A DNA stretch of 64,000 nt, taken from the NCBI GenBank assembly GCA_022652545.1, contig JALCRM010000002.1, forward strand, positions 248,001 to 312,000, in the 5' to 3' direction. Below are positions 1 through 64,000 of the stretch, piece after piece. Position 1 is the stretch's first letter, and each line of letters opens with the position of its first letter. The notes under the pieces are model-generated. The model did no database searches. It was not told the origin of the DNA and was given only the letters and a program-made list of their open reading frames with translations. The position numbers and the translations under genes are program-made. The DNA is from Lachnospiraceae bacterium. GTDB taxonomy: Bacteria; Bacillota; Clostridia; Lachnospirales; Lachnospiraceae.

Positions 1-488
1 GACTCCCTGTAGCAGCCGGCATTGCGCAGGCACTGAAGCTGAAGAAGAATGAGACAAGCCGTGTCTATGTGGTCACCGGGGACGGCGAACACGGGGAAGG
101 ATCCCTCTGGGAAGCGATCATGAATGCCGCCCATTACAAACTCGGCAATCTGGTGTGCATCGTCGACTGCAACGGCCTCGGATTCGACGGGACACTGAAG
201 GATATCACAGGTCTGGGGGATATCGCGGATAAGTACCGGATCTTCGGATGGAATGTGACGGAAGTTGACGGACATGAAATCGACGAACTGATCGATGCCT
301 TTGACCATCTGCCGCCGACCTCCTTTGATAAACCGACTGCCCTGATCTGCCATACCGTCAAGGGACATGGCGTCGACTTTATGGAAAACCAGGTCAAGTG
401 GCACGCAGGCCGTCTGAGCGAGGAAAACCGCGATGAGGCGATCCGGCAGCTCGAGGATGCGTTCAACAGAAAGTGGGGTGGACAGTGA
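1..488 (+). CDS. Transketolase, N-terminal (TPP-binding) subunit, 5'-truncated by window edge
   Basis: The reading frame is already open at base 3 and runs to the TGA at 486-488, so the start lies outside the window. The visible part carries the thiamine-diphosphate binding stretch: GDGEHGEGSLWEA, followed about 25 residues later by the metal-binding DCNG. These are typical of the first half of transketolase. In many Clostridia and Archaea the enzyme is split into N and C subunits, as here. It moves two-carbon units between ketose and aldose phosphates in the cytosol. The stop codon overlaps the start of the partner gene (TGATG), indicating translational coupling. Close proximity to an FGGY kinase and deoC suggests pentose use rather than a housekeeping role; that is inference. 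Confidence 0.93.
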   Translation, partial: LPVAAGIAQALKLKKNETSRVYVVTGDGEHGEGSLWEAIMNAAHYKLGNLVCIVDCNGLGFDGTLKDITGLGDIADKYRIFGWNVTEVDGHEIDELIDAFDHLPPTSFDKPTALICHTVKGHGVDFMENQVKWHAGRLSEENRDEAIRQLEDAFNRKWGGQ

Positions 489-1453
489 TGGGTGCGACAC
501 AGAGTTTCGGCGATATGGTGGCAGTCCGGGACGTAGCCGGAAAATACATTTCAAAATTAGGAGAAAAGAATGATAAGGTCGTGGTAGTGAACGCGGATCT
601 GAGCGGGACCAGCAGAAACAAAGGTTTCGTCGAGGAATTTCCGGACCGGTCATTCAACGTCGGCATCGCTGAGCAGGATCTTGTGAGCTTTTCTGCAGGG
701 CTTGCCCACGAAGGCTTCATGCCTTATGCATTCACGATGGCACCGTTCATCTCCATGCGGGCCTGTGAGCAGTGCCGTACCGATGTCGCCTACGGGCATC
801 TGAATGTACGCCTCATTGGCAATTATGCGGGATATTCTTCCGGCGTCTCGGGAGCCACGCACTGTGCACTGGAAGACTGCGCCATCATGGGGAGCATGGC
901 CGGCATGACCGTACTGGAACCCGGCGATCCCTATCAGATCTGCAAGATGCTGGAAGCGACCCTGACCTGGGACGGACCCGTCTACATCCGGAGCGGCATC
1001 GAGGCGCTGAAGCCGATCTATCCGGAAGATTACGACTACCGGATCGGGAAAGCCATCATTGCACGGGAAGGAAAAGATGGCGCGTTTATCTGCAGCGGCA
1101 TCGTCGTGCAGTTTGCGCTGGAAGCGGCAGAACGCCTTTATGCGGAAACGGGAGCGGATATCCGCGTCATCGATATGCATACCATCAAACCCATCGACAG
1201 GGAAGCCGTTATCGCAGCGGCACGGACGGGCAGGGTCATCGCGGCACAGGACCACAACATTATCGGCGGCCTCGGCTACTATGCGGCGGCAGTGATCGCA
1301 GAAAGCGGGATACCGACCAAATTCAGGATCCTCGGCTGCCCGGACCATTTCGTGCCGATCGCGACCGCCCCGTACCTCTTCCACAAAAATGAATATGATA
1401 CGGACGGTCTTGTAAAGAACATGGAAGCCATGCTGGAAAACAGGGGGGAATAA
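488..1453 (+). CDS. Transketolase, C-terminal subunit
   Basis: This 321-residue protein contains the pyrimidine-binding and C-terminal transketolase domains. Near residues 45-80 it has NADLSGTSRN and a FNVGIAEQDLVSFSAGLA stretch whose Glu would activate the TPP cofactor. The GYSSGVSGATH segment matches the substrate-side loop. I chose the ATG at 488, which overlaps the previous stop; an in-frame GTG at 473 would add five residues inside the upstream gene and is less likely. It should form a heterodimeric unit with the product of the preceding gene. The length suits a split C subunit (about 310 residues). Confidence 0.95.
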   Translation: MGATQSFGDMVAVRDVAGKYISKLGEKNDKVVVVNADLSGTSRNKGFVEEFPDRSFNVGIAEQDLVSFSAGLAHEGFMPYAFTMAPFISMRACEQCRTDVAYGHLNVRLIGNYAGYSSGVSGATHCALEDCAIMGSMAGMTVLEPGDPYQICKMLEATLTWDGPVYIRSGIEALKPIYPEDYDYRIGKAIIAREGKDGAFICSGIVVQFALEAAERLYAETGADIRVIDMHTIKPIDREAVIAAARTGRVIAAQDHNIIGGLGYYAAAVIAESGIPTKFRILGCPDHFVPIATAPYLFHKNEYDTDGLVKNMEAMLENRGE

Positions 1454-1456
1454 AAC

Positions 1457-1804
1457 ATGCTGAAGAAAAACGAGGATTTTACGGTAGAACAGGAGCATGC
1501 GGAAAACGGGCTCGGCAATTTCACCATGCGCTATCCGATCACGGGAAAAGAGCTTCCGCCGCATATGCGGCTGATGTGCGAAGTGATCATTGAACCCGGA
1601 CAGGAATGCCGTACGCATGTGCATGAAGGCGACACCGAGATTTACTATATGCTTTCAGGCAGGGCGGAATATACGGGAGCAGAAGGAACGAATACCCTGA
1701 AGCCTGGCGATGTCACCGTCTGCTATGACGGAGAGAGCCATGCGATCCGGTGCGTCGGGGACGAGACGCTGCGGTTCCTCGCATTCATACCTTATACCAA
1801 ATAA
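1457..1804 (+). CDS. Small cupin-domain protein
   Basis: The 115-residue product is a single cupin barrel. The conserved metal-binding signature is visible as RTHVHEGDTEIYYML in the first motif and GDVTVCYDGESHAIR in the second, giving three His and a Glu ligand. It starts three bases after the transketolase stop and has a GGGGGAA-type ribosome binding site, so it is probably the last gene of the same operon. Stand-alone cupins of this size are often sugar isomerases or small-molecule sensors; the substrate cannot be read from the sequence. Confidence 0.85.
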   Translation: MLKKNEDFTVEQEHAENGLGNFTMRYPITGKELPPHMRLMCEVIIEPGQECRTHVHEGDTEIYYMLSGRAEYTGAEGTNTLKPGDVTVCYDGESHAIRCVGDETLRFLAFIPYTK

Positions 1805-1820
1805 TATTAATTATCGGAAT

Positions 1821-1871
1821 ACTGCCAAACCGACGGTTTCGAAGTTCTGCATCGGCCGCCGGTTTGGCAGT
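1821..1871. other. Long intergenic inverted repeat
   Basis: A perfect 12-bp stem, ACTGCCAAACCG at 1821-1832 paired with CGGTTTGGCAGT at 1860-1871, encloses a 27-base loop. It lies between the cupin gene and the flavoprotein gene. No T-run follows on either strand, so it is not a canonical terminator. It could end the transketolase transcript, stabilise RNA, or be a repeated extragenic element. Confidence 0.6.
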
Positions 1872-1922
1872 ACAGGCTGAAAACCGAAGGCAGCAGAAGC
1901 CACGCAGAAAGCAGGGAACATT

Positions 1923-2558
1923 ATGAAAGCAGTAGCATTTAACGGCAGTCCGAGAAGAGAAGGCAATACGTACCAGGCACTGAAGCTGGTATGCAATGAA
2001 CTGGAAGCGGAAGGAATCGAAACGGAGATCATTCAGGTCGGCAGCAGGCCGATCCGGGGCTGCCTTGCCTGCAACGGCTGTGTCCGCAACAGGAATGAAC
2101 AATGTGTTTTGAAGGATGAAGTAAATGAATGAATACAGAAAATGAAGGAAGCGGACGGCATCCTCCTCGGCTCCCCTGTGCATTATTCAGGGATCAGCGC
2201 GGAGATGAAGGCATTTCTGGACAGGGCGTTCTATGTGACTTCCGTCAATGACTTCATGCTGCGCCACAAGGTCGGCGCCGCTGTCGCGGCAGTCAGAAGA
2301 TCCGGCGGACTGCCGGCTTTCGGGCAGCTGAATAATTACCTGAATTATTCCGAGATGATCATTCCGACATCGAATTACTGGAATGTCATCTACGGGACGG
2401 ATCCGGGCGATATCCTGAAGGACGAAGAAGGAAAACAGATCCTCCGCATCCTCGGCAGGAACATGGCCTGGCTTATGAAAACGATCGCGTACGGCAGAGG
2501 CAGGATCGAAGAGCCGGCATTTGAACCGAAAGTATATACGAATTTCATCAGGGAATAA
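1923..2558 (+). pseudogene. Iron-sulfur flavoprotein (flavodoxin-like NAD(P)H oxidoreductase) interrupted by an in-frame TGA
   Basis: Reading through one stop gives a 211-residue flavodoxin-like protein. The first part has the FMN-binding start (FNGSPRREGNTYQAL) and a compact Cys cluster C47-x2-C50-x2-C53-x7-C61, the spacing known for iron-sulfur flavoproteins. Codon 70 is TGA (2130-2132); the same frame then continues with IQKMKEADGILLGSPVHYSG, which is the normal next segment of the fold. No base is gained or lost. From family habit the codon was most likely Trp (TGG) before a G-to-A change. The 3' part has its own ATG at 2142, but it lacks a credible ribosome binding site. Sequencing error is possible. 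Confidence 0.8.
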
Positions 2559-2605
2559 GACCTATGATGTTCCGCCATGTGATAATCAATCGATGAAGAT
2601 TTCTC

Positions 2606-2718
2606 TTCCGGAAACGCAGCAATTGATCAATAAAAATGTCGGAAGCGTAACATTTATCTGATATAAAATTGTCGGAAACGCAACATTGCCGTCGAAATAA
2701 ATTGTCGGAGATGCTACT
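2606..2718 (+). repeat. Four phased direct repeats upstream of the AAA ATPase gene
   Basis: Four related 16-mers begin at 2606, 2637, 2670 and 2703, i.e. 31, 33 and 33 bases apart. They read TTCCGGAAACGCAGCA, TGTCGGAAGCGTAACA, TGTCGGAAACGCAACA and TGTCGGAGATGCTACT. The best conserved core is TGTCGGAAACGCAACA. The last copy ends 21 bases before the preferred start codon of the ATPase. Spacing of about three helical turns places all copies on one face of DNA, which suggests operator sites for a multimeric binder. They are too short, degenerate and few to be a CRISPR array. Confidence 0.7.
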
Positions 2719-2739
2719 ATGCATTCGGAGGAGCATCTC

Positions 2740-4068
2740 ATGTATAAACGAAAAATATATGAAAAAATGCTTGCGTGGAAGCAGGAAAATGCAGGCAGAT
2801 ATGCCCTTATGATCGAGGGTGCCCGTCGGGTTGGAAAGTCTACGATCGTAAAGAAATTTGCCGAAAATGAATATGATAGTTATATCATGATCAACTTTGC
2901 AGAGGTATCCGAAACAGTAACCCGGCTATTCAATGATCTGTCTGACGTCGATTATATTTTTCTTCAGCTGCAGCTGCAGTACAATACAAGTTTACATAAG
3001 AGAAAGTCTGTCATTATTTTTGACGAGGTACAGCTTTGCCCGAAAGCCAGGCAGGCCATAAAAACACTTGTTGGTGATGGAAGATATGATTATATAGAAA
3101 CCGGATCTTTGATATCCATCAAAAAAAATGTGCAGGGAATCGTTATTCCGAGTGAAGAGAAGAAGCTGTCTATGTATCCGATGGATTATGAGGAGTTTAA
3201 ATGGGCGCTCGGCGATACGGCAACTATTCCGCTGCTCAGGCAGACATATGAAAAACGTCAATCCCTGGGAGACGGAACAAATCAGAAACTGATCAGGGAT
3301 TTCAGATTGTACATGCTTGTAGGAGGTATGCCGCAGGCCATTACGGCATATTTGGAAACGAATGATCTCAAAAAGGTTGATGATGTAAAGCGTGAGATAA
3401 TTTCTCTGTATGAAGAGGACTTCGGAAAAATTGATCCATCCGGATATCTTACACAGCTTTTTGATTCTATACCGGCGGAGCTTAATAAAAACAGATCAAG
3501 ATATATTTCATCACGCGTGATCGGAAGACGGAGAAAGGAAACGGTCAGGGAACTGATCAGCCGGATGAAGGAGTCAAGGACCGTTCTTGTCTCATATCAT
3601 TCAAACGATCCGAATACAGGAATGTCGGCAACAAGGGACCTGGACAGATATAAGCTGTATGTAGCAGATACAGGTCTGTTTGTCACCCTTGCCTTTAAGG
3701 ACAGAGACTTTACGGATAATACACTTTACAGTAAACTTCTGTCGGATAAGCTGTCGGCGAATCTTGGTTATTTGTATGAAAATATCGTTGCCCAGATGCT
3801 TACGGCAGATGGGGATGAACTGTTTTATTATACAATATCTGATGAGGAAAAAAAGAAAGTATATGAGGTGGATTTTATAGTACAGAGAAAGAGTAAAATA
3901 TGCCCCATCGAAGTGAAATCATCCTCTTACAGGGCGCATGCGTCATTTGATGAATTTATCAAAAAGTATTCAGAACGTATTGCTGATAAATATATCATTT
4001 ATACGAAGGATCTTAAAACAGAAGAGAATATATTATATTTACCGGTTTATATGACAATGATGATTTGA
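2740..4068 (+). CDS. Orphan ATP-binding protein, AAA domain plus DUF4143-type C-terminus
   Basis: The 442-residue protein begins with an AAA module: Walker A GARRVGKST (about residues 27-35) and Walker B SVIIFDEVQ near residue 90. The C-terminal half carries the DUF4143-type region, with YVADTGLFV and a nuclease-like motif VDFIVQRKSKICPIEVKSSS (about 385-404) resembling the PD-(D/E)xK D-x-ExK pattern. I prefer ATG 2740 because CGGAGGA lies seven bases upstream; an ATG at 2719 is also in frame. The biological role of this widespread family is not established. The gene looks AT-richer than its neighbours and stands alone between unrelated operons, which suggests horizontal acquisition. Confidence 0.88.
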   Translation: MYKRKIYEKMLAWKQENAGRYALMIEGARRVGKSTIVKKFAENEYDSYIMINFAEVSETVTRLFNDLSDVDYIFLQLQLQYNTSLHKRKSVIIFDEVQLCPKARQAIKTLVGDGRYDYIETGSLISIKKNVQGIVIPSEEKKLSMYPMDYEEFKWALGDTATIPLLRQTYEKRQSLGDGTNQKLIRDFRLYMLVGGMPQAITAYLETNDLKKVDDVKREIISLYEEDFGKIDPSGYLTQLFDSIPAELNKNRSRYISSRVIGRRRKETVRELISRMKESRTVLVSYHSNDPNTGMSATRDLDRYKLYVADTGLFVTLAFKDRDFTDNTLYSKLLSDKLSANLGYLYENIVAQMLTADGDELFYYTISDEEKKKVYEVDFIVQRKSKICPIEVKSSSYRAHASFDEFIKKYSERIADKYIIYTKDLKTEENILYLPVYMTMMI

Positions 4069-4090
4069 AAACAGAATATAAAACCATAAG

Positions 4091-4123
4091 ACACCCTGCC
4101 GGAGGAGAGGACCGGCAGGGTGT
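4091..4123 (-). terminator. Intrinsic terminator between the convergent ATPase and deoC genes
   Basis: A perfect 12-bp stem, ACACCCTGCCGG (4091-4102) with CCGGCAGGGTGT (4112-4123), has a 9-base loop. Read on the minus strand it is followed by a T-rich stretch, so it should end the deoC transcript. It may also stop transcription from the ATPase side. Confidence 0.8.
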
Positions 4124-4187
4124 GCTGACGGGATCCGATCAGCTTACCTTGTTTATCAGACAGCATATACCGGTACTGTGCAGCACG

Positions 4188-4880
4188 TTATTCTGCACAG
4201 GCCGATCGGAATCCTTCCACAATTTCCACGCCGCAGCTGGTCCCGATCCGGTCTGCGCCGGCTTCGATCATGGCGAGCGCCTGTTCGGCTGTCCGGATAC
4301 CGCCGGCTGCCTTGATCTTCAATGCATCCCCGACACAGGATTTCATCAGGCGTACATCCTCGATTGTCGCTCCGCCGGTACCGAAACCGGTGGATGTTTT
4401 AATGAAAACAGGCTTTACCTTCAGCGCGATCTCACAAAGATGCCGTTTTTCATCATCCGTCAGATAGCAGTTCTCAAAAATGACCTTGCTGGTAATGCCG
4501 CGGTCTCTGCATGCGGCGACGATCTGACGCATTTCATCTTCCACATACGCCCAGTTCCCGCTTTTTACCGCAGTCAGATTAACAACATAATCTACTTCAC
4601 CGGCACCTTTGGCGATGACATCGATCGTCTCGAATACTTTTGTTTCAATGGTGCACTGTCCCAGAGGGAAGCTTACAGCTGCATCGCACAGGACACCGGA
4701 GCCCTCCAGGATCTTTTTACAAAACGGAACGGGCGCGTTGTTGATCGCCACGGTCTTAAAATGATAGCGGGCGGCGGTCTCGCAGTGTTTTCGCAGCATT
4801 TCCTCCGTTGCAAACGGTTTTAAAAGTGTCTGGTCGATCATGCCTGCCAGTTTTTCCGGTGTCAGTGTCTTTACGTCCAT
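4188..4880 (-). CDS. deoC: Deoxyribose-phosphate aldolase
   Basis: The 230-residue protein matches DeoC, which splits 2-deoxyribose 5-phosphate into glyceraldehyde 3-phosphate and acetaldehyde. The Schiff-base Lys is K161 in VFIKTSTGFG. The proton-relay residues D98 (EVDYVVN) and K190 (KIKAAGGIRT) are also present, so the active site is intact. It lies 21 bases downstream of the FGGY kinase gene on the same strand and is the last gene of a LacI-kinase-aldolase operon. That context implies catabolism of a deoxy-sugar or a related pentose rather than nucleoside salvage alone; no nucleoside phosphorylase is nearby. Confidence 0.96.
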   Translation of the reverse strand: MDVKTLTPEKLAGMIDQTLLKPFATEEMLRKHCETAARYHFKTVAINNAPVPFCKKILEGSGVLCDAAVSFPLGQCTIETKVFETIDVIAKGAGEVDYVVNLTAVKSGNWAYVEDEMRQIVAACRDRGITSKVIFENCYLTDDEKRHLCEIALKVKPVFIKTSTGFGTGGATIEDVRLMKSCVGDALKIKAAGGIRTAEQALAMIEAGADRIGTSCGVEIVEGFRSACAE

Positions 4881-4901
4881 AGAAATCCTCCTTCTGCATG
4901 T

Positions 4902-6425
4902 CTATGCATTCCAAGATGATAAATGATGATATGTTTCCAAAAGAGCCTGATAGCTCTCTTCGAACATCTGTCTCAGTTCCCGGTACCGGCGTCTGTTATC
5001 CTGATCCGGTTCCACGGTGACATCGGTCTTTACAAAACGGTCGATGGCGGTGAAATCGGGGAGAACACCGGCACCAACGCCTGCAGCAACAGCGGCACCC
5101 ATGGAAGTTGCTTCGTCCAGCCAGTTCAGCCGGTGGACCCGTACGCCGTACAGATCGGCAAGGATCTGCTGGACGATGCCGCCCTTGGCCATTCCGCCGA
5201 TCAGATTGATCTCCCTGATATCTGTTTCCGTACGCAGGACATCCAGTATGATACAGAGGTTCATCAGTATTCCCTCAATGCAGGCACGAAGGATATCGCC
5301 GCGGGTGTGTTCCATTTTCAGGCCGATCAGCGTTCCCCTGGCTTCGCTGTTCCAGCGGGGACTTCGTTCTCCGAGAAGATAGGGGAGATAAAGCAGTCCG
5401 TTTGCACCGAGCGGGGAAGCAGCCGCTTCCTCATTCATCAGCTGATAAACACTCTTACCGCATGCTTTGGCCTGCGCTTCCAGGTCCCGGCAGATCGTCC
5501 TGCGCATGAACTGGTAGGAATTGCCGGCAGCCTGCATGGTGCCGTTCGGAGAGTACTTACCCGGGATCAGATGAGCCCAGGTATAGGTCCGCATTTCCGG
5601 ATCGAAGACCGGCGCGTCGCTGGTCATGGCGATCCAGGCGGAAGAGCCGAGATAGTTGAAGGTATCACCGGTCTTCACACTGCCCGCGCCGACAGCTGCA
5701 CATACACCGTCTCCCCCGCCGATCACGATCGGTGTGCCGGATGGAAGCCCGCATGCATCAGCCGCCGCACCGTAAACTTCACCGGCGATGTGGGTGGATG
5801 GACAGGCGTCGGGAAGCAGCGAACCGTCTATATCCGCGGCCTGAAGAATTTTTTCACTCCAGACCAGATTCCGGAGGTCAAAACAGTTCGTCCCGGACGC
5901 ATCGGAATAATCCGTGACGAAGCTGCCGGTCAGCCTGTGGATGATATAATCCTTCGGCTGCAGCATTTTGAAGATGGAGGGAAACACCTCCGGCTCGTTG
6001 TCCCGTATCCACATCAGCTTTTCCAGACTGTAGGAAGCACTGATCCGGTGTCCGGTGATATGGTAAAAGTCGGTCTCGCTGATCCTTTCACGGAGCCTTT
6101 TTTCCTGCGCCTGGCCTCTCTGGTCCGCCCAGATCATGGCCGGCCGCAGTGCATGCCCTGTTTTGTCGACAGGAACGCAGCCCATCATCTGTCCGCTGAA
6201 GGACATCGCGGCTACCATGGAACGGTCGATACCTTCCAGCAGGGCATGCGTACCGTCGCAGACGGCTTTCCACCAGATATCCGGATCCTGTTCGGCCCAG
6301 GTGCTGTTGAAGAAATGTGTATCGTATGCCGTCGTTATGGAGCGTACCAGTGTGCCGTCGGTCGTAAACAGCGTAGCCTTATCGCCGGATGTGCCCAGAT
6401 CATGGGCAATCAGATAGTGCGGCAT
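4902..6425 (-). CDS. FGGY-family carbohydrate kinase (xylulokinase-like)
   Basis: The 507-residue protein has the FGGY kinase layout. The N-terminal phosphate-binding motif HDLGTSGDKATL is followed by MIWADQRG, where the Asp is the expected catalytic base. The C-terminal ATP site shows INLIGGMAKGG. Length and motifs fit xylulokinase-type members, but FGGY substrate specificity is hard to read from sequence. The ATG at 6425 has an AAGGAGGT ribosome binding site; an in-frame extension to 6467 would begin inside the operator region. It is co-directional with deoC downstream and a LacI regulator upstream. The nearby transketolase pair makes a pentulose substrate plausible. Confidence 0.9.
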   Translation of the reverse strand: MPHYLIAHDLGTSGDKATLFTTDGTLVRSITTAYDTHFFNSTWAEQDPDIWWKAVCDGTHALLEGIDRSMVAAMSFSGQMMGCVPVDKTGHALRPAMIWADQRGQAQEKRLRERISETDFYHITGHRISASYSLEKLMWIRDNEPEVFPSIFKMLQPKDYIIHRLTGSFVTDYSDASGTNCFDLRNLVWSEKILQAADIDGSLLPDACPSTHIAGEVYGAAADACGLPSGTPIVIGGGDGVCAAVGAGSVKTGDTFNYLGSSAWIAMTSDAPVFDPEMRTYTWAHLIPGKYSPNGTMQAAGNSYQFMRRTICRDLEAQAKACGKSVYQLMNEEAAASPLGANGLLYLPYLLGERSPRWNSEARGTLIGLKMEHTRGDILRACIEGILMNLCIILDVLRTETDIREINLIGGMAKGGIVQQILADLYGVRVHRLNWLDEATSMGAAVAAGVGAGVLPDFTAIDRFVKTDVTVEPDQDNRRRYRELRQMFEESYQALLETYHHLSSWNA

Positions 6426-6450
6426 AAACAGACCTCCTTGTATGTATATA

Positions 6451-6464
6451 TGTAACCGGTTACA
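6451..6464. promoter_or_regulatory. LacI-family/CcpA-type operator
   Basis: TGTAACCGGTTACA is a perfect 14-bp palindrome with a central CG. It fits the cre consensus TGWAANCGNTNWCA and sits 25 bases upstream of the kinase start, between the regulator and the kinase. It could be bound by the adjacent LacI protein, by CcpA, or by both. Confidence 0.8.
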
Positions 6465-6482
6465 CAAACGCCCAAAAAAAAT

Positions 6483-7502
6483 TCAGGAAAGCTTTTTCTC
6501 CGATCCGCGGAGCGCTATGGAAAACGGCATTCTGTATATTTCACGGGGGTCATCCGGATGGTCGATGCGCTTCAGGAGAAGCCGCAGGGCGATCCGCCCC
6601 ATTTCCGCAGTATCTCTATAGGCACAGCTGAAAGGGATGCCAAGTTCATCCAGAATCCGGAGGCTGTCATTACCCATAAGTCCGATATCTTTTCCAACCT
6701 GTATGCCAAGTTCACCTGCTGCTTTCAGGAAGCCGAGGCTTGTGCGGTTGTTGCAGGTATATACCGCGTCGGGCAGAGATCTTTTCATGAGCATTTTTCG
6801 AGAGAGCTCGTATGCCATGGGCTCAAGGAAATTACCTTCATAGATGTCGTCCTTACGGAGCTTTAATCCGGTAAGTTTCAGCCCGGCGGCGAAACCATTC
6901 AGGCGATCGCGGCCGATTTTCAGTTTCAGGTCTCCGGTGATAACGGCCATACGTCGTCCGCCGGCATGGTACAGCGCTTCAGCAACCGCAAAGGAACTTT
7001 CATAATTCTGGTAAAACACGCTGTCCCAGGAGATCCCGTCGGCTTCACGGTCAACAATGACTACGGGAATCTGGAGATCTGTTAAAATATCTTTCAGCTC
7101 TTTTCCAAGAGAAGTTTTTGCATAATCCACAGCAGGAGCAAGAAGCAGACCGCGTACACGCTGTCTGCTGATCAGACGCAGTGCACGTGCCTCCTTTTCA
7201 GCGTTGTTCTGCGTATCGAAGATGATAGGAGACAACCCGTTCTCATCGGCGACCTCAGAGATGCCATGCAGTATTTCACTGTAAAATACATTGTCGATCT
7301 CAGGAATGACGATACCGATCGTACTGGATTCCTGCTTTGAAAGGTTTACAGCACTGTCTAAGGGAACATAATGATATTCCCGCATGATACTTTCAACTGT
7401 GTCACGGGTCTTCCCGTTGACATAGCCGCTGTTGTTGATGACGCGGGAGACGGTAGCAGTGGACACACCGGCAAGTTGTGCTACTTTTTTGATCGTGATC
7501 AA
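6483..7502 (-). CDS. LacI-family transcriptional regulator of the kinase-deoC operon
   Basis: The N-terminus is a classic LacI helix-turn-helix (ITIKKVAQLAGVSTATVSRV), followed by a periplasmic-binding-protein-like sensor domain ending near residue 339. I chose the TTG at 7502, with GAGGTG six bases upstream, because it gives the standard N-terminus. A GTG at 7511 would add three residues. The gene is first in a minus-strand operon with the FGGY kinase and deoC. Near-identical palindromes flank it, one in its own promoter and one before the kinase, so autoregulation and local control are likely. The inducer is probably the sugar or sugar phosphate handled by the kinase. Confidence 0.93.
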   Translation of the reverse strand: MITIKKVAQLAGVSTATVSRVINNSGYVNGKTRDTVESIMREYHYVPLDSAVNLSKQESSTIGIVIPEIDNVFYSEILHGISEVADENGLSPIIFDTQNNAEKEARALRLISRQRVRGLLLAPAVDYAKTSLGKELKDILTDLQIPVVIVDREADGISWDSVFYQNYESSFAVAEALYHAGGRRMAVITGDLKLKIGRDRLNGFAAGLKLTGLKLRKDDIYEGNFLEPMAYELSRKMLMKRSLPDAVYTCNNRTSLGFLKAAGELGIQVGKDIGLMGNDSLRILDELGIPFSCAYRDTAEMGRIALRLLLKRIDHPDDPREIYRMPFSIALRGSEKKLS

Positions 7503-7517
7503 TGAGGGCACCTCATG

Positions 7518-7531
7518 TGTAACCGATTACA
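7518..7531. promoter_or_regulatory. Second LacI-family/CcpA-type operator
   Basis: TGTAACCGATTACA differs by one base from the operator at 6451 and also fits the cre consensus. Flanking bases extend the symmetry to 18 bp (7516-7533). It lies just upstream of the start of the minus-strand LacI gene, the expected place for autorepression. Confidence 0.8.
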
Positions 7532-7657
7532 CAATTGCTTATCGGATAATGTATTCTGTTTCTGAAGCTTTGTCAATGGGCTTTGACTTTCTGTTTTGCG
7601 TGCATTAGGATAATTGCTGCATAGAGACACGGCCGGACGCCGGAAATGGGGCAGGTT

Positions 7658-8683
7658 ATGGTTACGATCAAGGAAATTGCGGAAATGCTGGATTTAAGTC
7701 CCACTACCGTGGCGAATGTCATTCATAGAAAAACTTCCAAAGTTTCCAAAGCCAATGTTAAACGTGTTGAAGAGGCTTTGAAGGCTTATAATTACGTTCC
7801 GCGGTTTTCCCTGGACTGTCTTACCAAAGGCTCGACACGACTGATCGGTGTTTTTATTTATACGGATAAAAATTTCGGCCCTGGTATTTTCAGTGATCCC
7901 TTCTATGGCATGGTAATTGGTGTTCTGGAATATGCATTTCGCAAAGCCGGCTATTACATGCTGCTCTATGTGGAGGAAGACCCTGAACTGATTTTTCAGA
8001 CAGCACTGGGGTGGAATATTGCAGGTGCAATTGCTATTACCTTTTCAAATCGTGATTATTCAAAACTGAAAACACTGATGGGAAAACCTGTCGTTGGCAT
8101 AGACACGCATGACGGTGTGGAGATGGAAACGTATGATGTCTGCATCGATGATCTTGACGGAGGATATCAGGCTGTAGAATACATGCTTAGGCAGGGCATT
8201 GATAATATTCTTATGGTGGCTCAAAGCAAAAAGTGCTCAGATGCAGTGCGGTTGCGCGGATATCAGAAGGCTTTGCGCCGGCATAACATTCCGTATGACA
8301 AGAGTAAACTGTTTATCTTCGATGACAGAGATCCGAAAAAAACAGAGAAAATGAAAGTCTTGCTGCGGTATGCCGATAATAATGCCGGAATATTCTGCGT
8401 TTCAGACCGGCTGGCCATACAGGTAATGGAGACCTTCCAGAAATCCGGTTTTCAGATACCGAAAGACATTTCTGTCGTGGGGTACGATGATAACATTTAT
8501 GCGAGACTGTCATCGCCCAGACTGACTACGATTCATCAGGATGTGCAGGAAAAGGCAGAAGCAGCTGCCGAAATGCTGCTCAGGCTGATAAGCGGAGGAA
8601 CGCCGGAATACAGGCATGTTATGCTTCCTGTTAATCTCGTAACCAGGGACAGTGTAAAAATAATGACGATAGATGGAGAATAA
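7658..8683 (+). CDS. LacI-family transcriptional regulator of the ABC/GH13 cluster
   Basis: The 341-residue protein starts with a LacI DNA-binding domain (VTIKEIAEMLDLSPTTVANV), then carries a sugar-sensor domain with the usual late motif VVGYDDNIYARLSSPRLTTI. ATG 7658 gives the standard N-terminus; ATG 7646 is the alternative. The recognition helix (SPTTVANVIHRK) departs from the common TVSRV form, so its operator may be unusual. It has its own strong terminator and precedes the ABC transporter genes in the same direction. It is the natural candidate regulator for that operon. Confidence 0.92.
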   Translation: MVTIKEIAEMLDLSPTTVANVIHRKTSKVSKANVKRVEEALKAYNYVPRFSLDCLTKGSTRLIGVFIYTDKNFGPGIFSDPFYGMVIGVLEYAFRKAGYYMLLYVEEDPELIFQTALGWNIAGAIAITFSNRDYSKLKTLMGKPVVGIDTHDGVEMETYDVCIDDLDGGYQAVEYMLRQGIDNILMVAQSKKCSDAVRLRGYQKALRRHNIPYDKSKLFIFDDRDPKKTEKMKVLLRYADNNAGIFCVSDRLAIQVMETFQKSGFQIPKDISVVGYDDNIYARLSSPRLTTIHQDVQEKAEAAAEMLLRLISGGTPEYRHVMLPVNLVTRDSVKIMTIDGE

Positions 8684-8715
8684 ACAACACATTTTGTAGC
8701 ACTGAAGCTTATTGT

Positions 8716-8748
8716 TCCCCCGGATATTCTTCCGGGGGACTTTTTTTT
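8716..8748 (+). terminator. Rho-independent terminator of the LacI gene
   Basis: A 9-bp stem, TCCCCCGGA with TCCGGGGGA, has a 6-base loop and is followed by eight T residues. It separates the regulator from the ABC operon. Confidence 0.93.
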
Positions 8749-8873
8749 GTACTTCTGAATGTTTCACTGAAATTGGCAAAATGCACATAAATGTAAGGAT
8801 AAAATTGTATATAAAGATAGTGTTGCACAAAACCTATTGCCCGGAAGAACAGGCGTTGCTATTATGCACTCAA

Positions 8874-8922
8874 AGGTGTTACACAACACCTACAAATATT
8901 TGCAATATAATATGCAAATATT
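8874..8922. promoter_or_regulatory. Promoter with two adjacent palindromes before the ABC operon
   Basis: The 272-base gap before the lipoprotein gene holds two inverted repeats. The first is AGGTGTT-ACAC-AACACCT (8874-8891). The second is AATATTTGCA (8895-8904) with TGCAAATATT (8913-8922). A perfect TATAAT (8906-8911) lies in the loop of the second repeat. The first repeat covers the region where the -35 box should be, and no good -35 match is present. This looks like a promoter controlled by one or two dimeric regulators, probably the LacI protein encoded upstream. Confidence 0.65.
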
Positions 8923-8955
8923 AGACAAATTTATGACTCAATAAGGAGGAAAACT

Positions 8956-10257
8956 ATGAAAAAGGTTATTGCATTAACGCTGGCAGTATCGATGGCGGCG
9001 GCACTTGCTGCCTGCGGGCAGAGCGCGCCGACGGAATCTGCGCCGGCAGCAGTATCTTCTGCAACCTCCGCTGCAGCGGCATCATCGCAGCCTGCAACGG
9101 CGGCTGCCACAGCAGTGTCTGGTTCGACAGACGGCCGCACACCGGTCACCCTCTTCAGGGCGGATGATGGAAACGGCGCGGTGGAAGCCCTTATCAAAGG
9201 ATTTGAGGCATCGCAGGATAAATACAGTGTCAACTGGGTTGTAGCATCCAATGATACGGATCAGGTTCGCGACCAGTTGAATACCGCTTTTCTCGCAGGC
9301 AGCGGCGAGTATGATCTGGTCTGCATAGATACAGTGTGGGCAGGCGATATGGCAGCAGCCGGTTATCTGGAACCACTCGACTCCTATATGATGAGCGCCG
9401 GCAGAAAGGTGAGCGATTATAACAAAGGATCTCTGCAGTCCGGAACTTATAGTGCAAAAACCTACGGACTTCCACTTTTTCCTGATTTCGGTGTCCTGTA
9501 TTTTCGCAAGGATATCGTGTCGCAGGAAGACGCCGATAAGCTGATAGGCGGTAACTACAGCTGGGATGACCTGATTACGATGTCGGAGAAATATATGGGT
9601 CAGGGCGGTACGACCAGTGGTCTTAACTTCCAGGCCAATCAGTACGAAGGCCTGATCTGTAATGCCAACGAGTGGACAGCAAACTTTACCGATGTCCAGA
9701 ACGGACTTTCAGAAATGAAAAAGGCCGTTGATTCCAAGGCCACGCCGGAAGACATCCTCGTATATCAGGAAGATCAGTCTGCTACCGGCTTTTTGAACGG
9801 TGAAACTGTCTTTTCCCGCAACTGGCCTTATGTCTGGGGAAAACTGAACGATGAGTCTGTTGTAAAGAAAGACCAGGTGGATGTTGCACCGCTTCCCGGC
9901 GGTTCCTGCATCGGCGGATGGCTGATCGGAATGAATGCGAACAGTAAGAACAAGGAAGGTGCATGGGCTCTGCTGGATTATATCACTTCACTGGATGGAC
10001 AGGTCATTTTCAGCAGCACCGGAGGATATGTACCTGGATTCAATGAAGCACTGAACAACCCGGATGTATTGAAGGCTAATGAACTTCTTTCCAAACCCGG
10101 TTTTAAGAAGGCCTTGGAAAATACCATAGCAAGGCCGTCATCTGATGACTACAACAAGCTTTCCGATGCTCTGCAGATCTCCATACATAAATATCTTTCC
10201 GGTGAGAGTGACCTTGACACCTGTGTTTCCGAGGTGAATAAACTGCTTGGCAAGTAA
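8956..10257 (+). CDS. Sugar ABC transporter substrate-binding lipoprotein
   Basis: The 433-residue protein has a lipoprotein signal peptide ending in the lipobox LAAC (Cys about residue 20). A roughly 40-residue Ala/Ser/Thr-rich tether follows, then a family-1 extracellular solute-binding domain. It is preceded by AAGGAGG and followed by two permease genes and an alpha-1,6-glucosidase. It should capture an oligosaccharide outside the membrane and hand it to the permeases; isomalto-oligosaccharides are the best guess from the hydrolase. No ATPase gene is linked, so a shared MsmK-like ATPase elsewhere must energise it. Confidence 0.94.
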   Translation: MKKVIALTLAVSMAAALAACGQSAPTESAPAAVSSATSAAAASSQPATAAATAVSGSTDGRTPVTLFRADDGNGAVEALIKGFEASQDKYSVNWVVASNDTDQVRDQLNTAFLAGSGEYDLVCIDTVWAGDMAAAGYLEPLDSYMMSAGRKVSDYNKGSLQSGTYSAKTYGLPLFPDFGVLYFRKDIVSQEDADKLIGGNYSWDDLITMSEKYMGQGGTTSGLNFQANQYEGLICNANEWTANFTDVQNGLSEMKKAVDSKATPEDILVYQEDQSATGFLNGETVFSRNWPYVWGKLNDESVVKKDQVDVAPLPGGSCIGGWLIGMNANSKNKEGAWALLDYITSLDGQVIFSSTGGYVPGFNEALNNPDVLKANELLSKPGFKKALENTIARPSSDDYNKLSDALQISIHKYLSGESDLDTCVSEVNKLLGK

Positions 10258-10272
10258 TAGAGCATATTTCTG

Positions 10273-10333
10273 CAGGGCGCAACTCACAGAATGTTATGCC
10301 GCGCGGCGGCATCGCGTAATGAGCGGCGCCCTG
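10273..10333 (+). other. Intercistronic hairpin between binding-protein and permease genes
   Basis: An outer stem CAGGGCGC (10273-10280) with GCGCCCTG (10326-10333) encloses an inner 7-bp hairpin, ATGCCGC with GCGGCAT (10296-10312). No T-run follows. Such structures between a binding-protein gene and its permeases usually protect the upstream mRNA so that the binding protein is made in excess. Confidence 0.65.
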
Positions 10334-10359
10334 TGGATTTTGGAAGGAAGAGGTGTCTC

Positions 10360-11583
10360 ATGGTAAAGCGGATGACGTTTAAACAGTTCCTGTATATTGT
10401 GCCTTTGCTGGCGTTCATCGCAGTGTTTTCCATTTATCCGATCGTCACATCCTTTATGTATACATTTTTTGATTATCGTACCAACGACCAGCAGTATAAC
10501 AATTTTTATTTCAGCCAGAAACTCAATGTGAAACTTTTCCTGGAAGACTGTGATTATGTAAATTATTTCCTGGATGCAGACAAGACTTTGCTCAGCGTGA
10601 AAGACGCCGCGGCAGTTGATGCGATCGAGCAGAAAGTCACAGATGAAAAGGCAAAATATGCAGGCATGACCGGAACACCGACGCTCAGCAACGCACAATC
10701 ATCTGAGATCTCTGATTTTGTGAAATCCCTGCGTCAGGAAACCTTGGCAATATATGACCGGAATACGGGAATCGAATTTTACAACAAAGAGAATATGCCG
10801 CAGATTCTGGATGATATGGATGCCTGCATTATCGAATCCAACTTCATCGGGCTGAGAGGATATGCCGAATTATTCAGCGATACCCGTTTTTGGCTGGCAC
10901 TCGGACATACCGTGTATTTTACTGCAGTTTCTGTTCTCCTGGAATTTGTACTTGGCATGCTGCTTGCGCTGATCATGAATAAAGCAATGAAGGGGATCGG
11001 CTTGATCCGCACGGCGGCTCTGATCCCATGGGCTATACCCACAGCCGTGTCTGCCATGATCTGGAGTTATCTGTATGACGGAAGTTATGGTGTTGTAGCT
11101 AAGATATTTGCAGACATCGGGTTGATCAAAAGCCAGACGGCCATGCTGCTGACAGCAAATGGTGCAATGTCATCCGCTATACTGGCAGACGTATGGAAGA
11201 CGACTCCCTATATGGCTCTTCTTCTGTTAGGCGGTCTTCAGATCATAGACCGCGGTCTGTATGAAAGCGCGGCTATAGACGGTGCAGGACAGGTAAAGAT
11301 ATTCTTTAAAATAACCCTTCCTCTGATGAAATCCAGCATTCTTGTCGCTCTGCTGTTCCGTACACTGGATGCATTCCGCGTATATGACCTGATCGCCATC
11401 CTGACCGGCGGCGGTCCAGGAAACGGGACAGAAAGTCTTTCTGTTTATTCCTACAAGCTGATGTTTGGACAAAGCAATTTCGGATACGGTTCTGTAGTGG
11501 TGACAGGAATGTTTATCTGTGTCGCGATTATTGCCTTTATCTATGTTAAGGTACTCGGCGCTGAAGTTATGAGCAATGAGTGA
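10360..11583 (+). CDS. Sugar ABC transporter permease, MalF type, with enlarged extracellular loop
   Basis: The 407-residue permease begins with a membrane helix (QFLYIVPLLAFIAVFSIYPI). A hydrophilic segment of roughly 120 residues follows before the second helix near residue 180. Ordinary CUT1 permeases have about 290 residues, so this loop is an insertion comparable in position to the MalF P2 loop. The cytoplasmic EAA motif is ESAAIDGAGQVKIFFKITLP. ATG 10360 is chosen because GGAAGAGG lies just upstream; an in-frame start at 10291 would run through the hairpin. It works with the following permease. Confidence 0.93.
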   Translation: MVKRMTFKQFLYIVPLLAFIAVFSIYPIVTSFMYTFFDYRTNDQQYNNFYFSQKLNVKLFLEDCDYVNYFLDADKTLLSVKDAAAVDAIEQKVTDEKAKYAGMTGTPTLSNAQSSEISDFVKSLRQETLAIYDRNTGIEFYNKENMPQILDDMDACIIESNFIGLRGYAELFSDTRFWLALGHTVYFTAVSVLLEFVLGMLLALIMNKAMKGIGLIRTAALIPWAIPTAVSAMIWSYLYDGSYGVVAKIFADIGLIKSQTAMLLTANGAMSSAILADVWKTTPYMALLLLGGLQIIDRGLYESAAIDGAGQVKIFFKITLPLMKSSILVALLFRTLDAFRVYDLIAILTGGGPGNGTESLSVYSYKLMFGQSNFGYGSVVVTGMFICVAIIAFIYVKVLGAEVMSNE

Positions 11584-11597
11584 AATGAGGTGCAGAC

Positions 11598-12428
11598 GTG
11601 AATAAAAGCAAAGTGTTTCAGACTATTTCCTGGTTCTTTATCATCGTCTTCCTGGCTATCACCGTGTTCCCGTTTTTCTGGATTCTGATCAGTTCATTCA
11701 AACCGGAATCCGAGATCATGGGGGCGGGAAGTTATCGGATCATTGCAGCAGCGCCGACATTGGAGAACTACATTACGGTCATTTTCAAAAAGGGCATGGT
11801 ACGGGCCATCGGCAACAGCTTTGTGATATCGGCGCTTACCACATCCTATGTCATTGTTGTAGCATCCATGTCGGCATATATTATTTCACGGTTCCGCTTT
11901 TACGGAAAATCGATTTTGATGGGCCTGATCCTTGCGGTTTCAATGTTTCCGCAGATGATCGTCATTGGACCGACATTCAATATGTTTTATAATGCGCATC
12001 TGCTGAATTCGTATTGGGTATGTCTGGCTTATTCCACGATTACGCTTCCCAGCGCGGTATGGATCATGGTTACACACTTCAAGCAGGTACCCTTGGCATT
12101 GGAAGAATCTGCGAGAATCGATGGCTGCAGTGCATGGGAGGTCCTGTGGAAGATTATTTTCCCCATAGCTGTACCTGGTGTTTTCACGACCGCGATCATG
12201 GCGTTCATTGCTGCGTGGAATGAATATATGCTTTCCTGCACATTGAATATTGATGAGAAAATTCAAAGTGTCCCGGTCCGTCTGAGCTACCTGAAAGACG
12301 AATTCACGATCTTCTGGGGGCAGATCTCTGCAGCAGCCATCGTAGTTGTGATCCCGACTCTGATCATTGTACTGCTTTTCCAAAAGCAGATCGTATCCGG
12401 CATTGTCAATGGGGCGGTCAAAGAATAA
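11598..12428 (+). CDS. Sugar ABC transporter permease, MalG type
   Basis: This 276-residue protein has six predicted membrane helices and the EAA loop ALEESARIDGCSAWEVLWKI, the contact site for the ABC ATPase. The C-terminus (QKQIVSGIVNGAVKE) is the standard MalG-type ending. It starts with GTG 11598, with GAGGTG upstream, 14 bases after the partner permease. Together the two permeases form the CUT1 membrane channel of the cluster. Confidence 0.95.
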   Translation: MNKSKVFQTISWFFIIVFLAITVFPFFWILISSFKPESEIMGAGSYRIIAAAPTLENYITVIFKKGMVRAIGNSFVISALTTSYVIVVASMSAYIISRFRFYGKSILMGLILAVSMFPQMIVIGPTFNMFYNAHLLNSYWVCLAYSTITLPSAVWIMVTHFKQVPLALEESARIDGCSAWEVLWKIIFPIAVPGVFTTAIMAFIAAWNEYMLSCTLNIDEKIQSVPVRLSYLKDEFTIFWGQISAAAIVVVIPTLIIVLLFQKQIVSGIVNGAVKE

Positions 12429-12455
12429 GTATCCTTCCGAATGATGAGGTAAATT

Positions 12456-14126
12456 ATGATTGAAAAATGGTGGCAGAAAGCGGTTGTGTATCAGATTTAT
12501 CCGCGCAGCTTTATGGACTCCGACGGTGACGGTATCGGTGACCTGAACGGCATTGTCATGAAACTGGATTACCTGCAGGAACTGGGGATCGATGTCATCT
12601 GGCTGTCTCCTTGCTATAAGTCCCCCAATGCGGACAACGGCTACGACATATCCGATTACAGGGATATCATGGAAGAATTCGGCACGCTGAATGATTTCTG
12701 GCAGCTGCTGGAAGAAGCGCATAAACGCAATATCCGGATCCTGATGGACCTGGTCGTCAATCATACTTCGGATGAACATCCGTGGTTTATCGAGAGCCGG
12801 AAATCCAGGGACAGTAAATTCAGGGATTATTACATCTGGCGTGATGCTGTGGATGGCCATGAACCGAACAACTGGACATCCTTCTTCTCCGGATCTGCCT
12901 GGAAGTGGGATGAGGAGACAAAACAGTATTATCTTCATCTTTTCGTGGACAAGCAGCCGGATCTGAATTGGGAAAATCCGTCGGTGCGTTCGGAAGTTTG
13001 GAATATCATGCGGTACTGGCTGGATAAGGGTGTGGATGGTTTCCGGCTGGATGTCTGCAACCTTTATTCTAAAACACCCGGACTCCCTGACGGGAAAGTG
13101 ACGAAAGGTGTTATCGGCAGGGAATATTTTCAGGACGGGCCTAAGATACATGATTATTTTCATGAAATGTATGACAAGGTCATCAGCCGTTATCCGGAGA
13201 TGATGACGGTCGGCGAAGCATCCGGCGTCGCAGTGAATGAAGCAAAAAAATACGCCGGCTTCGATACACATGAAATGAATATGGTATTTCAGTTTGAGCA
13301 TACGACGCTGGACCAGAACAACGGCGACCGCTGGGATATCCGCAAGCCGCGGCTGACGGAATTCAAACGTGTTCTTTCCAAGTGGCAGACGGAACTGGAC
13401 GGAGTGGCGTGGAACAGTCTGTATCTTGCAAATCATGACCAGCCGCGCAGCGTTTCAAGATTTGGAAATGACGGAAAATACCGCAGGGAAAGCGCCAAGA
13501 TGCTGTATACCATGCTCCTGACGATGCAGGGAACACCGTATATCTACCAGGGTGAAGAGATCGGCATGACCAATGTAAAATTCCCGTCCATAGACTGCTA
13601 TAACGATGTTGAGATTCATAACATCTGGCAGAAACGTGTTGTCGAAGGCGGTGCTGATCCTGAAGAATTCATGAAGGTCATACAGTACAGGGGACGTGAC
13701 AATGCACGTACGCCCATGCAGTGGGATGATACGGAGAACGCGGGCTTCAGTACCGGGAAACCCTGGCTTTCCGTAAATCCGAATTACCGGGAGATCAATG
13801 CGGAAGCAGATCGAAAGTCGCCGGATTCTGTTTTTAATTACATGAAGGAATTGATCCGGTTCCGGCACGAAACACCGGCGGCCGTATTCGGACATTTTGA
13901 GGAGATCTGTCCCGAAAGCGAAACACTTTATGTCTATCAGCGTACGTACGGTGATGACCGTCTTCTGGTGGTGCTGAACTTCACGGATCAGCCGCAGGAA
14001 TTCAGTCTTGCGGATGCTGCGGATTTTTCAGCAGCGGAAGTTGCCATATCCAATTACAAAAAGCCGATCGGGACAGAAAAGGGCTGCCTGCAGCCGTATG
14101 AAGCAACGGTGTTTTATCTGCGCTGA
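12456..14126 (+). CDS. GH13 oligo-1,6-glucosidase-type alpha-glucosidase
   Basis: The 556-residue cytosolic enzyme has the GH13_31 organisation. The nucleophile is D199 in GFRLDV, the acid/base E254 in VGEASGV and the transition-state stabiliser D328 in NHDQPR. LMDLVVNHTSDEH is conserved region I. In this subfamily a Val right after the nucleophile is associated with alpha-1,6 rather than alpha-1,4 specificity, and Val200 is present. It lies 27 bases after the second permease gene. It most likely hydrolyses imported isomaltose or short isomalto-oligosaccharides to glucose. No signal peptide is seen. Confidence 0.95.
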   Translation: MIEKWWQKAVVYQIYPRSFMDSDGDGIGDLNGIVMKLDYLQELGIDVIWLSPCYKSPNADNGYDISDYRDIMEEFGTLNDFWQLLEEAHKRNIRILMDLVVNHTSDEHPWFIESRKSRDSKFRDYYIWRDAVDGHEPNNWTSFFSGSAWKWDEETKQYYLHLFVDKQPDLNWENPSVRSEVWNIMRYWLDKGVDGFRLDVCNLYSKTPGLPDGKVTKGVIGREYFQDGPKIHDYFHEMYDKVISRYPEMMTVGEASGVAVNEAKKYAGFDTHEMNMVFQFEHTTLDQNNGDRWDIRKPRLTEFKRVLSKWQTELDGVAWNSLYLANHDQPRSVSRFGNDGKYRRESAKMLYTMLLTMQGTPYIYQGEEIGMTNVKFPSIDCYNDVEIHNIWQKRVVEGGADPEEFMKVIQYRGRDNARTPMQWDDTENAGFSTGKPWLSVNPNYREINAEADRKSPDSVFNYMKELIRFRHETPAAVFGHFEEICPESETLYVYQRTYGDDRLLVVLNFTDQPQEFSLADAADFSAAEVAISNYKKPIGTEKGCLQPYEATVFYLR

Positions 14127-14180
14127 TACAATGACCGCATAATAGTCCGGACAAAGAGAGCCGGAATAGGAGAACATAAG

Positions 14181-14570
14181 ATGCCCGATATCACACAATA
14201 TGAACGCGGGATGCAGCACATCGGTATTCCCTGCCGCGACATTGAAGTAACCGCAGCGTTTTACGCACGGCTCGGTTTTCAGCAGAAATACCGTACGCCG
14301 GAAAACGGACCGGCAGTCTGTTTTCTGCAGCTGGGCAATCTGACGATCGAAACTTATGAAGTGGAGAGTACAGCAGACAGAGCCGGAGCCATAGACCACT
14401 TATGCATTGATGTCAGTGATATCGATGCCGTATTTGAGGCGGCGAAAGAAATGGGACTTAAGCTTTGTGACGAGCAGGTCAACGCTCTTCCGTTCTGGAA
14501 GAACGGGGTCCGTTTCTTTACAGTGACGGGGCCGGATATGGAACGCATCGAATTCTGTCAGATCATGTGA
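14181..14570 (+). CDS. VOC-family (glyoxalase/bleomycin-resistance fold) protein
   Basis: The 129-residue protein has the paired beta-alpha-beta-beta-beta modules of the vicinal oxygen chelate fold. MQHIGIPCRDIEVTAAFYARLGF opens the first module and IDHLCIDVSDIDAVFEAA the second. A His in each module and a late Glu (MERIEFCQ) could bind a metal. TAGGAG precedes the ATG. It follows the GH13 gene and precedes an aldo/keto reductase and KDPG aldolase, so it may be a sugar epimerase or isomerase. The specific reaction cannot be assigned. Confidence 0.85.
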   Translation: MPDITQYERGMQHIGIPCRDIEVTAAFYARLGFQQKYRTPENGPAVCFLQLGNLTIETYEVESTADRAGAIDHLCIDVSDIDAVFEAAKEMGLKLCDEQVNALPFWKNGVRFFTVTGPDMERIEFCQIM

Positions 14571-14604
14571 CGCAGGATATACTGCGGAAAGGCTGGAACG
14601 AAAG

Positions 14605-15588
14605 ATGATATACAAACAGGTACCGAAGATCAGTGAAAAGATATCTGCATTGGGAGTAGGCTGCTGGAACATGGGCGGCGACTGGGACACATCGAATGAA
14701 AACAATGCGATAACGGTCATCCGCAAGGCAATCGACGAGGGAATCAATTTCTTTGACGTAGCGCCGGTATACGGATGGGGCGTGTCGGAAAAAGTGCTCG
14801 GCAAAGCACTGAAGGAAGGCGGTCTGCGTGACAAAGTACTGATCGCGAGCAAGGCGGGCCTTATCTGGAATGAAAAACATGAGACACGCAACGACCTTTC
14901 CAGAGAAAGCCTGCTGCAGGAGATCGATGACAGTCTTCGCAGGCTTCAGACAGATCATATCGACATTTATCAGATGCACTGGCCGGATCATAACGTGCCG
15001 CTGGAGGAAACCGCGGATGCACTGAATATTTTGCTGAAAAACGGAAAGATCCGCTACGTGGGCCTGAGTAATTATTCGCAGAAAGATATGGAAACCATGA
15101 TGACGATGACCCACGTGGACTGCCAGCAGGGTCTTTATAACATGTTGGAACGCAATGCTTCTTCTTATCATGGAATACCGCTGGAATACCGTACCGAAAA
15201 AGAGGTATTCCCGAATGTCAGAAAATACGGGCAGGCATATCTGCCGTTCAGCCCGCTCTTCCAGGGTCTCCTCGCTGGCAAGTTCCTTGATGGAGGAAAG
15301 ATATCTGCACACGATGTGCGCTCCGCAAATCCCAAGCTTTCCGGCCGGCAGTTCCCGTTCTACCGTGATGTTGCCTGCAGGATCCGTGATTTTTCCGCGG
15401 AGATCGGGCATCCGATGAACGAAGTCGCGCTCAACTGGCTGCGTCAGAAGCCGGAGGTGACATCGATCATTGCCGGCGCATCCACGCTGGAACAGCTGGA
15501 GATGAACATCCGTGCCTTCCGTTGGAGTATCAGTGCGGATGAGATGAAAAAACTGGATGAGATTATTGCACCATGTGAAAACATGTAA
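14605..15588 (+). CDS. Aldo/keto reductase
   Basis: The 327-residue protein is an NADPH-dependent (alpha/beta)8 barrel. The catalytic Tyr is in the INFFDVAPVYGWGVSEKVLG segment (DxxxxYG motif), the active-site Lys in VLIASKAGL and the His in IYQMHWPD. The C-terminal ASTLEQLEMN stretch resembles the cofactor phosphate-binding loop. It resembles the sugar-dehydrogenase branch (L-fucose or D-threo-aldose type). It sits 34 bases after the VOC gene and 15 bases before the aldolase, and probably acts on a sugar or sugar acid entering the KDG route. Confidence 0.92.
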   Translation: MIYKQVPKISEKISALGVGCWNMGGDWDTSNENNAITVIRKAIDEGINFFDVAPVYGWGVSEKVLGKALKEGGLRDKVLIASKAGLIWNEKHETRNDLSRESLLQEIDDSLRRLQTDHIDIYQMHWPDHNVPLEETADALNILLKNGKIRYVGLSNYSQKDMETMMTMTHVDCQQGLYNMLERNASSYHGIPLEYRTEKEVFPNVRKYGQAYLPFSPLFQGLLAGKFLDGGKISAHDVRSANPKLSGRQFPFYRDVACRIRDFSAEIGHPMNEVALNWLRQKPEVTSIIAGASTLEQLEMNIRAFRWSISADEMKKLDEIIAPCENM

Positions 15589-15603
15589 TTGAAAGGCAAT
15601 ACT

Positions 15604-16257
15604 ATGAGAATGCCGAAAAAACCTGTTCTGGAGGAGATTGGAAAAAGAAAACTGGTCCCGGTGGTGAAACTGGACCGTGCGGAGGATACGCGTCCTCTGT
15701 GCGAAACCCTGACGGAGGGCGGACTGCCGTGTGCCGAGATCACATTCCGTACCGAAGCGGCTGAGGAATCGATCCGGATCGCAGTAAATCAGTACCCGGA
15801 CATGCTCGTCGGAGCAGGCACAGTCACGAATGTCGAACAGGCTGAAAGAGCGGTACAGGCCGGTGCGAAATTTCTTGTATCGCCCGGATTTTCCGAAAAG
15901 GTCGCCGAATATGCGGCAGCGGAAAACATCCTGCTGCTGCCGGGGATCTGTACTCCGTCGGAGATTATGAAGGCACTGGAATACAACATGTCTGTCGTAA
16001 AGTTTTACCCCGCGGAGCAGTTTGGCGGGATCCGGACCATAAAGGCCCTGACTGCACCGTTTCCTGCGATTCGCTTCTTGCCGACCGGCGGGATCTATGC
16101 AGGGAATATACAGGATTATCTGCAGATCCCGCAGGTCCTTGCCTGCGGGGGCAGTTGGATGGTCGCAAGCGATCTTATCAGAAACGGAAATTACGATGAA
16201 ATCCTGCGCCTTACCAGAGAAGCGGTGAAGGCGGTAGATGCCTGCAGGAAGGGATGA
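15604..16257 (+). CDS. KDPG/KHG aldolase (2-keto-3-deoxy-6-phosphogluconate aldolase family)
   Basis: The 217-residue class I aldolase has the Schiff-base Lys at K133 (SVVKFYPAEQFGG) and the general base E45 (AEITFRT), the same positions as in the characterised E. coli enzyme. It cleaves KDPG to pyruvate and glyceraldehyde 3-phosphate. I prefer the ATG at 15604, with AAAGG seven bases upstream, over a TTG at 15589. It is followed at once by the remains of a KDG kinase gene, which should supply its substrate. Loss of that kinase would leave this enzyme without a local feed. Confidence 0.94.
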   Translation: MRMPKKPVLEEIGKRKLVPVVKLDRAEDTRPLCETLTEGGLPCAEITFRTEAAEESIRIAVNQYPDMLVGAGTVTNVEQAERAVQAGAKFLVSPGFSEKVAEYAAAENILLLPGICTPSEIMKALEYNMSVVKFYPAEQFGGIRTIKALTAPFPAIRFLPTGGIYAGNIQDYLQIPQVLACGGSWMVASDLIRNGNYDEILRLTREAVKAVDACRKG

Positions 16258-16261
16258 GGAT

Positions 16262-16874
16262 ATGCCGGAATCAGTAAAAAAGGTTGTGACATTCGGAGAA
16301 ATAATGCTGCGGCTGGCTCCAAACGGGTATTATCGCTTCTTTCAAAATGATCAGATGCAGGCCACATTCGGAGGTGGCGAAGCTAATGTCGCCGTTTCAC
16401 TGGCAAATTTTGGGATTCATTCAAGTTATGTTACAAAGCTTCCGGAACATGCGATCGGACAGGCAGCAGTTGATTCACTCCGCAGCTTCGGTGTGGATGT
16501 ATCCGGAATCATACGGGGCGGAGACCGCGTCGGTATTTATTATCTGGAAAAAGGCGCGTCACAGAGGGGGAGTGTGTGTATCTATGACAGGGCTCATTCA
16601 CAACGACTGGTCGGCAATGCTGTATGACGGTCGGGACTGCTGCTTTTCAAAGGCATACAGTCTGCACATCGTTGACAGGGTAGGCGGAGGAGATTCCTTC
16701 GGGGCCGGGCTTATTTATGCGCTGCTGAATCAGTATCCAGCGCAGAAGGCTGTTGATTTTGCAGTCGCAGCTTCCGCGCTGAAGCATTCCATCGAAGGAG
16801 ATTTCAACCGCGTGTCCGTTGCGGAAGTGGAAAAACTGGCAGAGGGAGGGGGCTCCGGAAGAGTGCAGCGCTGA
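16262..16874 (+). pseudogene. kdgK: KDG kinase (PfkB family) with internal deletion and frameshift
   Basis: The first 122 codons encode a normal ribokinase-fold N-terminus: [13 protein letters not shown], then [16 protein letters not shown], up to YDRAHS near 16600. The next reading then goes out of frame and stops at 16627. In another frame, from about 16600, the family C-terminus appears: [11 protein letters not shown], then [19 protein letters not shown] with the catalytic Asp, to the stop at 16874. About 130 residues of the middle domain expected for a 340-residue kinase are absent. The break is therefore a deletion of roughly 400 bases that is not a multiple of three. The protein cannot be functional. 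Confidence 0.88.
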
Positions 16875-16996
16875 TATGCTATTGACTTCTCACCGGCCTT
16901 CAGGTTAATATACGATAAATATTAAAACAGAAATCGCATATGAGCAGTTCCGTCGGCATCTTGTACAGTCCTATGGGTGTCCGATGATACAGGTAA

Positions 16997-17051
16997 CGGT
17001 ACTTACCAGAGAATGACGCAGTCATTGTTTGGCAGGTGCCGCTTTTTATTT
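16997..17051 (+). terminator. Two-tier intrinsic terminator or attenuator before the MFS gene
   Basis: CGGTACTTACCA (16997-17008) pairs with TGGCAGGTGCCG (17030-17041), with G-U pairs and one mismatch. It encloses a second hairpin, AATGAC-GCA-GTCATT (17012-17026). CTTTTTATTT follows. It terminates the aldolase/kinase transcript or, as part of the MFS leader, could attenuate it. The rest of the 235-base gap (16875-17109) shows nothing else I recognise. Confidence 0.7.
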
Positions 17052-17109
17052 GGCAAAACAGTTAGAAAAAGTCACGGAGTGGTCGGACTGCATTTGAAGG
17101 AGCAGAGGT

Positions 17110-18324
17110 ATGAAATATTTACGGCGGGTCACAGGCACCGGAAATGAGATCGGATTTTCCATTCTGCAGATATCGTACTGGTGTGCCTATGGCGCATTCA
17201 GTTCGTTTATGGTTTCCTGTATGCAGGATCGCGGAATGCCGGTCTTTCAGATAGGCATCATGATGGCTGCCAACACATTTTCGGCCTTTTTAGGGCAGTT
17301 TGTATCGGGGATCCTCTGTGACCATTTTCATACAAACAGGCGGGTTTTCCTTGCAGCATACTTTCTGCTGATCCCGCTGGAATGTGCGGCGTTTTTTGCC
17401 AAAAACTCATGGATGGTCATCTTTCTGTTCGGTCTGATCGGTTTTGTACAGCAGCCCCAGAACGGAAACATTGATACCTGGCTTTTAAAAAGCTGTGAAA
17501 ACCGGCTGGGCAGATACGGGCCGATCCGGGCTTCCGCTTCTGCTGCGTATGCCGTCTTTATGCTGTCTTTCGGAGTACTGATAGGGCGACACGGATATGT
17601 GATGATGCTGATCTTTTCCTGTGCTTTTCTGATATCGGGAATCATTACCGCATGGACGATTCCGGACATACCGCATGCAGAGGAAAATCAAAAGATAAAA
17701 GCTCCGGAAGTATGGAGAAATTTTCTGAAAAATTCCGGTTATTTCCGCATGTTGATCATGCTGTTCGGTATGGGAATGGCGTCTGCGCCTTTCGTACAGT
17801 TTGCAGCCGTTGTCATGAAGGATGTCGGAGGCCATGTGGAATATGTGGGCTATGCGAATTTCATCAGCGCTGTTTTCCAGGTCCCGTTTATGATCTTTGC
17901 CGGTAGAAAAATGAAGCTGGAAGCAGAGAAAAGAATACTAGCGGCAGCATGTTTTTACTGTGTCACACTGACAGGACTTTATTTTTCCCGTTCTCCGCAG
18001 CTGGTTCTGCTTTTTTATGCGGTCAACGGAATCGGATATGGTCTGCTGCTGCCGGCCATGCGGGAACGGATCGCCGGTATGGCGCCGGCCCGCATCAGTA
18101 CGACGGCACAGGGCGTCTGTGATGCCATGTACTATGGGCTTGGAAGTACAGCCGGCGGATTTCTTTCCGGTGTATTTACTGAGAATTATGGTGTGAAGAA
18201 GATGCTTTTAATTTTTGGAGTTGTGCAGTTGCTTTTTATTATCGTTTTTATGACGGGGTACGGAAGCAGACGGAAAAGGAATAAAGAAAACGAGCGCTCT
18301 TTCTTAAGGGGAACAGGGAAATAG
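17110..18324 (+). CDS. Major facilitator superfamily transporter
   Basis: The 404-residue protein has about 12 hydrophobic helices and the layout of LacY/nucleoside-symporter-like MFS members (QISYWCAYGAFSSFMVSCMQDRG at the start). The central cytoplasmic loop lies near residues 185-205 and the C-terminal tail is basic. It likely imports a sugar, sugar acid or nucleoside by proton symport. A second, now mostly deleted paralog existed nearby: its last 33 codons survive at 20932-21033 and align closely with the end of this gene. The substrate is unknown. Confidence 0.9.
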   Translation: MKYLRRVTGTGNEIGFSILQISYWCAYGAFSSFMVSCMQDRGMPVFQIGIMMAANTFSAFLGQFVSGILCDHFHTNRRVFLAAYFLLIPLECAAFFAKNSWMVIFLFGLIGFVQQPQNGNIDTWLLKSCENRLGRYGPIRASASAAYAVFMLSFGVLIGRHGYVMMLIFSCAFLISGIITAWTIPDIPHAEENQKIKAPEVWRNFLKNSGYFRMLIMLFGMGMASAPFVQFAAVVMKDVGGHVEYVGYANFISAVFQVPFMIFAGRKMKLEAEKRILAAACFYCVTLTGLYFSRSPQLVLLFYAVNGIGYGLLLPAMRERIAGMAPARISTTAQGVCDAMYYGLGSTAGGFLSGVFTENYGVKKMLLIFGVVQLLFIIVFMTGYGSRRKRNKENERSFLRGTGK

Positions 18325-18368
18325 CCGGACGATCTCCATAAGCATTCGGTTCTGAAAAGGATTCTATC

Positions 18369-18397
18369 TTGACATAAGTTCAATTTTGAACTATATT
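18369..18397 (+). promoter_or_regulatory. MarR promoter with operator in the spacer
   Basis: TTGACA (18369-18374) and TATATT (18392-18397) are separated by exactly 17 bases. The spacer is filled by the palindrome AGTTCAATTTTGAACT (18377-18392). A repressor bound there would block RNA polymerase directly. The same half-sites recur at 18963, before the flavoprotein genes. Confidence 0.85.
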
Positions 18398-18400
18398 TTC

Positions 18401-18469
18401 CTCACGGGATTTCACATCCATGTCCGCCGGAAGCGGATCCACCGATGGGGATGGATGTGAATGCGTGAG
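18401..18469 (+). other. Highly structured 5' leader of the marR-type gene
   Basis: Almost the whole predicted untranslated leader folds on itself. CTCACG (18401-18406) pairs with CGTGAG (18464-18469), TTCACATCCAT (18411-18421) pairs with ATGGATGTGAA (18451-18461), and a small TCCGC/GCGGA hairpin sits inside. The ribosome binding site follows immediately (GGAAAGGAA). It matches no riboswitch class I know; it may stabilise the RNA or modulate translation. Confidence 0.7.
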
Positions 18470-18480
18470 GAAAGGAACTT

Positions 18481-18915
18481 ATGAAACCTACACCATCGGC
18501 AGCTCCTGCCTATACATCCATTCTTCGTACCAAGATCAACCTGTTCCTGCGGGAAAAATTGAAGGAATGCGGGTATGAGGAACTGATCCCAAGCTATGGA
18601 TCGGTACTTTCTGTGGTTTATAAGAATGGTGGGAAAGTGCAGATCAAAACAATCTACGATACATTATGCAAACAGAAACCTACGATCACGGAAAGCATCA
18701 ATCGGCTGGTAAAGTTCGGCTATCTCACAAGGGAAAACAGTCCGGAAGATGCGCGGTGCACGTATGTTGTTGCAACAGAAAAGGCGCTCGCCCTTAAGAA
18801 AGACTTCAATCATATCTCCGATGAACTGCAGAATAAGATCTTCAAAGGTTTTTCCGTAGAAGAGCAGCAGACATTTGTAACACTGATGGTACGTGCGATC
18901 GAAAATTTTAATTGA
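18481..18915 (+). CDS. MarR-family transcriptional regulator
   Basis: The 144-residue protein has the MarR winged-helix core. The recognition region is IKTIYDTLCKQKPTITESINRLVKFGYLTREN (quoted here in part as KPTITESINRLVKFG), followed by the wing SPEDARCTYVV. The promoter-embedded palindrome indicates autorepression. A matching palindrome before the next gene indicates control of the adjacent flavin-dependent redox genes. In this family the ligands are commonly phenolic or redox-active compounds; the actual signal is unknown. It has GAGGAAAGGA as ribosome binding site. Confidence 0.92.
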   Translation: MKPTPSAAPAYTSILRTKINLFLREKLKECGYEELIPSYGSVLSVVYKNGGKVQIKTIYDTLCKQKPTITESINRLVKFGYLTRENSPEDARCTYVVATEKALALKKDFNHISDELQNKIFKGFSVEEQQTFVTLMVRAIENFN

Positions 18916-18962
18916 TTTTTGATTGGGGTATGTATGCGGTAATAATCTTTTATATCCACATA

Positions 18963-18976
18963 GTTCAAAATTGAAC
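18963..18976. promoter_or_regulatory. Second MarR-type operator
   Basis: GTTCAAAATTGAAC is a perfect 14-bp palindrome sharing the GTTCAA/TTGAAC half-sites of the marR promoter operator. It lies 54 bases upstream of the flavoprotein start and downstream of a possible TTGATT/TAATAAT promoter (about 18923-18951). Confidence 0.75.
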
Positions 18977-19030
18977 AATAGACAGGCAAAATGAATCAAC
19001 GCAGATGTGATGAAACGAGGAGGATAAAAA

Positions 19031-19576
19031 ATGGCAAAGGTGATTCTGCTCAGCGGCAGCCCGAATACAGCCGGGAATACCATGCAGGTGCTGCAGGAAT
19101 GTGCAAAGACGATCGAATCCGAAAAAGTGGGGACGGAAGTGATTTCCCTCTCCGGTCTGAAACTGCATGATGCCATGGATTTCACAAGCGGCGATGACGG
19201 CTTCGATGAAGTGATCTCGAAGATCAAAGAGGCAGACGGACTGATCGTCGGAGGCCCGGTATACTGGGGCAGCGTGCGGGCTCAGACGATGACAGCCCTG
19301 CAGAGAATTGCCATGGCTTCGATGCAGCAGGACAACTTCCTGTCCCGCATGGTGGGCGGACCGATCGCTGTAGCGCGTCGCGGAGGAAGTACCGCAGCTC
19401 TGCAGGAGATGATGATGTTCTATCTTTCCAATGACATGATCGTGCCCGGATCCACATACTGGAATATCGTATTCGGGCAGGCTCCCGGGCAGGCGCTTCA
19501 GGATGAGGAAGGAATGAAAACGATCCGTCGCTTTGGAGAGAATGTGGCTTTTCTGATCAATAAGATCAAAGGGTAA
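19031..19576 (+). CDS. NAD(P)H-dependent flavodoxin-like oxidoreductase
   Basis: The 181-residue protein has the flavodoxin-fold FMN phosphate loop (LLSGSPNTAGNTMQVL) and the second flavin contact IVGGPVYWGSVRAQ. It lacks the four-Cys cluster of the broken relative at 1923-2558, so it carries FMN only. GAGGAGG precedes the ATG. It is the first gene after the second MarR-type operator and is followed closely by a flavin reductase-like gene and a nitroreductase, forming a likely detoxification or redox-stress operon. Confidence 0.9.
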   Translation: MAKVILLSGSPNTAGNTMQVLQECAKTIESEKVGTEVISLSGLKLHDAMDFTSGDDGFDEVISKIKEADGLIVGGPVYWGSVRAQTMTALQRIAMASMQQDNFLSRMVGGPIAVARRGGSTAALQEMMMFYLSNDMIVPGSTYWNIVFGQAPGQALQDEEGMKTIRRFGENVAFLINKIKG

Positions 19577-19588
19577 AAGGAGATGAAT

Positions 19589-20146
19589 ATGAAGAATATC
19601 GGAAGTACTGTCGGATTATATCCGACGCCCGATACGGTGGTAGGGACCGTGCAGGACGGCAGGATCAATTGGATGAATGTGGCACATGTCGGTGTCTGGG
19701 GGGTTGACTGTATGATGCTGAGCATCGGAAAGCCTCATTACACGGCACGTGCCCTGCACAAGGGAGCACACCTTTCCGTCAATCTGGTGGATGAAGATAT
19801 GATGGTGCGTGCCGATTACGTCGGCATTGTTTCAGGAGAAATGACGGATAAGTCGGATGTTTTCCCGGTATTCCACGGACAGTTGGATGATGCGCCGCTG
19901 ATCGAGAATGCGCCTGTCGCCATGGAATGTGTGATCGAAGAGATCCACGAAACTAAGACGCATTTCAATTGTATCGTGCGCCCGGTCAATACTTATGCCC
20001 GGGAGGATGTCCTTTCGGAGAATGGAAAAATCGACTTCGAAAAGATACATCCGATTCTCTTTGAAATGCAGCAGACCAGGTTTCTCCGCACAGGGGATGC
20101 CGTTGGCCGCTGCTGGGATATCGGAAAGAAACTGATCGATCAATAA
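19589..20146 (+). CDS. Flavin reductase-like (FMN-binding split-barrel) protein
   Basis: The 185-residue protein fits the flavoprotein family related to FMN-dependent reductases (GSTVGLYPTPDTVVGT near the N-terminus, YTARALHKGAHLSVNLV for the flavin-binding loop). ATG 19589 is preferred because AAAAGGAG ends six bases upstream; ATG 19583 touches that site. It starts 13 bases after the previous gene. It probably uses or supplies reduced flavin in the same MarR-controlled pathway. Confidence 0.85.
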   Translation: MKNIGSTVGLYPTPDTVVGTVQDGRINWMNVAHVGVWGVDCMMLSIGKPHYTARALHKGAHLSVNLVDEDMMVRADYVGIVSGEMTDKSDVFPVFHGQLDDAPLIENAPVAMECVIEEIHETKTHFNCIVRPVNTYAREDVLSENGKIDFEKIHPILFEMQQTRFLRTGDAVGRCWDIGKKLIDQ

Positions 20147-20248
20147 GGGAAAAAAGGATGCAGCAGAACAGTGCTTTTATGCGCTTACGAAAGACGATCA
20201 GGAACTGTCGCAAATAAACCTATCGATCAAATCACGGAGGAAAACATA

Positions 20249-20752
20249 ATGAACGCAATTTTTGCACGCAGGAGTATCCGCAACTACACGGACAGACCGG
20301 TATCCGAGGAGGATCTGCACGATCTGCTCCATGCAGGCATGAGCGCACCGACCGCAAACAATGCACGCCCATGGGAATTCATTCTCGTAACGGATAAAGA
20401 TCTTCTCGCAAAGCTGCCCATGGACAATTACACACTGGCAGTAAAGGATGCACAGGCAGCGATTGTTGTCTGCGGAGACAGTACAAAAGACAAGATGATG
20501 CAGGGAGCGCTGAATGTTGTCGACTGTTCTGCAGCCGTTGAGAACATCCTGGTGGAGGCTGCCGACAAAGGCCTGGGTTCCGTTTATTATGCGGCATTCC
20601 CGATGGAGCATCGCGTGGCGCACCTGCGCGAAGTCTTTTCCCTGCCGGAGAATATCGTGCCTTTTGCCGTGCTTCCGATCGGCTGGCCGGAGAAAGCACC
20701 GGAAGTATCAGACCGCTTTGATGTTTCCAAAGTGCATGAGAACTGCTGGTAA
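20249..20752 (+). CDS. Nitroreductase-family protein
   Basis: The 167-residue protein begins with the family signature FARRSIRNYTDRPVSEEDL. FMN-binding features follow: SAPTANNARPWEFILV, and VPFAVLPIGWPEK near the C-terminus. It would catalyse NAD(P)H-dependent two-electron reduction of nitro compounds, quinones or similar substrates as a homodimer. ATG 20249 is chosen because ACGGAGG lies eight bases upstream. It is the last intact gene of the redox group. Confidence 0.92.
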   Translation: MNAIFARRSIRNYTDRPVSEEDLHDLLHAGMSAPTANNARPWEFILVTDKDLLAKLPMDNYTLAVKDAQAAIVVCGDSTKDKMMQGALNVVDCSAAVENILVEAADKGLGSVYYAAFPMEHRVAHLREVFSLPENIVPFAVLPIGWPEKAPEVSDRFDVSKVHENCW

Positions 20753-20787
20753 AACAGTTGAAGTGACAGAAAACAGGAGAAAACGTG

Positions 20788-20904
20788 ATGAATGAGCTGA
20801 TTCTTGCAAACGGAGTGAAAATGCCGCAACTGGGGCTTGGAGTATATAAGGCGGAAGATGGAAATGAAACGGAGAACGCAGTTCTGTGGGCGCTGGATCG
20901 ATAG
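20788..20904 (+). pseudogene. Aldo/keto reductase N-terminal remnant
   Basis: The 38-codon stub begins [20 protein letters not shown], the usual start of 2,5-diketo-gluconate-type aldo/keto reductases. It stops at TAG just where the family continues into the first helix and the DTA catalytic region. It retains a CAGGAG ribosome binding site. The remaining roughly 240 residues are missing, and an MFS tail follows four bases later. Confidence 0.75.
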
Positions 20905-20907
20905 GAA

Positions 20908-21033
20908 ATGCAGAGGGCGTCTGTAATGTTATACGTCGTGAAAAGGATGTTATTGATCTTTGGCGTTGTGCAGCTGCTGTTTATCGTTACTTTTATGACG
21001 GGGTGCGGTGGCAGACGAAGAAGTAAAAAGTAA
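20908..21033 (+). pseudogene. C-terminal remnant of an MFS transporter
   Basis: From 20932 the frame reads YVVKRMLLIFGVVQLLFIVT and ends FMTGCGGRRRSKK. The intact MFS protein at 17110-18324 ends its last helix with YGVKKMLLIFGVVQLLFIIV then FMTGYGSRRKR. The two are clearly homologous at both protein and DNA level but not identical, so this is a diverged paralog, not a recent copy. Everything upstream of the last helix is gone. An ATG at 20908 opens the frame by chance. Confidence 0.8.
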
Positions 21034-21049
21034 ACGAAAATTTCGTCTT

Positions 21050-22954
21050 ATGTTTCTTCATACGGAGAACAGAAAAATGATCATTGACAGTTCAGCCTTA
21101 TTCGATGAGTGCAAGAGGGCACTCATGCTGGTCAGCCAAAGACTCAAATTTACGGAAAACAATGATGGCATTAAGCTGACGGTCTGCACGACAGGGAAAG
21201 GATTAACAATACGCCACAATAAAAACGGGTGGGTTATTGAGTGCGCAAACCTGTCTGGTTTTGTGAGGGCACTGGGACTGATATGCCAGTTTGAAAAAGA
21301 GCCGGATGGGTTCTGTTATCAGGAAAATTCGAAATTCCGCTCACTGGGGGCGATGATCGACTGCTCCAGAAACGCAGTTCCTTCAGTGGATGCCCTGAAA
21401 AACATAGTGATATCTCTTGCCCTGATGGGCTATAACACACTGCAGCTCTATACAGAAGATACTTTCGAACTGAGAGGATATCCTTATTTCGGCTACATGC
21501 GAGGAAAATATTCGCTGAAGGAGTTGCAGGATATCGATGACTTTGCCGCTTCGCTGGGGATCGAGGTGATCCCCTGCATTCAGACGCTTGCGCACCTTCG
21601 GCATGCCATGCGTTGGGATGAATTCAGGGACATGGTGGACTGCAATGACATTCTGCTGTGTGGCGAGGAAAAAACTTATGAATGGATCGAAGCCATGTTC
21701 CGTACGATGTCATCCGCTTTCCGAAGCAGAAGGATCAATATCGGGATGGATGAGGCGCATATGCTTGGCCTTGGCAGGTATCTTGATCTGCATGGCTATG
21801 AAAACCGCACTGACATCATGCTGCATCATCTGCAGCGGGTTATCCGGATCGCTGAAAAATATGGCTATTATCCGATGATGTGGAGCGATATGTTTTTCCG
21901 GCTTGCCAACGAAGGAAAATATACGGCGGTCGATGGACCAGTTGATCCAAAGGTTATTTCGGCAATCCCGGAGAATGTCAGCCTGATTTATTGGGATTAC
22001 TATGCCGAGGAAAAAGATACATATATACGGATGATGAAAAAGCATAAGGAATTCGGAAAGCCGGTCATATTTGCAGGAGGTGCCTGGAAATGGACGGGTT
22101 TTACGCCGCACAATCAATACAGCATGAAAATTGCGTCCCTCGCTGCCGATGCAGCGGAAGAATGCGGAATTCAGGATGTACTGATCACCTGCTGGGGCGA
22201 TAACGGCGCGGAGGCAAGCATGTTTTCTGTTCTGCCGTCTCTTGGCTACTGGGCAGAACGCTGTTGGGCAGACGACGGGGAAGAATGGAGAAAAGCAAGG
22301 TTTCAGATCTGCTGCGGTGGCAATTATGATGACCTGATGCTGATGGATCTTCCTTCCTATACGCCGACAAATCCATGTCCAGGGCGAAGAGGGCTCAATC
22401 CGGAGAAATACTGTCTGTATCAGGATATCCTGTTGGGGCTTGCGGATTTTACCAAGCCGGAGAAAACCGAATCGCAGTATTATGCGGTCTGCGGACAGAA
22501 ACTGGCTGCTGCGGCCGGCAGAAATCCGCTTTACTTCCCGATGCTGCATGCACAGGCAAAGCTGTGTAAACTGCTCGAATGCAAAGTCTCGATCGGTACC
22601 GATCTTAGAGAAGCGTATTCGGACGGTGACAGGGCTGTCCTGAAAAGAATACTGGAAGAAAGGATACCTGTTTTGCAGAAAAGACTGGAGGATTTCCAGC
22701 AGGCCTATCATACACAATGGAATTCGGAAAATAAGATCTTCGGGCTGGAATGTTTCGATATCCGTACGGGCGGCCTGATGCAGCGCATCCGGACAGCCGC
22801 GGAGCGGATCCGTGCATATCTGGACGGACAGCTGACATCCATTCCGGAACTGGAGACAGAAATTCTTCCGCTTCACGATAAGGGGACTGACAATGATTTC
22901 AGCACAGTGCTGTGGGAAGAGATCGTGTCGGCGGCGGGGATATTCGGCATTTGA
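21050..22954 (+). CDS. GH20-like beta-N-acetylhexosaminidase family protein
   Basis: The protein (634 residues from ATG 21050) has the GH20 layout. An N-terminal alpha/beta domain leads into a TIM barrel, opened by FRSLGAMIDCSRNAVPSVDAL. The catalytic Asp-Glu pair is D234-E235 in INIGMDEAH. No signal peptide is visible, so it probably acts inside the cell on imported amino-sugar glycosides. The start is uncertain. GTG 21008 overlaps the MFS remnant, while ATG 21077 has GGAG upstream. It lacks a clear promoter and may have been brought next to the scar by the same deletion. Confidence 0.85.
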   Translation: MFLHTENRKMIIDSSALFDECKRALMLVSQRLKFTENNDGIKLTVCTTGKGLTIRHNKNGWVIECANLSGFVRALGLICQFEKEPDGFCYQENSKFRSLGAMIDCSRNAVPSVDALKNIVISLALMGYNTLQLYTEDTFELRGYPYFGYMRGKYSLKELQDIDDFAASLGIEVIPCIQTLAHLRHAMRWDEFRDMVDCNDILLCGEEKTYEWIEAMFRTMSSAFRSRRINIGMDEAHMLGLGRYLDLHGYENRTDIMLHHLQRVIRIAEKYGYYPMMWSDMFFRLANEGKYTAVDGPVDPKVISAIPENVSLIYWDYYAEEKDTYIRMMKKHKEFGKPVIFAGGAWKWTGFTPHNQYSMKIASLAADAAEECGIQDVLITCWGDNGAEASMFSVLPSLGYWAERCWADDGEEWRKARFQICCGGNYDDLMLMDLPSYTPTNPCPGRRGLNPEKYCLYQDILLGLADFTKPEKTESQYYAVCGQKLAAAAGRNPLYFPMLHAQAKLCKLLECKVSIGTDLREAYSDGDRAVLKRILEERIPVLQKRLEDFQQAYHTQWNSENKIFGLECFDIRTGGLMQRIRTAAERIRAYLDGQLTSIPELETEILPLHDKGTDNDFSTVLWEEIVSAAGIFGI

Positions 22955-23094
22955 GAAATCAGATGATTTACTTTCGAGGCATCCAGGACATATGAAAATC
23001 ACCGGAATTACAGCGGCAGTGTCAGGGTATGGCGAGAGTCGGTGCTTATTGTCATAAAAGTGCTTATGGTTCACCGGTACCCGGGAAAACATGA

Positions 23095-23125
23095 TATACT
23101 GGAATCAACTTGAACGAGTTCAAGT
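23095..23125 (+). promoter_or_regulatory. TetR promoter (-10) and 18-bp perfect palindrome
   Basis: TATACT at 23095-23100 is a likely -10 box; the -35 is weak. Seven bases later comes ACTTGAACGAGTTCAAGT (23108-23125), a perfect 18-bp palindrome of the size used by TetR dimers. It ends 11 bases before the TetR start codon, so autorepression is likely. Confidence 0.75.
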
Positions 23126-23136
23126 GTGGAGGCAGT

Positions 23137-23736
23137 ATGTCACACAGAATTGAAAATGCACGGGAAAAGCTGCTGACTCATGGGAGAGAAGTGCTGCTCT
23201 CCGCAGGCTATGACAGTCTGAATATCAAAGCGTTGGCCAGAGACTGCGGGATGGCATCTGGGACATTTTATCAGTATTTCCATAACAAAGATGAGCTGGT
23301 AATGCAGGTCATCTATGAAAGATGTGAAATCATACCGGAAAGTATCCGGAAAATTTCATTAAACAACTGGAAACTCAGCCGTAAATTGAAATATGTCTAT
23401 GAACAGTTCCGGCAATTCCAGAAAAGTTATACAGGCATGAAGATCGGTGTGCTCAGATTGTCGGGGGATTATGAAGAACTGCGTGCCCGGGTTATGACGG
23501 AAATCAATGCAGCTGTAGAGGATCTCCTGAACAATGAAATAAAGCGCGGCAGACTGGAACTTCATGCGGATACAGCTACGGCGGCTTATCTGCTTACGCA
23601 TCTGTTGTTTTCCGTTGGAAGAGATGCTGATCTTGATTTTGATGTTATCTGGGATTGCATGAACTTCAGGGATCTGGGTAACGGAAAGCAGCCAGATCCT
23701 CCGCGTCAGGAGGCCCGGCGTGAAAACAGGAAATGA
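23137..23736 (+). CDS. TetR-family transcriptional regulator
   Basis: The 199-residue protein has a TetR helix-turn-helix (LNIKALARDCGMASGTFYQYFHNKDEL, here in part SGTFYQYFHNKDEL) and a ligand-binding helical domain. ATG 23137 is preceded by GTGGAGG; an in-frame TTG at 23110 lies inside the palindrome. It overlaps the hybrid kinase gene by 17 bases, so the two are co-translated. Coupling a one-component repressor with a hybrid kinase that has no DNA-binding output is unusual. The kinase may modulate the same process by another route. Confidence 0.92.
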   Translation: MSHRIENAREKLLTHGREVLLSAGYDSLNIKALARDCGMASGTFYQYFHNKDELVMQVIYERCEIIPESIRKISLNNWKLSRKLKYVYEQFRQFQKSYTGMKIGVLRLSGDYEELRARVMTEINAAVEDLLNNEIKRGRLELHADTATAAYLLTHLLFSVGRDADLDFDVIWDCMNFRDLGNGKQPDPPRQEARRENRK

Positions 23737-26419
23737 TATCAGTGGAAAGAAGCTGTTTCCGGAACGGATTCCTTTCAATCTCTTCCAAATGATCATCATT
23801 ATTCTGGCTGTAATCTTCATCTTCATAGGCACCGGCAGTAGCATACATGCAGAGGGGAACGAAACGGCAGGGATACAGACGATCGGTTCAGACCATGGAG
23901 CTTACACTGAACCGGATGTTTTGTTACTCAGTCGGCAACTCCTTATTCCTGCCGGTATTATCATTGCGCTGCTTCTTTTTGCGCATCTGCTTACCGTCCG
24001 GAGTGAAAAAAAGCTGAAGGCTCTGCAGCGGGAATTGAAAAGCAGCAAGGAACTGTTTATGACAGCCGCTAATTCAGCTGACCTTGTCATTTGGGAATAT
24101 GACCCCAAGAGTCATGAGATCGTCATGTCATTTGACAGTGATTTTACAAAATATGTGTGCAAAGAACGCGGCTTTCCGCAGATCCTTGAAAGGGGTCCCG
24201 AAATACAGGCGTCCATTATTGATGAACAGGACAGACCTGTTTTACTTGAAATGTATCGTAAACTGGATGAAGGTGCAGAACAGGCAAGCTGTGAGTACGG
24301 CTTCCCATGGTCCGGTCTTCACTGCTACAGGCGGGTAATGGCACAGACCGTGCATGATGAAAAAAGCGGACGTCGGAAGATCGTCTGCATATCCGAGGAC
24401 ATTACCGCGGAACGGCGTATGCAGGCACTCTATGAAAAGGAGTTGCAGTATCTTCATCAGTCCAATGATGCCACACTGACATCGAAAGGGCACCATGACC
24501 TGACAGACGGAAAAGTTCTGGAATATACCCTTCTGAACGATATAAATACCATCATACCGAAAAATATTACATATGATGAAATGCTGCAGGGGTCCCTCTC
24601 CATTATGGACAGAGAAGAGGACAGAAAGGCCTGCAGGGAACTGCTGGACAGGAATGCTTTGATTCAGAAATGCCATGACGGAGAACGGCATTTTACATTT
24701 CGCTTCAGACGATCAAAACAGGGAATGGCGCCCGGATGGGCGGAAATTCAGTGTAATACATTTCCGGCACCTTCCACCGGTCATATTGAATGCTTTATCT
24801 ATACCTATGACATGACGGAACAGGAACTGAAAAAACAGATCATTTCAAAACTGGTCGATTTCGGGTATGAGAATATCGGCTTTATCTATCCTGATACATT
24901 TGCAGCTACGGCCTATCTGCTGAATGAGCCAGGTGCGGGACAACAGCGCATCGGCATCATGAATTACGATGAGATGCTCCGTTATGTATTATCGAAGAGC
25001 AGTATTTCAGAACCTCAGCAGAAACTGTTTGATGCCATATGTATTGAGACAGTGACGAAAAGGCTTGCTTCAGCGACGACCTATTTATATCCTTTTTCGC
25101 TCAAGTCACGAGACCAGAAAGATGAAAGAAAACAGTTCGCTTTTTCCTGGCTGGATGAGAAGCACGATACCATATTTTTCTGCATGAGCGATATCACGGC
25201 CCAGTATGAATTCGCGCAGATGCAGATCCGTGAACTCAGTGCTGCAAAGCTGGCTGCAGACCAGGCTAACGAAGCAAAATCGGCATTCCTTTCCACTATG
25301 AGCCATGATCTGCGGACGCCGCTTAACGGGATTCTCGGTTTTACCGATATTGCACTCAGAGAAAATGACCCGGCGCGAAAACAGGAGTATCTGGAAAAGA
25401 TAAGGCTTTCAGGAGACTTACTGCTCAGTCTTGTAAACGATACGCTGGACCTGTCCCGGATCGAAAGCGGCAAGATGACGCTGGAACCGGAGAAGATCGA
25501 CAGCCGTGATTTTGCTAGGTCTGTTCTGGCGGCAGTTGTGCCTACAGCAAAACAGAAGAATATCCGTCTTCTCGCAGAACCGGACCATTTTCCGGGCGGG
25601 ACAATCTATGCAGACCGTCTGAAACTTCAGAAAATCGTTTTAAATCTCCTTTCCAACGCAGTCAAGTACACACCGGAGGGCGGAACCATACGGTTTTCCA
25701 TAGAAGCAGTCGATTCCGCATCGGACCATATGACGCGGCGCATTGTTGTGGCGGATAACGGAATCGGTATCAGCAGGGATTTCCTTGAAAACCTGTATGA
25801 ACCCTTTGCACAGGAACACCGTCCGGAGACTGCAAATATACAGGGAACCGGTCTCGGCCTGTCCATCGTAAAGAAGATAGTCGACCTGATGGGCGGCAAG
25901 ATCGAAGTTACCAGTGAGATAAACAAAGGAACAACTTTTGTGGTAGAACTGCCGTTGCAGTGCAGTGTAAGCAGTACTAAACAGCAGGAAGTGATCAGGG
26001 ATATGACTGCGGAACTTCGTGGAAAACATATCCTGCTTGTTGAAGATAACGCGATTAATATGGAGATCGCAGAACTTCTGCTGAAGGAGAAAGGAATTAT
26101 TGTCACTACAGCGGAAGACGGCCGGAAGGGCGTTGAAAAGTTCCTGCATTCTGCGGAAGGCTTTTTTGACGCTATTTTAATGGATATCCGCATGCCGGTC
26201 ATGGATGGTTATGAGGCAGTAAAAATAATCAGGACCAGCGGAAGAAGAGACGCTGATAAAATTGCCATTATTGCAATGACTGCTGAAGCTTTCGAGGAAG
26301 ATATTGTTCGGGCCAGGAGATCGGGGATGAATGATTATCTGGTGAAGCCGATTGACTCGGAAAAACTGATTGTTGCTTTAAGCAGTGCAATAAATAAAGA
26401 GACGGGAAAGGCATTATAA
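23720..26419 (+). CDS. Hybrid sensor histidine kinase/response regulator
   Basis: The 899-residue membrane protein has a first hydrophobic segment at about 18-37 and a second at about 70-90, which bracket a short extracytoplasmic stretch. Two or three PAS-like sensor regions follow up to residue 500. The HisKA site is H529 (STMSHDLRTPLNGILGF). Then come the ATPase N, G1 and G2 boxes (LLSNAVKYT, VADNGIGI, GTGLGLSI). A C-terminal receiver has its phosphoacceptor at D822 (ILMDIRMPVMDG). No HPt or output domain follows, so phosphotransfer to an unlinked partner is expected. GTG 23720 has CAGGAGG upstream. Confidence 0.94.
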   Translation: MKTGNDISGKKLFPERIPFNLFQMIIIILAVIFIFIGTGSSIHAEGNETAGIQTIGSDHGAYTEPDVLLLSRQLLIPAGIIIALLLFAHLLTVRSEKKLKALQRELKSSKELFMTAANSADLVIWEYDPKSHEIVMSFDSDFTKYVCKERGFPQILERGPEIQASIIDEQDRPVLLEMYRKLDEGAEQASCEYGFPWSGLHCYRRVMAQTVHDEKSGRRKIVCISEDITAERRMQALYEKELQYLHQSNDATLTSKGHHDLTDGKVLEYTLLNDINTIIPKNITYDEMLQGSLSIMDREEDRKACRELLDRNALIQKCHDGERHFTFRFRRSKQGMAPGWAEIQCNTFPAPSTGHIECFIYTYDMTEQELKKQIISKLVDFGYENIGFIYPDTFAATAYLLNEPGAGQQRIGIMNYDEMLRYVLSKSSISEPQQKLFDAICIETVTKRLASATTYLYPFSLKSRDQKDERKQFAFSWLDEKHDTIFFCMSDITAQYEFAQMQIRELSAAKLAADQANEAKSAFLSTMSHDLRTPLNGILGFTDIALRENDPARKQEYLEKIRLSGDLLLSLVNDTLDLSRIESGKMTLEPEKIDSRDFARSVLAAVVPTAKQKNIRLLAEPDHFPGGTIYADRLKLQKIVLNLLSNAVKYTPEGGTIRFSIEAVDSASDHMTRRIVVADNGIGISRDFLENLYEPFAQEHRPETANIQGTGLGLSIVKKIVDLMGGKIEVTSEINKGTTFVVELPLQCSVSSTKQQEVIRDMTAELRGKHILLVEDNAINMEIAELLLKEKGIIVTTAEDGRKGVEKFLHSAEGFFDAILMDIRMPVMDGYEAVKIIRTSGRRDADKIAIIAMTAEAFEEDIVRARRSGMNDYLVKPIDSEKLIVALSSAINKETGKAL

Positions 26420-26462
26420 TACGTCTTCATTTGTTACTTGATATCATAATGGCTCCGGAAAC

Positions 26463-26489
26463 AAAGCCCGGCAACAGATGCCGGGCTTT
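26463..26489 (+). terminator. Hairpin terminator of the TetR-kinase operon
   Basis: AAAGCCCGGC pairs with GCCGGGCTTT over 10 bp around a 7-base loop. The T-run is limited to the TTT within the stem, so termination is likely but not textbook. Confidence 0.75.
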
Positions 26490-26603
26490 CCGATGCTATA
26501 AGGCAGATGCTGATCCATAGCAGACGAAGCGGAGAATTTTACAGGGAATTGGTGGAAATTCACTATTTATATCCGGCAGTATCTGAGACAATAAAGCCGA
26601 AAA

Positions 26604-26647
26604 CAGACCACCTGATCATGAAAAGGATCATAATTCAGGCTGGTCTG
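26604..26647 (+). other. Leader hairpin before the GH3 gene
   Basis: CAGACCA (26604-26610) plus CCTGA (26611-26615) pairs with TCAGG (26635-26639) plus TGGTCTG (26641-26647), a 12-bp stem with one bulged C. It ends 32 bases before the GH3 start. No T-run follows. The rest of the 260-base gap after the kinase holds only the terminator; I see no clear promoter. Confidence 0.55.
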
Positions 26648-26679
26648 AATCGGAAGGCTCACCGGTGGAGAAGAAAACT

Positions 26680-29098
26680 ATGGAAAAGTATCTGGATGCA
26701 TCTTTATCGCCTGAAGAAAGGGCTGATGACCTGATTTCAAAAATGTCTCTTGAAGAATTACTGGGGCAGGTGCGGGGGTATATGCCGCGCAGTCGTAAGG
26801 ACAGCGGTGAATTGCTGAAGCAGCATCCGCATGGTGTCGGCCAGATCAGCATGCTGCTCGCAAGAATGTGCGACAGTGCGGATGAAGTTGCAAAGATCCA
26901 GCGGGATCTGCAGAAAAAGGTCATGTCGGCGTCTGAACATCACATTCCGGCTGTTTTTCATATGGAAGGTCTGTGCGGAGCACAGATTACAGGAGATCTG
27001 AGCCTGCCGTCCGGTCTTATGAGAGGCGCATCCTTTGATCCTGAACTGGAAGAACGTCTCGGACAGGTCGTCAGTCGTCAGGAACTGGCCTGCGGTATAA
27101 CGCAGGTGCTGGCACCGGTCCTGGATGTGGCAAGAGATCCCAGGATGGGCAGGCATAATGAATCCGAAGGAGAGGATCCGACACTGATTGCAAGACTCGG
27201 CAGTGCCTTTACAAAGGGGGGTCCAGGGAAAGGTCATCGACGGCAGGAAAGCAGATGCCTGTGCAAAGCATTTTATGGGATTCCATGATACGGCAGGCGG
27301 AATTCACGGCGCGGCGAGTATCTGTCCGGAAAGAGAGCTGAAAGAGATTTATGGGAAGCCTTTTCAGGCAGCCATAGTGGCCGGCAAACTGAGAGGAATC
27401 ATGCCATGCTATGATTCCATCAATGGTGAGGCGGTTCATGGATCAAAGAAACTCCTCACAGAGGTTCTCAGGGGAGAAATGGGTTTTACCGGGCAGGTTA
27501 TTTCCGATTACTCGGGAGTTGCCAACATGCACAGGGCGCAGCGTCAGTTCGAGAATGATGCATCGGCCGGATATCATGCGCTTTGCGCCGGAGTGGATGT
27601 GGAGCTTCCGGATATGGATACCATGGGGGAAGAGTTTGCCGAACTGTTCAGAAACGGAAAAGGTGATCCGGCTGTTTTGAAAAAAGCGGTCCGCAGAGTC
27701 CTTACAGAGAAGTTCAGAATGGGTCTGTTCGAACATCCGTATGCCCTTACCGGAGAAGAACTTCACCGGGCATTTGACCTTACTGAGGCAGATCGTAAGC
27801 TTACGCTGCAAAGCGTAAGGGAAGGCATCGTCCTGCTGAAGAATGAGAATAAGGTACTTCCGATCACCGGGGAAACACACCGTATCCTGGTTATCGGCTC
27901 GCAGGCAGAGACAGCCAGAGGCTATTTCGGAGGGTATACGCACTATTCCATGTCGGAAGCGCTTCTGGCAGCTGTACAGACGATGGCAGGCGTTGACCAT
28001 GAAAACGGGGCGGACAGGGAAACGGAACGGATCCCCGGAACGCAGATCCAGCGTACGGATAACGATCCGAGGTTCGAAGAACTGCTCAAAAAACAAAAAC
28101 CGGGCATAAGGAGTTTTCTTGAAGAGGTCAGAAACAGGATATCATGGGCAGCGGTGGATTATGCTTTTGGCTACCATTTTGCAGGAAATGATGAATCTCA
28201 TTTTGCCGAAGCGCTTGCAAAAGCGGAAAGGGCAGATCTGGTCATCATGATGCTGGGCGGTAAAAACGGAATGTCCATGATCGCTTCCATGGGAGAAGGA
28301 ATCGACGGGGTGAATATTAATCTGCCGCCGGCACAGGAGAAACTGATCCGTCTGATCGGGGAGACGGGAAAACAGATCATAGGTATCCATGTGGATGGCA
28401 GACCCATCTCCAGTGATGCGGCAGACCGGTATTGTACAGCGATCCTTGAATGCTTTAATCCGTCGGAAGCGGGTTCGGAAGGGATCACTGACGTATTGAC
28501 CGGAAAGGTCAACCCATCGGGGAAGATGCCCGTTTCCGTTGCCAGATGTGCCGGGCAGATACCTGTATATTACAATCATCCCAGCGGTTCTTCGTGGGAT
28601 CAGGCTGCGTCCATCGGTTTTCAGGATTATGTGGATTGTTCACACAGACCACGTTATGATTTTGGATACGGGCTGTCCTATACAACTTTTGAATACACAG
28701 ATCTTTCAATATCGGATGTAAAATCAGGTCCGGCGGATGCCGTTAATATTTCTCTGAGGGTCAGGAACAGCGGAGACGCAGCGGGGGAAGAAACGGTACA
28801 GCTCTATTTCAGGGACGAGTATGCTTCCATGGTACGTCCGGTAAAGGAACTGGCGGGATTTCAGAGAATATATCTTGCGGCAGGCCAGGAAAAGGAGCTC
28901 ACATTTCGCATGTATATGAGTCAGACTGCTTTCCTGGATGAAGACGGCAACTGGAAGATCGAAGCCGGAGATATAACCCTGATGATAGGGTCCTCCAGTC
29001 AGGATATCCGCCTTTCAGCAAAAGTCAGGATAACGGATGATGCATGGATAGAAGGAAAGGACAGACGGTTCTGGGCGGAAAGCAGAATCAAACCATGA
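26680..29098 (+). pseudogene. GH3 beta-glycosidase gene with a +1 frameshift at a G6 tract
   Basis: Codons from ATG 26680 to about 27215 encode a GH3 N-terminal barrel (MSLEELLGQVRGYMP, then QVLAPVLDVARDPRMGRHNE). After the run of six G at 27216-27221 the frame breaks and closes at 27288. One base out of phase the protein continues exactly where it should, with GVQGKVIDGRKADACAKHF. The nucleophile Asp (27506-27508, VISDYSG), the alpha/beta sandwich and a C-terminal fibronectin-III-like domain (VRNSGDAAGEETVQLYF) follow. Removing one G would give about 805 residues. It could be a mutation, a phase-variable tract or a sequencing error. Confidence 0.88.
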
Positions 29099-29111
29099 TA
29101 GGAAAACCGCG

Positions 29112-29831
29112 TTACAGAACGGTTCTGCTGTTTCTTCTGAATACATTTGCCGGCATGCCGGTTTCTTTTTTAAATACCCGGCAGAAATAATTATAATCAT
29201 TGAAACCGACCTGGTCCGATATCTCGCGAACGGAAAGGTCGGTTTTGCTTAGCGTATCCTTGGCCTTTTCCAGTCTTACAAAATTGATGTATTTCGATAC
29301 GGACATATGTACATAAGTGTGAAATTGCTGATAGGCAGTCGTTTTTCCGACACCGGATAAAAATTTGTCGATCACCGTTTCTGCAGTCAGGTCAGGCGTG
29401 TCGCTCAGCGCGTTATAGATCAGATGATAAAAATTATCAATATACTTCTGCTCCTCCATACCATTCAGGAGAGAGCCTGAAACATGTTCTCCCAGCCATA
29501 TCAGCAGCATGCTGGCTGCTCTGATCGCGTCGTTGCTTCTGTCAGTCAGGCTGCGGTCGATCAGTAGAAACCCCAGAATGTTGCGCGTTTTATCATAAAC
29601 AGGGCAGCAGGCGATCAGTCCGTTCGGACCAGCCCAGAAAATGGTCGATTTTGCTGCGCGGCATTTTTTTATAACGTCATGATACAAATCAGCTGAAGGA
29701 AATTTTTTGCCAACCGGATAATACAGCGCGGGAGTTTTTCCCTCTGTATAGATCAGCACAGGGATGTGTGTTGCAAGTTCAAAATTCCGGACATCCGCAA
29801 ATTGACTCTCATTGGAAAAATTTTCTTCCAT
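29112..29831 (-). CDS. AraC-family transcriptional regulator of the glycan locus
   Basis: The 239-residue protein ends in two helix-turn-helix motifs of the AraC type (LSVREISDQVGFNDYNYFCR then VFKKETGMPANVFRR). The N-terminal half looks like a small-molecule or PocR/GAF-like sensor (TIFWAGPNGLIACCPVYD), not a cupin. It is transcribed divergently from the GPH transporter and its downstream hydrolase genes, the classic placement for a local activator. The 175-base divergent gap (29832-30006) is AT-rich and must hold both promoters; I could not pick a clear operator in it. Confidence 0.92.
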   Translation of the reverse strand: MEENFSNESQFADVRNFELATHIPVLIYTEGKTPALYYPVGKKFPSADLYHDVIKKCRAAKSTIFWAGPNGLIACCPVYDKTRNILGFLLIDRSLTDRSNDAIRAASMLLIWLGEHVSGSLLNGMEEQKYIDNFYHLIYNALSDTPDLTAETVIDKFLSGVGKTTAYQQFHTYVHMSVSKYINFVRLEKAKDTLSKTDLSVREISDQVGFNDYNYFCRVFKKETGMPANVFRRNSRTVL

Positions 29832-30006
29832 ACCGGCTTTCCCGAATCCTTTTGCTGACCGGAAAATTTTACAGCAACCAGGAAATTATGTACTATTTTG
29901 CCTTCTTTCTGAATTATACAATATTTTCAGATCCGGGGGAAACAGAGCTTGTTTTATGTGAATATTGTTGATTGTCAGCAGGATGCGGAAGGCGAAAGGG
30001 GTAGAA

Positions 30007-31398
30007 ATGGAAAAAGGGAAGAATATCGATAATGAGAAAAAAATCGGGCCGGTTAAGTTCTTTGCCTGGAATCTGCGGGGTGTTTCGACCGGAGTATGCC
30101 TCATGGTCATGGGCTATCTGAGCATTTACTGCACAAATACGCTGGGACTCAACATTGCGGTGGTATCCATGCTGCTTGTGGTCAGCAAGGTCATCGATGC
30201 CTTTACAGACCTCATTGCAGGACTCCTGGTCGACAAGACCAATACAAAGATCGGACGCGGAAGGCCCTACGAACTCTCGATCATCGGTCTGTGGGTCTGC
30301 ACGTACCTGCTGTTTTCGGTACCGGAAAGCTGGTCAATGACAGTCAAGTATATCTGGGTTCTTCTGATGTACATTTTCGTGAATGCGGTATTCTTTACAT
30401 TGCTCAATGCCAATGTGACTGCCTATACAGTGAGGGCATTCAAATACCACGAACAGTATGTCAAACTTTCAACACTTGGATTTGTCGTTCCCATGGTAGG
30501 TGTTGCGGTATTCAACGTTATCTTCCCGACGCTTGTGGGGAGAATAGCGACGAGCCAGGCAGGCTGGTCCAGACTGATCGGGATCACCGCCATCTTTATG
30601 ACAGCACTCGGACTGCTGCGTTTTATCTTCGTGCCGGAAACCAATAAAGAAATTACGGAAGCCGAACAGGAGAAAGAAAAGGTCACCCTGAAGGATGTCG
30701 GTATTCTGTTCAAAAACGACAAGTACATATTCGCACTTGCACTGGTACAGCTGGTGCTGAATTTCACAACGAACCTGGGTGTTACAACCTATTACTTTAC
30801 CTATATAGTCGGAGACATTTCCAAACAGTCGATACTGGCGCTTGTCTCGCTGGTATCCCTGCCGCTGGCATTTGTCATTCCGCAGCTTCTGAAGAAAACG
30901 TCTGTCGTGAAAGTGATCATTCTGGGAAATATTCTGAGTATTACTGCCGGTGTGATCAATTTCATAGCGGGAAGCAACGTAGTTCTTCTGAGCATTGCCG
31001 GTTTTCTCGGAGGGATCGGAACGGTGCCCTGTTCCATGCTGCCGATGCTGCTGATTATTGACTGTGCGGATTACAACGAATATATCGGAATTCAGAGAAT
31101 GGAAGGTACCCTTTCAGCAGTAAACGGATTTGCCGGGAAGGTGGGTGCTGCGGCAGCGACAGCGGTGACAGGACTTCTTCTGGCTGCCGCGGGATTTGTT
31201 TCTTCGACGCAGGGCGCGGCGACAATGCAGCCGGGCAGCGCACTGTGGATGATCCGTGCTCTTTACAGCATTGTTCCTGCGGTGCTCTGGGTAATTACGG
31301 CATTGACCATGATGTCTTATAAACTGGAAAAGAAAATGCCGGAGATCCGCAGTACGCTGGAAGAAAGAAGAGCACAGGCAAAGTCGCAGGAAGTATGA
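30007..31398 (+). CDS. GPH-family (glycoside-pentoside-hexuronide) cation symporter
   Basis: The 463-residue protein has about 12 membrane helices and the MelB/XynB-like signature at the first cytoplasmic loop (ITDLIAGLLVDKTNTKIGRGRPY-type; seen as DKTNTKIGRGRPYELS). IDCADYNEYIGIQRMEG in the second half is the matching repeat. It likely brings xylosides or other short glycosides in with protons or sodium. ATG 30007 is favoured over ATG 29965. It heads a plus-strand operon of hydrolases extending to 40000 and is probably the uptake route for their substrates. Confidence 0.94.
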   Translation: MEKGKNIDNEKKIGPVKFFAWNLRGVSTGVCLMVMGYLSIYCTNTLGLNIAVVSMLLVVSKVIDAFTDLIAGLLVDKTNTKIGRGRPYELSIIGLWVCTYLLFSVPESWSMTVKYIWVLLMYIFVNAVFFTLLNANVTAYTVRAFKYHEQYVKLSTLGFVVPMVGVAVFNVIFPTLVGRIATSQAGWSRLIGITAIFMTALGLLRFIFVPETNKEITEAEQEKEKVTLKDVGILFKNDKYIFALALVQLVLNFTTNLGVTTYYFTYIVGDISKQSILALVSLVSLPLAFVIPQLLKKTSVVKVIILGNILSITAGVINFIAGSNVVLLSIAGFLGGIGTVPCSMLPMLLIIDCADYNEYIGIQRMEGTLSAVNGFAGKVGAAAATAVTGLLLAAAGFVSSTQGAATMQPGSALWMIRALYSIVPAVLWVITALTMMSYKLEKKMPEIRSTLEERRAQAKSQEV

Positions 31399-31431
31399 GA
31401 TTCATTTCCGGGCAACCGGAAGGGAGCGGAA

Positions 31432-33552
31432 ATGACAGCAGAGAAATACTATGATCCGGCAGACGATACCGAATTCACCGAACCTTTCACAGATATTGAT
31501 GAGGTCAGAGAGTCCTCCGGTATCCGGTTCAGATATTTTCATGGGGCTTTTAGAAATACGTCACTTAAATTCTCATTCTGTTTTCCTGAAAAAAAAGAAG
31601 ATTTCAAAGGCAGATTCTTCCAGTATCTGTCGCCGTTTCCCGGCCCCGATGAAGAAACGGCATCCCTTGGAAAAACAGGGGCTGACGATATGGTGGCCTT
31701 TGCGGTCGGACATGGTGCGGCGTTTGTTGAGAGCAACATGGCTTCCGCACAGGCATTCGGTAATTCCGCGGACTGCACGCAGAAGTATCGTTCCAGTGCA
31801 TGCACGGCCATGTACTGCCGCAGGATCGCCAGAGAAAAGCTTGGATATGAAGGCCATGTATTTGGTTATGTCTATGGCGGATCCGGAGGCGCTTATAAAA
31901 CGTTTTCATGTATTGAACAGACAAAGGTCTGGGAGGGAGCAGTACCGGTCGTTCCGGGCTGCCCGGCAGCACTTCCCAATGTGATCTTTGTAAGGGCACA
32001 TGCACTCAGGATACTGCGCCACCGGATGGACGATATCATCGAGGCAGTACGTGCCGGAAGTTTGAACGGCATAGAAGATCATATGGACCAGGAGGAAAAG
32101 GAAGCGTTTCATGAAGTTACGGCGATGGGCTATCCGCCGGAAGCCTGGCGTCATTATACAGATGGAGGAGACGGTTCCCTGGCAGTTCTGGCACCGGGGA
32201 TTAAGGCATCCGATCCGACGTACTTTACGGATTTCTGGGAAAAGGAAGGCTATCTGGGGGCTGTCCGGGGAGGATCCGCGCAGCGCGACAGGATCAGTGT
32301 CCATACCACGATCCGTGAGATCTGTCTCTCGTCGGATGATGATGAGTTTGCTGCGGCACAGAAAACAGGACTTTCCGTCGGGACGGCAGATGATGGAAGG
32401 AACGGAGTGGCATCTGCGTGGAAGAAAAAAATAGCGGAAGCGGATCCGGGCCATCCTTATATCACAGTCGATGCAGATCTTGGTAAGGATCCATATGATT
32501 CCGGACTTACAGTGACGGTGGAAAGCGGAAGCCAGGCAGGAAAGACGCTCCATATTGCCGTTGTGCATAAAGGGAGGCTGTATGTGGGACCGGGATTCCT
32601 TACGGCGGACGGAAAGGACGTGATCCCGCAGCTTAAAGTCGGAGACAGTGTCTTTCTTGACAACAGCGACTACATCGCGATCCAGACCTATCACCGGCAT
32701 CAGGTGCCGAACGCGGAATACAAGGTATGGGATCAGTTCCGTGACGGCAATGGATGGCCGGAATATCCGCAGCGGGAGAAGCTTCTGTGTTACGGCTTTG
32801 CAAAGAGCGGTGCCGGAAGTCTGCAGAACGGCAGACCGACGTGCAAAGTGATTTCCATGGCATCTCTTGCCGATGACAGTGCATTCCCGTGGATGGCAGA
32901 CTGGTACGCACAGAAGGTAAGCGAAAACTACGGTGAGAAAGCAGGAGATCTGTACCGCCTCTGGTACAATGAGCATTCTTTTCATGGCTATACAGACCCG
33001 GGATGGATCGATGTCGTAACGTATCTTCCGCAGCTGTATCAGGCGCTTCTGGACGTGGCCGACTGGGCCGAAAAAGGGATCGTACCATCTCCGGGCACGA
33101 AACATGAGATCGAAGACGGTCAGGTCATGATCCCGGCACGGGCCGGCGGCAGAGGCGGGATCCAGCCTTCGATCGAACTGACGGCAAACGGAAAAAAGCG
33201 AGCGGAAGTCAAAGCAGGTGAAACCGTCTGCTTCAGGGCAGAGTGCGAGCTGCCGGCCGGCACCGGAAGGTTTACAGGCGCCGATTTATCTTTTGATATG
33301 GATCCTTCGTATCCTGTCCATCTGCAGGTAAAAACAGGGATCCCGGAAAATATTGCCGCACAGGGATCTCCTGAAAATGGTGTATACATTTCCGCTGACG
33401 GAGAAAAGGCATTGATCTGCAGCAGGGCAAAATATGAGAAACCCGGGACATTCTATGCATATGCCAGGATCAGGGCACAGAGACAGGGCAAGGCTGATGA
33501 TCTGTTTACAACGATCATGAATATCAGTGAAGCAAGGATCGTTGTCGGATGA
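31432..33552 (+). CDS. Unassigned 706-residue serine-hydrolase-like protein
   Basis: I do not recognise this family with certainty. The strongest motif is HVFGYVYGGSGGAYKTFSCIE, of which GGSGG with S151 looks like an alpha/beta-hydrolase nucleophile elbow (GxSxG). The run that follows, VWEGAVPVVPGCPAALPN, resembles the segment after the nucleophile in tannase/feruloyl-esterase-like enzymes. The middle is rich in acidic and aromatic residues. The last roughly 120 residues (from IQPSIELTANGKKRAEVKAG) look like a beta-sandwich domain. No signal peptide is present. It lies 33 bases after the GPH symporter in a glycan operon, so removal of an ester from imported oligosaccharides is a reasonable but unproven role. 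Confidence 0.6.
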   Translation: MTAEKYYDPADDTEFTEPFTDIDEVRESSGIRFRYFHGAFRNTSLKFSFCFPEKKEDFKGRFFQYLSPFPGPDEETASLGKTGADDMVAFAVGHGAAFVESNMASAQAFGNSADCTQKYRSSACTAMYCRRIAREKLGYEGHVFGYVYGGSGGAYKTFSCIEQTKVWEGAVPVVPGCPAALPNVIFVRAHALRILRHRMDDIIEAVRAGSLNGIEDHMDQEEKEAFHEVTAMGYPPEAWRHYTDGGDGSLAVLAPGIKASDPTYFTDFWEKEGYLGAVRGGSAQRDRISVHTTIREICLSSDDDEFAAAQKTGLSVGTADDGRNGVASAWKKKIAEADPGHPYITVDADLGKDPYDSGLTVTVESGSQAGKTLHIAVVHKGRLYVGPGFLTADGKDVIPQLKVGDSVFLDNSDYIAIQTYHRHQVPNAEYKVWDQFRDGNGWPEYPQREKLLCYGFAKSGAGSLQNGRPTCKVISMASLADDSAFPWMADWYAQKVSENYGEKAGDLYRLWYNEHSFHGYTDPGWIDVVTYLPQLYQALLDVADWAEKGIVPSPGTKHEIEDGQVMIPARAGGRGGIQPSIELTANGKKRAEVKAGETVCFRAECELPAGTGRFTGADLSFDMDPSYPVHLQVKTGIPENIAAQGSPENGVYISADGEKALICSRAKYEKPGTFYAYARIRAQRQGKADDLFTTIMNISEARIVVG

Positions 33553-33664
33553 GGTACGGATTTCCGAAGATCGCCATGCTGCTTTCGATGTCGGTGCCGG
33601 TCGGACTTTCCTTCCTGCATAAGCATTTTGTAGAGGGATCGTGATCGGCGGCATGATAGGCTGA
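33549..33664 (+). pseudogene. C-terminal remnant of a MalG-type ABC permease
   Basis: In the 132-base gap between two hydrolase genes the frame from 33549 reads KIAMLLSMSVPVGLSFLHKH then FVEG. After one missing base it continues IVIGGMIG and stops at 33662-33664. Intact MalG permeases in this window end in the same style (QKQIVSGIVNGAVKE at 11598-12428, GQKYIVGGISAGAVKG at 51729-52553). The last helix and tail therefore probably survive from a deleted ABC permease. The match is short, so confidence is moderate. Confidence 0.5.
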
Positions 33665-33684
33665 ATGATAAGGAGTAGTATGAA

Positions 33685-36345
33685 ATGAGTGAAATTCTGC
33701 AGGAATTGTTGAGTGATAAAGTGCCATGTCACCTTCACCCCTTTACCGGGCTGTCATCGAAAGATACAAAGGAGAGCATTGAAAAGAAGGTATGCCTGCT
33801 GAGATCAGCAGGCATTTCTTCACTCAATATTCTCTGGGATGATCCCGGCCACGAAGGGCCGGTGTCGGCATTTAACAGCGATACGTACTGGGAACATATC
33901 GGTTGGGTGGCGGAAGTCTGCCGCACCCATGCGATGACATTCATGATCCAGGATGCGGCACCTTTCCCGTCAGGGGAAGCGGACGGATGGCTGGAAAAGG
34001 AGGAGTACAGGCAGTATCGCAAGCTGTATCTCGCGGAACGGCATCTTGACATTCAGGGCCCGCTGAAGGGCGGAAAATTCCGGGTCGATCTTCTGATGGG
34101 CGCGAACCGGAGAGGAGATGTTTTTGACCGGCCGCACGCGGAGCACTGCACAGATGAACAACTGACCGCCGTCATTGCGATGAAACGGGAGAACGGCTGT
34201 TTCAAGTCGGAGACGGCGAAGGATCTTACGGAAGAGGTCCGGGACGGTATTCTGTTTTACGATATACCGGAAGGGCTCTGGCGTATCTTTGTGATCTATG
34301 AGACGCACAACGGCAGCGGCAGGAAGGAATACATAAATCTTCTGGATGCCGGCTCGGTTGCCCTGGAGATCAAAGCCGTTTATGAACCGCATTATGAGCA
34401 TCTGAAGAACGAAGCCGGCAGAACCTGGCTCGGCATGTTTTACGATGAAACTGAGGTCGGGAATCTGGAAACTTATGATTTCACGACGCGGATCGGCACC
34501 CCGCAGGATCTCGGCGGAAGTTCGCAGGAACTCCCCTGGAGCCATGAGTTTGCATCCCGCTGGAAAGAGGAACGGGGAGAGAATTACCGGCTGGATCTCC
34601 CGCTGCTCTGGTTCTGCGATCAGAGCCGGTATGGAGCCGTACGGTACCGCTTCATGGACCTGTGTTCCCGACTGATCCGCGACAATTATAACGGGCAGGT
34701 CTACCGGTGGTGCAAAGATCATGGCCTGCAGTACATCGGGCACAATCTGGAGGATGAAAACAGCCACTGCCGGCTGGCATGCGGACCGGTACACTTCTTC
34801 CGCATGCAGGCATACCAGGACATGGCCGGCGTGGATATGATCGCAAACCAGATGTTTCCCGGAAAAGACTATACGCAGGCGTGGTACGGATGCAGCGAAG
34901 GCGACGGAGAATTCTATCATTACGGTCTTGCAAAGCTGGCCTCTTCGGCAGGTCATATCGCACCCGATAAGAAAGGACGCAGTTTCTGTGAGGTTTTTGC
35001 TGTATACGGGGCACTGGCAGGAACGAGGATACGCAAGTGCATCCTGGATCATCTTTTTGTGAACGGCATTACGGAACTGATCCCGGTGGATCCGGTTTTT
35101 AAACACCTTTCCGTTGATTACAGCAGAGAACTGAACACCTATGCCAATCGCATGTGCCATCTGCTGACTGTGACGAAGCCGGTGATCAAAACAGCAGTTC
35201 TTTATCATGCAGCGGCGGAATGGTATGGCGGAGAATATCAGTATTTTCAAAAACCGGCGGCTGAACTGGCAAAACATCAGATCAGCTATGACATTGTTCC
35301 GCAGGATGTTTTCTCAGATACAGAATTTTATCGGACCGATACAGAAAGGGGACTGACGATCAACGGCAATGTCTATGACGCATTGATCATTCCGATGGCG
35401 GAAGCGATCCCGGCTTCCGTCGCCGCCTATATCGCATGTGCGGAGAAGAACGGTTTTCCGGTATTCTACACAGACAGGAGACCGCAGGTCATCGCGGAAA
35501 CAGGAAAACCGTTCATGATCGCATATGGCATGACCGTGCCGCTTTCGGAACTGGCGGGGGAAGTCAGGAAAGCCATTGCGGCGGATATCCGGCTCGAACA
35601 GGAAGCGCCGGAACTCCGGTATGCGCATTATGAGGGGAACGGATGCCATTTTTACCTCCTGCAGAATCAGGGCAGGAAACGGCAGATCACATTTCATGTT
35701 CCGTATGCCGGCCCGGTCACAAAGCTGGATCTTCTGCATTCCACAGCGGAAGAGATCCGGGCAGGAGTTTTGCAGAGAAAGGAACTTCCGGATATTCAGA
35801 ATACCGAGACTGTGGTTTCCATGGAACTGGATCGGTATGAGTCTGTCATCCTTGTATTCGGAAACGGCGGAGTAAAAGCAAAGCCTGCTGCGGGAAATTA
35901 TCGAACGGAACCTCTGAAAACAGTATGGACGATCCGTCTGAACGATCTGCCGGAGCAGGAGGTAAGGACAGATGAATTGTATGATATCGCAGGGAAAGAT
36001 CATGATCCCCGTTATACCGGAAGAATTATCTATGAGACAGATGCGGTCTGGGACAGGATCCCGGATGAGCTCGATCTCGGAGAAGTCTATGAGGTCGCCG
36101 AGGTGTCTGTAAACGGGAAATCCGCCGGCAGCGCCATGTGCAGTCCGTACCGGTTTCATATCAGGAAACTTGCGCAGACAGGGGAAAACAGAATACACAT
36201 CGAAGTGATCCCGAATCCGGCAGCGGCACCGGTAGAAGAGGGCGCGGCAAGGCTGTTTGCCTCAATGAGTGCGGCAGCCTACTGTCCGATGGATCCGGCG
36301 GGCATGCTGGGCCCGGTGCAGGCTGTATTCCGGGATGAAGGCTGA
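33685..36345 (+). CDS. GH106-like glycoside hydrolase (alpha-L-rhamnosidase-related)
   Basis: The 886-residue protein has the architecture of GH106-related enzymes. A TIM-barrel-like core carries acidic segments (WLGMFYDETEVGNLETYDF and QYIGHNLEDENSHCRLACGP), with an RYRFMDLCSRLIRDNY helix between them. A C-terminal jelly-roll with LDLGEVYEVAEVSVNGKSAG, typical of sugar-binding domains in such hydrolases, closes the protein. There is no signal peptide, so it should act on imported oligosaccharides. Assignment to GH106 is by overall pattern and not certain. The neighbouring GH120 gene points to a xylose-containing, possibly rhamnose-decorated substrate. Confidence 0.65.
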   Translation: MSEILQELLSDKVPCHLHPFTGLSSKDTKESIEKKVCLLRSAGISSLNILWDDPGHEGPVSAFNSDTYWEHIGWVAEVCRTHAMTFMIQDAAPFPSGEADGWLEKEEYRQYRKLYLAERHLDIQGPLKGGKFRVDLLMGANRRGDVFDRPHAEHCTDEQLTAVIAMKRENGCFKSETAKDLTEEVRDGILFYDIPEGLWRIFVIYETHNGSGRKEYINLLDAGSVALEIKAVYEPHYEHLKNEAGRTWLGMFYDETEVGNLETYDFTTRIGTPQDLGGSSQELPWSHEFASRWKEERGENYRLDLPLLWFCDQSRYGAVRYRFMDLCSRLIRDNYNGQVYRWCKDHGLQYIGHNLEDENSHCRLACGPVHFFRMQAYQDMAGVDMIANQMFPGKDYTQAWYGCSEGDGEFYHYGLAKLASSAGHIAPDKKGRSFCEVFAVYGALAGTRIRKCILDHLFVNGITELIPVDPVFKHLSVDYSRELNTYANRMCHLLTVTKPVIKTAVLYHAAAEWYGGEYQYFQKPAAELAKHQISYDIVPQDVFSDTEFYRTDTERGLTINGNVYDALIIPMAEAIPASVAAYIACAEKNGFPVFYTDRRPQVIAETGKPFMIAYGMTVPLSELAGEVRKAIAADIRLEQEAPELRYAHYEGNGCHFYLLQNQGRKRQITFHVPYAGPVTKLDLLHSTAEEIRAGVLQRKELPDIQNTETVVSMELDRYESVILVFGNGGVKAKPAAGNYRTEPLKTVWTIRLNDLPEQEVRTDELYDIAGKDHDPRYTGRIIYETDAVWDRIPDELDLGEVYEVAEVSVNGKSAGSAMCSPYRFHIRKLAQTGENRIHIEVIPNPAAAPVEEGAARLFASMSAAAYCPMDPAGMLGPVQAVFRDEG

Positions 36346-36413
36346 AACGGAGCAGAACAGGACAGCATCGGCGGGAAACTGGCCGAACAGAGTGCTCTTT
36401 TGGGGGATTTGGA

Positions 36414-37970
36414 ATGACAAGACAGTATGAAACACTGGAACTGACATACAGCGGACCGAAATTGCAGGATGATCTCGTGCACACGGATATGAAGGCAGTT
36501 TTCCAGCTGAATGGAAGGCAGACAGAGTGCATGGGGTTCTATGCAGGAGATGGCATTTACAAGGTGAGATATCTTCCTCTGGAAACCGGAGAGCTTCGGT
36601 ACCGGGTGTCCGGTCCGGCAGAGGATGCCGGAACCATGATGATCTCCGGTCCTGACAGCATGCATCACGGTCCGGTCAGGACGTCCGGAACGGTCTTTCG
36701 GTACGAGGATGGCACATGCTATCTTCCGTTCGGAACGACGGTCTACGCATTGCTGCATCAGCCACAGGAACGGATCGATGAGACGATGGAGACCATGAGG
36801 AAGTCACCTTTTAACAAGATCCGCTTCTGCGTGTTCCCGAAGCATTTTCCTTTCAATACAAATGAGCCGAAATTGTTTCCGTTTGAAAAAGACGGGAGCG
36901 GGAAATTCAATGTGCATCGTCCCTGTATGAAATTCTGGGATGAAATGGAACAGTGGATCAGACAGCTGGCCGCGATGGGCACGGAAGCGGATCTGATCCT
37001 GTTTCATCCCTATGACTGCTGGGGCTTTTCGCACTTGTGCTTTGATGAATGCCTGCTCTATCTTGACTATCTTACGCGGAGGCTGTCCGCCTTTCCGAAT
37101 GTCTGGTGGTCGCTGGCAAATGAGTATGATCAGCTGGAAGATTTTGAGACCGGATGGTGGGATGCTTTTGCTTCTTATATTACGGAGCATAGCCCGGTCC
37201 GGCATCTTCTCAGCAATCATGATTTCACCCGTCCGTGGGATTTCGATCATCCTGCCTGCACACATGTCTGCCTGCAGAGTTCGGATGCATACCGGATTCC
37301 GTCACTGCTGAAGAAATATGGAAAGCCGGTGGTATTTGACGAAATGGGATATGAAGGCAATATTCCGTATCCGTGGGGAAATCTGTCCGGATTCGAGATG
37401 GTGAACAGGATCTGGAAAGCCGTGTGTTTCGGCGGTTACGGAACGCATGGCGAAACCTTCATGGAAGATATGAATGATGAGCAGACACTGTGGTGGAGCA
37501 AAGGCGGAAAGCTGAAAGGACAGAGTGAGGAACGGATCGGCTTCCTGAAACAGATACTGGAGGAATTTCCGGATGTTCCGGTGCTGCAGATACCGAAAGA
37601 ACATACGGACATCCGAAGCAGGGAGGAGTTGAGAAAGGCGATCCGGGATCATGTGCCGGGAATTGCCGATGTACCAGGATGGCGTGCACAGCTCCACGAT
37701 TCAGATGAAGATATTGCGCGGGTTTCAGATATGGGGATCGCTCCTGTGATCAGTTCGGGTAACAGAAGATACCTGAAATATTTTGGCGATATGTGTACAA
37801 TATACGGAGATATGGATCTGCCGGAAGATCACATTTATACGATCGAGGTGATCGATGTCTGGAATATGACAAGAGAAGTAGTCTCACGAAAGGCATCCGG
37901 CAGATATCATACAGTGCTTCCGGGGAAAGCAGGCATGGCGATGCTGGCCCGGTTAAGGGAAAACAGCTGA
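36414..37970 (+). CDS. DUF5060/DUF5605-type glycoside-hydrolase-like protein
   Basis: The 518-residue protein opens with a small beta-domain of DUF5060 type (LTYSGPKLQDDLVHTDMKAV). A TIM barrel of the DUF4038/apiosidase-like group follows, with acidic residues at barrel strand ends: WWSLANEYDQLEDF (the NE pair is typical of clan GH-A acid/base residues) and GKPVVFDEMGYEG (candidate nucleophile Glu). A C-terminal beta-domain of DUF5605 type closes it. It lies 68 bases after the GH106-like gene and 20 bases before the GH120 gene. A cytosolic exo-glycosidase role is likely; the sugar is unknown. Confidence 0.78.
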   Translation: MTRQYETLELTYSGPKLQDDLVHTDMKAVFQLNGRQTECMGFYAGDGIYKVRYLPLETGELRYRVSGPAEDAGTMMISGPDSMHHGPVRTSGTVFRYEDGTCYLPFGTTVYALLHQPQERIDETMETMRKSPFNKIRFCVFPKHFPFNTNEPKLFPFEKDGSGKFNVHRPCMKFWDEMEQWIRQLAAMGTEADLILFHPYDCWGFSHLCFDECLLYLDYLTRRLSAFPNVWWSLANEYDQLEDFETGWWDAFASYITEHSPVRHLLSNHDFTRPWDFDHPACTHVCLQSSDAYRIPSLLKKYGKPVVFDEMGYEGNIPYPWGNLSGFEMVNRIWKAVCFGGYGTHGETFMEDMNDEQTLWWSKGGKLKGQSEERIGFLKQILEEFPDVPVLQIPKEHTDIRSREELRKAIRDHVPGIADVPGWRAQLHDSDEDIARVSDMGIAPVISSGNRRYLKYFGDMCTIYGDMDLPEDHIYTIEVIDVWNMTREVVSRKASGRYHTVLPGKAGMAMLARLRENS

Positions 37971-37990
37971 CATTTTTAAGGAGGACAGGA

Positions 37991-40000
37991 ATGATCATCT
38001 ATGTAAATGCCGCAGCCGGACATGACGGCAATGGCAGCAGAGAAATGCCGTTCAGACAGATCAATGAGGCAGCAGCCATTGCCCGCCCGGGCGATGAGGT
38101 CCTTGTGGCGCCGGGTATCTACAGGGAATATGTGGATCCCGTTCATGCGGGGACGGAGGATGCGCGCATTGTATATCGCAGCACGGAACCGCTGCAGGCC
38201 GTGATCACCGGCGCAGAAAAGGTATCGCACTGGAAGCTGTTCCGCGGCAATGTCTATGTTACGCGCGTGGATAACGGGATCTTCGGCAGATACAATCCGT
38301 ATACGACCTATGTGTACGGCGACTGGTATTTTGCCGGACGTTCAAAACATACCGGCGCCGTCTATCTGAACGACAAGATGCTGTATGAGGCTTCCTCGGT
38401 GGAAGAATGCGAAAAGGGTGAAGTCTATGAATGTTCCTGGGATCCGGAAGGCTCGACCTACAAGTGGTATGCGGAGCAGGACGGCGGTGAGACGGTGATC
38501 TACGCCAATTTCCAGGGAAAGGACCCGAACAGGGAAAATGTCGAGATCAATGTCCGCCGCGAATGCTTCATGCCTTCAAAGACGGGGATCGGGTATATCA
38601 CGGTCAGCGGTTTTTCGGTGAACAAAGCCGCTACGACCTGGGCGCCGCCGGCTGCCTACCAGGACTGCATGATCGGGCCGCACTGGAGCAAAGGATGGAT
38701 CATCGAAGACTGCGAGATCAGCAACAGCAAGTGTGCCGGTATCGGGCTCGGCAAATACCTCGATCCCGACAATGACCACTATTTTACCTGTAAGCATGTC
38801 AAGAGTCCGACGCAGATGGAACGCGACGCTGTCTGCCGCGGGCAGTATCACGGCTGGCTGAAGGAAAAGGTCGGCAGCCATATCATTCGCCGCAACAACA
38901 TCCACAACTGTGAACAGGGCGGCATCATCGGACGTATGGGCGGTGTCTTCAGCATCATTGAAGACAATCACATTCATCACATCAACAACATGATGGAACT
39001 CGGCGGTGCGGAGATCGCCGGTATCAAGATGCATGCGGCGATCGATGTTGTCATGCGCAGAAATCATATTCATCACTGCACGATGGGGATCTGGACAGAC
39101 TGGGAGGCACAGGGCACCCGGATCACGCAGAATCTGCTGCATGACAACCAGCGTCCGGCATTTGCAAAACAGCTTAAGGGCGGTATGATGAGCCAGGATC
39201 TGTTTGTGGAAGTCGGCCACGGCCCGACGCTGATCGACAACAATATTCTGCTGTCCGATGCAACGCTCCGGATCGCTACCGAAGGCGTTGCCATGGTTCA
39301 TAACCTGATTTGCGGTTCCCTGACAATGGTAGGCGGCGGCACGGACGGTATCTGCGAGGGCGTTCTGCGCCAGCGCTTTACCCCGTATCATATCCCGCAT
39401 CGTACCGAAGTGATGGGCTTTATGACGATCCTGCACGGCGATGACCGTTTCTATAACAACATTTTTGTCCAGAAATGGCCCTCTGAAGATTTTACTGTCC
39501 GCAGCGACAGTGAAGAAACGATAATGACGGAAAATCGCGAGGTGGGTACACATGTATGGGATTCATATCCGGCATATGAGGAATGGATCCGGATGTTCGA
39601 TATGGATGTCGATACGCCGGATATGAAAAAACTGGAGCCCGCCCACTGGTCGCATCTTCCGGTCTGGGTCGAAGGCAACGCTTATTTTAACGGGGCAAAA
39701 GCCTGGAAGAAAGAAAAACATAATCTGGTCGATACGACAGACACGGTCAGAGTCGAACTGGTCGAAAAGGATGGCGAGCTGTTCCTCGACACCAATCTGT
39801 ATCAGTACCTGAAGGATTTCCATGCGGGTATGGTGGATTCCGATACGCTCGGGAAAGCCTTCGAACCGGAAGAACGGTTCGAAAATCCGGATGGCACGGA
39901 CATCTGTTTCAATACGGATTACTTCGGCGGGCATCGCGGTATTGACGTGCTGCCGGGGCCGTTCGCAAAAGCGGAAGATGCGGGAAAGCAATTACTGTAA
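37991..40000 (+). CDS. GH120 beta-xylosidase (right-handed parallel beta-helix)
   Basis: The 669-residue protein follows the characterised GH120 enzyme XylC of Thermoanaerobacterium along its length as I remember that sequence. Shared blocks are YANFQGKDPNRENVEINVRR, WAPPAAYQDCMIGPHWSKGW and IAGIKMHAAIDVVMRRNHIH. The expected nucleophile is D370 (GIWTDWEAQGT) and the acid/base E407 (LFVEVGHGP). Between them sits an extra stretch around residues 387-402 that I do not recall in XylC. ATG 37991 has AAGGAGG upstream; longer in-frame starts lie inside the previous gene. It should release xylose from imported xylo-oligosaccharides. Confidence 0.88.
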   Translation: MIIYVNAAAGHDGNGSREMPFRQINEAAAIARPGDEVLVAPGIYREYVDPVHAGTEDARIVYRSTEPLQAVITGAEKVSHWKLFRGNVYVTRVDNGIFGRYNPYTTYVYGDWYFAGRSKHTGAVYLNDKMLYEASSVEECEKGEVYECSWDPEGSTYKWYAEQDGGETVIYANFQGKDPNRENVEINVRRECFMPSKTGIGYITVSGFSVNKAATTWAPPAAYQDCMIGPHWSKGWIIEDCEISNSKCAGIGLGKYLDPDNDHYFTCKHVKSPTQMERDAVCRGQYHGWLKEKVGSHIIRRNNIHNCEQGGIIGRMGGVFSIIEDNHIHHINNMMELGGAEIAGIKMHAAIDVVMRRNHIHHCTMGIWTDWEAQGTRITQNLLHDNQRPAFAKQLKGGMMSQDLFVEVGHGPTLIDNNILLSDATLRIATEGVAMVHNLICGSLTMVGGGTDGICEGVLRQRFTPYHIPHRTEVMGFMTILHGDDRFYNNIFVQKWPSEDFTVRSDSEETIMTENREVGTHVWDSYPAYEEWIRMFDMDVDTPDMKKLEPAHWSHLPVWVEGNAYFNGAKAWKKEKHNLVDTTDTVRVELVEKDGELFLDTNLYQYLKDFHAGMVDSDTLGKAFEPEERFENPDGTDICFNTDYFGGHRGIDVLPGPFAKAEDAGKQLL

Positions 40001-40057
40001 ACAGGCATTTGATAGGGATTGTTGATTCCAGATAAGCATCAGGACACGGGGGTTCAT

Positions 40058-41791
40058 ATGGAACCGATTATAGAATTCGACCGCTTTTCGTTCCGGTACC
40101 GCTCACAGACGGAGCCGTCCCTGTACGACATCGACCTGAAGATATACCCGGGGGAGAAGATCCTCATCACCGGGCCTTCCGGCTGCGGCAAATCTACGCT
40201 TGCACGCTGCATCAATGCGCTGATCCCCTGCTCGCTCCGCGGAGAGAGCAGCGGAACAGTGAAGGTGGATGGGGAGGTGCCGGAAAAGGCCGGTATCTTC
40301 GGTATGTCCAAAAAGGTAGGTACGGTCCTGCAGGATACGGACGGGCAGTTCATAGGGCTCACGGTTGCGGAAGACCTTGCTTTTGCTCTGGAGAATGATG
40401 CGGTGCCGCAGCCTGAGATGAGGGAACGCGTCGCGCAGATCGCGGGAACGGTCAATCTGCAGAAGCTGCTGCACCATGCGCCCGGCGAACTCTCGGGCGG
40501 ACAGAAGCAGCGGGTCTCCATGGGCGGTGTGCTGGTAGACAACGTGAAGATCCTGCTTTTTGACGAACCGCTGGCCAACCTGGATCCGGCGACCGGCAAA
40601 CGCACCATCGCACTCATCGACGATATTATGAAGATGAAGGAAGTAACGGCCATCATCATTGAACATCGTCTGGAGGATGTTCTGTACCGGGATGTGGACC
40701 GCATCGTCGTGATGCAGGACGGCCGCATCGTGACAGACCGGAAGCCGGACGATCTGCTCTGCAGCAGTGTGCTGACGGAATGCGGCGTGCGGGAGCCTCT
40801 TTATGTAACTGCGATCAAATACACCGGTATGCAGATCAGGCCGGAGGACCGCCCGCAGCATATTGAAAGCATGAATGTGGAGCCGTACCGGGAAGCGGTC
40901 CGGAAATGGTTCCGCGAAGCACCTGTCAGGGACCGGCAGAACGATAACAATGCGATCCTTGAGGTAAAGGATCTGTGTTTTTCCTATTTTTCAGGGGAAC
41001 CGGTGCTGCAGCATGTTTCATTTACGCTCAAAAAGGGCGAAATGGTGAGCATGGTGGGCAGGAACGGCGCAGGCAAATCGACGCTGTCTGCCCTGATCTG
41101 CGGCTTCCTGAAACCGGATTCCGGCGCAATACTGCTCGACGGGAAGGATATTTCCCCGCTCTCGGTCAAAGAGCGCGGGGAGCGGATCGGTCTGGTCATG
41201 CAGAGCCCGAACCAGATGATCAGCAAGCCGATGATCCGCGACGAAGTAGGGCTGGGTCTCACGGTACGAGGCATCCCGGAGGCGGAGGTGAAGGAACGTG
41301 TGGAAAAAACGCTGCGGATCTGCGGCCTTTATCCATATCGGAACTGGCCGGTCTCCGCACTCAGTTTCGGCCAGAAAAAGCGGGTCACGATCGCTTCGAT
41401 CCTTGTCATGGACCCGGATATCCTCATTCTCGATGAGCCTACGGCCGGCCAGGACTACAGGCATTATACGGAGATCATGGAATTCCTGCTGGAGATCAAC
41501 AGGACGACAGGCATTACGATCCTGATGATCACGCACGACATGCACCTTATGCTGGAATACACCGACCGGGCGATCGTCATCGCCGACGGTACGCTTGTCA
41601 CGGACGATACGCCTGCACATGTCCTGACGGACGATGCGATCACGGAGAAGGCGGACCTGAAAAAGACTTCCCTTTATGACCTCGCGGTGCGCTGCGGCAT
41701 TCCGGATCCGTCGGAACTGGCGGAGCGTTTCATCGCTTACGAACGGGCTGACACAAAGAAGGAAGAGGAGGTGCCTGCAGATGGCCGTTAA
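40058..41791 (+). CDS. ECF transporter energising ATPase, two fused ABC domains
   Basis: The 577-residue protein contains two complete ABC modules. The first has Walker A GPSGCGKST and signature LSGGQKQRVSMGG. The second has Walker A GRNGAGKST, signature LSFGQKKRVTIAS and Walker B ILILDEPTAGQD. This is the fused EcfA-EcfA' (YkoD/CbrC-like) arrangement. It overlaps the T-component gene by 11 bases. Such units drive uptake of vitamins, metals or other micronutrients through small S components. No S gene is adjacent, so it may use unlinked S subunits. It starts 57 bases after the GH120 gene and could share that transcript. Confidence 0.93.
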   Translation: MEPIIEFDRFSFRYRSQTEPSLYDIDLKIYPGEKILITGPSGCGKSTLARCINALIPCSLRGESSGTVKVDGEVPEKAGIFGMSKKVGTVLQDTDGQFIGLTVAEDLAFALENDAVPQPEMRERVAQIAGTVNLQKLLHHAPGELSGGQKQRVSMGGVLVDNVKILLFDEPLANLDPATGKRTIALIDDIMKMKEVTAIIIEHRLEDVLYRDVDRIVVMQDGRIVTDRKPDDLLCSSVLTECGVREPLYVTAIKYTGMQIRPEDRPQHIESMNVEPYREAVRKWFREAPVRDRQNDNNAILEVKDLCFSYFSGEPVLQHVSFTLKKGEMVSMVGRNGAGKSTLSALICGFLKPDSGAILLDGKDISPLSVKERGERIGLVMQSPNQMISKPMIRDEVGLGLTVRGIPEAEVKERVEKTLRICGLYPYRNWPVSALSFGQKKRVTIASILVMDPDILILDEPTAGQDYRHYTEIMEFLLEINRTTGITILMITHDMHLMLEYTDRAIVIADGTLVTDDTPAHVLTDDAITEKADLKKTSLYDLAVRCGIPDPSELAERFIAYERADTKKEEEVPADGR

Positions 41792-42617
41792 CAGCAGACT
41801 GCTTTCCTACGAGCATAAAGATACCTGGATCCACGATCTCAGCGGTGTGACGAAACTGATCTTTTTCCTGCTCTGGTGTATCGTCAGTGCGCTGACTTAC
41901 GATACGCGCGTGCTGCTCATCATGATCGCCGTCAGCGCCGCGATCCTTCTCATGTCCAAAACAAAGTGGAACCAGATCGGCGCCGTCTTCAAACTGATCA
42001 TGGTTTTCATGATACTGAATGTCGTTGCGATCTTTTTCATGTCGCCCTATCAGGGCTGCCAGATTTACGGTAGCCGCACGGAGATCAGTCATCTTTTCGG
42101 AAACTGCTACGTGACGAAGGAACAGCTGTTTTACCTTTTCAATGTGGTCATCAAGTACTTTACGATCATACCGGCCGTCTTTGCCTTTATGGTCACAACA
42201 GATCCCAGTGAATTTGCGGCTTCCCTGAACGGGCTCGGCGTCAGCTACGGGATCTCCTATTCGATCGCGATCGCGCTGCGCTATATACCGGATATCCAGG
42301 AGGACTTCCACCGCATCAGGAATGCCCAGGAGGCACGCGGCATCGAGATGAGCGCAAAGGCCAAGCTGAGCGACCGCATAAAGCGCACCTCGAGTATCAT
42401 TTTTCCGCTGCTTTTTTCGACGATGTCACGGATCGACGTGGTCAGCAATGCCATGGAGCTGCGGGGCTTCGGGAAAAAGAAAAAGAGAACCTGGTACGCA
42501 TTCAGGCCGCTTCGCAGGAACGACTGGATGGTGCTTGTTTTCATTGTGGTTTTTTCCGTCTGGGCGCTTGTCTTTACGTTCCGGGACGGCAGCCGGTTCT
42601 ATAATCCGTTTCTCTGA
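41781..42617 (+). CDS. ECF transporter transmembrane (T) component
   Basis: The 278-residue integral membrane protein is an EcfT-type scaffold. It has several helices and the two ATPase-coupling motifs with Ala-Arg-Gly cores, visible as RNAQEARGIEMS and NAMELRGFGKKKK. ATG 41781 has GAGGAGGTG upstream and overlaps the ATPase gene, so the two are translationally coupled. Its stop lies four bases from the stop of the convergent azlD gene, leaving no room for a terminator. Confidence 0.93.
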   Translation: MAVNSRLLSYEHKDTWIHDLSGVTKLIFFLLWCIVSALTYDTRVLLIMIAVSAAILLMSKTKWNQIGAVFKLIMVFMILNVVAIFFMSPYQGCQIYGSRTEISHLFGNCYVTKEQLFYLFNVVIKYFTIIPAVFAFMVTTDPSEFAASLNGLGVSYGISYSIAIALRYIPDIQEDFHRIRNAQEARGIEMSAKAKLSDRIKRTSSIIFPLLFSTMSRIDVVSNAMELRGFGKKKKRTWYAFRPLRRNDWMVLVFIVVFSVWALVFTFRDGSRFYNPFL

Positions 42618-42621
42618 AAAT

Positions 42622-42930
42622 CTACAGGATGATGAGTTCGACGACGTAAACGGCGGCGCAGGCGGCAATGGCAACGGAAAACAGGCTGCCTCCGCAAAGC
42701 GCCACGACGACCGCGACGGCCAGTGCCGCAAGGCCGGACCAGACGGAATCGGTCGCGCCGAGAATGGCCGGAAAAGTCATGACGGCGAGCGTTACATACG
42801 GCACGTAAAAAAGAAATGTGCGTATAAATACATTCGTGATGTTTTTACGCAGAAAGAGGAAAGGCAGCAGGCGGATCGCATAGATCGTCAGTGCTATGAC
42901 AAGCAGGGAAAGATAGATGTTTCCGCTCAT
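42622..42930 (-). CDS. azlD: Branched-chain amino acid exporter small subunit AzlD
   Basis: The 102-residue protein has three to four hydrophobic helices and the AzlD features YAIRLLPFLFLRK and FYVPYVTLAVMTFPAIL. It overlaps the end of azlC by four bases (ATGA), so both subunits are made together. The pair is associated with export or resistance for branched-chain amino acid analogues. It is convergent with the ECF genes. Confidence 0.93.
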   Translation of the reverse strand: MSGNIYLSLLVIALTIYAIRLLPFLFLRKNITNVFIRTFLFYVPYVTLAVMTFPAILGATDSVWSGLAALAVAVVVALCGGSLFSVAIAACAAVYVVELIIL

Positions 42931-43742
42931 TGTTTTTCTCCTTCGTGCAGCGGATGGATGACTGCAGCTGCCCCGGCAATACCGACGGTCAGGATGATGA
43001 CGCGGAAGCCGGACGAGATGTCACGCAGAAAAGGCGCTTCCGTGAAGATCCATGAGGCGGCCATCGAAACGGCCACGAGTCCCGTCATGAAGCGGCTCTT
43101 GCGCATGGGCGGGATGATGATGGCGAGGAACATCCCGTAAAGGGAGACACTCAGGGCACTGGAAAGCCGCAGCGGCAGGATGCTGCCGACGAGGATGCCC
43201 CCGGCCGTCGCAAAGTCCCAGCCAATGCCGGCCACGAGAAGTGCACCGTAGGAGTAGGCAGGATTGAGCATGCCCGGCACGGCGGAAGAGATGCCGAAGA
43301 TCTCATCTGTAATGCAGATCGCAAGCAGAAAACGCTGCCACAGGGGAGTGTCGGGCTTCAGCTTCTGCGAAAGGGAACAACTCATCAGAAAATAGCGCAG
43401 ATTGATGACCAGGGTAGTGCAGACCATTTCCACGATGCCTGCACCGGAACCGATCAGCAGAATGGCTGCGTATTCGCCGGCCGAGGCCCGCATGCCGAGG
43501 GACATGAGATAGCCCTGCAGGGCGGTGAAGCCGGCATTTCTGGCGGCGATCCCCAGTGTGAAGGCGACGGCAGCGTAGCCGAGCGCGATCGGGATGCCGT
43601 CGACGAGGCCTCTGCGGAACCAGGCACGGCTGTCGCTGTAGTCGGGGGTTCGCGAAAAGACGCGGGTCTTTCCGCTTTTTTCAGTATCCGTATGCGGTTT
43701 TCTGCCTTGTTCCGGTTCCGGCCGGGATGCCTGATCATTCAT
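42927..43742 (-). CDS. azlC: Branched-chain amino acid exporter large subunit AzlC
   Basis: The 271-residue membrane protein carries AzlC features: LVDGIPIALGYAAVAFTLGI near residue 50 and SLGMRASAGEYAAILLIGSG, then ICITDEIFGIS. The first roughly 40 residues are hydrophilic, longer than usual for the family. ATG 43742 is chosen because a likely extended -10 promoter lies at 43795-43803, inside the longer open frame. The ribosome binding site is weak. It is divergent from the small hydrolase gene at 43862. Confidence 0.92.
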   Translation of the reverse strand: MNDQASRPEPEQGRKPHTDTEKSGKTRVFSRTPDYSDSRAWFRRGLVDGIPIALGYAAVAFTLGIAARNAGFTALQGYLMSLGMRASAGEYAAILLIGSGAGIVEMVCTTLVINLRYFLMSCSLSQKLKPDTPLWQRFLLAICITDEIFGISSAVPGMLNPAYSYGALLVAGIGWDFATAGGILVGSILPLRLSSALSVSLYGMFLAIIIPPMRKSRFMTGLVAVSMAASWIFTEAPFLRDISSGFRVIILTVGIAGAAAVIHPLHEGEKQ

Positions 43743-43794
43743 GGTTTGTAAAAATCCGCCTTTAAAGTATATACTACTGTAGTGCCGGCGGTTC

Positions 43795-43803
43795 ATTATA
43801 GCA
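43795..43803 (-). promoter_or_regulatory. Extended -10 promoter of azlCD
   Basis: On the minus strand the bases read TGCTATAAT, a perfect extended -10 element, about 53 bases upstream of the azlC start. The corresponding -35 region has no good match, as expected for extended -10 promoters. Confidence 0.55.
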
Positions 43804-43861
43804 TAATCCGGCCGGAGAACAGAAGCTGCGGAGCAGTTTCGCAGCACAGAGGAATCGTACA

Positions 43862-44428
43862 TTGAACAAAACAGCGATCATTTTCCCGGGTATCGGCTAC
43901 ACCTGCAAACGCCCGCTGCTCAGCTACACAGCATCCATGGCGGGGGAGCACGGATACACGGTCATACGTCTCGACTACGGCGAGGATATCCATTCCCTGA
44001 AGTGCCGTGACGCATCTGCCATGGAGGCGGTTGCGGACAAGGGTGTGGAACGTGCCCTGTCGGTGCTTGAGAAGCAGGATCTTTCGGAATGCGGGGACAT
44101 TCTGATGATCTCGAAGAGCGTCGGAACGGTCATTGCGGTGCGTACGGCGCAGAAGCTCGGAATCGCGGACAAAACAAGACATTTCATGATCACGCCGATC
44201 CCTGCGACGCTCCCCTGCATTGCAGGGACGGACTGTGTTTTTGTGTCCGGTACGGGAGATCCTTATATCACTGCGGATGAAGTACGGCGTGCGGCCGCGG
44301 AGAATCCGGACAAAGTCCTGCGGCTCTTTGAGGGCTGCAATCATTCGCTGGAGCAGGAAGGCCATACGCTGGCCAATCTGCACAATCTGGAAGTGGTCGT
44401 GCGGCTGCTGGAACAGCAGCTGCGCTGA
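43862..44428 (+). CDS. Small alpha/beta-hydrolase
   Basis: The 188-residue protein has an alpha/beta-hydrolase core. FPGIGYTCKRPLLSY begins the fold. ILMISKSVGTVIA contains a nucleophile-elbow-like SKSVGT, where the Ser replaces the usual first Gly (GxSxG to SxSxG). FEGCNHSLEQEGH supplies the likely His. It starts with TTG 43862. Such short hydrolases are often annotated as thioesterase-like or dienelactone-hydrolase-like; the substrate is unknown. It precedes the epimerase gene by 52 bases. Confidence 0.78.
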   Translation: MNKTAIIFPGIGYTCKRPLLSYTASMAGEHGYTVIRLDYGEDIHSLKCRDASAMEAVADKGVERALSVLEKQDLSECGDILMISKSVGTVIAVRTAQKLGIADKTRHFMITPIPATLPCIAGTDCVFVSGTGDPYITADEVRRAAAENPDKVLRLFEGCNHSLEQEGHTLANLHNLEVVVRLLEQQLR

Positions 44429-44480
44429 AAGCGGTGCCCGGGCGCTGCGGAATATGTCAGGGACGACAAGGGAGGCCGGT

Positions 44481-45632
44481 ATGTTAAAACCGAATCTGGA
44501 ACTGAAGGACAGCACGGTGCTGGTAACGGGGGCAGCAGGATTTATCGGGGCTAATTTCATCCTGCGCCTGCTTCGGGAAGAGCAGGGGATCCACGTGGTC
44601 GGGATCGACAATATGAACGATTACTATGACGTGACCATCAAGGAATACAGGCTGCGTCAGATTGCGGAATGCGCGGCGGACAGGGCGGGAGACCGCTGCA
44701 GTTTTGAATTCGTAAAGGGAGATATTTCCGACAGGGATACGATCACGCAGCTGTTCGGGAGATGCCGCCCGGACGCGGTCGTCAGCTTTGCGGCGCAGGC
44801 GGGCGTACGGTATTCCATCCTGCATCCGGATGAATATATCACGTCCAACGTCATCGGCTTTTACAATATCCTGGAAGCCTGCAGACATTCGTATGACGGC
44901 GGGGCGGCGGGCGTAAAACACCTGGTATACGCTTCCAGCTCCTCCATATACGGAGCCGGGAAAAAGGTACCGTATTCGACAGAGGACAAGGTCGACGACC
45001 CGGTCTCTCTTTATGCGGCGACCAAAAAATCCGATGAGCTTATGGCGCACGCATACAGCAAACTGTATAACATTCCTTCCACAGGCCTGCGCTTTTTTAC
45101 AGTATACGGGCCGGCCGGAAGGCCGGACATGGCCTATTTCGGCTTTACGGACAAACTGAGGGCGGGAAAGAAGATCTCGATCTTCAACTACGGAAACTGC
45201 CGGCGCGATTTTACTTATGTCGACGATGTCACGGAAGGTATTTTGCGCGTTTTGAAATGCGCACCGGAGCGAAAGACCGGGGAAGACGGACTGCCGGAGG
45301 CACCGTACCGCATATACAATATCGGCAACAGCCATCCGGAGAACCTGCTGGAATTTGTGGACATCCTGCAGCAGGAGCTGGTACGTGCAGGTGTGCTGTC
45401 TGCGGATTTTGACTTTGCGGCGCACAGGGAACTGGTTCCGATGCAGCCGGGCGACGTGCCCGTGACCTACGCGGATACCGATCCTCTGCAGCGCGATTTC
45501 GGCTTCCGGCCTTCGACCCCGCTGCGTAGCGGTCTGCGTAGCTTTGCCGAATGGTATGCGGACTTTTACAGCGCGAAGGGTGAACTCCAGGCCCGGCAGC
45601 CGGAGTCATCCAGCAGCTCGACGCGGAGATAG
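44481..45632 (+). CDS. UDP-glucuronate 4-epimerase-like NAD-dependent epimerase
   Basis: The 383-residue extended short-chain dehydrogenase has the NAD-binding G17-AAGFIG motif and the catalytic Tyr and Lys in YAATKKS, with the Ser cluster YASSSSIYG. The segment GIDNMNDYYDVTIKEYRL and GRPDMAYFGFTDKL are characteristic of UDP-glucuronate 4-epimerases. The product UDP-galacturonate would feed capsule or cell-surface polysaccharide. AGGGAGG precedes ATG 44481. The final 67 bases overlap the end of the convergent PHP gene, so the 3' end is shared on opposite strands. Confidence 0.9.
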   Translation: MLKPNLELKDSTVLVTGAAGFIGANFILRLLREEQGIHVVGIDNMNDYYDVTIKEYRLRQIAECAADRAGDRCSFEFVKGDISDRDTITQLFGRCRPDAVVSFAAQAGVRYSILHPDEYITSNVIGFYNILEACRHSYDGGAAGVKHLVYASSSSIYGAGKKVPYSTEDKVDDPVSLYAATKKSDELMAHAYSKLYNIPSTGLRFFTVYGPAGRPDMAYFGFTDKLRAGKKISIFNYGNCRRDFTYVDDVTEGILRVLKCAPERKTGEDGLPEAPYRIYNIGNSHPENLLEFVDILQQELVRAGVLSADFDFAAHRELVPMQPGDVPVTYADTDPLQRDFGFRPSTPLRSGLRSFAEWYADFYSAKGELQARQPESSSSSTRR

Positions 45633-46459
45633 CGCTCCGAAGGAGAAATATGATAGTCCACGTGCCCTGCAGCACCTGACATCACGCGTTCGGCGGGCCA
45701 GGGCACATTGCTGTAAAATACGACAGTCTTTACATCTTCTGAAAATTCCACGTGTACGATCCCGCACGCAATATCCAGCGTGAGGGCTTTGAACCGAGGC
45801 CCCTGGCTTGCATAGAAGGCACCGCTGCGCAGTGCGCCGACAATGTCGTCGCGCGTGCACGCGGCTGCATTCACCATAACAAAAGAACGGCACTGTTCTC
45901 CGGTGTAGGTGTGGGAATCGTCGCCTGCGACCGCCGGCACCAGCGTGCCGCCGGAAGCCCAGATATCGAACCATACGGAGGAGTCTGCGCGCTCACCGTT
46001 CCAGGGCAGGCCGGACACCGTGTTGTAGATCTCCGCTCCGCTGATCCCTTTGACACAGGTAATGCCTGCCGGATCCATAACGGACCAGGAGGGATGGCAG
46101 AGGATCGCGACGCCGTCGGCATCCAGCACCGTCTGTACCAGTTCCTGCGGACTCGGAGAATGGTTTTGCTGATAATCGGCGGCAGAGGCACGGGTCATGC
46201 CGATGCCGAGTATGTGGTACACCGGGTTCTGCGCGCCGTCCCCCGTATCCCATTCGACGCCCGGCAGCACAAGCATTCTGCCCTGCTCCCCGGCTTCGGA
46301 CGGCTTGCGGTGGTCCGTTACGGCGACGAAATCATAGCCGTGCGACTCATATTCGCGCAGGGCGGCCTCGTAGTCGAGATGCCCGTCCGAGCGTGTCGTA
46401 TGCATGTGCAGATTGCCTTTGTACCAGTTGTTTCCTTCGGGTAAAATATACTGCTGCAA
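45566..46459 (-). CDS. PHP-domain metal-dependent hydrolase (CehA/McbA-like)
   Basis: The 297-residue protein has the PHP metal-site motifs in order: GNLHMHTTRSDGHL (HxH), FVAVTDHRKP, a Glu in LVLPGVEWD, ILCHPSWS and AGDDSHTYTG. PHP proteins hydrolyse phosphoester bonds; related CehA/McbA members act on other esters or carbamates. It starts with TTG 46459, nine bases after AGGAGG; the open frame extends upstream but lacks a better start. It is a paralog of the gene at 56757-57773 but is not next to a transporter. It overlaps the epimerase gene tail to tail. Confidence 0.85.
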   Translation of the reverse strand: MQQYILPEGNNWYKGNLHMHTTRSDGHLDYEAALREYESHGYDFVAVTDHRKPSEAGEQGRMLVLPGVEWDTGDGAQNPVYHILGIGMTRASAADYQQNHSPSPQELVQTVLDADGVAILCHPSWSVMDPAGITCVKGISGAEIYNTVSGLPWNGERADSSVWFDIWASGGTLVPAVAGDDSHTYTGEQCRSFVMVNAAACTRDDIVGALRSGAFYASQGPRFKALTLDIACGIVHVEFSEDVKTVVFYSNVPWPAERVMSGAAGHVDYHISPSERYLRVELLDDSGCRAWSSPFAL

Positions 46460-46614
46460 GATAAATGACCTCCTGTGCCGTTTGTGTAGTATTGGATACG
46501 GATGGAACAAGCATAACACAAAGGGACGGAGATGAAAAAGCGGAACGGCAGGTTTCAGGTTTCCATTTTTTTTACGGACTGTTACCTGATGCCAGGAACT
46601 GCCGGACCATATCT

Positions 46615-47379
46615 TCATGAATCATTGTTTGCTTTATTTTGATTACGGTATTCGCTCGGACTGATACCCGTCTGCATATTAAAGACCCGGCTGAAATAAA
46701 ACTGATCGGTATATCCGACCATCTGCGCGATCGTGTTCATATCGTAGTTGCTGGAGATCAGCAACCTTTTGGCTTCATTAATGCGCAGCATTGTCACGAA
46801 ATGGATAGGTGTCATTTTTCGCTCTTTTTTGTACAGACGGCTCAGATAGTCCGGTGTGAGTCCCAAGGAGTCTGCAATTTCTCCGATGGAAATATTTTTA
46901 CCATAATTGTTGCGGAGAAAAGTTTCGATATAATCTGCGATTTCTTCCCTGTTCATTTCGGAGGAAAGATGATTGTCCTTTTGCAAAGAGGCATCCGCCG
47001 CTTCGATCTCCGCGGCAATATGGCACAGGGAGCTTCTTAGTTCTGAAAGATCCAGTGGTTTTAACAGGAAAGCGGATACACCGTACTGAATTGCCTGTTT
47101 TGCAAAATTGAATTCATCATAGCCGCTGATAATGATGATTTTTATTTGCGGGTATGCAAAGTGGAGCTCTTTTGAGAGCATCAGTCCATCCATCACAGGC
47201 ATTTTTATATCGGTGAGGACGATCTGAGGATTTGTTTCGTCTATCAGGGTAAGGGCTTTTTCACCGTCCTCAGCTCGTCCGCAGTACTGCAGAGGCAGAG
47301 AAAGAGATTCGATTTTATTGTAAACATTCTGAGAGATCAGGTCCTCATCCTCCACAATGATATAGCGGTATTTGTTCAT
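46615..47379 (-). CDS. YesN-type response regulator (receiver plus AraC DNA-binding domain)
   Basis: The 254-residue protein has a receiver domain with phosphoacceptor D57 (IVLTDIKMPVMDG), the acidic pair VEDED at the N-terminus and Lys in FLLKPLDLS. A C-terminal AraC-type double helix-turn-helix follows (ISIGEIADSLGLTPDYLSRL, then MVGYTDQFYFSRVFN). Its start overlaps the stop of the sensor kinase gene by four bases. It most likely activates the divergent sugar ABC operon at 49393. The 155-base gap after it (46460-46614) shows no convincing terminator. Confidence 0.94.
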   Translation of the reverse strand: MNKYRYIIVEDEDLISQNVYNKIESLSLPLQYCGRAEDGEKALTLIDETNPQIVLTDIKMPVMDGLMLSKELHFAYPQIKIIIISGYDEFNFAKQAIQYGVSAFLLKPLDLSELRSSLCHIAAEIEAADASLQKDNHLSSEMNREEIADYIETFLRNNYGKNISIGEIADSLGLTPDYLSRLYKKERKMTPIHFVTMLRINEAKRLLISSNYDMNTIAQMVGYTDQFYFSRVFNMQTGISPSEYRNQNKANNDS

Positions 47380-49199
47380 ATATGTTTTTCCTCCACAAAG
47401 GCCGGCCGGAAAGGTATCTTGATTACGATCCTGGCGCCGGCATTCTGGCAGCCGGTCGGAAGTATTTCAGCTGCCTCACCATACATAAACAGCAGTCGGA
47501 GATATACACTTTTCAATCCCAGTCCGCCGATCTTCAGAGAATACAGATCCTTTGTCTTTTTGATCTGATGCAGTTCTTCCTGCAGTTTTTTCATAGATTC
47601 TTCTGTGAACCCTACTCCGTTGTCACTGACTGAAAGGAAACAGAACGCGCCTTTTACTTCGCAGGAGATATCGATTATCCATGGCGGAGAGTTATGAAAG
47701 GCGTATTTAAGAGAGTTCTCGATCAGCGGCTGGAGCGTGAGTTTAGGTATTACCGTTTTTTCTGCTTCAGGCGGTACCGAAATGGTGTAGATCAGCTTGC
47801 TTCCATAACGTGCCTTCATGCAGTCAAGGTAACAGATGGAATATTCGATCTCTTTTGCAATATCAACGTTTTCCAGCGAATCGGATGAAATGTAACGGAT
47901 GTAATGCGAAAGATTGTTGCAGTACCTTCGGATATCGTCAGTCATTCCGTTTTCCGCCATGATCTCTATGTTTGTTAGACTGTTGTATAGAAAATGCGGC
48001 TTCAGCATTGACTGTGTAGCAAACAGTTTCGCTTTCGTCTCCTCGGCTTTGGCATTTAATACGGAGACTGAGGAAGACTTCAGCGAGAGATACATCCCGT
48101 TGTAGATCCGGATCAGCGCATCCAATTCATCTGTAGTAGAAAGATCCTGGTCAATCAGGAGGGAATCATCGGAATCCAGCACCTTCTCCAGACTCAGGTT
48201 TTCAAGCTGATTTTTCAGTGAATTCAACGGGTACAATAATTTCTTTGACGTTTTATAACATAGGCCGAGCAATACTCCGAGAGAAACCAGAAGGGAAAGA
48301 ATGAAGAGCAGGAGAAAAGGATAGATCTGCCGGAGCAGGTAAGAAGTCTTTTGCGTTACAACAACATACCAGCCGGTATACTCGGTATAACTGTCAGCCA
48401 GAAAAAGCGATTGCCCATTTTCGCCCTTTACGATATGCGGTCCGCTGCCTGAAGGCCTGTCCAAAACATTCTGAAAATAAGAGGAGACAGGCAGCTGCGT
48501 TTTATAAGGGTAGATATTTTCTCCGTCTTTATTCATCACGCAGATATCAATATCCGGATACCTTGCAAGAAGATCATCGATATAGGAAAAAAAAACTTTA
48601 CAATCCTGTGATGATTCGACAAAGCCCTGCGGCTTATAGGCCGCATCGAAGTACTGTCTGTACATCGAGATGAACCAATGGTCTTTCATGTAGGAGCTGA
48701 TTTTTATAAATTCACTGTTGAGCGAAGGTCTGGAAATGTATTTTGAACCATGCAGCTTAACGGTATTCGCGAACCAGGGCTCTTCGTCTACCTGCACCGG
48801 ATGATGGATGCTATACGTTCCCCAGCCTACGATGTAATTTTTTGGAGAATATACATTGATCTGGGCCACCGTGGAATTCGGGCCGATGATCGCTCCAATA
48901 ATGCTGCTGATTGTGGAGATGCTGTTCCAGTCAGGCTTCTGCGGATCGATCCGGTCCAGACTCTCTTTCAGCTGTTTCGAGTAGATGGCATTGAGGGAAG
49001 CAGTGGAAAGCTGATCAGCCTCCTGGGCAAGATTGTTGGACACCGAGGAAGATATTGTTTCCAGGCTGTCAAGGATACGATTCTGTTCATTAAAAATGTA
49101 CACGATACAGAGCAAAGTGAAGAAGATGAACAGCAGTATGCATATGATGGATGCATATCTGGAAAAAAGCTGTCTTTGTAGGGTGTTTGTGTGTTTCAT
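47376..49199 (-). CDS. YesM-type sensor histidine kinase
   Basis: The 607-residue membrane kinase has a first helix at about residues 15-38 and a second near residue 300. These flank a large extracellular sensor domain of the Cache type. A HAMP-like linker and the His_kinase box follow, with H402 in LKPHFLYNSL, then the ATPase site (LQPLIENSLKYAF and DNGVGFT, GGLGLKSVY). ATG 49199 is chosen; a GTG/TTG extension to 49220 is possible. With the YesN regulator it should sense an external sugar or the loaded binding protein of the divergent ABC system. Confidence 0.94.
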   Translation of the reverse strand: MKHTNTLQRQLFSRYASIICILLFIFFTLLCIVYIFNEQNRILDSLETISSSVSNNLAQEADQLSTASLNAIYSKQLKESLDRIDPQKPDWNSISTISSIIGAIIGPNSTVAQINVYSPKNYIVGWGTYSIHHPVQVDEEPWFANTVKLHGSKYISRPSLNSEFIKISSYMKDHWFISMYRQYFDAAYKPQGFVESSQDCKVFFSYIDDLLARYPDIDICVMNKDGENIYPYKTQLPVSSYFQNVLDRPSGSGPHIVKGENGQSLFLADSYTEYTGWYVVVTQKTSYLLRQIYPFLLLFILSLLVSLGVLLGLCYKTSKKLLYPLNSLKNQLENLSLEKVLDSDDSLLIDQDLSTTDELDALIRIYNGMYLSLKSSSVSVLNAKAEETKAKLFATQSMLKPHFLYNSLTNIEIMAENGMTDDIRRYCNNLSHYIRYISSDSLENVDIAKEIEYSICYLDCMKARYGSKLIYTISVPPEAEKTVIPKLTLQPLIENSLKYAFHNSPPWIIDISCEVKGAFCFLSVSDNGVGFTEESMKKLQEELHQIKKTKDLYSLKIGGLGLKSVYLRLLFMYGEAAEILPTGCQNAGARIVIKIPFRPAFVEEKHI

Positions 49200-49392
49200 G
49201 ACATTCTTTCTTTCCGCCACGCAGCGACAGACCGCGGCACTACCAAAATGCCGGTCATTGAAAATGATCGACAGGCTGCAAAAAAGTCCAAAAAACGGCC
49301 GGATACGTTCATGTACTGCAGAAATGAATTTTTGTACTATACAAGCAGCGGAACAATTTATTTATAACACAATTCGCAACAAGGAGGGAAAA

Positions 49393-50784
49393 ATGAAGAG
49401 AGTTATTTTGAAGGCGACAGGCATTCTGGTCCTTGCAGCCATGCTGACCGGCTGCGGCACCACAGCTGCAACAGATACAGCAGCCACAAGTGCGGCTGCC
49501 GCTGAAAATGCGACATCAGCAGTTGCTGCGGCAACTTCCCAGGCTGCGGAGGCAGCTTCGACTGCGGAAGCGGCGAAGAAAAGCAATGTGACCATCACAT
49601 TCGGCACGCATCAGTCGGGTCTTCCGACATCTGGCGTAGTGCAGGATCTAGCAGCAGATTTTGAGAAAGAGACCGGTATCAAGGTGGATTTTCAGGTGAC
49701 GCCGGATGACCAGTGGAGAGATCTTCTGAAGACAAAGCTGGATTCCGGCGAGGCATACGATATCATGTGCGTTGATGCTGACCCCTTAAGTCTTGTGAGC
49801 AGGATCAATCCTGAACAGAATTGCGTTGATCTCAGTGATCAGGAGTGGGTCTCCAGAATGGATCCGCTTGTACTTCCGGACGTGACTGTGAACGGAAAGG
49901 TCTACGGTGTCCAATTCCCCGGGACCAGGATCTCGGCGTGTGTTTACAACAAGGATATTTATCAGAAACTGGGACTTAGCGTTCCGAAAACGTACAAAGA
50001 TTTCAAGGCAAACTGCCAGAAGATACTGGATTCCGGGATCACACCGATGTATGAGGGCTGCCAGAACGGATGGCATCAGGTGCTTCCTGTTTTTGAAACA
50101 GGATCTTACTATTCACTGTTATATGACAACCTGTATGAGAAACTAAATAAAAACGAAATGCATATCACCGATATCAAAGAGATGAAAGAGATCCTTGAGG
50201 AAATGAAGGAATGTGCAGATGCCGGATATTTCGGACAGGATTTCCTGAGTCAGACGGTCGAAGGCGGTGTGGATGCTTTCGGTACCGGAGAAGCGGCAAT
50301 GATGTATCAGTCCATGGATTTCATCGACCAGGTTGAGGAAGCCTATCCGGATATGAAGGGAAAGATGGGTATCTTCTGTCTTCCATGGGCGGATAACCAG
50401 TCCGTCAGTGTAAATCCGACCAACAACGCCTACTTTATCAACAAGAACAGCAAGTACATTGATGAGTGCAAGCAATTTCTCAATTTTCTGGCGAGACCAG
50501 AAAATCTGCAGAAGAGGCTGGATGGCGGCGGGATCACTTCCGTATGCTGGCCGGAGATCCCTTCCAAGGAAAGGCCGGAAGTACAGGAGTATATGAAGTC
50601 ACTTCCGCAGGGGCTTGTCATGCAGGTGGGAGTTTCCTACATCGACCCGCAGTGGATGGATGTCGGTAAGGATATTGATGCCATGTATTCCGGAACGATG
50701 ACGCCCGATGAAGTGTTCCAGAACATTGAGAAAAGACGCAATGAGCAGGCTGAGTTGCAGAACGATCCTGCATGGGCAAAATAG
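49393..50784 (+). CDS. Sugar ABC transporter substrate-binding lipoprotein (YesMN-linked)
   Basis: The 463-residue lipoprotein has a signal peptide ending in LTGC. A roughly 45-residue tether rich in Ala, Thr and Ser follows, then a family-1 solute-binding domain (ITFGTHQSG, LKTKLDSGEAYDIMCVDADP). AAGGAGGG lies just upstream. It is divergent from the two-component genes across a 193-base promoter region and followed by two permeases. No hydrolase is linked, so the sugar cannot be inferred. No ATPase gene is present in the operon. Confidence 0.94.
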   Translation: MKRVILKATGILVLAAMLTGCGTTAATDTAATSAAAAENATSAVAAATSQAAEAASTAEAAKKSNVTITFGTHQSGLPTSGVVQDLAADFEKETGIKVDFQVTPDDQWRDLLKTKLDSGEAYDIMCVDADPLSLVSRINPEQNCVDLSDQEWVSRMDPLVLPDVTVNGKVYGVQFPGTRISACVYNKDIYQKLGLSVPKTYKDFKANCQKILDSGITPMYEGCQNGWHQVLPVFETGSYYSLLYDNLYEKLNKNEMHITDIKEMKEILEEMKECADAGYFGQDFLSQTVEGGVDAFGTGEAAMMYQSMDFIDQVEEAYPDMKGKMGIFCLPWADNQSVSVNPTNNAYFINKNSKYIDECKQFLNFLARPENLQKRLDGGGITSVCWPEIPSKERPEVQEYMKSLPQGLVMQVGVSYIDPQWMDVGKDIDAMYSGTMTPDEVFQNIEKRRNEQAELQNDPAWAK

Positions 50785-50796
50785 CAGTTCCACAGA

Positions 50797-50827
50797 TGGC
50801 CCGGTTGTGCAAGACCGGGCCATTTTT
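50797..50827 (+). terminator. Terminator-like attenuator between binding protein and permeases
   Basis: TGGCCCGGT pairs with ACCGGGCCA over 9 bp around an 8-base loop, followed by TTTTT. Located inside the operon, it should let only part of the transcripts read into the permease genes and raise binding-protein levels. Confidence 0.88.
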
Positions 50828-50854
50828 CTGCGGTAACATGACAGAGGGAAAAAC

Positions 50855-51742
50855 ATGAATCTCAATAAACGATATCCGTCTTATATGGCAGCGGGCGCAT
50901 TTGTGCTTTTTGCAGTTCTGGTCTTCTTTCCGGGGATCCTTGGTATTTTCTATTCTTTCACAAACTGGAACAGTTATTCTTCGGACATTCGTTTTGTCGG
51001 CATGAAAAACTATGCTAAGGCTTTCAGCAATACAGAAGGATATACAGGCTATATTATCAATACGCTGCTTTTTACACTGTTTACAACATTGCTTAAAACC
51101 ATACTCGGGATACTCCTGGCGCTGCTATTTAACGGCACCTGGGTCAGGGGAAATCACGTCCATAGGATGATCATTTTTTCTCCGCAGGTCATGTCTTATC
51201 TGATTGTCGGACTGGTCTTTAAAAGCCTGCTGAACCCTTCGCACGGGTTTGTAAATGTTTTTCTAAAATGGTGCGGTCTTGGATTTCTTGCACAGAGCTG
51301 GCTTTCCAAACCGGGCCTGGCATTTGCTTCAGTCGTTCTTGTGGACACATGGAAAGGCGTCGGCTACATTATGATGGTAGTACTCGCCGGACTACAGGTG
51401 ATCTCAACATCCTATTATGAGGCGGCATCCATGGATGGCGCTTCCTTCTGGCAGCAGACAAGATACATTACCATGCCGCTTCTTGCGCCGGTTCTGATCA
51501 ATGTCACCGTACTGAACCTCACTTATGGTTTCCGCGTTTTTGACATAATCTATTCGCTAACGCATGGGGGACCCGGGCATGCGACGGAAGTACTGAATAC
51601 AGCAGTTTACGCTGAATTTGCCAAGGGAAATTATGCCATGGGGACCGCACTTTCCAGCATCCTGTTCGTTTTTGTCATGTCGATATCCTATTTTCTTCTG
51701 AAAGCCATGGATGTGAAGGAGGAAGCAGATGAAAACGCGTAA
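50855..51742 (+). CDS. Sugar ABC transporter permease, MalF type
   Basis: The 295-residue permease has six predicted membrane helices (AAGAFVLFAVLVFFPGILGI first) and the EAA motif YYEAASMDGASFWQQTRYIT. Its length is the family norm, unlike the enlarged relative at 10360. It overlaps the next permease gene by 14 bases. Confidence 0.95.
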   Translation: MNLNKRYPSYMAAGAFVLFAVLVFFPGILGIFYSFTNWNSYSSDIRFVGMKNYAKAFSNTEGYTGYIINTLLFTLFTTLLKTILGILLALLFNGTWVRGNHVHRMIIFSPQVMSYLIVGLVFKSLLNPSHGFVNVFLKWCGLGFLAQSWLSKPGLAFASVVLVDTWKGVGYIMMVVLAGLQVISTSYYEAASMDGASFWQQTRYITMPLLAPVLINVTVLNLTYGFRVFDIIYSLTHGGPGHATEVLNTAVYAEFAKGNYAMGTALSSILFVFVMSISYFLLKAMDVKEEADENA

Positions 51743-52553
51743 GATTTTTACCCGCATATTGCTGAATCTGGTCACGATCCTGTTGAGCCTGATATTTGTC
51801 ACGCCGATGCTGGTGATCTTTATCAATTCTTTCAAGTCAGCTTCGGAGTCAAATACAATGTCCCTGAAACTGCCTTCAAAGTGGATACTGGATAACTATT
51901 TTATCGTGGCGGAGAGAGGGAAGATCACGGTGTCGCTGATGAACAGTCTTCTTTATGCAGTGTGCAGCGCGGCACTGATCCTCATCCTTGTCGCAATGGC
52001 AGCCTTTGTACTTTCAAGGAACAGATCGCGACTGAACCGCTTTATATACTATTTCATTATCCTTGGTATTGCCATGCCGGTCAGTAATGTACCGCTGATG
52101 AAGGTCATGAAAACACTGCATATCATCAATACCCGACCGGGCATCATCCTGTTATATGCAGCGATCAATATTCCGATCAGTCTGTTCATTGTGTTCGGCT
52201 TTGTGGGTTCCATTCCCAAGGACATCGACGAGGCAGCCATTCTGGACGGCTGTACTCCTATGCAGCTGTTTACCAATATCATCCTGCACATGCTGAAACC
52301 GGCGCTGGTGACGATCTTTGTGCTGAACGTGATGGGTGTCTGGAATGATTTTACAATGCCCCTGTATTATTTGGATCGGTCTGACAAATGGCCAATGACA
52401 CTGGCTGTCTACAACTTTTTTGGGATGTATGAACGGCAGTACAACCTGGTCAGTGCGGACATCGTCCTTACGATGTGCCCGGTACTGCTCATCTTCATCC
52501 TGGGTCAGAAATACATAGTTGGAGGGATATCCGCCGGTGCAGTCAAGGGGTGA
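51729..52553 (+). CDS. Sugar ABC transporter permease, MalG type
   Basis: The 274-residue permease has six helices, the EAA motif DIDEAAILDGCTPMQLFTNI and the usual C-terminal ending GQKYIVGGISAGAVKG. GAGGAAG precedes the ATG inside the upstream gene. It is the last intact gene of the YesMN-linked transport operon; an AraC remnant follows. Confidence 0.95.
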   Translation: MKTRKIFTRILLNLVTILLSLIFVTPMLVIFINSFKSASESNTMSLKLPSKWILDNYFIVAERGKITVSLMNSLLYAVCSAALILILVAMAAFVLSRNRSRLNRFIYYFIILGIAMPVSNVPLMKVMKTLHIINTRPGIILLYAAINIPISLFIVFGFVGSIPKDIDEAAILDGCTPMQLFTNIILHMLKPALVTIFVLNVMGVWNDFTMPLYYLDRSDKWPMTLAVYNFFGMYERQYNLVSADIVLTMCPVLLIFILGQKYIVGGISAGAVKG

Positions 52554-52604
52554 TTTGGGAAGGCTCGTGAAAATTTCGGTCCGCGCCGGCAGTTCCGAAG
52601 AGTA

Positions 52605-52736
52605 CAGCAACTGATCAGCGAGCGGACGGGCTTCTGCGACCAGTATTATTTCAGCCGCGCGTTCAAACAGGAATACGGAACCCCTCCCGGCAAATATGCG
52701 CGAAGGCTGACAGGCAGCGATCCCGCAGCACAATAA
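52605..52736 (+). pseudogene. C-terminal remnant of an AraC-family regulator
   Basis: The 43 codons before the TAA at 52734-52736 read QQLISERTGFCDQYYFSRAF then KQEYGTPPGKYARRL. That is the second helix-turn-helix and tail of AraC-family proteins. No start codon or upstream domain is present, and the frame degrades toward the permease stop. A regulator gene of about 280 residues has been almost wholly deleted here. With the following terminator it accounts for the 341-base gap 52554-52894. Confidence 0.82.
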
Positions 52737-52752
52737 AGCATCGCAAAACAGG

Positions 52753-52793
52753 AAAAGGAATCCGATGGCGCCGAATGCATGGATTCCTTTTTT
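52753..52793 (+). terminator. Rho-independent terminator
   Basis: AAAAGGAATCC (52753-52763) pairs with GGATTCCTTTT (52781-52791) over 11 bp and ends in TTTTTT. It closes the YesMN-linked operon, or the former AraC gene, before the next ABC cassette. Confidence 0.9.
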
Positions 52794-52894
52794 GCTGCCT
52801 GTATTACTCAGTTTTTACCTGAATATCAGGTGCCGCTGATCGCGGGGCTGCCGGGAAACCGATAGAATGAAGCAAAACCTGAAGGAGGATGAGA

Positions 52895-54016
52895 ATGAAA
52901 AAGTCGGATGGAATCAGAAAAGCCGCAGTACTGGCCCTGTCGGCCGCAATGTGTTTTGACATGACTGCCTGCGGGGGCGCGGCTGCAAAAGGACAGGCAG
53001 CTGCCAAGGATTATAACAGCATGAGCATCGACGAATTGACGAAGGAAGCGCAGGCGGAAGGAAAAGTGGCCTCCGTCGGCATGCCGGACACCTGGGCAAA
53101 CTGGGTGCAGACCTGGACGGACCTGAAAACAAAATACGGGATCGACCATACGGATCTCGACATGTCCAGTGCCGAAGAGATCTCCATGTTCAAGGAAGAA
53201 GGGACGGACGCCACGAAGGATATCGGCGATGTCGGCCAGCAGTGGGGGCCGGTCGCCAAGCAGGAAGGCGTGACGCTCGCGTATAAGACGAGCCACTGGG
53301 ACGACATTCCGGACTGGGCCAAGGATGACACCGGAAACTGGGTCGTCTGCTACTACGGGACGATGTCCATCATCACCAACAACAAGCTGGTCAAGGACCC
53401 GCCCAGGAGTTTTGCGGACATCCTGAAAGGCGACTATAAGGTAACGCTCGGCGACGTGACGACGGCATCCCAGGCGCAGCATGCGGTGCTGGCCAGTGCC
53501 TATGCCCTCGGTGGCAGCATCGACGATCTGCAGCCCGCCTACGATTTCTGGAAAACACTGGCGCAGCAGGGCAGACTGGATGTCGGCGAGACCAGCGTGG
53601 CCCGTATCGAAAGCGGCGAGATCGCCGTCTGTATGCTGTGGGATTACAACGCTCTGGGCTATCGGGACAATGCCGTCAAAGACAATCCGGACGCTTCCTT
53701 CACCGTAAACATCCCCTCTGACGGCAGCGTGCAGTCAGGCTATGCTTCCATCATCAACGCCAATGCCCCGGATCCGGCGGCTGCCTGTCTCGCCAGGGAA
53801 TATATCCTCAGCGATGAAGGACAGATCAATCTTGCAAGGGGCTATGCCACGCCGATCCGCAGCAATGTGAAGCTGCCGGATGACGTGACTGCCAAACGGA
53901 TCGATGCCTCGCAGTACGGCAGCAACGTCCACACGATTGATTATCAGAAATGGACGGATGTCTGCCAGAAGATGATCACCTACTGGCAGGAGAACATTAT
54001 TCCTTCGATCAAGTAA
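52895..54016 (+). CDS. ABC transporter substrate-binding lipoprotein, iron/spermidine/aminoethylphosphonate class
   Basis: The 373-residue protein has a signal peptide and lipobox (MTAC, then GGAAAKG). The periplasmic-binding fold resembles the PotD/FbpA/AepS class: VGMPDTWANWVQTW near the start, AYKTSHWDDIPDWAKD, and VVCYYGTMSIITNN. ATG 52895 lies six bases after AAGGAGG; ATG 52889 overlaps that site. It is the first gene of an operon with two permeases, an ATPase, a PHP hydrolase and a HAD phosphatase. The substrate is probably small and charged, such as a phosphorylated or phosphonate compound; this is inferred from the downstream enzymes. Confidence 0.9.
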   Translation: MKKSDGIRKAAVLALSAAMCFDMTACGGAAAKGQAAAKDYNSMSIDELTKEAQAEGKVASVGMPDTWANWVQTWTDLKTKYGIDHTDLDMSSAEEISMFKEEGTDATKDIGDVGQQWGPVAKQEGVTLAYKTSHWDDIPDWAKDDTGNWVVCYYGTMSIITNNKLVKDPPRSFADILKGDYKVTLGDVTTASQAQHAVLASAYALGGSIDDLQPAYDFWKTLAQQGRLDVGETSVARIESGEIAVCMLWDYNALGYRDNAVKDNPDASFTVNIPSDGSVQSGYASIINANAPDPAAACLAREYILSDEGQINLARGYATPIRSNVKLPDDVTAKRIDASQYGSNVHTIDYQKWTDVCQKMITYWQENIIPSIK

Positions 54017-54033
54017 TAAAAGAGAGGACGGAG

Positions 54034-54065
54034 GGCCGGATATCCTTCGCGGGGTATCCGGCCCG
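54034..54065 (+). other. Hairpin between binding-protein and permease genes, abutting the start codon
   Basis: GGGCCGGATA (54034-54043) pairs with TATCCGGCCC (54056-54065) over 10 bp. The permease ATG follows six bases later and no ribosome binding site is visible. No T-run is present. The structure should lower permease translation relative to the binding protein. Confidence 0.75.
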
Positions 54066-54071
54066 TATTCT

Positions 54072-54935
54072 ATGAAAAAGAGACTGACAGGTTCCGGAAT
54101 GACGGAATTTTTGGCATTTCTTCCGTTTCTGGTGATAGTGGTCTGTTACGAACTTCTGCCGCTGTGCCAGCTTGCCGTAAGCAGTTTCACGGAGAAAACA
54201 AGCGGAAAGCCCGGTTTTGAAAACTATATAAAGATTTTTACGACACCCCTGTATCAGCAGTCGATCGTGAATTCGGTCCGCATCAGCCTGATCTCTGCTG
54301 CTGTCGGACTCGTCGTGGCTTTTTTTGCCGCGGATCTCTGTCACGAGGCGAAGGAAGGGACCAGGCGGAGATTCACCATGCTGCTGAACATGATGTCGAA
54401 TTTCTCCGGCGTGCCGCTCGCCTTTGCGTTCATGGTCCTGATGGGCAATACCGGGGTCCTGACGCTGCTGGGGAAGAAGGCCGGTATCCCGTTTCTCGCA
54501 AACTTTAATCTGTACAGCGGAAACGGGCTGGTGCTTGTCTATATCTATTTTCAGATCCCGCTGGCAACACTTCTGCTTTTGCCGTCTTTTTCAGGGCTCC
54601 GGCCGGAATGGCGCGAAGCGGCTGTGATCCTGAAGGCAGATCCGCTGGATTACTGGCTGCGCATTGCGATCCCGAATCTGCTTCCGGGTATCCTGGGCAC
54701 GCTGAGTGTCCTCTTTGCCAATGCGCTGGCTGCCTTTGCGACTGCCTATGCGATCGTCATGAACAACTATGCGCTGCTGGCCCTGCAGATCACATCGAAA
54801 TACAAGGGCGATGTCGAGATCGACAAAGCGACCGGCGGGGCTCTTGCCATGGTACTGATCGGGCTCATGGTGCTGGCGACTGCGGTCAACGACTGCTTCA
54901 CGAAAAAGAGCACGCAGGGAAGGAGACTGGTATGA
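54072..54935 (+). CDS. ABC transporter permease 1 of the charged-substrate importer
   Basis: The 287-residue membrane protein has about six helices and the permease coupling loop REAAVILKADPLDYWLRIAI. The layout resembles PotB/PhnU-like permeases. Its stop overlaps the start of the second permease (ATGA), so the operon is tightly coupled. The start follows a hairpin with no obvious Shine-Dalgarno sequence. Confidence 0.93.
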   Translation: MKKRLTGSGMTEFLAFLPFLVIVVCYELLPLCQLAVSSFTEKTSGKPGFENYIKIFTTPLYQQSIVNSVRISLISAAVGLVVAFFAADLCHEAKEGTRRRFTMLLNMMSNFSGVPLAFAFMVLMGNTGVLTLLGKKAGIPFLANFNLYSGNGLVLVYIYFQIPLATLLLLPSFSGLRPEWREAAVILKADPLDYWLRIAIPNLLPGILGTLSVLFANALAAFATAYAIVMNNYALLALQITSKYKGDVEIDKATGGALAMVLIGLMVLATAVNDCFTKKSTQGRRLV

Positions 54936-55729
54936 ACAGACGAAGCCGTCTTTTTGCCGGGATCTTCCTGATCCTGGTTTCCTGTTACCTGCTGCTGCCG
55001 TTCCTGATGACACTGGTCTATTCTTTGTTTTCCGAGTGGACCGATATCCTTCCGCACGGCTTTACGCTGCGCAATTACGGGAACCTGTTTTCCGACCCTG
55101 AATTCTGGAGCTCGATAGCCAGGACGCTTGTGCTGTGCGCGGTAAGTGTACTGCTGACCATTACGGTGCTTCTGCTGGCCATGTACGTGATCATTGCGGT
55201 CAACAGGAACCTGCGCGGTTTCATGCAGATCGTCTGCATGATCCCCTATGCGCTGCAGGGGGTGATCCTGTCCATCAGCATCATTTCCATTTATTCAGGG
55301 ACAGGCACGTTTCTCTCCAACAGGCTGCTGATGCTTTTCGGGGCCTACACGATCCTGGTGCTGCCGTACATTTACCAGGGGATCTGCAACAGCCTGAACG
55401 CCATCAGCTCCGAGACGCTCCTGGAAGCGGCACAGGTTCTTGGCTGCGGCAAATTCCGGGCGTATCTGCAGGTGATCATACCGAATATCCTCTCAGGAGT
55501 TTTTATCTCCGCCCTCCTTGCGGAGAGTATCGTGTTCGGCGATTTTGTGCTTGCCAATAACATTGCGGGCAATAATTACCAGAACATCCAGGTGTTCCTC
55601 AACAGGAGAATGTTCAAGTCCAGCGGCCTGGCAAGTGCCATCGTGGTCGTGATCTTTGCCGTGGTCCTTCTGATCACGGGGATGGTGCTGAAGCTGCAGA
55701 AGCCGCAGACAGGAAGGGAGAACGGATAA
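54932..55729 (+). CDS. ABC transporter permease 2 of the charged-substrate importer
   Basis: The 265-residue protein is the PotC/PhnV-like partner. The coupling loop is LLEAAQVLGCGKFRAYLQVI and the C-terminal part has ESIVFGDFVLANNIAG. AAGGAG precedes ATG 54932. Its last base overlaps the ATPase start (TAATG). Confidence 0.93.
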   Translation: MNRRSRLFAGIFLILVSCYLLLPFLMTLVYSLFSEWTDILPHGFTLRNYGNLFSDPEFWSSIARTLVLCAVSVLLTITVLLLAMYVIIAVNRNLRGFMQIVCMIPYALQGVILSISIISIYSGTGTFLSNRLLMLFGAYTILVLPYIYQGICNSLNAISSETLLEAAQVLGCGKFRAYLQVIIPNILSGVFISALLAESIVFGDFVLANNIAGNNYQNIQVFLNRRMFKSSGLASAIVVVIFAVVLLITGMVLKLQKPQTGRENG

Positions 55730-56760
55730 TGTCTTATATTGAATTCAGGAATGTGGTGAAACGTTTTGGCGATGCTACGGTCCTCGATCATCTTACGTTT
55801 TCTGTGCGGCAGGGCGACCTGGTGACGCTGCTCGGGCCTTCCGGCTGCGGAAAGTCCACGCTTCTGCGCTGTCTCGCGGGACTGGAGACTGTCACGGAGG
55901 GGAAGATATTTCTCGACGGGACGGATATTACGGACCTGCCTTCGAGCAGCCGCAATATCGGGATGGTCTTCCAGCAGTACAGCCTTTTCCCGAACATGAA
56001 CGTGGAACAGAATATCGGCTTCGGCCTGAAAATGGAAAAGTGTCCGCCCGATGAGATCCGCGGCAGGGTCAGGGATGCGGTGGCACTTGTAGAACTTGAA
56101 GGGAAGGAAAAAGCGTACCCGGCCAGTCTCTCCGGCGGACAGCAGCAGCGTGTCGCCCTGGCCCGCGCCGTCGTCATGCGTCCCAAGGTCCTGCTCCTTG
56201 ACGAACCGCTCTCCGCGATCGATGCAAAACTGCGCAAGTCGCTCCAGCAGCGCATCCGGGAGATCCATAAGGAGCTTGGGCTGACGACGATCTTCGTGAC
56301 GCACGACCAGGACGAAGCCATGGTCATGTCGGATATGATCCAGCTTTTTCATGCCGGCCGCATCGAACAGGCCGGTACGCCGATCAGCGTTTATACGGCT
56401 CCTGTTTCGGTTTTTGCGGCGGGATTCATGGGAAGCTATAATCAGATAGACGGCGCGGTGTTTTCAAGGCTGAGCGGCATGCAGATCCCGCCGGAAGACA
56501 TGGTGGCGATCCGTCCTGAGACCATTTCGCTGTCCAGGGAAAAAACAGCACAGCAGGGATGCTGTGAACTGAGCGGGACCGTACTGGACAGCACGCCGAG
56601 AGGAAATGTACTGCGTTACCGGCTGCAGGTCGAAGATACGGAATTCCGGGTCGATGTGCTTTTTCGCTCCTTTCACCTGTTTCAGGCGGGGGAGAGGCTG
56701 TGGCTCACCATACCGGAGAGGGATTGTCTGCGCATACTGAAAGGAGCGGAAACGGCATGA
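55729..56760 (+). CDS. ABC transporter ATP-binding protein with TOBE-like C-terminus
   Basis: The 343-residue ATPase has Walker A GPSGCGKST, the Q-loop VFQQYSLFPNM, signature LSGGQQQRVALARA, Walker B VLLLDEPLSAID and the H-loop VTHDQDEA. The last roughly 100 residues are a TOBE-type regulatory domain (VAIRPETISLSREK). The closest functional classes are PotA, FbpC and the aminoethylphosphonate ATPase. It overlaps both neighbours by one and four bases. Unlike the two CUT1 sugar systems in the window, this importer carries its own ATPase. Confidence 0.95.
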   Translation: MSYIEFRNVVKRFGDATVLDHLTFSVRQGDLVTLLGPSGCGKSTLLRCLAGLETVTEGKIFLDGTDITDLPSSSRNIGMVFQQYSLFPNMNVEQNIGFGLKMEKCPPDEIRGRVRDAVALVELEGKEKAYPASLSGGQQQRVALARAVVMRPKVLLLDEPLSAIDAKLRKSLQQRIREIHKELGLTTIFVTHDQDEAMVMSDMIQLFHAGRIEQAGTPISVYTAPVSVFAAGFMGSYNQIDGAVFSRLSGMQIPPEDMVAIRPETISLSREKTAQQGCCELSGTVLDSTPRGNVLRYRLQVEDTEFRVDVLFRSFHLFQAGERLWLTIPERDCLRILKGAETA

Positions 56761-57773
56761 TCTTCCAGAACCGCAAGGGACTGACGGAAGAAGGAAACAG
56801 CTACAAAGGAAATCTGCACAGTCATACCGTGAATTCAGACGGCCGCCTGACGCCGGAGGAGGCGGTCTCCCTGTACAGATCCAGGGGGTACAGTTTTCTG
56901 TGCTTCAGCGAGCACGACAGATATACGGATTTGCGAAGCCGCTTTGACTCCGGGGATTTTATCATTCTGCCCGGTCTGGAAGCTTCCGCAGACCTGCTGG
57001 ATCCGGCACATGTCGGGAAGAGGCTGAAGACACATCACATGCACGGCATTCTCGGGACGGAAAGGATGCAGGCACAGGCGGCCTGCCTGTTCCGGAACGG
57101 GGAAACTCTTAAGCCGCCGGTGTATACGGGGCAGTGGGACGGCCTGCAGGCCGCGCAGGGGGTCTGCGACAGGCTGCGGGCCCATGGCTGCGTCGTCACC
57201 TACAACCATCCGCTCTGGAGCCGTGTGGAGCCGCAGGAATTTGCGGACCTGCACGGTGTTTTGGCATTGGAGATCTATAACTACAATACGGTGAACGAAA
57301 GCGGTACGGGGTATGATACTGCCTGCTGGGACCTGATCCTGCGCCGCGGCCGGCAGATCTATGCCTTTGCCTCCGATGACAACCACAACGGGGGACGTTT
57401 TGAGGATTCCTGCGGCGGCTGGGTCGTCGTCAGGGCGGCAGAGCTGACGCACGAAGCCGTCATACAGGCGCTGCTAAGCGGAAACTTTTATTGCTCCTCC
57501 GGACCGGAAATTTACGGATGGGAGATACGCGATGACCGTGCGATCGTTCACTGCAGCCCATGTGAGAGGATCAACATCATTGCGGGGGGAGATGTCAATG
57601 CCGGTGCGACCTTTATCGCGCCGACAAAAGCCGGGATCTGTCACACAGAGTATCCCCTGCACGAAGATGAGACATATGTGCGGGCGGAATGTACGGACTA
57701 TAACGGAAAAACGGCGTGGAGCAATGCGATCTTCCTGCGGAAGGAACAGGGGATGCGGGAGAGTGCGGAATGA
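56757..57773 (+). CDS. PHP-domain hydrolase co-translated with the ABC importer
   Basis: The 338-residue protein has the PHP metal ligands in order: GNLHSHTVNSDGRL (HxH), FLCFSEHDRY, a Glu in ILPGLEASAD, VVTYNHPLWS, and FASDDNHNGGRF. It lacks a signal peptide, so it works on a compound after uptake. The start overlaps the ATPase stop (ATGA). PHP enzymes typically remove phosphate from phosphoesters or cyclic phosphates; CehA-like members cleave other esters. It is a paralog of the gene at 45566-46459, with the same motif order but modest similarity. The C-terminal beta-rich part may contact the substrate. Confidence 0.88.
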   Translation: MIFQNRKGLTEEGNSYKGNLHSHTVNSDGRLTPEEAVSLYRSRGYSFLCFSEHDRYTDLRSRFDSGDFIILPGLEASADLLDPAHVGKRLKTHHMHGILGTERMQAQAACLFRNGETLKPPVYTGQWDGLQAAQGVCDRLRAHGCVVTYNHPLWSRVEPQEFADLHGVLALEIYNYNTVNESGTGYDTACWDLILRRGRQIYAFASDDNHNGGRFEDSCGGWVVVRAAELTHEAVIQALLSGNFYCSSGPEIYGWEIRDDRAIVHCSPCERINIIAGGDVNAGATFIAPTKAGICHTEYPLHEDETYVRAECTDYNGKTAWSNAIFLRKEQGMRESAE

Positions 57774-57777
57774 TACG

Positions 57778-58509
57778 ATGATACGGGCCGTTTTGTTTGA
57801 TAAGGATGATACGCTGATAGATCTCGGGGCTTTCTGGAGAAAACCGGTTGGGGAAACGGCGGCACTGATCACGGAGCGGTGCGGGCGCGGCGGAGACACA
57901 GTCCTGCGGGAAAAACTGGAAAAGGCCGCCGGTTTTTCCGACGGGCACCTGATCGCGGAATCTCCGGTCGTTGCGGGGACGAACCGCGATGTCATCTGTG
58001 CCTGTGACCGGGTCATGCGCGGTGAAGGCATTGTGGTCAACGGCAGGGAGAAGATGCTTTGGGAAAAGGCGCTTGCCGGATACTGCCTGTCGGACGGCAC
58101 GGTGGTGGGGAAGGAGAACTTCCGTTTCTATTTTGAGAAATGGAGATCCATGGGCATACGTCTGGGTGTGGTGACGTCGGACAGTCTGGAACCGACCAGA
58201 AAGTGTCTCGAAGAACTGCAGATCATGCCCTGTCTGGATGCCGTCTACACGGCGGACTGCGGCCTGCCGCCAAAGCCTGCGCCGCAGACCGCCTGGGCCT
58301 TCTGCCGCCTGTGCGGGACCGCGCCTTCGGAAACGGCCATGGTCGGAGATTCGGAAAATGACATGCTCTATGCCGCCCGCAGCGGGCTCCTCGGTTACCT
58401 GTACCGTAGAAAGCCGGTATTTCCCCTGCCTGCAGGCACAGTAAAATGTATTGCCGGTATCGAGGAACTCGCGGAAGCTTTTCCGTGTAACAGCCGCGGA
58501 ACATGTTAA
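57778..58509 (+). CDS. HAD-family phosphatase (phosphoglycolate-phosphatase-like)
   Basis: The 243-residue protein has HAD motif I FDKDDTLIDL (nucleophile and acid/base Asp), motif II VVTSDS, the motif III Lys in PPKPAPQ and motif IV VGDSENDMLYA. An alpha-helical cap lies between motifs I and II, as in phosphoglycolate or phosphonoacetaldehyde-type enzymes. The cap lacks an obvious Schiff-base Lys signature, so a plain phosphatase is more likely. It starts four bases after the PHP gene. Together the two enzymes suggest stepwise dephosphorylation of the imported compound. Confidence 0.9.
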   Translation: MIRAVLFDKDDTLIDLGAFWRKPVGETAALITERCGRGGDTVLREKLEKAAGFSDGHLIAESPVVAGTNRDVICACDRVMRGEGIVVNGREKMLWEKALAGYCLSDGTVVGKENFRFYFEKWRSMGIRLGVVTSDSLEPTRKCLEELQIMPCLDAVYTADCGLPPKPAPQTAWAFCRLCGTAPSETAMVGDSENDMLYAARSGLLGYLYRRKPVFPLPAGTVKCIAGIEELAEAFPCNSRGTC

Positions 58510-58579
58510 AATGCAGAAAGACACAGATGGGCAGTGTCTGATCTGCAAAACATGGAATACAGGAGAGGCAGCTGACAGT

Positions 58580-59674
58580 ATGGCTAAGGAGAAAAGGGCA
58601 CTGATCGCAATGAGCGGCGGCGTGGACAGTTCCGTCGCAGCCTGGCTGATGCAGCAGGCGGGCTACGCCTGCGAGGGCGCGACGATGCGGCTGTACCGCA
58701 ACGAAGATATCGGGCAGAGCGGTTTCCGCACCTGCTGCTCGCAGAAGGATGTCGACGACGCGGCAGAGATCGCCTATGCACTGGATATGCCGTTTCATGT
58801 GGTGGATTTTACGGAGGAGTTCCGGGAAGAGATCATTGAAAAATTTGTCCGCACTTATGAGGCAGGCGGCACGCCGAATCCCTGCATTGACTGCAACCGG
58901 TTCATGAAATTCGGAAAACTGCTGGACTTTGCGCGCAGCCGGGGGATCGATTCTGTCGCGACCGGGCATTATGCGCGGATCGTATACGAGGAAGACAGGC
59001 AGCGCTGGCTGCTGAAAAAGGCGGCGGATGTCCGCAAGGACCAGAGCTATGTGCTGTATATGCTGACGCAGGAGCAGCTGTCGAGGACCGTTCTGCCCCT
59101 GGGCGGGCTGGAGAAGGCGGAGGTCAGGAAGATCGCGGAAGAACAGGGATTCGTCAACGCACAGAAGAGGGACAGCCAGGATATCTGTTTTGTCCCGGAC
59201 GGAGACTATGCCCGGTTTATTGAACGCTATACGGGAAGACCCTGTAAGGCAGGAGATTTTCTGGACTCCGAGGGAAATGTGATCGGGAAAAACAAGGGAG
59301 CGGTCCGTTATACGCTGGGCCAGCGCAAGGGGCTGGGTATCGCCATGGGAAGCCCGGTCTATGTCTGCGGGAAAGACATGGAGGACGGCAGCGTGACGCT
59401 GGGACCGGAAAGCAGCCTGTTCTGCAGAAGCCTGCTGGCGGGGGGCCTCAACTTTATCCCGTTCGACAGCCTTACGGGAAAAGTGCGTGTCGGTGTCTGC
59501 ACGCGCTACCATCAGAAGGAGCAGGCTGCCGAGGCGTACATGACGCCGGAAGGCCTGCTGCGCCTGGACTTCGACGAACCGCAGCGCGCGGTCACGCCGG
59601 GGCAGGCAGTCGTGCTTTACCAGGGAGAACTGGTGCTCGGCGGCGGTACGATCCTGAAGACACAAAAAGGATGA
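58580..59674 (+). CDS. mnmA: tRNA-specific 2-thiouridylase
   Basis: The 364-residue enzyme places sulfur on U34 of tRNA for Lys, Glu and Gln. The ATP pyrophosphatase P-loop is AMSGGVDSSVAAWLM. The two catalytic Cys lie in GGTPNPCIDCNRFMKF and SQDICFVPDG. FRTCCSQKDVDDA matches Firmicute members. ATG 58580 gives the family N-terminus although its ribosome binding site is distant; an in-frame ATG at 58511 exists. It is coupled to a cysteine desulfurase gene, which should provide the sulfur. Confidence 0.97.
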   Translation: MAKEKRALIAMSGGVDSSVAAWLMQQAGYACEGATMRLYRNEDIGQSGFRTCCSQKDVDDAAEIAYALDMPFHVVDFTEEFREEIIEKFVRTYEAGGTPNPCIDCNRFMKFGKLLDFARSRGIDSVATGHYARIVYEEDRQRWLLKKAADVRKDQSYVLYMLTQEQLSRTVLPLGGLEKAEVRKIAEEQGFVNAQKRDSQDICFVPDGDYARFIERYTGRPCKAGDFLDSEGNVIGKNKGAVRYTLGQRKGLGIAMGSPVYVCGKDMEDGSVTLGPESSLFCRSLLAGGLNFIPFDSLTGKVRVGVCTRYHQKEQAAEAYMTPEGLLRLDFDEPQRAVTPGQAVVLYQGELVLGGGTILKTQKG

Positions 59675-59676
59675 GG

Positions 59677-60798
59677 ATGATCTATCTGGACTATGCAGCC
59701 AACGCACCGGCCGATCCGGCGGTGCTGGAGCTGTTCTGTGAAACAGAAAGGCGGTACTGCGGCAACCCGAATTCAAGGCACCCGGCCGGACTCGAAGCCG
59801 GAAAGGCCATGGAAAAGGCAGCGGAAGGCATCGCGGCCCTGATGGGGGCAGAGCCGGGAGAAGTGATCTTTACCTCCGGGGCGACGGAAGCCAACAATCT
59901 TGCGATCCTCGGCATGGCCGGTGCAAGGAGAAAGACCGGAAAACACATTATCACGACACCACTCGAGCACGCTTCGGTGAGCGCTTCCCTGCGCTGCCTG
60001 CAGAAGCAGGGATGGGAGATCGACCAGCTGTCCATTCTGCCGGACGGAACGCCGGATCGCGAAGAACTCCGCCGGCTGCTGCGCAGGGATACCGCCATGG
60101 TAGCCGTCTGCACGGTGGACAGCGAACTCGGGACGATCGAGCCGGTCGATGAGATCCGCACCATTCTGAAAGAGTATCCTGACTGCCGGCTGCATGTGGA
60201 TGCCACCCAGGCAGTCGGCCGCATCCCCGTCTCTTTTGACGGGATCGATACCATGAGCTTTGCACCGCATAAATTCGGCGGCCTGAACGGGAGCGGCGTA
60301 CTGCTGAAAAGAAAATTTCTTACGCTGGAGCCGATCCTGCACGGCGGGGACAGTACCACCGTCTGGCGCAGCGGCACGCCGGCACTGGCGCTCGCGGCTT
60401 CCGCGGAATGCGCCCTGCGCCTTGCTCTGGATAAGAGGCAGGAACGTTACGACAGCGTTAAAAAGATGCACGATACTCTGCGGGCCGCACTTTCCCGCTA
60501 TGACTGCGTGCGGATCAACAGCCCGGAAAACAGTGTGCCCCACATTCTCAACCTCAGTGTGCGGGACGTGAAAGGGACGGTATTCCAGAGGAAACTGGCC
60601 GAGAGAGGCGTCTGCGTTTCCGTCAAATCCGCATGCTCCTCCGACGGGGCGCCGTCCGCTGCCGTGCTGGCAGTGAGCGGCGACGCCCGCAATGCCCTGT
60701 CTTCCTGGCGCATCAGCCTGAGCCATCTGACCACACCGGAGGAGATCGATGCTTTTCTGAACATCTTCGACAGTATCATACAGCCGGTGCAGGCATGA
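59677..60798 (+). CDS. Cysteine desulfurase (IscS/NifS family)
   Basis: The 373-residue PLP enzyme removes sulfur from cysteine to form a persulfide. Motifs are DYAANAPADP at the start, TSGATEANNLAI, the PLP Lys in FAPHKFGGLNGSG and the active Cys in VKSACSSDGAPSA. ATG 59677 is preferred because AAAAAGG ends six bases upstream; ATG 59671 abuts that site. It begins two bases after mnmA, so it is most likely dedicated to tRNA thiolation. Confidence 0.95.
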   Translation: MIYLDYAANAPADPAVLELFCETERRYCGNPNSRHPAGLEAGKAMEKAAEGIAALMGAEPGEVIFTSGATEANNLAILGMAGARRKTGKHIITTPLEHASVSASLRCLQKQGWEIDQLSILPDGTPDREELRRLLRRDTAMVAVCTVDSELGTIEPVDEIRTILKEYPDCRLHVDATQAVGRIPVSFDGIDTMSFAPHKFGGLNGSGVLLKRKFLTLEPILHGGDSTTVWRSGTPALALAASAECALRLALDKRQERYDSVKKMHDTLRAALSRYDCVRINSPENSVPHILNLSVRDVKGTVFQRKLAERGVCVSVKSACSSDGAPSAAVLAVSGDARNALSSWRISLSHLTTPEEIDAFLNIFDSIIQPVQA

Positions 60799-60809
60799 CC
60801 CGCACCGGC
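60783..60809. terminator. Hairpin between convergent genes
   Basis: GCCGGTGC (60783-60790) pairs with GCACCGGC (60802-60809). It spans the stop codon of the cysteine desulfurase gene and ends eight bases before the end of the convergent membrane-protein gene. A T-rich stretch (CTGTTTTTTCC) appears only further on, inside that gene. Confidence 0.55.
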
Positions 60810-60816
60810 AGGGACC

Positions 60817-61617
60817 TTACTCTGTTTTTTCCTTTCTGTTCAGAAAGCGGTCGAGAAGGCCGGCAGCAAAAGCAAACACATAGGCGATGGAGAAGAACCG
60901 GGCGATCGTGAGAGGTACGGCAGCAGGCGAGGAAGCCATGCCCTTTTCCCCGCCCATATTTCCGTTCATTTTGCCGTTCATCCGGGGCGCGGCAGACGAA
61001 TCGCCGGACGATGCATTTTCTCCGGGCTTTTCCATCCCGTGACCGTTTTCCATACCGCCCTCCATGGAAGAGGCCGTAAACGGTCCCGAAAGCCAGGACA
61101 GATACTGCGTGGTCGTCATGCTGTAGAAGCCGAAGAGGAGCAGGACGACAGTCAGGACAGTGCCGATGGCAATGCCTGCCTTGCGAGGTATTTTGACAAG
61201 TCTTGCAAACATGCTTCCGAAAAACTGCCGGTGCAGGCCGATGTGAAGGCCGAAGAGCAGCAGGCCGCAGGCAGCGGAAAATTTGTGAATGACCTCACCC
61301 ATTTGTCCGCCGGCGTGGAAGGAAAAAACGGACTTGGAGATCATGACAGCTGTGACAGCGCAGACAGCCCAGCTTATAACCAGCAGAAAATCAATGATAT
61401 ATATGGCACGCGTCCTGGCCGGCATCTTTCCGAAGAACTTTTTCGTGACGCCGCCTATCCATTTCGCGTTCAGTACAAGGTGCAGCGCAAAGGCCGCAAA
61501 AAGTGCGAGGCCGATGATCTCGTGCAGATTTTCCCCGGTCGCGTTCTTGTTGAAAAGGAGGACGATGACAACAGCCATCGCGAGATCCAGGACCCATTTG
61601 AACCAGTTCTTCTTCAT
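60817..61617 (-). CDS. DUF4405-type membrane protein with Met/Gly-rich insert
   Basis: The 266-residue protein has about five membrane helices with His residues at helix ends (NLHEIIGLALFAAFALHLVL, then VIHKFSAACGLLLFGLHIGLH). These resemble haem-binding cytochrome b561/ferric-reductase-like domains and the DUF4405 family. Between helices four and five lies a hydrophilic segment with repeated MNGKMNGNMGGEKGM-type sequence, rich in Met and Gly, which could bind copper. ATG 61617 is favoured because AGAGG lies eight bases upstream; ATG 61638 is possible. A role in membrane electron transfer is inferred. Confidence 0.8.
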   Translation of the reverse strand: MKKNWFKWVLDLAMAVVIVLLFNKNATGENLHEIIGLALFAAFALHLVLNAKWIGGVTKKFFGKMPARTRAIYIIDFLLVISWAVCAVTAVMISKSVFSFHAGGQMGEVIHKFSAACGLLLFGLHIGLHRQFFGSMFARLVKIPRKAGIAIGTVLTVVLLLFGFYSMTTTQYLSWLSGPFTASSMEGGMENGHGMEKPGENASSGDSSAAPRMNGKMNGNMGGEKGMASSPAAVPLTIARFFSIAYVFAFAAGLLDRFLNRKEKTE

Positions 61618-61975
61618 GATAAATTCCTCTTCTTTCATAAATTTTCTTCTTCGGAAGCCGGCTGTATCCGCCGGCCTGTCAGTCGGCCGGCGGACCGATC
61701 CCCGGCTGCAGCATAAAAATATTATCAAATCCGTTGAAAAAGCGTAAGACACCGGAAGCCCCGAAACGCAGAACTTTCGGTGAAGAAAATGTGAAAAGCC
61801 GGTGAACAAGACTTACAGTCGGCCTGGGATTGATTTTACATACCTTCCCCGTTTTGCTATTCTTATGATACTGACATTGTCCGGACAGGCAGAAATGCCG
61901 ACGGTGCGGACGGCACGGCCAGATGACCGGGTTTGTTCATATGCGGCACCGGCCGCCCATTTTATGGAGGTAGAT

Positions 61976-63781
61976 ATGAAAAAGAAACTGGCGACAGCCG
62001 CGGTTCTGATCGCGGCTGCGGTAACGTTCACCGCCTGCGGAAAGACCGCAGCGACAGAAAACACATCCGCAGACACAGCATCTGCGGCGGCATCTTCCGC
62101 GGCTGCGCAGACAGCGTCAACATCTGCGGCAGCGGCATCTTCCGCGGCTGCGCAGGCAGCGTCCACATCCGCAGCGGCGGCATCCTCCGCGGCTGCGCAG
62201 ACAGCTTCGGCGTCCGCGGAGACCTCTTCTGCAGCGTCCACATCTGCGGCAGCTTCGGGCACGGCAACTTCGGAGACGGCCTCAGCGGCCGGTTCCGGTA
62301 CGACGGCTTCTGCGGCAGCACCTGCACAGGAGCAGACGCCTGCATCCTTATCCGTTATAAGCGCGCCGGCGTACGATTCGGCAACGGACAGCACCGGCCG
62401 TTTGCTGGTGACCGGCACTTACCGCCAGCTCAGCCTTGACGATACCCGGCAGGGCAGTGACGGTGCCGCTTATTCGGCACTGAAGGCCTCTCTCGCAACT
62501 TACAATACAGAAGTAAAAAAACGGGTGACCGGCGACGTGAAGGAATATACCGATTACGCAAAGGACAGCCTGAAGGAGCGGGGAGAAGATGATTTTTCGG
62601 CGTATCAGGAAGAAAGCGGAGTCAGGATATGCCGCGCAGACAGTGCCGTGCTGAGTTTCCTGGAATCGTATTCGACCTACGCCGGAGGCGCGCATCCGGA
62701 CACGCTCTTCTATTCGCACAGCTATGATTCCGCCACAGGTGCGGAACTGAAGCTCGGAGACGTCATCACGGACACCTCGGTACTGCCGAAGCTCCTCGAA
62801 GAAAAGCTGGATCAGGCGTACGGCAGTGACACATGGCTTGTGGACAGCGTGGCCGATACGATCAGCGAAGCGATAAAAGGCGGCGCGGACGCGATGACCC
62901 TCACCTGGACGCTCGGGCACGACGGGATCACATTCTGGTTCGAGCCTGATTCCCTTGCACCCCATGCGGCAGGCTCCCAGCAGGTCACACTGCAGTACGA
63001 TGCCTACAGGGATCTGTTCAGCGAAAAATACTGCAATGCGCCGGAAAATTATGTGGAACAGCTGGATTATGAAAATGCCATCCTGGTCCCCGGGGAGAGT
63101 CTTCTGGACAATTCCGCAAAGAACCTGGAGGTTTCCGAGGAAGCGGACTACGATACGGGCAATGTCACCGTGACCGTGACCTATGGCAATGCACAGAAGA
63201 AACTGAAGCTTTACGGTTATCAGACCGTGCCGTACCTGTTCAGCGACAACGGCAAAAGGTATCTCTGCCTGGATGTGGAGGGGGACGATGACTGGGAATC
63301 CGTATATTTTGTGCCGCTCAGCGGGGATGCGATCGGTACGATGGTCTCTTGCGACTGGGGCTTCGGCAAATATGTACCGGTGGATCCGGAGAACTTCACC
63401 ATGGAGACGCGCTGCTACCTTCTGAGCACCTACGCTGTCAATGCGAGGTTCAGCCTGCATGCGGGCGCAAGGCCGCAGGCGCTCGACACCATGGCCCTTG
63501 TGTCCGCGAATCCGGGAGCTGACCGGATGTCTCCGCTGACGACCAAAGAAGAACTGCAGGTCCATGTACTCGATACGGAGGACGGCAGTTCGACGACGGA
63601 GGCCACGCTGCCCAAGGGGACAAAACTGTATTTTTACCGTACGGACGCCCGGCATACCGTTGATATGAAAACAGAAGACGGCCGGATCGTGCGCTTCAGC
63701 GTCGATACGGATGTTTCTCCTGCCATGATCGACGGCAGATATACGGAAGATTCTTTTGAAGGGGCTGTATACGCCGGTTGA
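61976..63781 (+). CDS. Surface lipoprotein with Ala/Ser-repeat linker and DUF3298-like domain
   Basis: The 601-residue protein has a lipoprotein signal peptide (lipobox FTAC). About 100 residues of Ala/Ser/Thr linker follow, including three 15-residue repeats. The globular part starts near residue 120. YSTYAGGAHPDTLFYSHSYD followed by GAELKLGDVI is the hallmark of DUF4163/DUF3298 proteins, found in RsiV and PdaC relatives. The last 150 residues form an extra beta-rich domain. It is anchored outside the membrane; a lysozyme- or cell-wall-related function is possible but unproven. GGAGGT precedes ATG 61976. Confidence 0.85.
   Translation: MKKKLATAAVLIAAAVTFTACGKTAATENTSADTASAAASSAAAQTASTSAAAASSAAAQAASTSAAAASSAAAQTASASAETSSAASTSAAASGTATSETASAAGSGTTASAAAPAQEQTPASLSVISAPAYDSATDSTGRLLVTGTYRQLSLDDTRQGSDGAAYSALKASLATYNTEVKKRVTGDVKEYTDYAKDSLKERGEDDFSAYQEESGVRICRADSAVLSFLESYSTYAGGAHPDTLFYSHSYDSATGAELKLGDVITDTSVLPKLLEEKLDQAYGSDTWLVDSVADTISEAIKGGADAMTLTWTLGHDGITFWFEPDSLAPHAAGSQQVTLQYDAYRDLFSEKYCNAPENYVEQLDYENAILVPGESLLDNSAKNLEVSEEADYDTGNVTVTVTYGNAQKKLKLYGYQTVPYLFSDNGKRYLCLDVEGDDDWESVYFVPLSGDAIGTMVSCDWGFGKYVPVDPENFTMETRCYLLSTYAVNARFSLHAGARPQALDTMALVSANPGADRMSPLTTKEELQVHVLDTEDGSSTTEATLPKGTKLYFYRTDARHTVDMKTEDGRIVRFSVDTDVSPAMIDGRYTEDSFEGAVYAG
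62090..62224 (+). repeat. Three tandem 45-bp repeats encoding an Ala/Ser linker
   Basis: Three in-frame units (62090-62134, 62135-62179, 62180-62224) each encode ASSAAAQ followed by T/A-AS and a variable end. The DNA units differ by a few third-base and edge changes, so the array is tandemly duplicated and could change length by slippage without shifting the frame. Confidence 0.85.
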
Positions 63782-63858
63782 AAACAGGCGGCTGATCCTT
63801 TTGAAGAAACGGCATATGCCGGATAAAACAGCCGGCAGTCTGCGGGCCTGGATCGGGA

Positions 63859-64000
63859 ATGAACTATTCGTTTGAAGAAAAAACAGTGAACGGTATACTG
63901 TGTGCGGAGGTGACGGGTTCGGAAGGGCCCGTCACTGTTCTTGAGGTGCCGGAAAGGGCAGGCGGGCTGCCTGTTGCTTCGGTGGGGCACCGCGCCTTTG
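63859..64000 (+). CDS. Possible leucine-rich-repeat (BspA-like) protein, 3'-truncated by window edge
   Basis: From ATG 63859 the frame stays open to the window end and reads MNYSFEEKTVNGILCAEVTG, then VTVLEVPERAGGLPVASVGH and RAF. The LPVASVGHRAF pattern is the start of a BspA-type LRR_5 repeat (VTSIGxxAF). Only 47 residues are visible and the ribosome binding site is weak, so the call is tentative. Confidence 0.55.
   Translation, partial: MNYSFEEKTVNGILCAEVTGSEGPVTVLEVPERAGGLPVASVGHRAF

Follow-up and report, generated by a model that had tools for sequence, protein, structure and literature searches.

The window, that is, the whole 64,000-nucleotide stretch of Lachnospiraceae DNA analysed here, holds a locus in which an AraC-type regulator diverges from genes for a GPH symporter, a 706-residue protein, an 886-residue putative glycosidase, an apiosidase-like enzyme and a GH120 beta-xylosidase-like enzyme, with the gene order and coordinates given in the initial annotation (Table 1). 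That annotation had left out a GH3 glycosidase gene just upstream, which in relatives belongs to the same neighbourhood, its homologs being located near the family of the 706-residue protein; the nearest solved relative of its second frame, 7zb3, is named a beta-xylosidase (E 7e-109). The symporter matched the NCBIfam model TIGR00792 at E 2.7e-60 with 204 bits, under the cut-off of 231, and its true start may lie downstream of the annotated TTG.

Table 1. Genes, codons and protein regions of the locus, in window coordinates.
Feature	Coordinates	Strand	Basis or remark
GH3 glycosidase gene	26665-29098	+	Two overlapping frames, 26665-27288 and 27188-29098
AraC-type regulator	29112-29831	-	Divergent; Pfam HTH_18, E 1.8e-17
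GPH (glycoside-pentoside-hexuronide) cation symporter	29965-31398	+	Pfam MFS_2, E 1.3e-54
706-aa tannase-superfamily-like serine esterase (predicted)	31432-33552	+	
S151 codon, inferred nucleophile	31882-31884	+	GGSGG, aligned to the GCSxGG serine of PF07519
Approximate lid insertion, about residues 180-470	31969-32841	+	Boundaries inferred by comparison with MHETase
D481 codon, inferred catalytic Asp	32872-32874	+	Aligned to tannase Asp; Asp in 34/34
H518 codon, inferred catalytic His	32983-32985	+	His in 34/34; joint MAFFT alignment
PKD-like C-terminal beta domain, about residues 580-706	33169-33549	+	Pfam matches of family members
886-aa putative glycosidase	33685-36345	+	C-terminal beta-sandwich resembling GH106/GH2 enzymes
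Apiosidase-like (PF13204) enzyme, 518 aa, with DUF5060 and DUF5605	36414-37970	+	Pfam
GH120 beta-xylosidase-like enzyme	37991-40000	+	Pfam and PDB 3vst

Both the DUF5060/DUF5605-type enzyme and the GH120 beta-xylosidase of the initial annotation were matched in Pfam. The GH120 reading frame encodes 735 residues as read (37793-40000) and contains an internal ATG at 37991, a start which fits the similarity to XylC, where the alignment opens at residue 7 of both proteins; the product carries the GH120 insertion domain PF21258 (E 1.8e-41) and aligns with 3vst over its full length (residues 7-659, E 2.4e-143). As for the 886-residue protein, previously described as a GH106-like enzyme, likeness to GH106 is clearly supported by sequence for the C-terminal domain only: no GH106 model appeared among its Pfam matches at E <= 1, the NCBIfam BT4145 rhamnosidase model reached 53 bits where its cut-off is 1300 (strongest stretch at 795-846, plus a second, weaker one), and an 8-member profile of its family aligned to 6q2f, 5mqm and 5mwk, which we take to be GH106 enzymes, in one stretch each, spanning at most positions 641-855. 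The 518-residue protein matched PF13204 with 49.1 bits (cut-off 26.5) and PDB 4n0r at E 6e-75. The term apiosidase-like is a Pfam name, 4n0r being titled only 'putative glycoside hydrolase', and the first report of a PF13204 structure leaves the substrate unsettled in its cited passages (PMC4032388).

Searched singly, the 706-residue protein matched no Pfam model above cut-off and no NCBIfam model, and a sequence search of PDB yielded no solved relative; its best Pfam match, Cpn10 (E 0.18), fell under the cut-off of that model and was rejected. Tannase (PF07519, curated cut-off 29.8 bits) was not matched at E <= 1 by the window protein, and 4 of 16 family members gave weak direct matches to it at E <= 0.1 (best E 4.4e-4). 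When the family profile was searched against PDB, the top rows were four dPPR repeat proteins, set aside as a repeat artefact because every repeat aligns with a stretch resembling WVEKGI.P at scores of about -1 to 5 bits; a proteinase inhibitor appeared at E 0.33, and feruloyl esterase B-2 (6g21, E 0.017) proved to be the right lead. The family is coherent, sparse and wide, with members in Clostridia, Bacteroidota, Pseudomonadota and two Lokiarchaeota; one carrier available in culture is Blautia schinkii DSM 10518 (locus L028). Our homolog set takes in 3 of 8 plasmid matches and L071, included by hand since a longer shadow ORF is present there, and excludes a Paenibacillus locus split in two frames (L029), the small fragment G715:C237 and some further matches; L016 and L084 were omitted from the tree. 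No description of the family was found in the open-access literature, as judged by titles and abstract openings; PMC5730166 and PMC6879456 deal, in their cited parts, with other esterases.

By homology and fold prediction, the 706-residue protein belongs to the tannase/feruloyl esterase B/MHETase superfamily. The fold search suggested in the initial annotation placed tannase-family structures on top for two AlphaFold models, which rest on overlapping alignments: in Foldseek, the model of the window protein (pLDDT 80.9) matched best the tannin acyl hydrolase 7k4o (E 4e-12), and that of a Lacihabitans homolog (pLDDT 83.5) matched best MHETase (E 2e-12). TM-scores against tannase-family structures were low, at 0.28-0.37 of the query, and rmsd was 15-19 A, suggesting that the lid and the domains are placed differently. 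In profile alignments with PF07519 enzymes, S151 was set on the GCSxGG serine in the N-terminal part (P 6.8e-6; residues 20-200 alone against the cleaned set, P 1.6e-4), and D481 was set on the tannase Asp, with a WVE.G..P tail in common, in the C-terminal part (P 5.1e-8). The reference tannases came from genomes of the family to which a Novosphingobium MAG belongs, 11 of 39 of which carry PF07519; the 14 tannase loci entered (L045 and L048 yielded no ORF with the motif) gave 15 ORFs, of which 3 spurious or truncated duplicates were dropped, leaving 12 in the cleaned set. PF07519 was not found in 31 relatives of the window genome, a result that shows little, as control genomes were also silent.

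The GGSGG elbow reported earlier lies at residues 149-153, and all 33 homologs that cover position 151 have Ser there, so that the motif is not a chance occurrence. The family presents the order Ser-Asp-His with the Ser in a G-x-S-x-G elbow, and the candidate triad would be S151-D481-H518, which together with the predicted fold bears out the earlier serine-hydrolase-like assignment. H518 stands opposite the His of the tannase HC motif in the joint MAFFT alignment; hhalign instead sets the variable H515 there, via a 3-residue gap. In the tannase family, the CS-D-HC disulfide joins the Cys before the Ser to the Cys after the His (PMC7568301; PMC7936011), and five disulfides are described as conserved (PMC7568301). 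The active-site disulfide is absent here, with residue 150 being Gly in 33/33 and residue 519 Cys in 0/34; moreover, no cysteine is invariant in the family, the commonest Cys column covering 22 of 34 members, and in the 12 fetched tannases there are 8 columns where 11 or more sequences have Cys. A conserved stretch of the predicted lid spans residues 410-447 (DNS..., Q418, R422 H423 Q424, D434, R437, Q447). Toward the C-terminus, PKD was matched in 10/16 and PKD_4 in 11/16 family members, the window protein itself being unmatched. Judging from its sequence, the 706-residue protein is thus no standard tannase, as it fails the Pfam model, lacks the CS-D-HC disulfide and the other conserved cysteines, and has a conserved lid motif of its own.

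The gene neighbourhood, whose conservation the initial annotation had proposed as a check, mostly includes glycan genes in Firmicutes and less often does so elsewhere. Among 22 Firmicutes loci, a glycosidase lies beside the homolog in 13, a GPH gene in 11 and either in 17 (10/19, 8/19 and 14/19, respectively, without the three loci that supplied reference sequences), the 5 loci with neither including some near contig ends; outside Firmicutes, a glycosidase was found among the nearest ORFs (up to three per side) in only 5 of 12 loci. By BLAST, 47 of 167 neighbour ORFs across all 34 loci match glycosidase or GPH genes, versus 1 of all 158 control ORFs; near copies L016 and L017 were both counted, and fragment L084 is among the 12 non-Firmicutes loci. 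A Pfam tally of 69 Firmicutes neighbours (L016, L083 and L084 were omitted from such tallies) gave GH3 9 times, MFS_2 9, GH78 5 and GH43 3, and none of these is among the 25 listed of the 112 Pfam families in 69 control ORFs, taken from the 158 after shuffling, one very long ORF being passed over. Furthermore, GH78 occurs within 20 kb in at least 11 of 29 family loci, against 2.5 expected. Recurring partners across the family are GH3, GH78, GH43 and apiosidase-like enzymes, with GH79 in Bacteroidota, whose homologs adjoin GH78 and GH79; the Alteromonas homolog adjoins an annotated alpha-L-rhamnosidase. No glycosidase was found beside the homologs of both Lokiarchaeota, two Novosphingobium, a Spirosoma plasmid and Runella, in whose genome a GH78 match lies 20.5 kb away, just beyond the 20-kb limit. 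The occurrence of homologs without any glycan genes, regarded in the initial annotation as evidence against its reading, is thus borne out in part, by these homologs with no adjacent glycosidase and by the 5 Firmicutes loci with neither glycosidase nor GPH.

We consider it fairly probable that the 706-residue protein is a serine carboxylesterase, cytosolic in this organism, and that it deacylates a plant compound imported with several sugars attached. S151 would attack the ester, H518 and D481 would complete the triad, and the large lid may recognise the substrate. As suggested by the neighbourhood, the enzyme would here, and in most Firmicutes relatives, act in the cytosol after import, often via a neighbouring GPH symporter, and would take the acyl group off a small plant compound bearing several sugars, upon which GH3, GH120, apiosidase-like and rhamnosidase-type partners could strip the sugars; the specificities of these partners are presumptive. 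Neither the window protein nor most Firmicutes relatives have an N-terminal hydrophobic stretch, and cytosolic and exported forms track the tree. This agrees with the intracellular action proposed earlier, though weakly, since only 7.9% of Roseburia/Eubacterium rectale glycosidases have predicted signal peptides and where the others act is left open in the cited passages (PMC5320581).

The initial annotation had proposed xylo-oligosaccharides, on which the protein might act, for instance, as an acetyl- or feruloyl-esterase ahead of the GH120 xylosidase once the decorated chains are imported. With a XylC-like GH120 and an upstream GH3 whose closest solved relative is called a beta-xylosidase, the window locus probably handles beta-xylosides, and arabinoxylan is the predicted target of a Roseburia locus that combines GH120 with two CE1 esterases (PMC5320581). 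We nevertheless regard the xylo-oligosaccharide substrate as rather doubtful, as the recurring partners across the family are those listed above, GH10, GH11, GH67 and GH115 are all missing from the neighbours' 25 commonest families (of 61 and of 66), and the three Roseburia xylan/arabinoxylan loci described in the same source all have ABC transporters, with a GPH as well in one. That the esterase is linked to carbohydrates at all, the broader claim of the initial annotation, remains the leading reading, with Firmicutes relatives mostly accompanied by glycan genes; nonetheless, the homologs lacking an adjacent glycosidase imply an activity that need not be specific to glycans and a substrate that may instead be some non-glycan ester. 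A hydrolase of this kind, acting generally on aromatic or alkyl esters, with glycan neighbours in Firmicutes being incidental or restricted to one lineage, has a precedent in MHETase, a tannase-family enzyme acting on a non-sugar ester (PMC7568301); however, the Firmicutes association is far above control and glycosidases also adjoin homologs in Bacteroidota and Alteromonas, which makes this explanation improbable.

A further candidate is an esterase that, rather than freeing an acid from the hydroxyl of a sugar, cuts the acyl ester of a sugar, as in the ester-linked oligosaccharide of triterpene saponins. In saponins such as platycosides, arabinose, rhamnose, xylose and apiose form ester-linked chains, whose breakdown would call for similar glycosidases; this has chemical plausibility, but no sequence evidence sets it apart from other esters and we deem it very improbable. 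Even harder to credit is a catalytically inactive protein or a transacylase, which the absence of the active-site disulfide from all members compared might suggest, since none of the three triad residues varies among members from three bacterial phyla and one archaeal lineage, a pattern to be expected if catalysis is under selection.

Returning to an esterase acting on glycosylated plant compounds, the likeliest substrates might be acylated plant glycosides or oligosaccharides with rhamnose, apiose and xylose plus an aromatic acyl group. Acylated phenolic glycosides are one option, fitting the partner enzymes at least as well as xylo-oligosaccharides, another option; phenylethanoid glycosides, for instance, are described as combining aromatic acid esters with rhamnose, xylose, apiose and glucose (PMC6273160). 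With considerable reserve, we suggest that the family could represent a new carbohydrate-esterase type, disulfide-free and tannase-derived. In the cytosol of Lachnospiraceae from rumen and gut, such enzymes would deacylate imported glycosides of plant specialised metabolites, for example phenylethanoid glycosides bearing caffeoyl or feruloyl groups, while partner rhamnosidases, apiosidase-type enzymes and xylosidases would take the sugar crown apart. Bacteria of gut and rumen deacylate and deglycosylate plant polyphenol glycosides with enzymes many of which are unknown. In our searches no Pfam or NCBIfam model reached its cut-off for this family; given its clear candidates for catalytic residues and its recurring partners, these hypothetical proteins could become a named esterase family; if the substrate were xylan only, they would be one more accessory esterase.

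Serine esterases of plant-glycan loci include BD-FAE (PF20434) and other feruloyl and acetyl-xylan esterases. A BD-FAE gene lies second downstream of the Alteromonas homolog, and the 706-residue protein itself differs from BD-FAE in giving no match to PF20434. Compared with the PF07519 members A. niger tannin acyl hydrolase (7k4o), A. oryzae FaeB (3wmt), F. oxysporum feruloyl esterase (9hun/8bhh) and Ideonella MHETase (6qz3), it shares a predicted alpha/beta-hydrolase core in which a large lid separates the nucleophile from the Asp-His part, and the tail motif after the His, as well as, with MHETase, the residue order at comparable spacing (S151/D481/H518 here, S225/D492/H528 there; PMC7568301). 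Unlike these enzymes, the family lacks the active-site disulfide and any invariant cysteine, has its own lid stretch and a PKD-like C-terminal domain, and in most Firmicutes members shows no visible export signal, while the window protein has no Pfam match. Regarding the glycan loci (gpPULs) of Roseburia and E. rectale, the esterases named in the cited passages are CE1, CE2 and CE3, with no tannase-superfamily protein mentioned there, unlike the window locus; both nevertheless combine an AraC-type regulator, a GPH or ABC transporter, several glycosidases mostly without signal peptides, and esterase genes (PMC5320581).

According to sequence comparisons, the 706-residue protein of the window and its homologs constitute a real and coherent family of putative esterases, for which the libraries searched contain no model above cut-off and which is a readily testable variant of a known superfamily. 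In a single-sequence search, this protein retrieved no Pfam match above cut-off, no NCBIfam match and no PDB sequence. The structure prediction and fold search proposed in the initial annotation, which regarded the protein as a candidate esterase, placed the tannase, feruloyl esterase and MHETase superfamily on top. The AlphaFold model (pLDDT 80.9, pTM 0.82) had the Aspergillus niger (A. niger) tannin acyl hydrolase as best Foldseek match (E 4e-12), followed by feruloyl esterases and MHETase; a second model, of a Lacihabitans homolog (pLDDT 83.5) and built from an alignment overlapping that of the window protein, retrieved MHETase first (E 2e-12), which belongs to the same superfamily. With low TM-scores, between 0.28 and 0.37 of the query, and rmsd values of 15-19 Å, the whole-chain match is loose, the strong E-values notwithstanding.

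Positions of the main features, in the window unless a locus is named
Feature	Position (strand)	Observation
GH3 gene	26665-27288 and 27188-29098	Upstream of locus; one gene split over two overlapping frames (26665-29098), by either a genuine frameshift or a sequencing error; a homolog in the relative L017 is one unbroken ORF of 815 aa
706-residue protein	31432-33552 (+)	Subject of study
886-residue protein	33685-36345	Relatives in 56/299 genomes of the same taxonomic family, the window's counted
ORFs downstream of locus	40019-42617	ORF resembling a two-cassette ABC ATPase, then an ECF-type transmembrane transporter subunit-like ORF (translations judged by eye)
Lokiarchaeal stretch, locus L026	3636-8670	Contains a homolog that adjoins a pyruvate-formate-lyase-like glycyl radical enzyme

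The predicted catalytic residues are conserved in the family members compared. The GGSGG motif, D481 and H518 were invariant in a 16-member alignment; in the larger set, the S151 position was occupied by Ser in 33/33 covering sequences, and D481 by Asp in 34/34. As comparison set, PF07519 enzymes were taken from the family of Novosphingobium, where they were present in 11/39 genomes. A first hhalign run used 15 ORFs, of which three proved spurious or duplicated and were later removed; in this run, residues 32-188 aligned (P 6.8e-6) with S151 opposite the GCSxGG serine. With the 12 cleaned tannases, residues 20-200 alone kept this register (P 1.6e-4), and residues 425-565 (P 5.1e-8) placed D481 on the tannase Asp, with matching WVE.G..P tails. 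For the tannase His, the two aligners differ by three residues: with each of four settings, hhalign opened a gap and paired H515, but MAFFT, run on the joined sequences, paired H518; H518 was chosen as the catalytic His because it is invariant (34/34) and H515 is not.

The distribution of the family is wide yet sparse. The closest homolog found, from a Butyrivibrio MAG, displayed 83% identity, and a protein search in the window's own taxonomic family detected relatives in 7/299 genomes, the window's counted. A collection scan confirmed 16 loci from 29 candidate stretches, in Lachnospiraceae and other Clostridia, Bacteroidota, Novosphingobium, Paenibacillus and two Lokiarchaeota. Profile searches, with seed genomes counted, identified the family in 3/391 genomes of the class, 7/194 of the order of Lacihabitans and 8/199 of the taxonomic family to which the Novosphingobium MAG belongs; relatives were also found in 8 plasmid records. 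One homolog, a 755-residue ORF (L081, G709:C40), opens by eye with an N-terminus like that of the GH3 neighbour, apparently a fusion of GH3 with the esterase or else the junction of a deletion. The genome carrying L036 and L039 (G715:C331) displayed three family matches plus two PF07519 matches, the latter on one contig in separate open frames, one over and one under cut-off.

All ORFs and neighbours previously described in the window were recovered at their positions, in a host genome of 27 contigs and 2.67 Mb. Pfam backed the AraC regulator, the GPH symporter, the apiosidase-like (DUF5060/DUF5605) enzyme and GH120. The GH120 product matched XylC (3vst) over its full length (E 2.4e-143), the apiosidase-like protein matched 4n0r (E 6e-75), titled 'putative glycoside hydrolase', and the nearest solved structure to the GH3 gene carries the name beta-xylosidase. 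The GH106-like label of the 886-residue protein found support in its C-terminal part, which matched the GH106 enzymes 6q2f, 5mqm and 5mwk both as a single sequence and with an 8-member profile; with the latter, these matches spanned positions 641-855 at most. The catalytic part is without assignment. The locus is otherwise of an ordinary Firmicutes glycan type, for which the gpPULs covered in part of PMC5320581 serve as comparison case.

Neighbours were defined at 34 family loci as the nearest ORFs of 180 aa or more within 6 kb, with a maximum of three per side, and compared by BLAST with CAZyme and GPH sequences from four of these loci (three Firmicutes, one other). Among Firmicutes loci, a glycosidase was detected in 13/22, a GPH symporter in 11/22 and either in 17/22 (10/19, 8/19 and 14/19 without the three reference loci); at the other loci a glycosidase appeared in 5/12 (4/11 without the reference locus). 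Overall, 47/167 neighbour ORFs matched, reference loci counted, against 1/158 control ORFs drawn from one other contig of each of 20 genomes. A Pfam tally, free of the reference bias carried by the BLAST tally, found GH3 (9), MFS_2, i.e., GPH-type (9), GH78 (5), GH43 (3) and AraC-type regulators (11) among 69 neighbours at 20 Firmicutes loci, and GH78 (3), GH79 (3), NrtR/AraR-type regulators (4) and TonB receptors (3) among 42 neighbours at 11 other loci; in 69 controls, GH3, GH78, GH43 and MFS_2 were absent among the 25 of 112 families listed, with AraC-type 4 and GH4 1. GH78 matches lay within 20 kb of at least 11/29 family loci where 2.5 would be expected (P 6e-5 by a rough Poisson estimate that takes no account of contig ends and relatedness). 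Locus L075, from the same taxonomic family as the window genome, carries consecutively an apiosidase-like gene, GH43, two GH78-type genes, the relative of the 706-residue protein and GH3. Against the association, 5/22 Firmicutes loci had neither glycosidase nor GPH by the BLAST test. Homologs without glycan genes, which the initial annotation regarded as refuting its reading, occur in part: by the same test, no neighbouring glycosidase was detected at both Lokiarchaeota, two Novosphingobium, the Spirosoma plasmid and the Runella loci. Two pyruvate-formate-lyase-like glycyl radical enzymes were observed among the 42 non-Firmicutes neighbours. Five Bacteroidota homologs (L018, L019, L020, L021 and L023) lie near NrtR/AraR-like winged-helix regulators that cluster together, some of these loci also with GH78-like, GH79 and SDR genes.

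Two branches of the family, exported and cytosolic, seem to exist, since the hydropathy pattern matches the tree groups. By a simple hydropathy scan rather than a signal-peptide predictor, all six Bacteroidota and all three Pseudomonadota members scanned carried an N-terminal hydrophobic, signal-peptide-type stretch, as did L075 from Firmicutes; the window protein and the majority of the remaining Firmicutes members displayed no such stretch. A tree of 32 sequences united 20 Firmicutes members, all but L075, in one group (95/95) and Bacteroidota plus Pseudomonadota in another (81/97), with L075 on a long branch outside the former. In the cytosolic-type branch, a GPH importer is often adjacent.

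Comparison establishes superfamily membership, a conserved candidate triad and the association with glycan genes in Firmicutes. S151 would form an acyl-enzyme in carboxylester hydrolysis; in Firmicutes this would take place in the cytosol following GPH import, and may take off an acyl group standing in the way of the glycosidases. As for the substrate, imported decorated xylo-oligosaccharides, originally proposed, are still considered on account of two xylosidase-like enzymes in the window, but the family-wide partners (rhamnosidase-type GH78, apiosidase-like, GH3, GH43, GH42 once, and GH79 in Bacteroidota) appear to suit small, multiply glycosylated plant compounds. Phenylethanoid glycosides, as portrayed in part of PMC6273160, carry ester-bound caffeic, coumaric, cinnamic and ferulic acids, and their sugar decorations are rhamnose, xylose, apiose, glucose and arabinose, which is a fit of composition, not functional evidence.

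The family also departs from standard tannases. In MHETase, the Cys preceding the Ser and that following the His are disulfide-linked, a feature described in passages of PMC7568301 as conserved across the tannase family; conversely, our family displays Gly before the Ser (33/33) and Cys after the His in 0/34. Its commonest Cys column reaches 22/34, whereas in the alignment of the 12 fetched tannases 8 columns contain Cys in 11 or more sequences. Exported-type members lack these cysteines as well, so their loss is not merely an adaptation to the cytosol. Furthermore, a long lid between Ser and Asp bears its own strongly conserved stretch (residues 410-447), and the C-terminus matched a PKD domain in 10/16 members. 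Because of the absent disulfide and cysteines, this lid stretch and the PKD C-terminus, we name the family tannase-superfamily-like instead of assigning it to PF07519.
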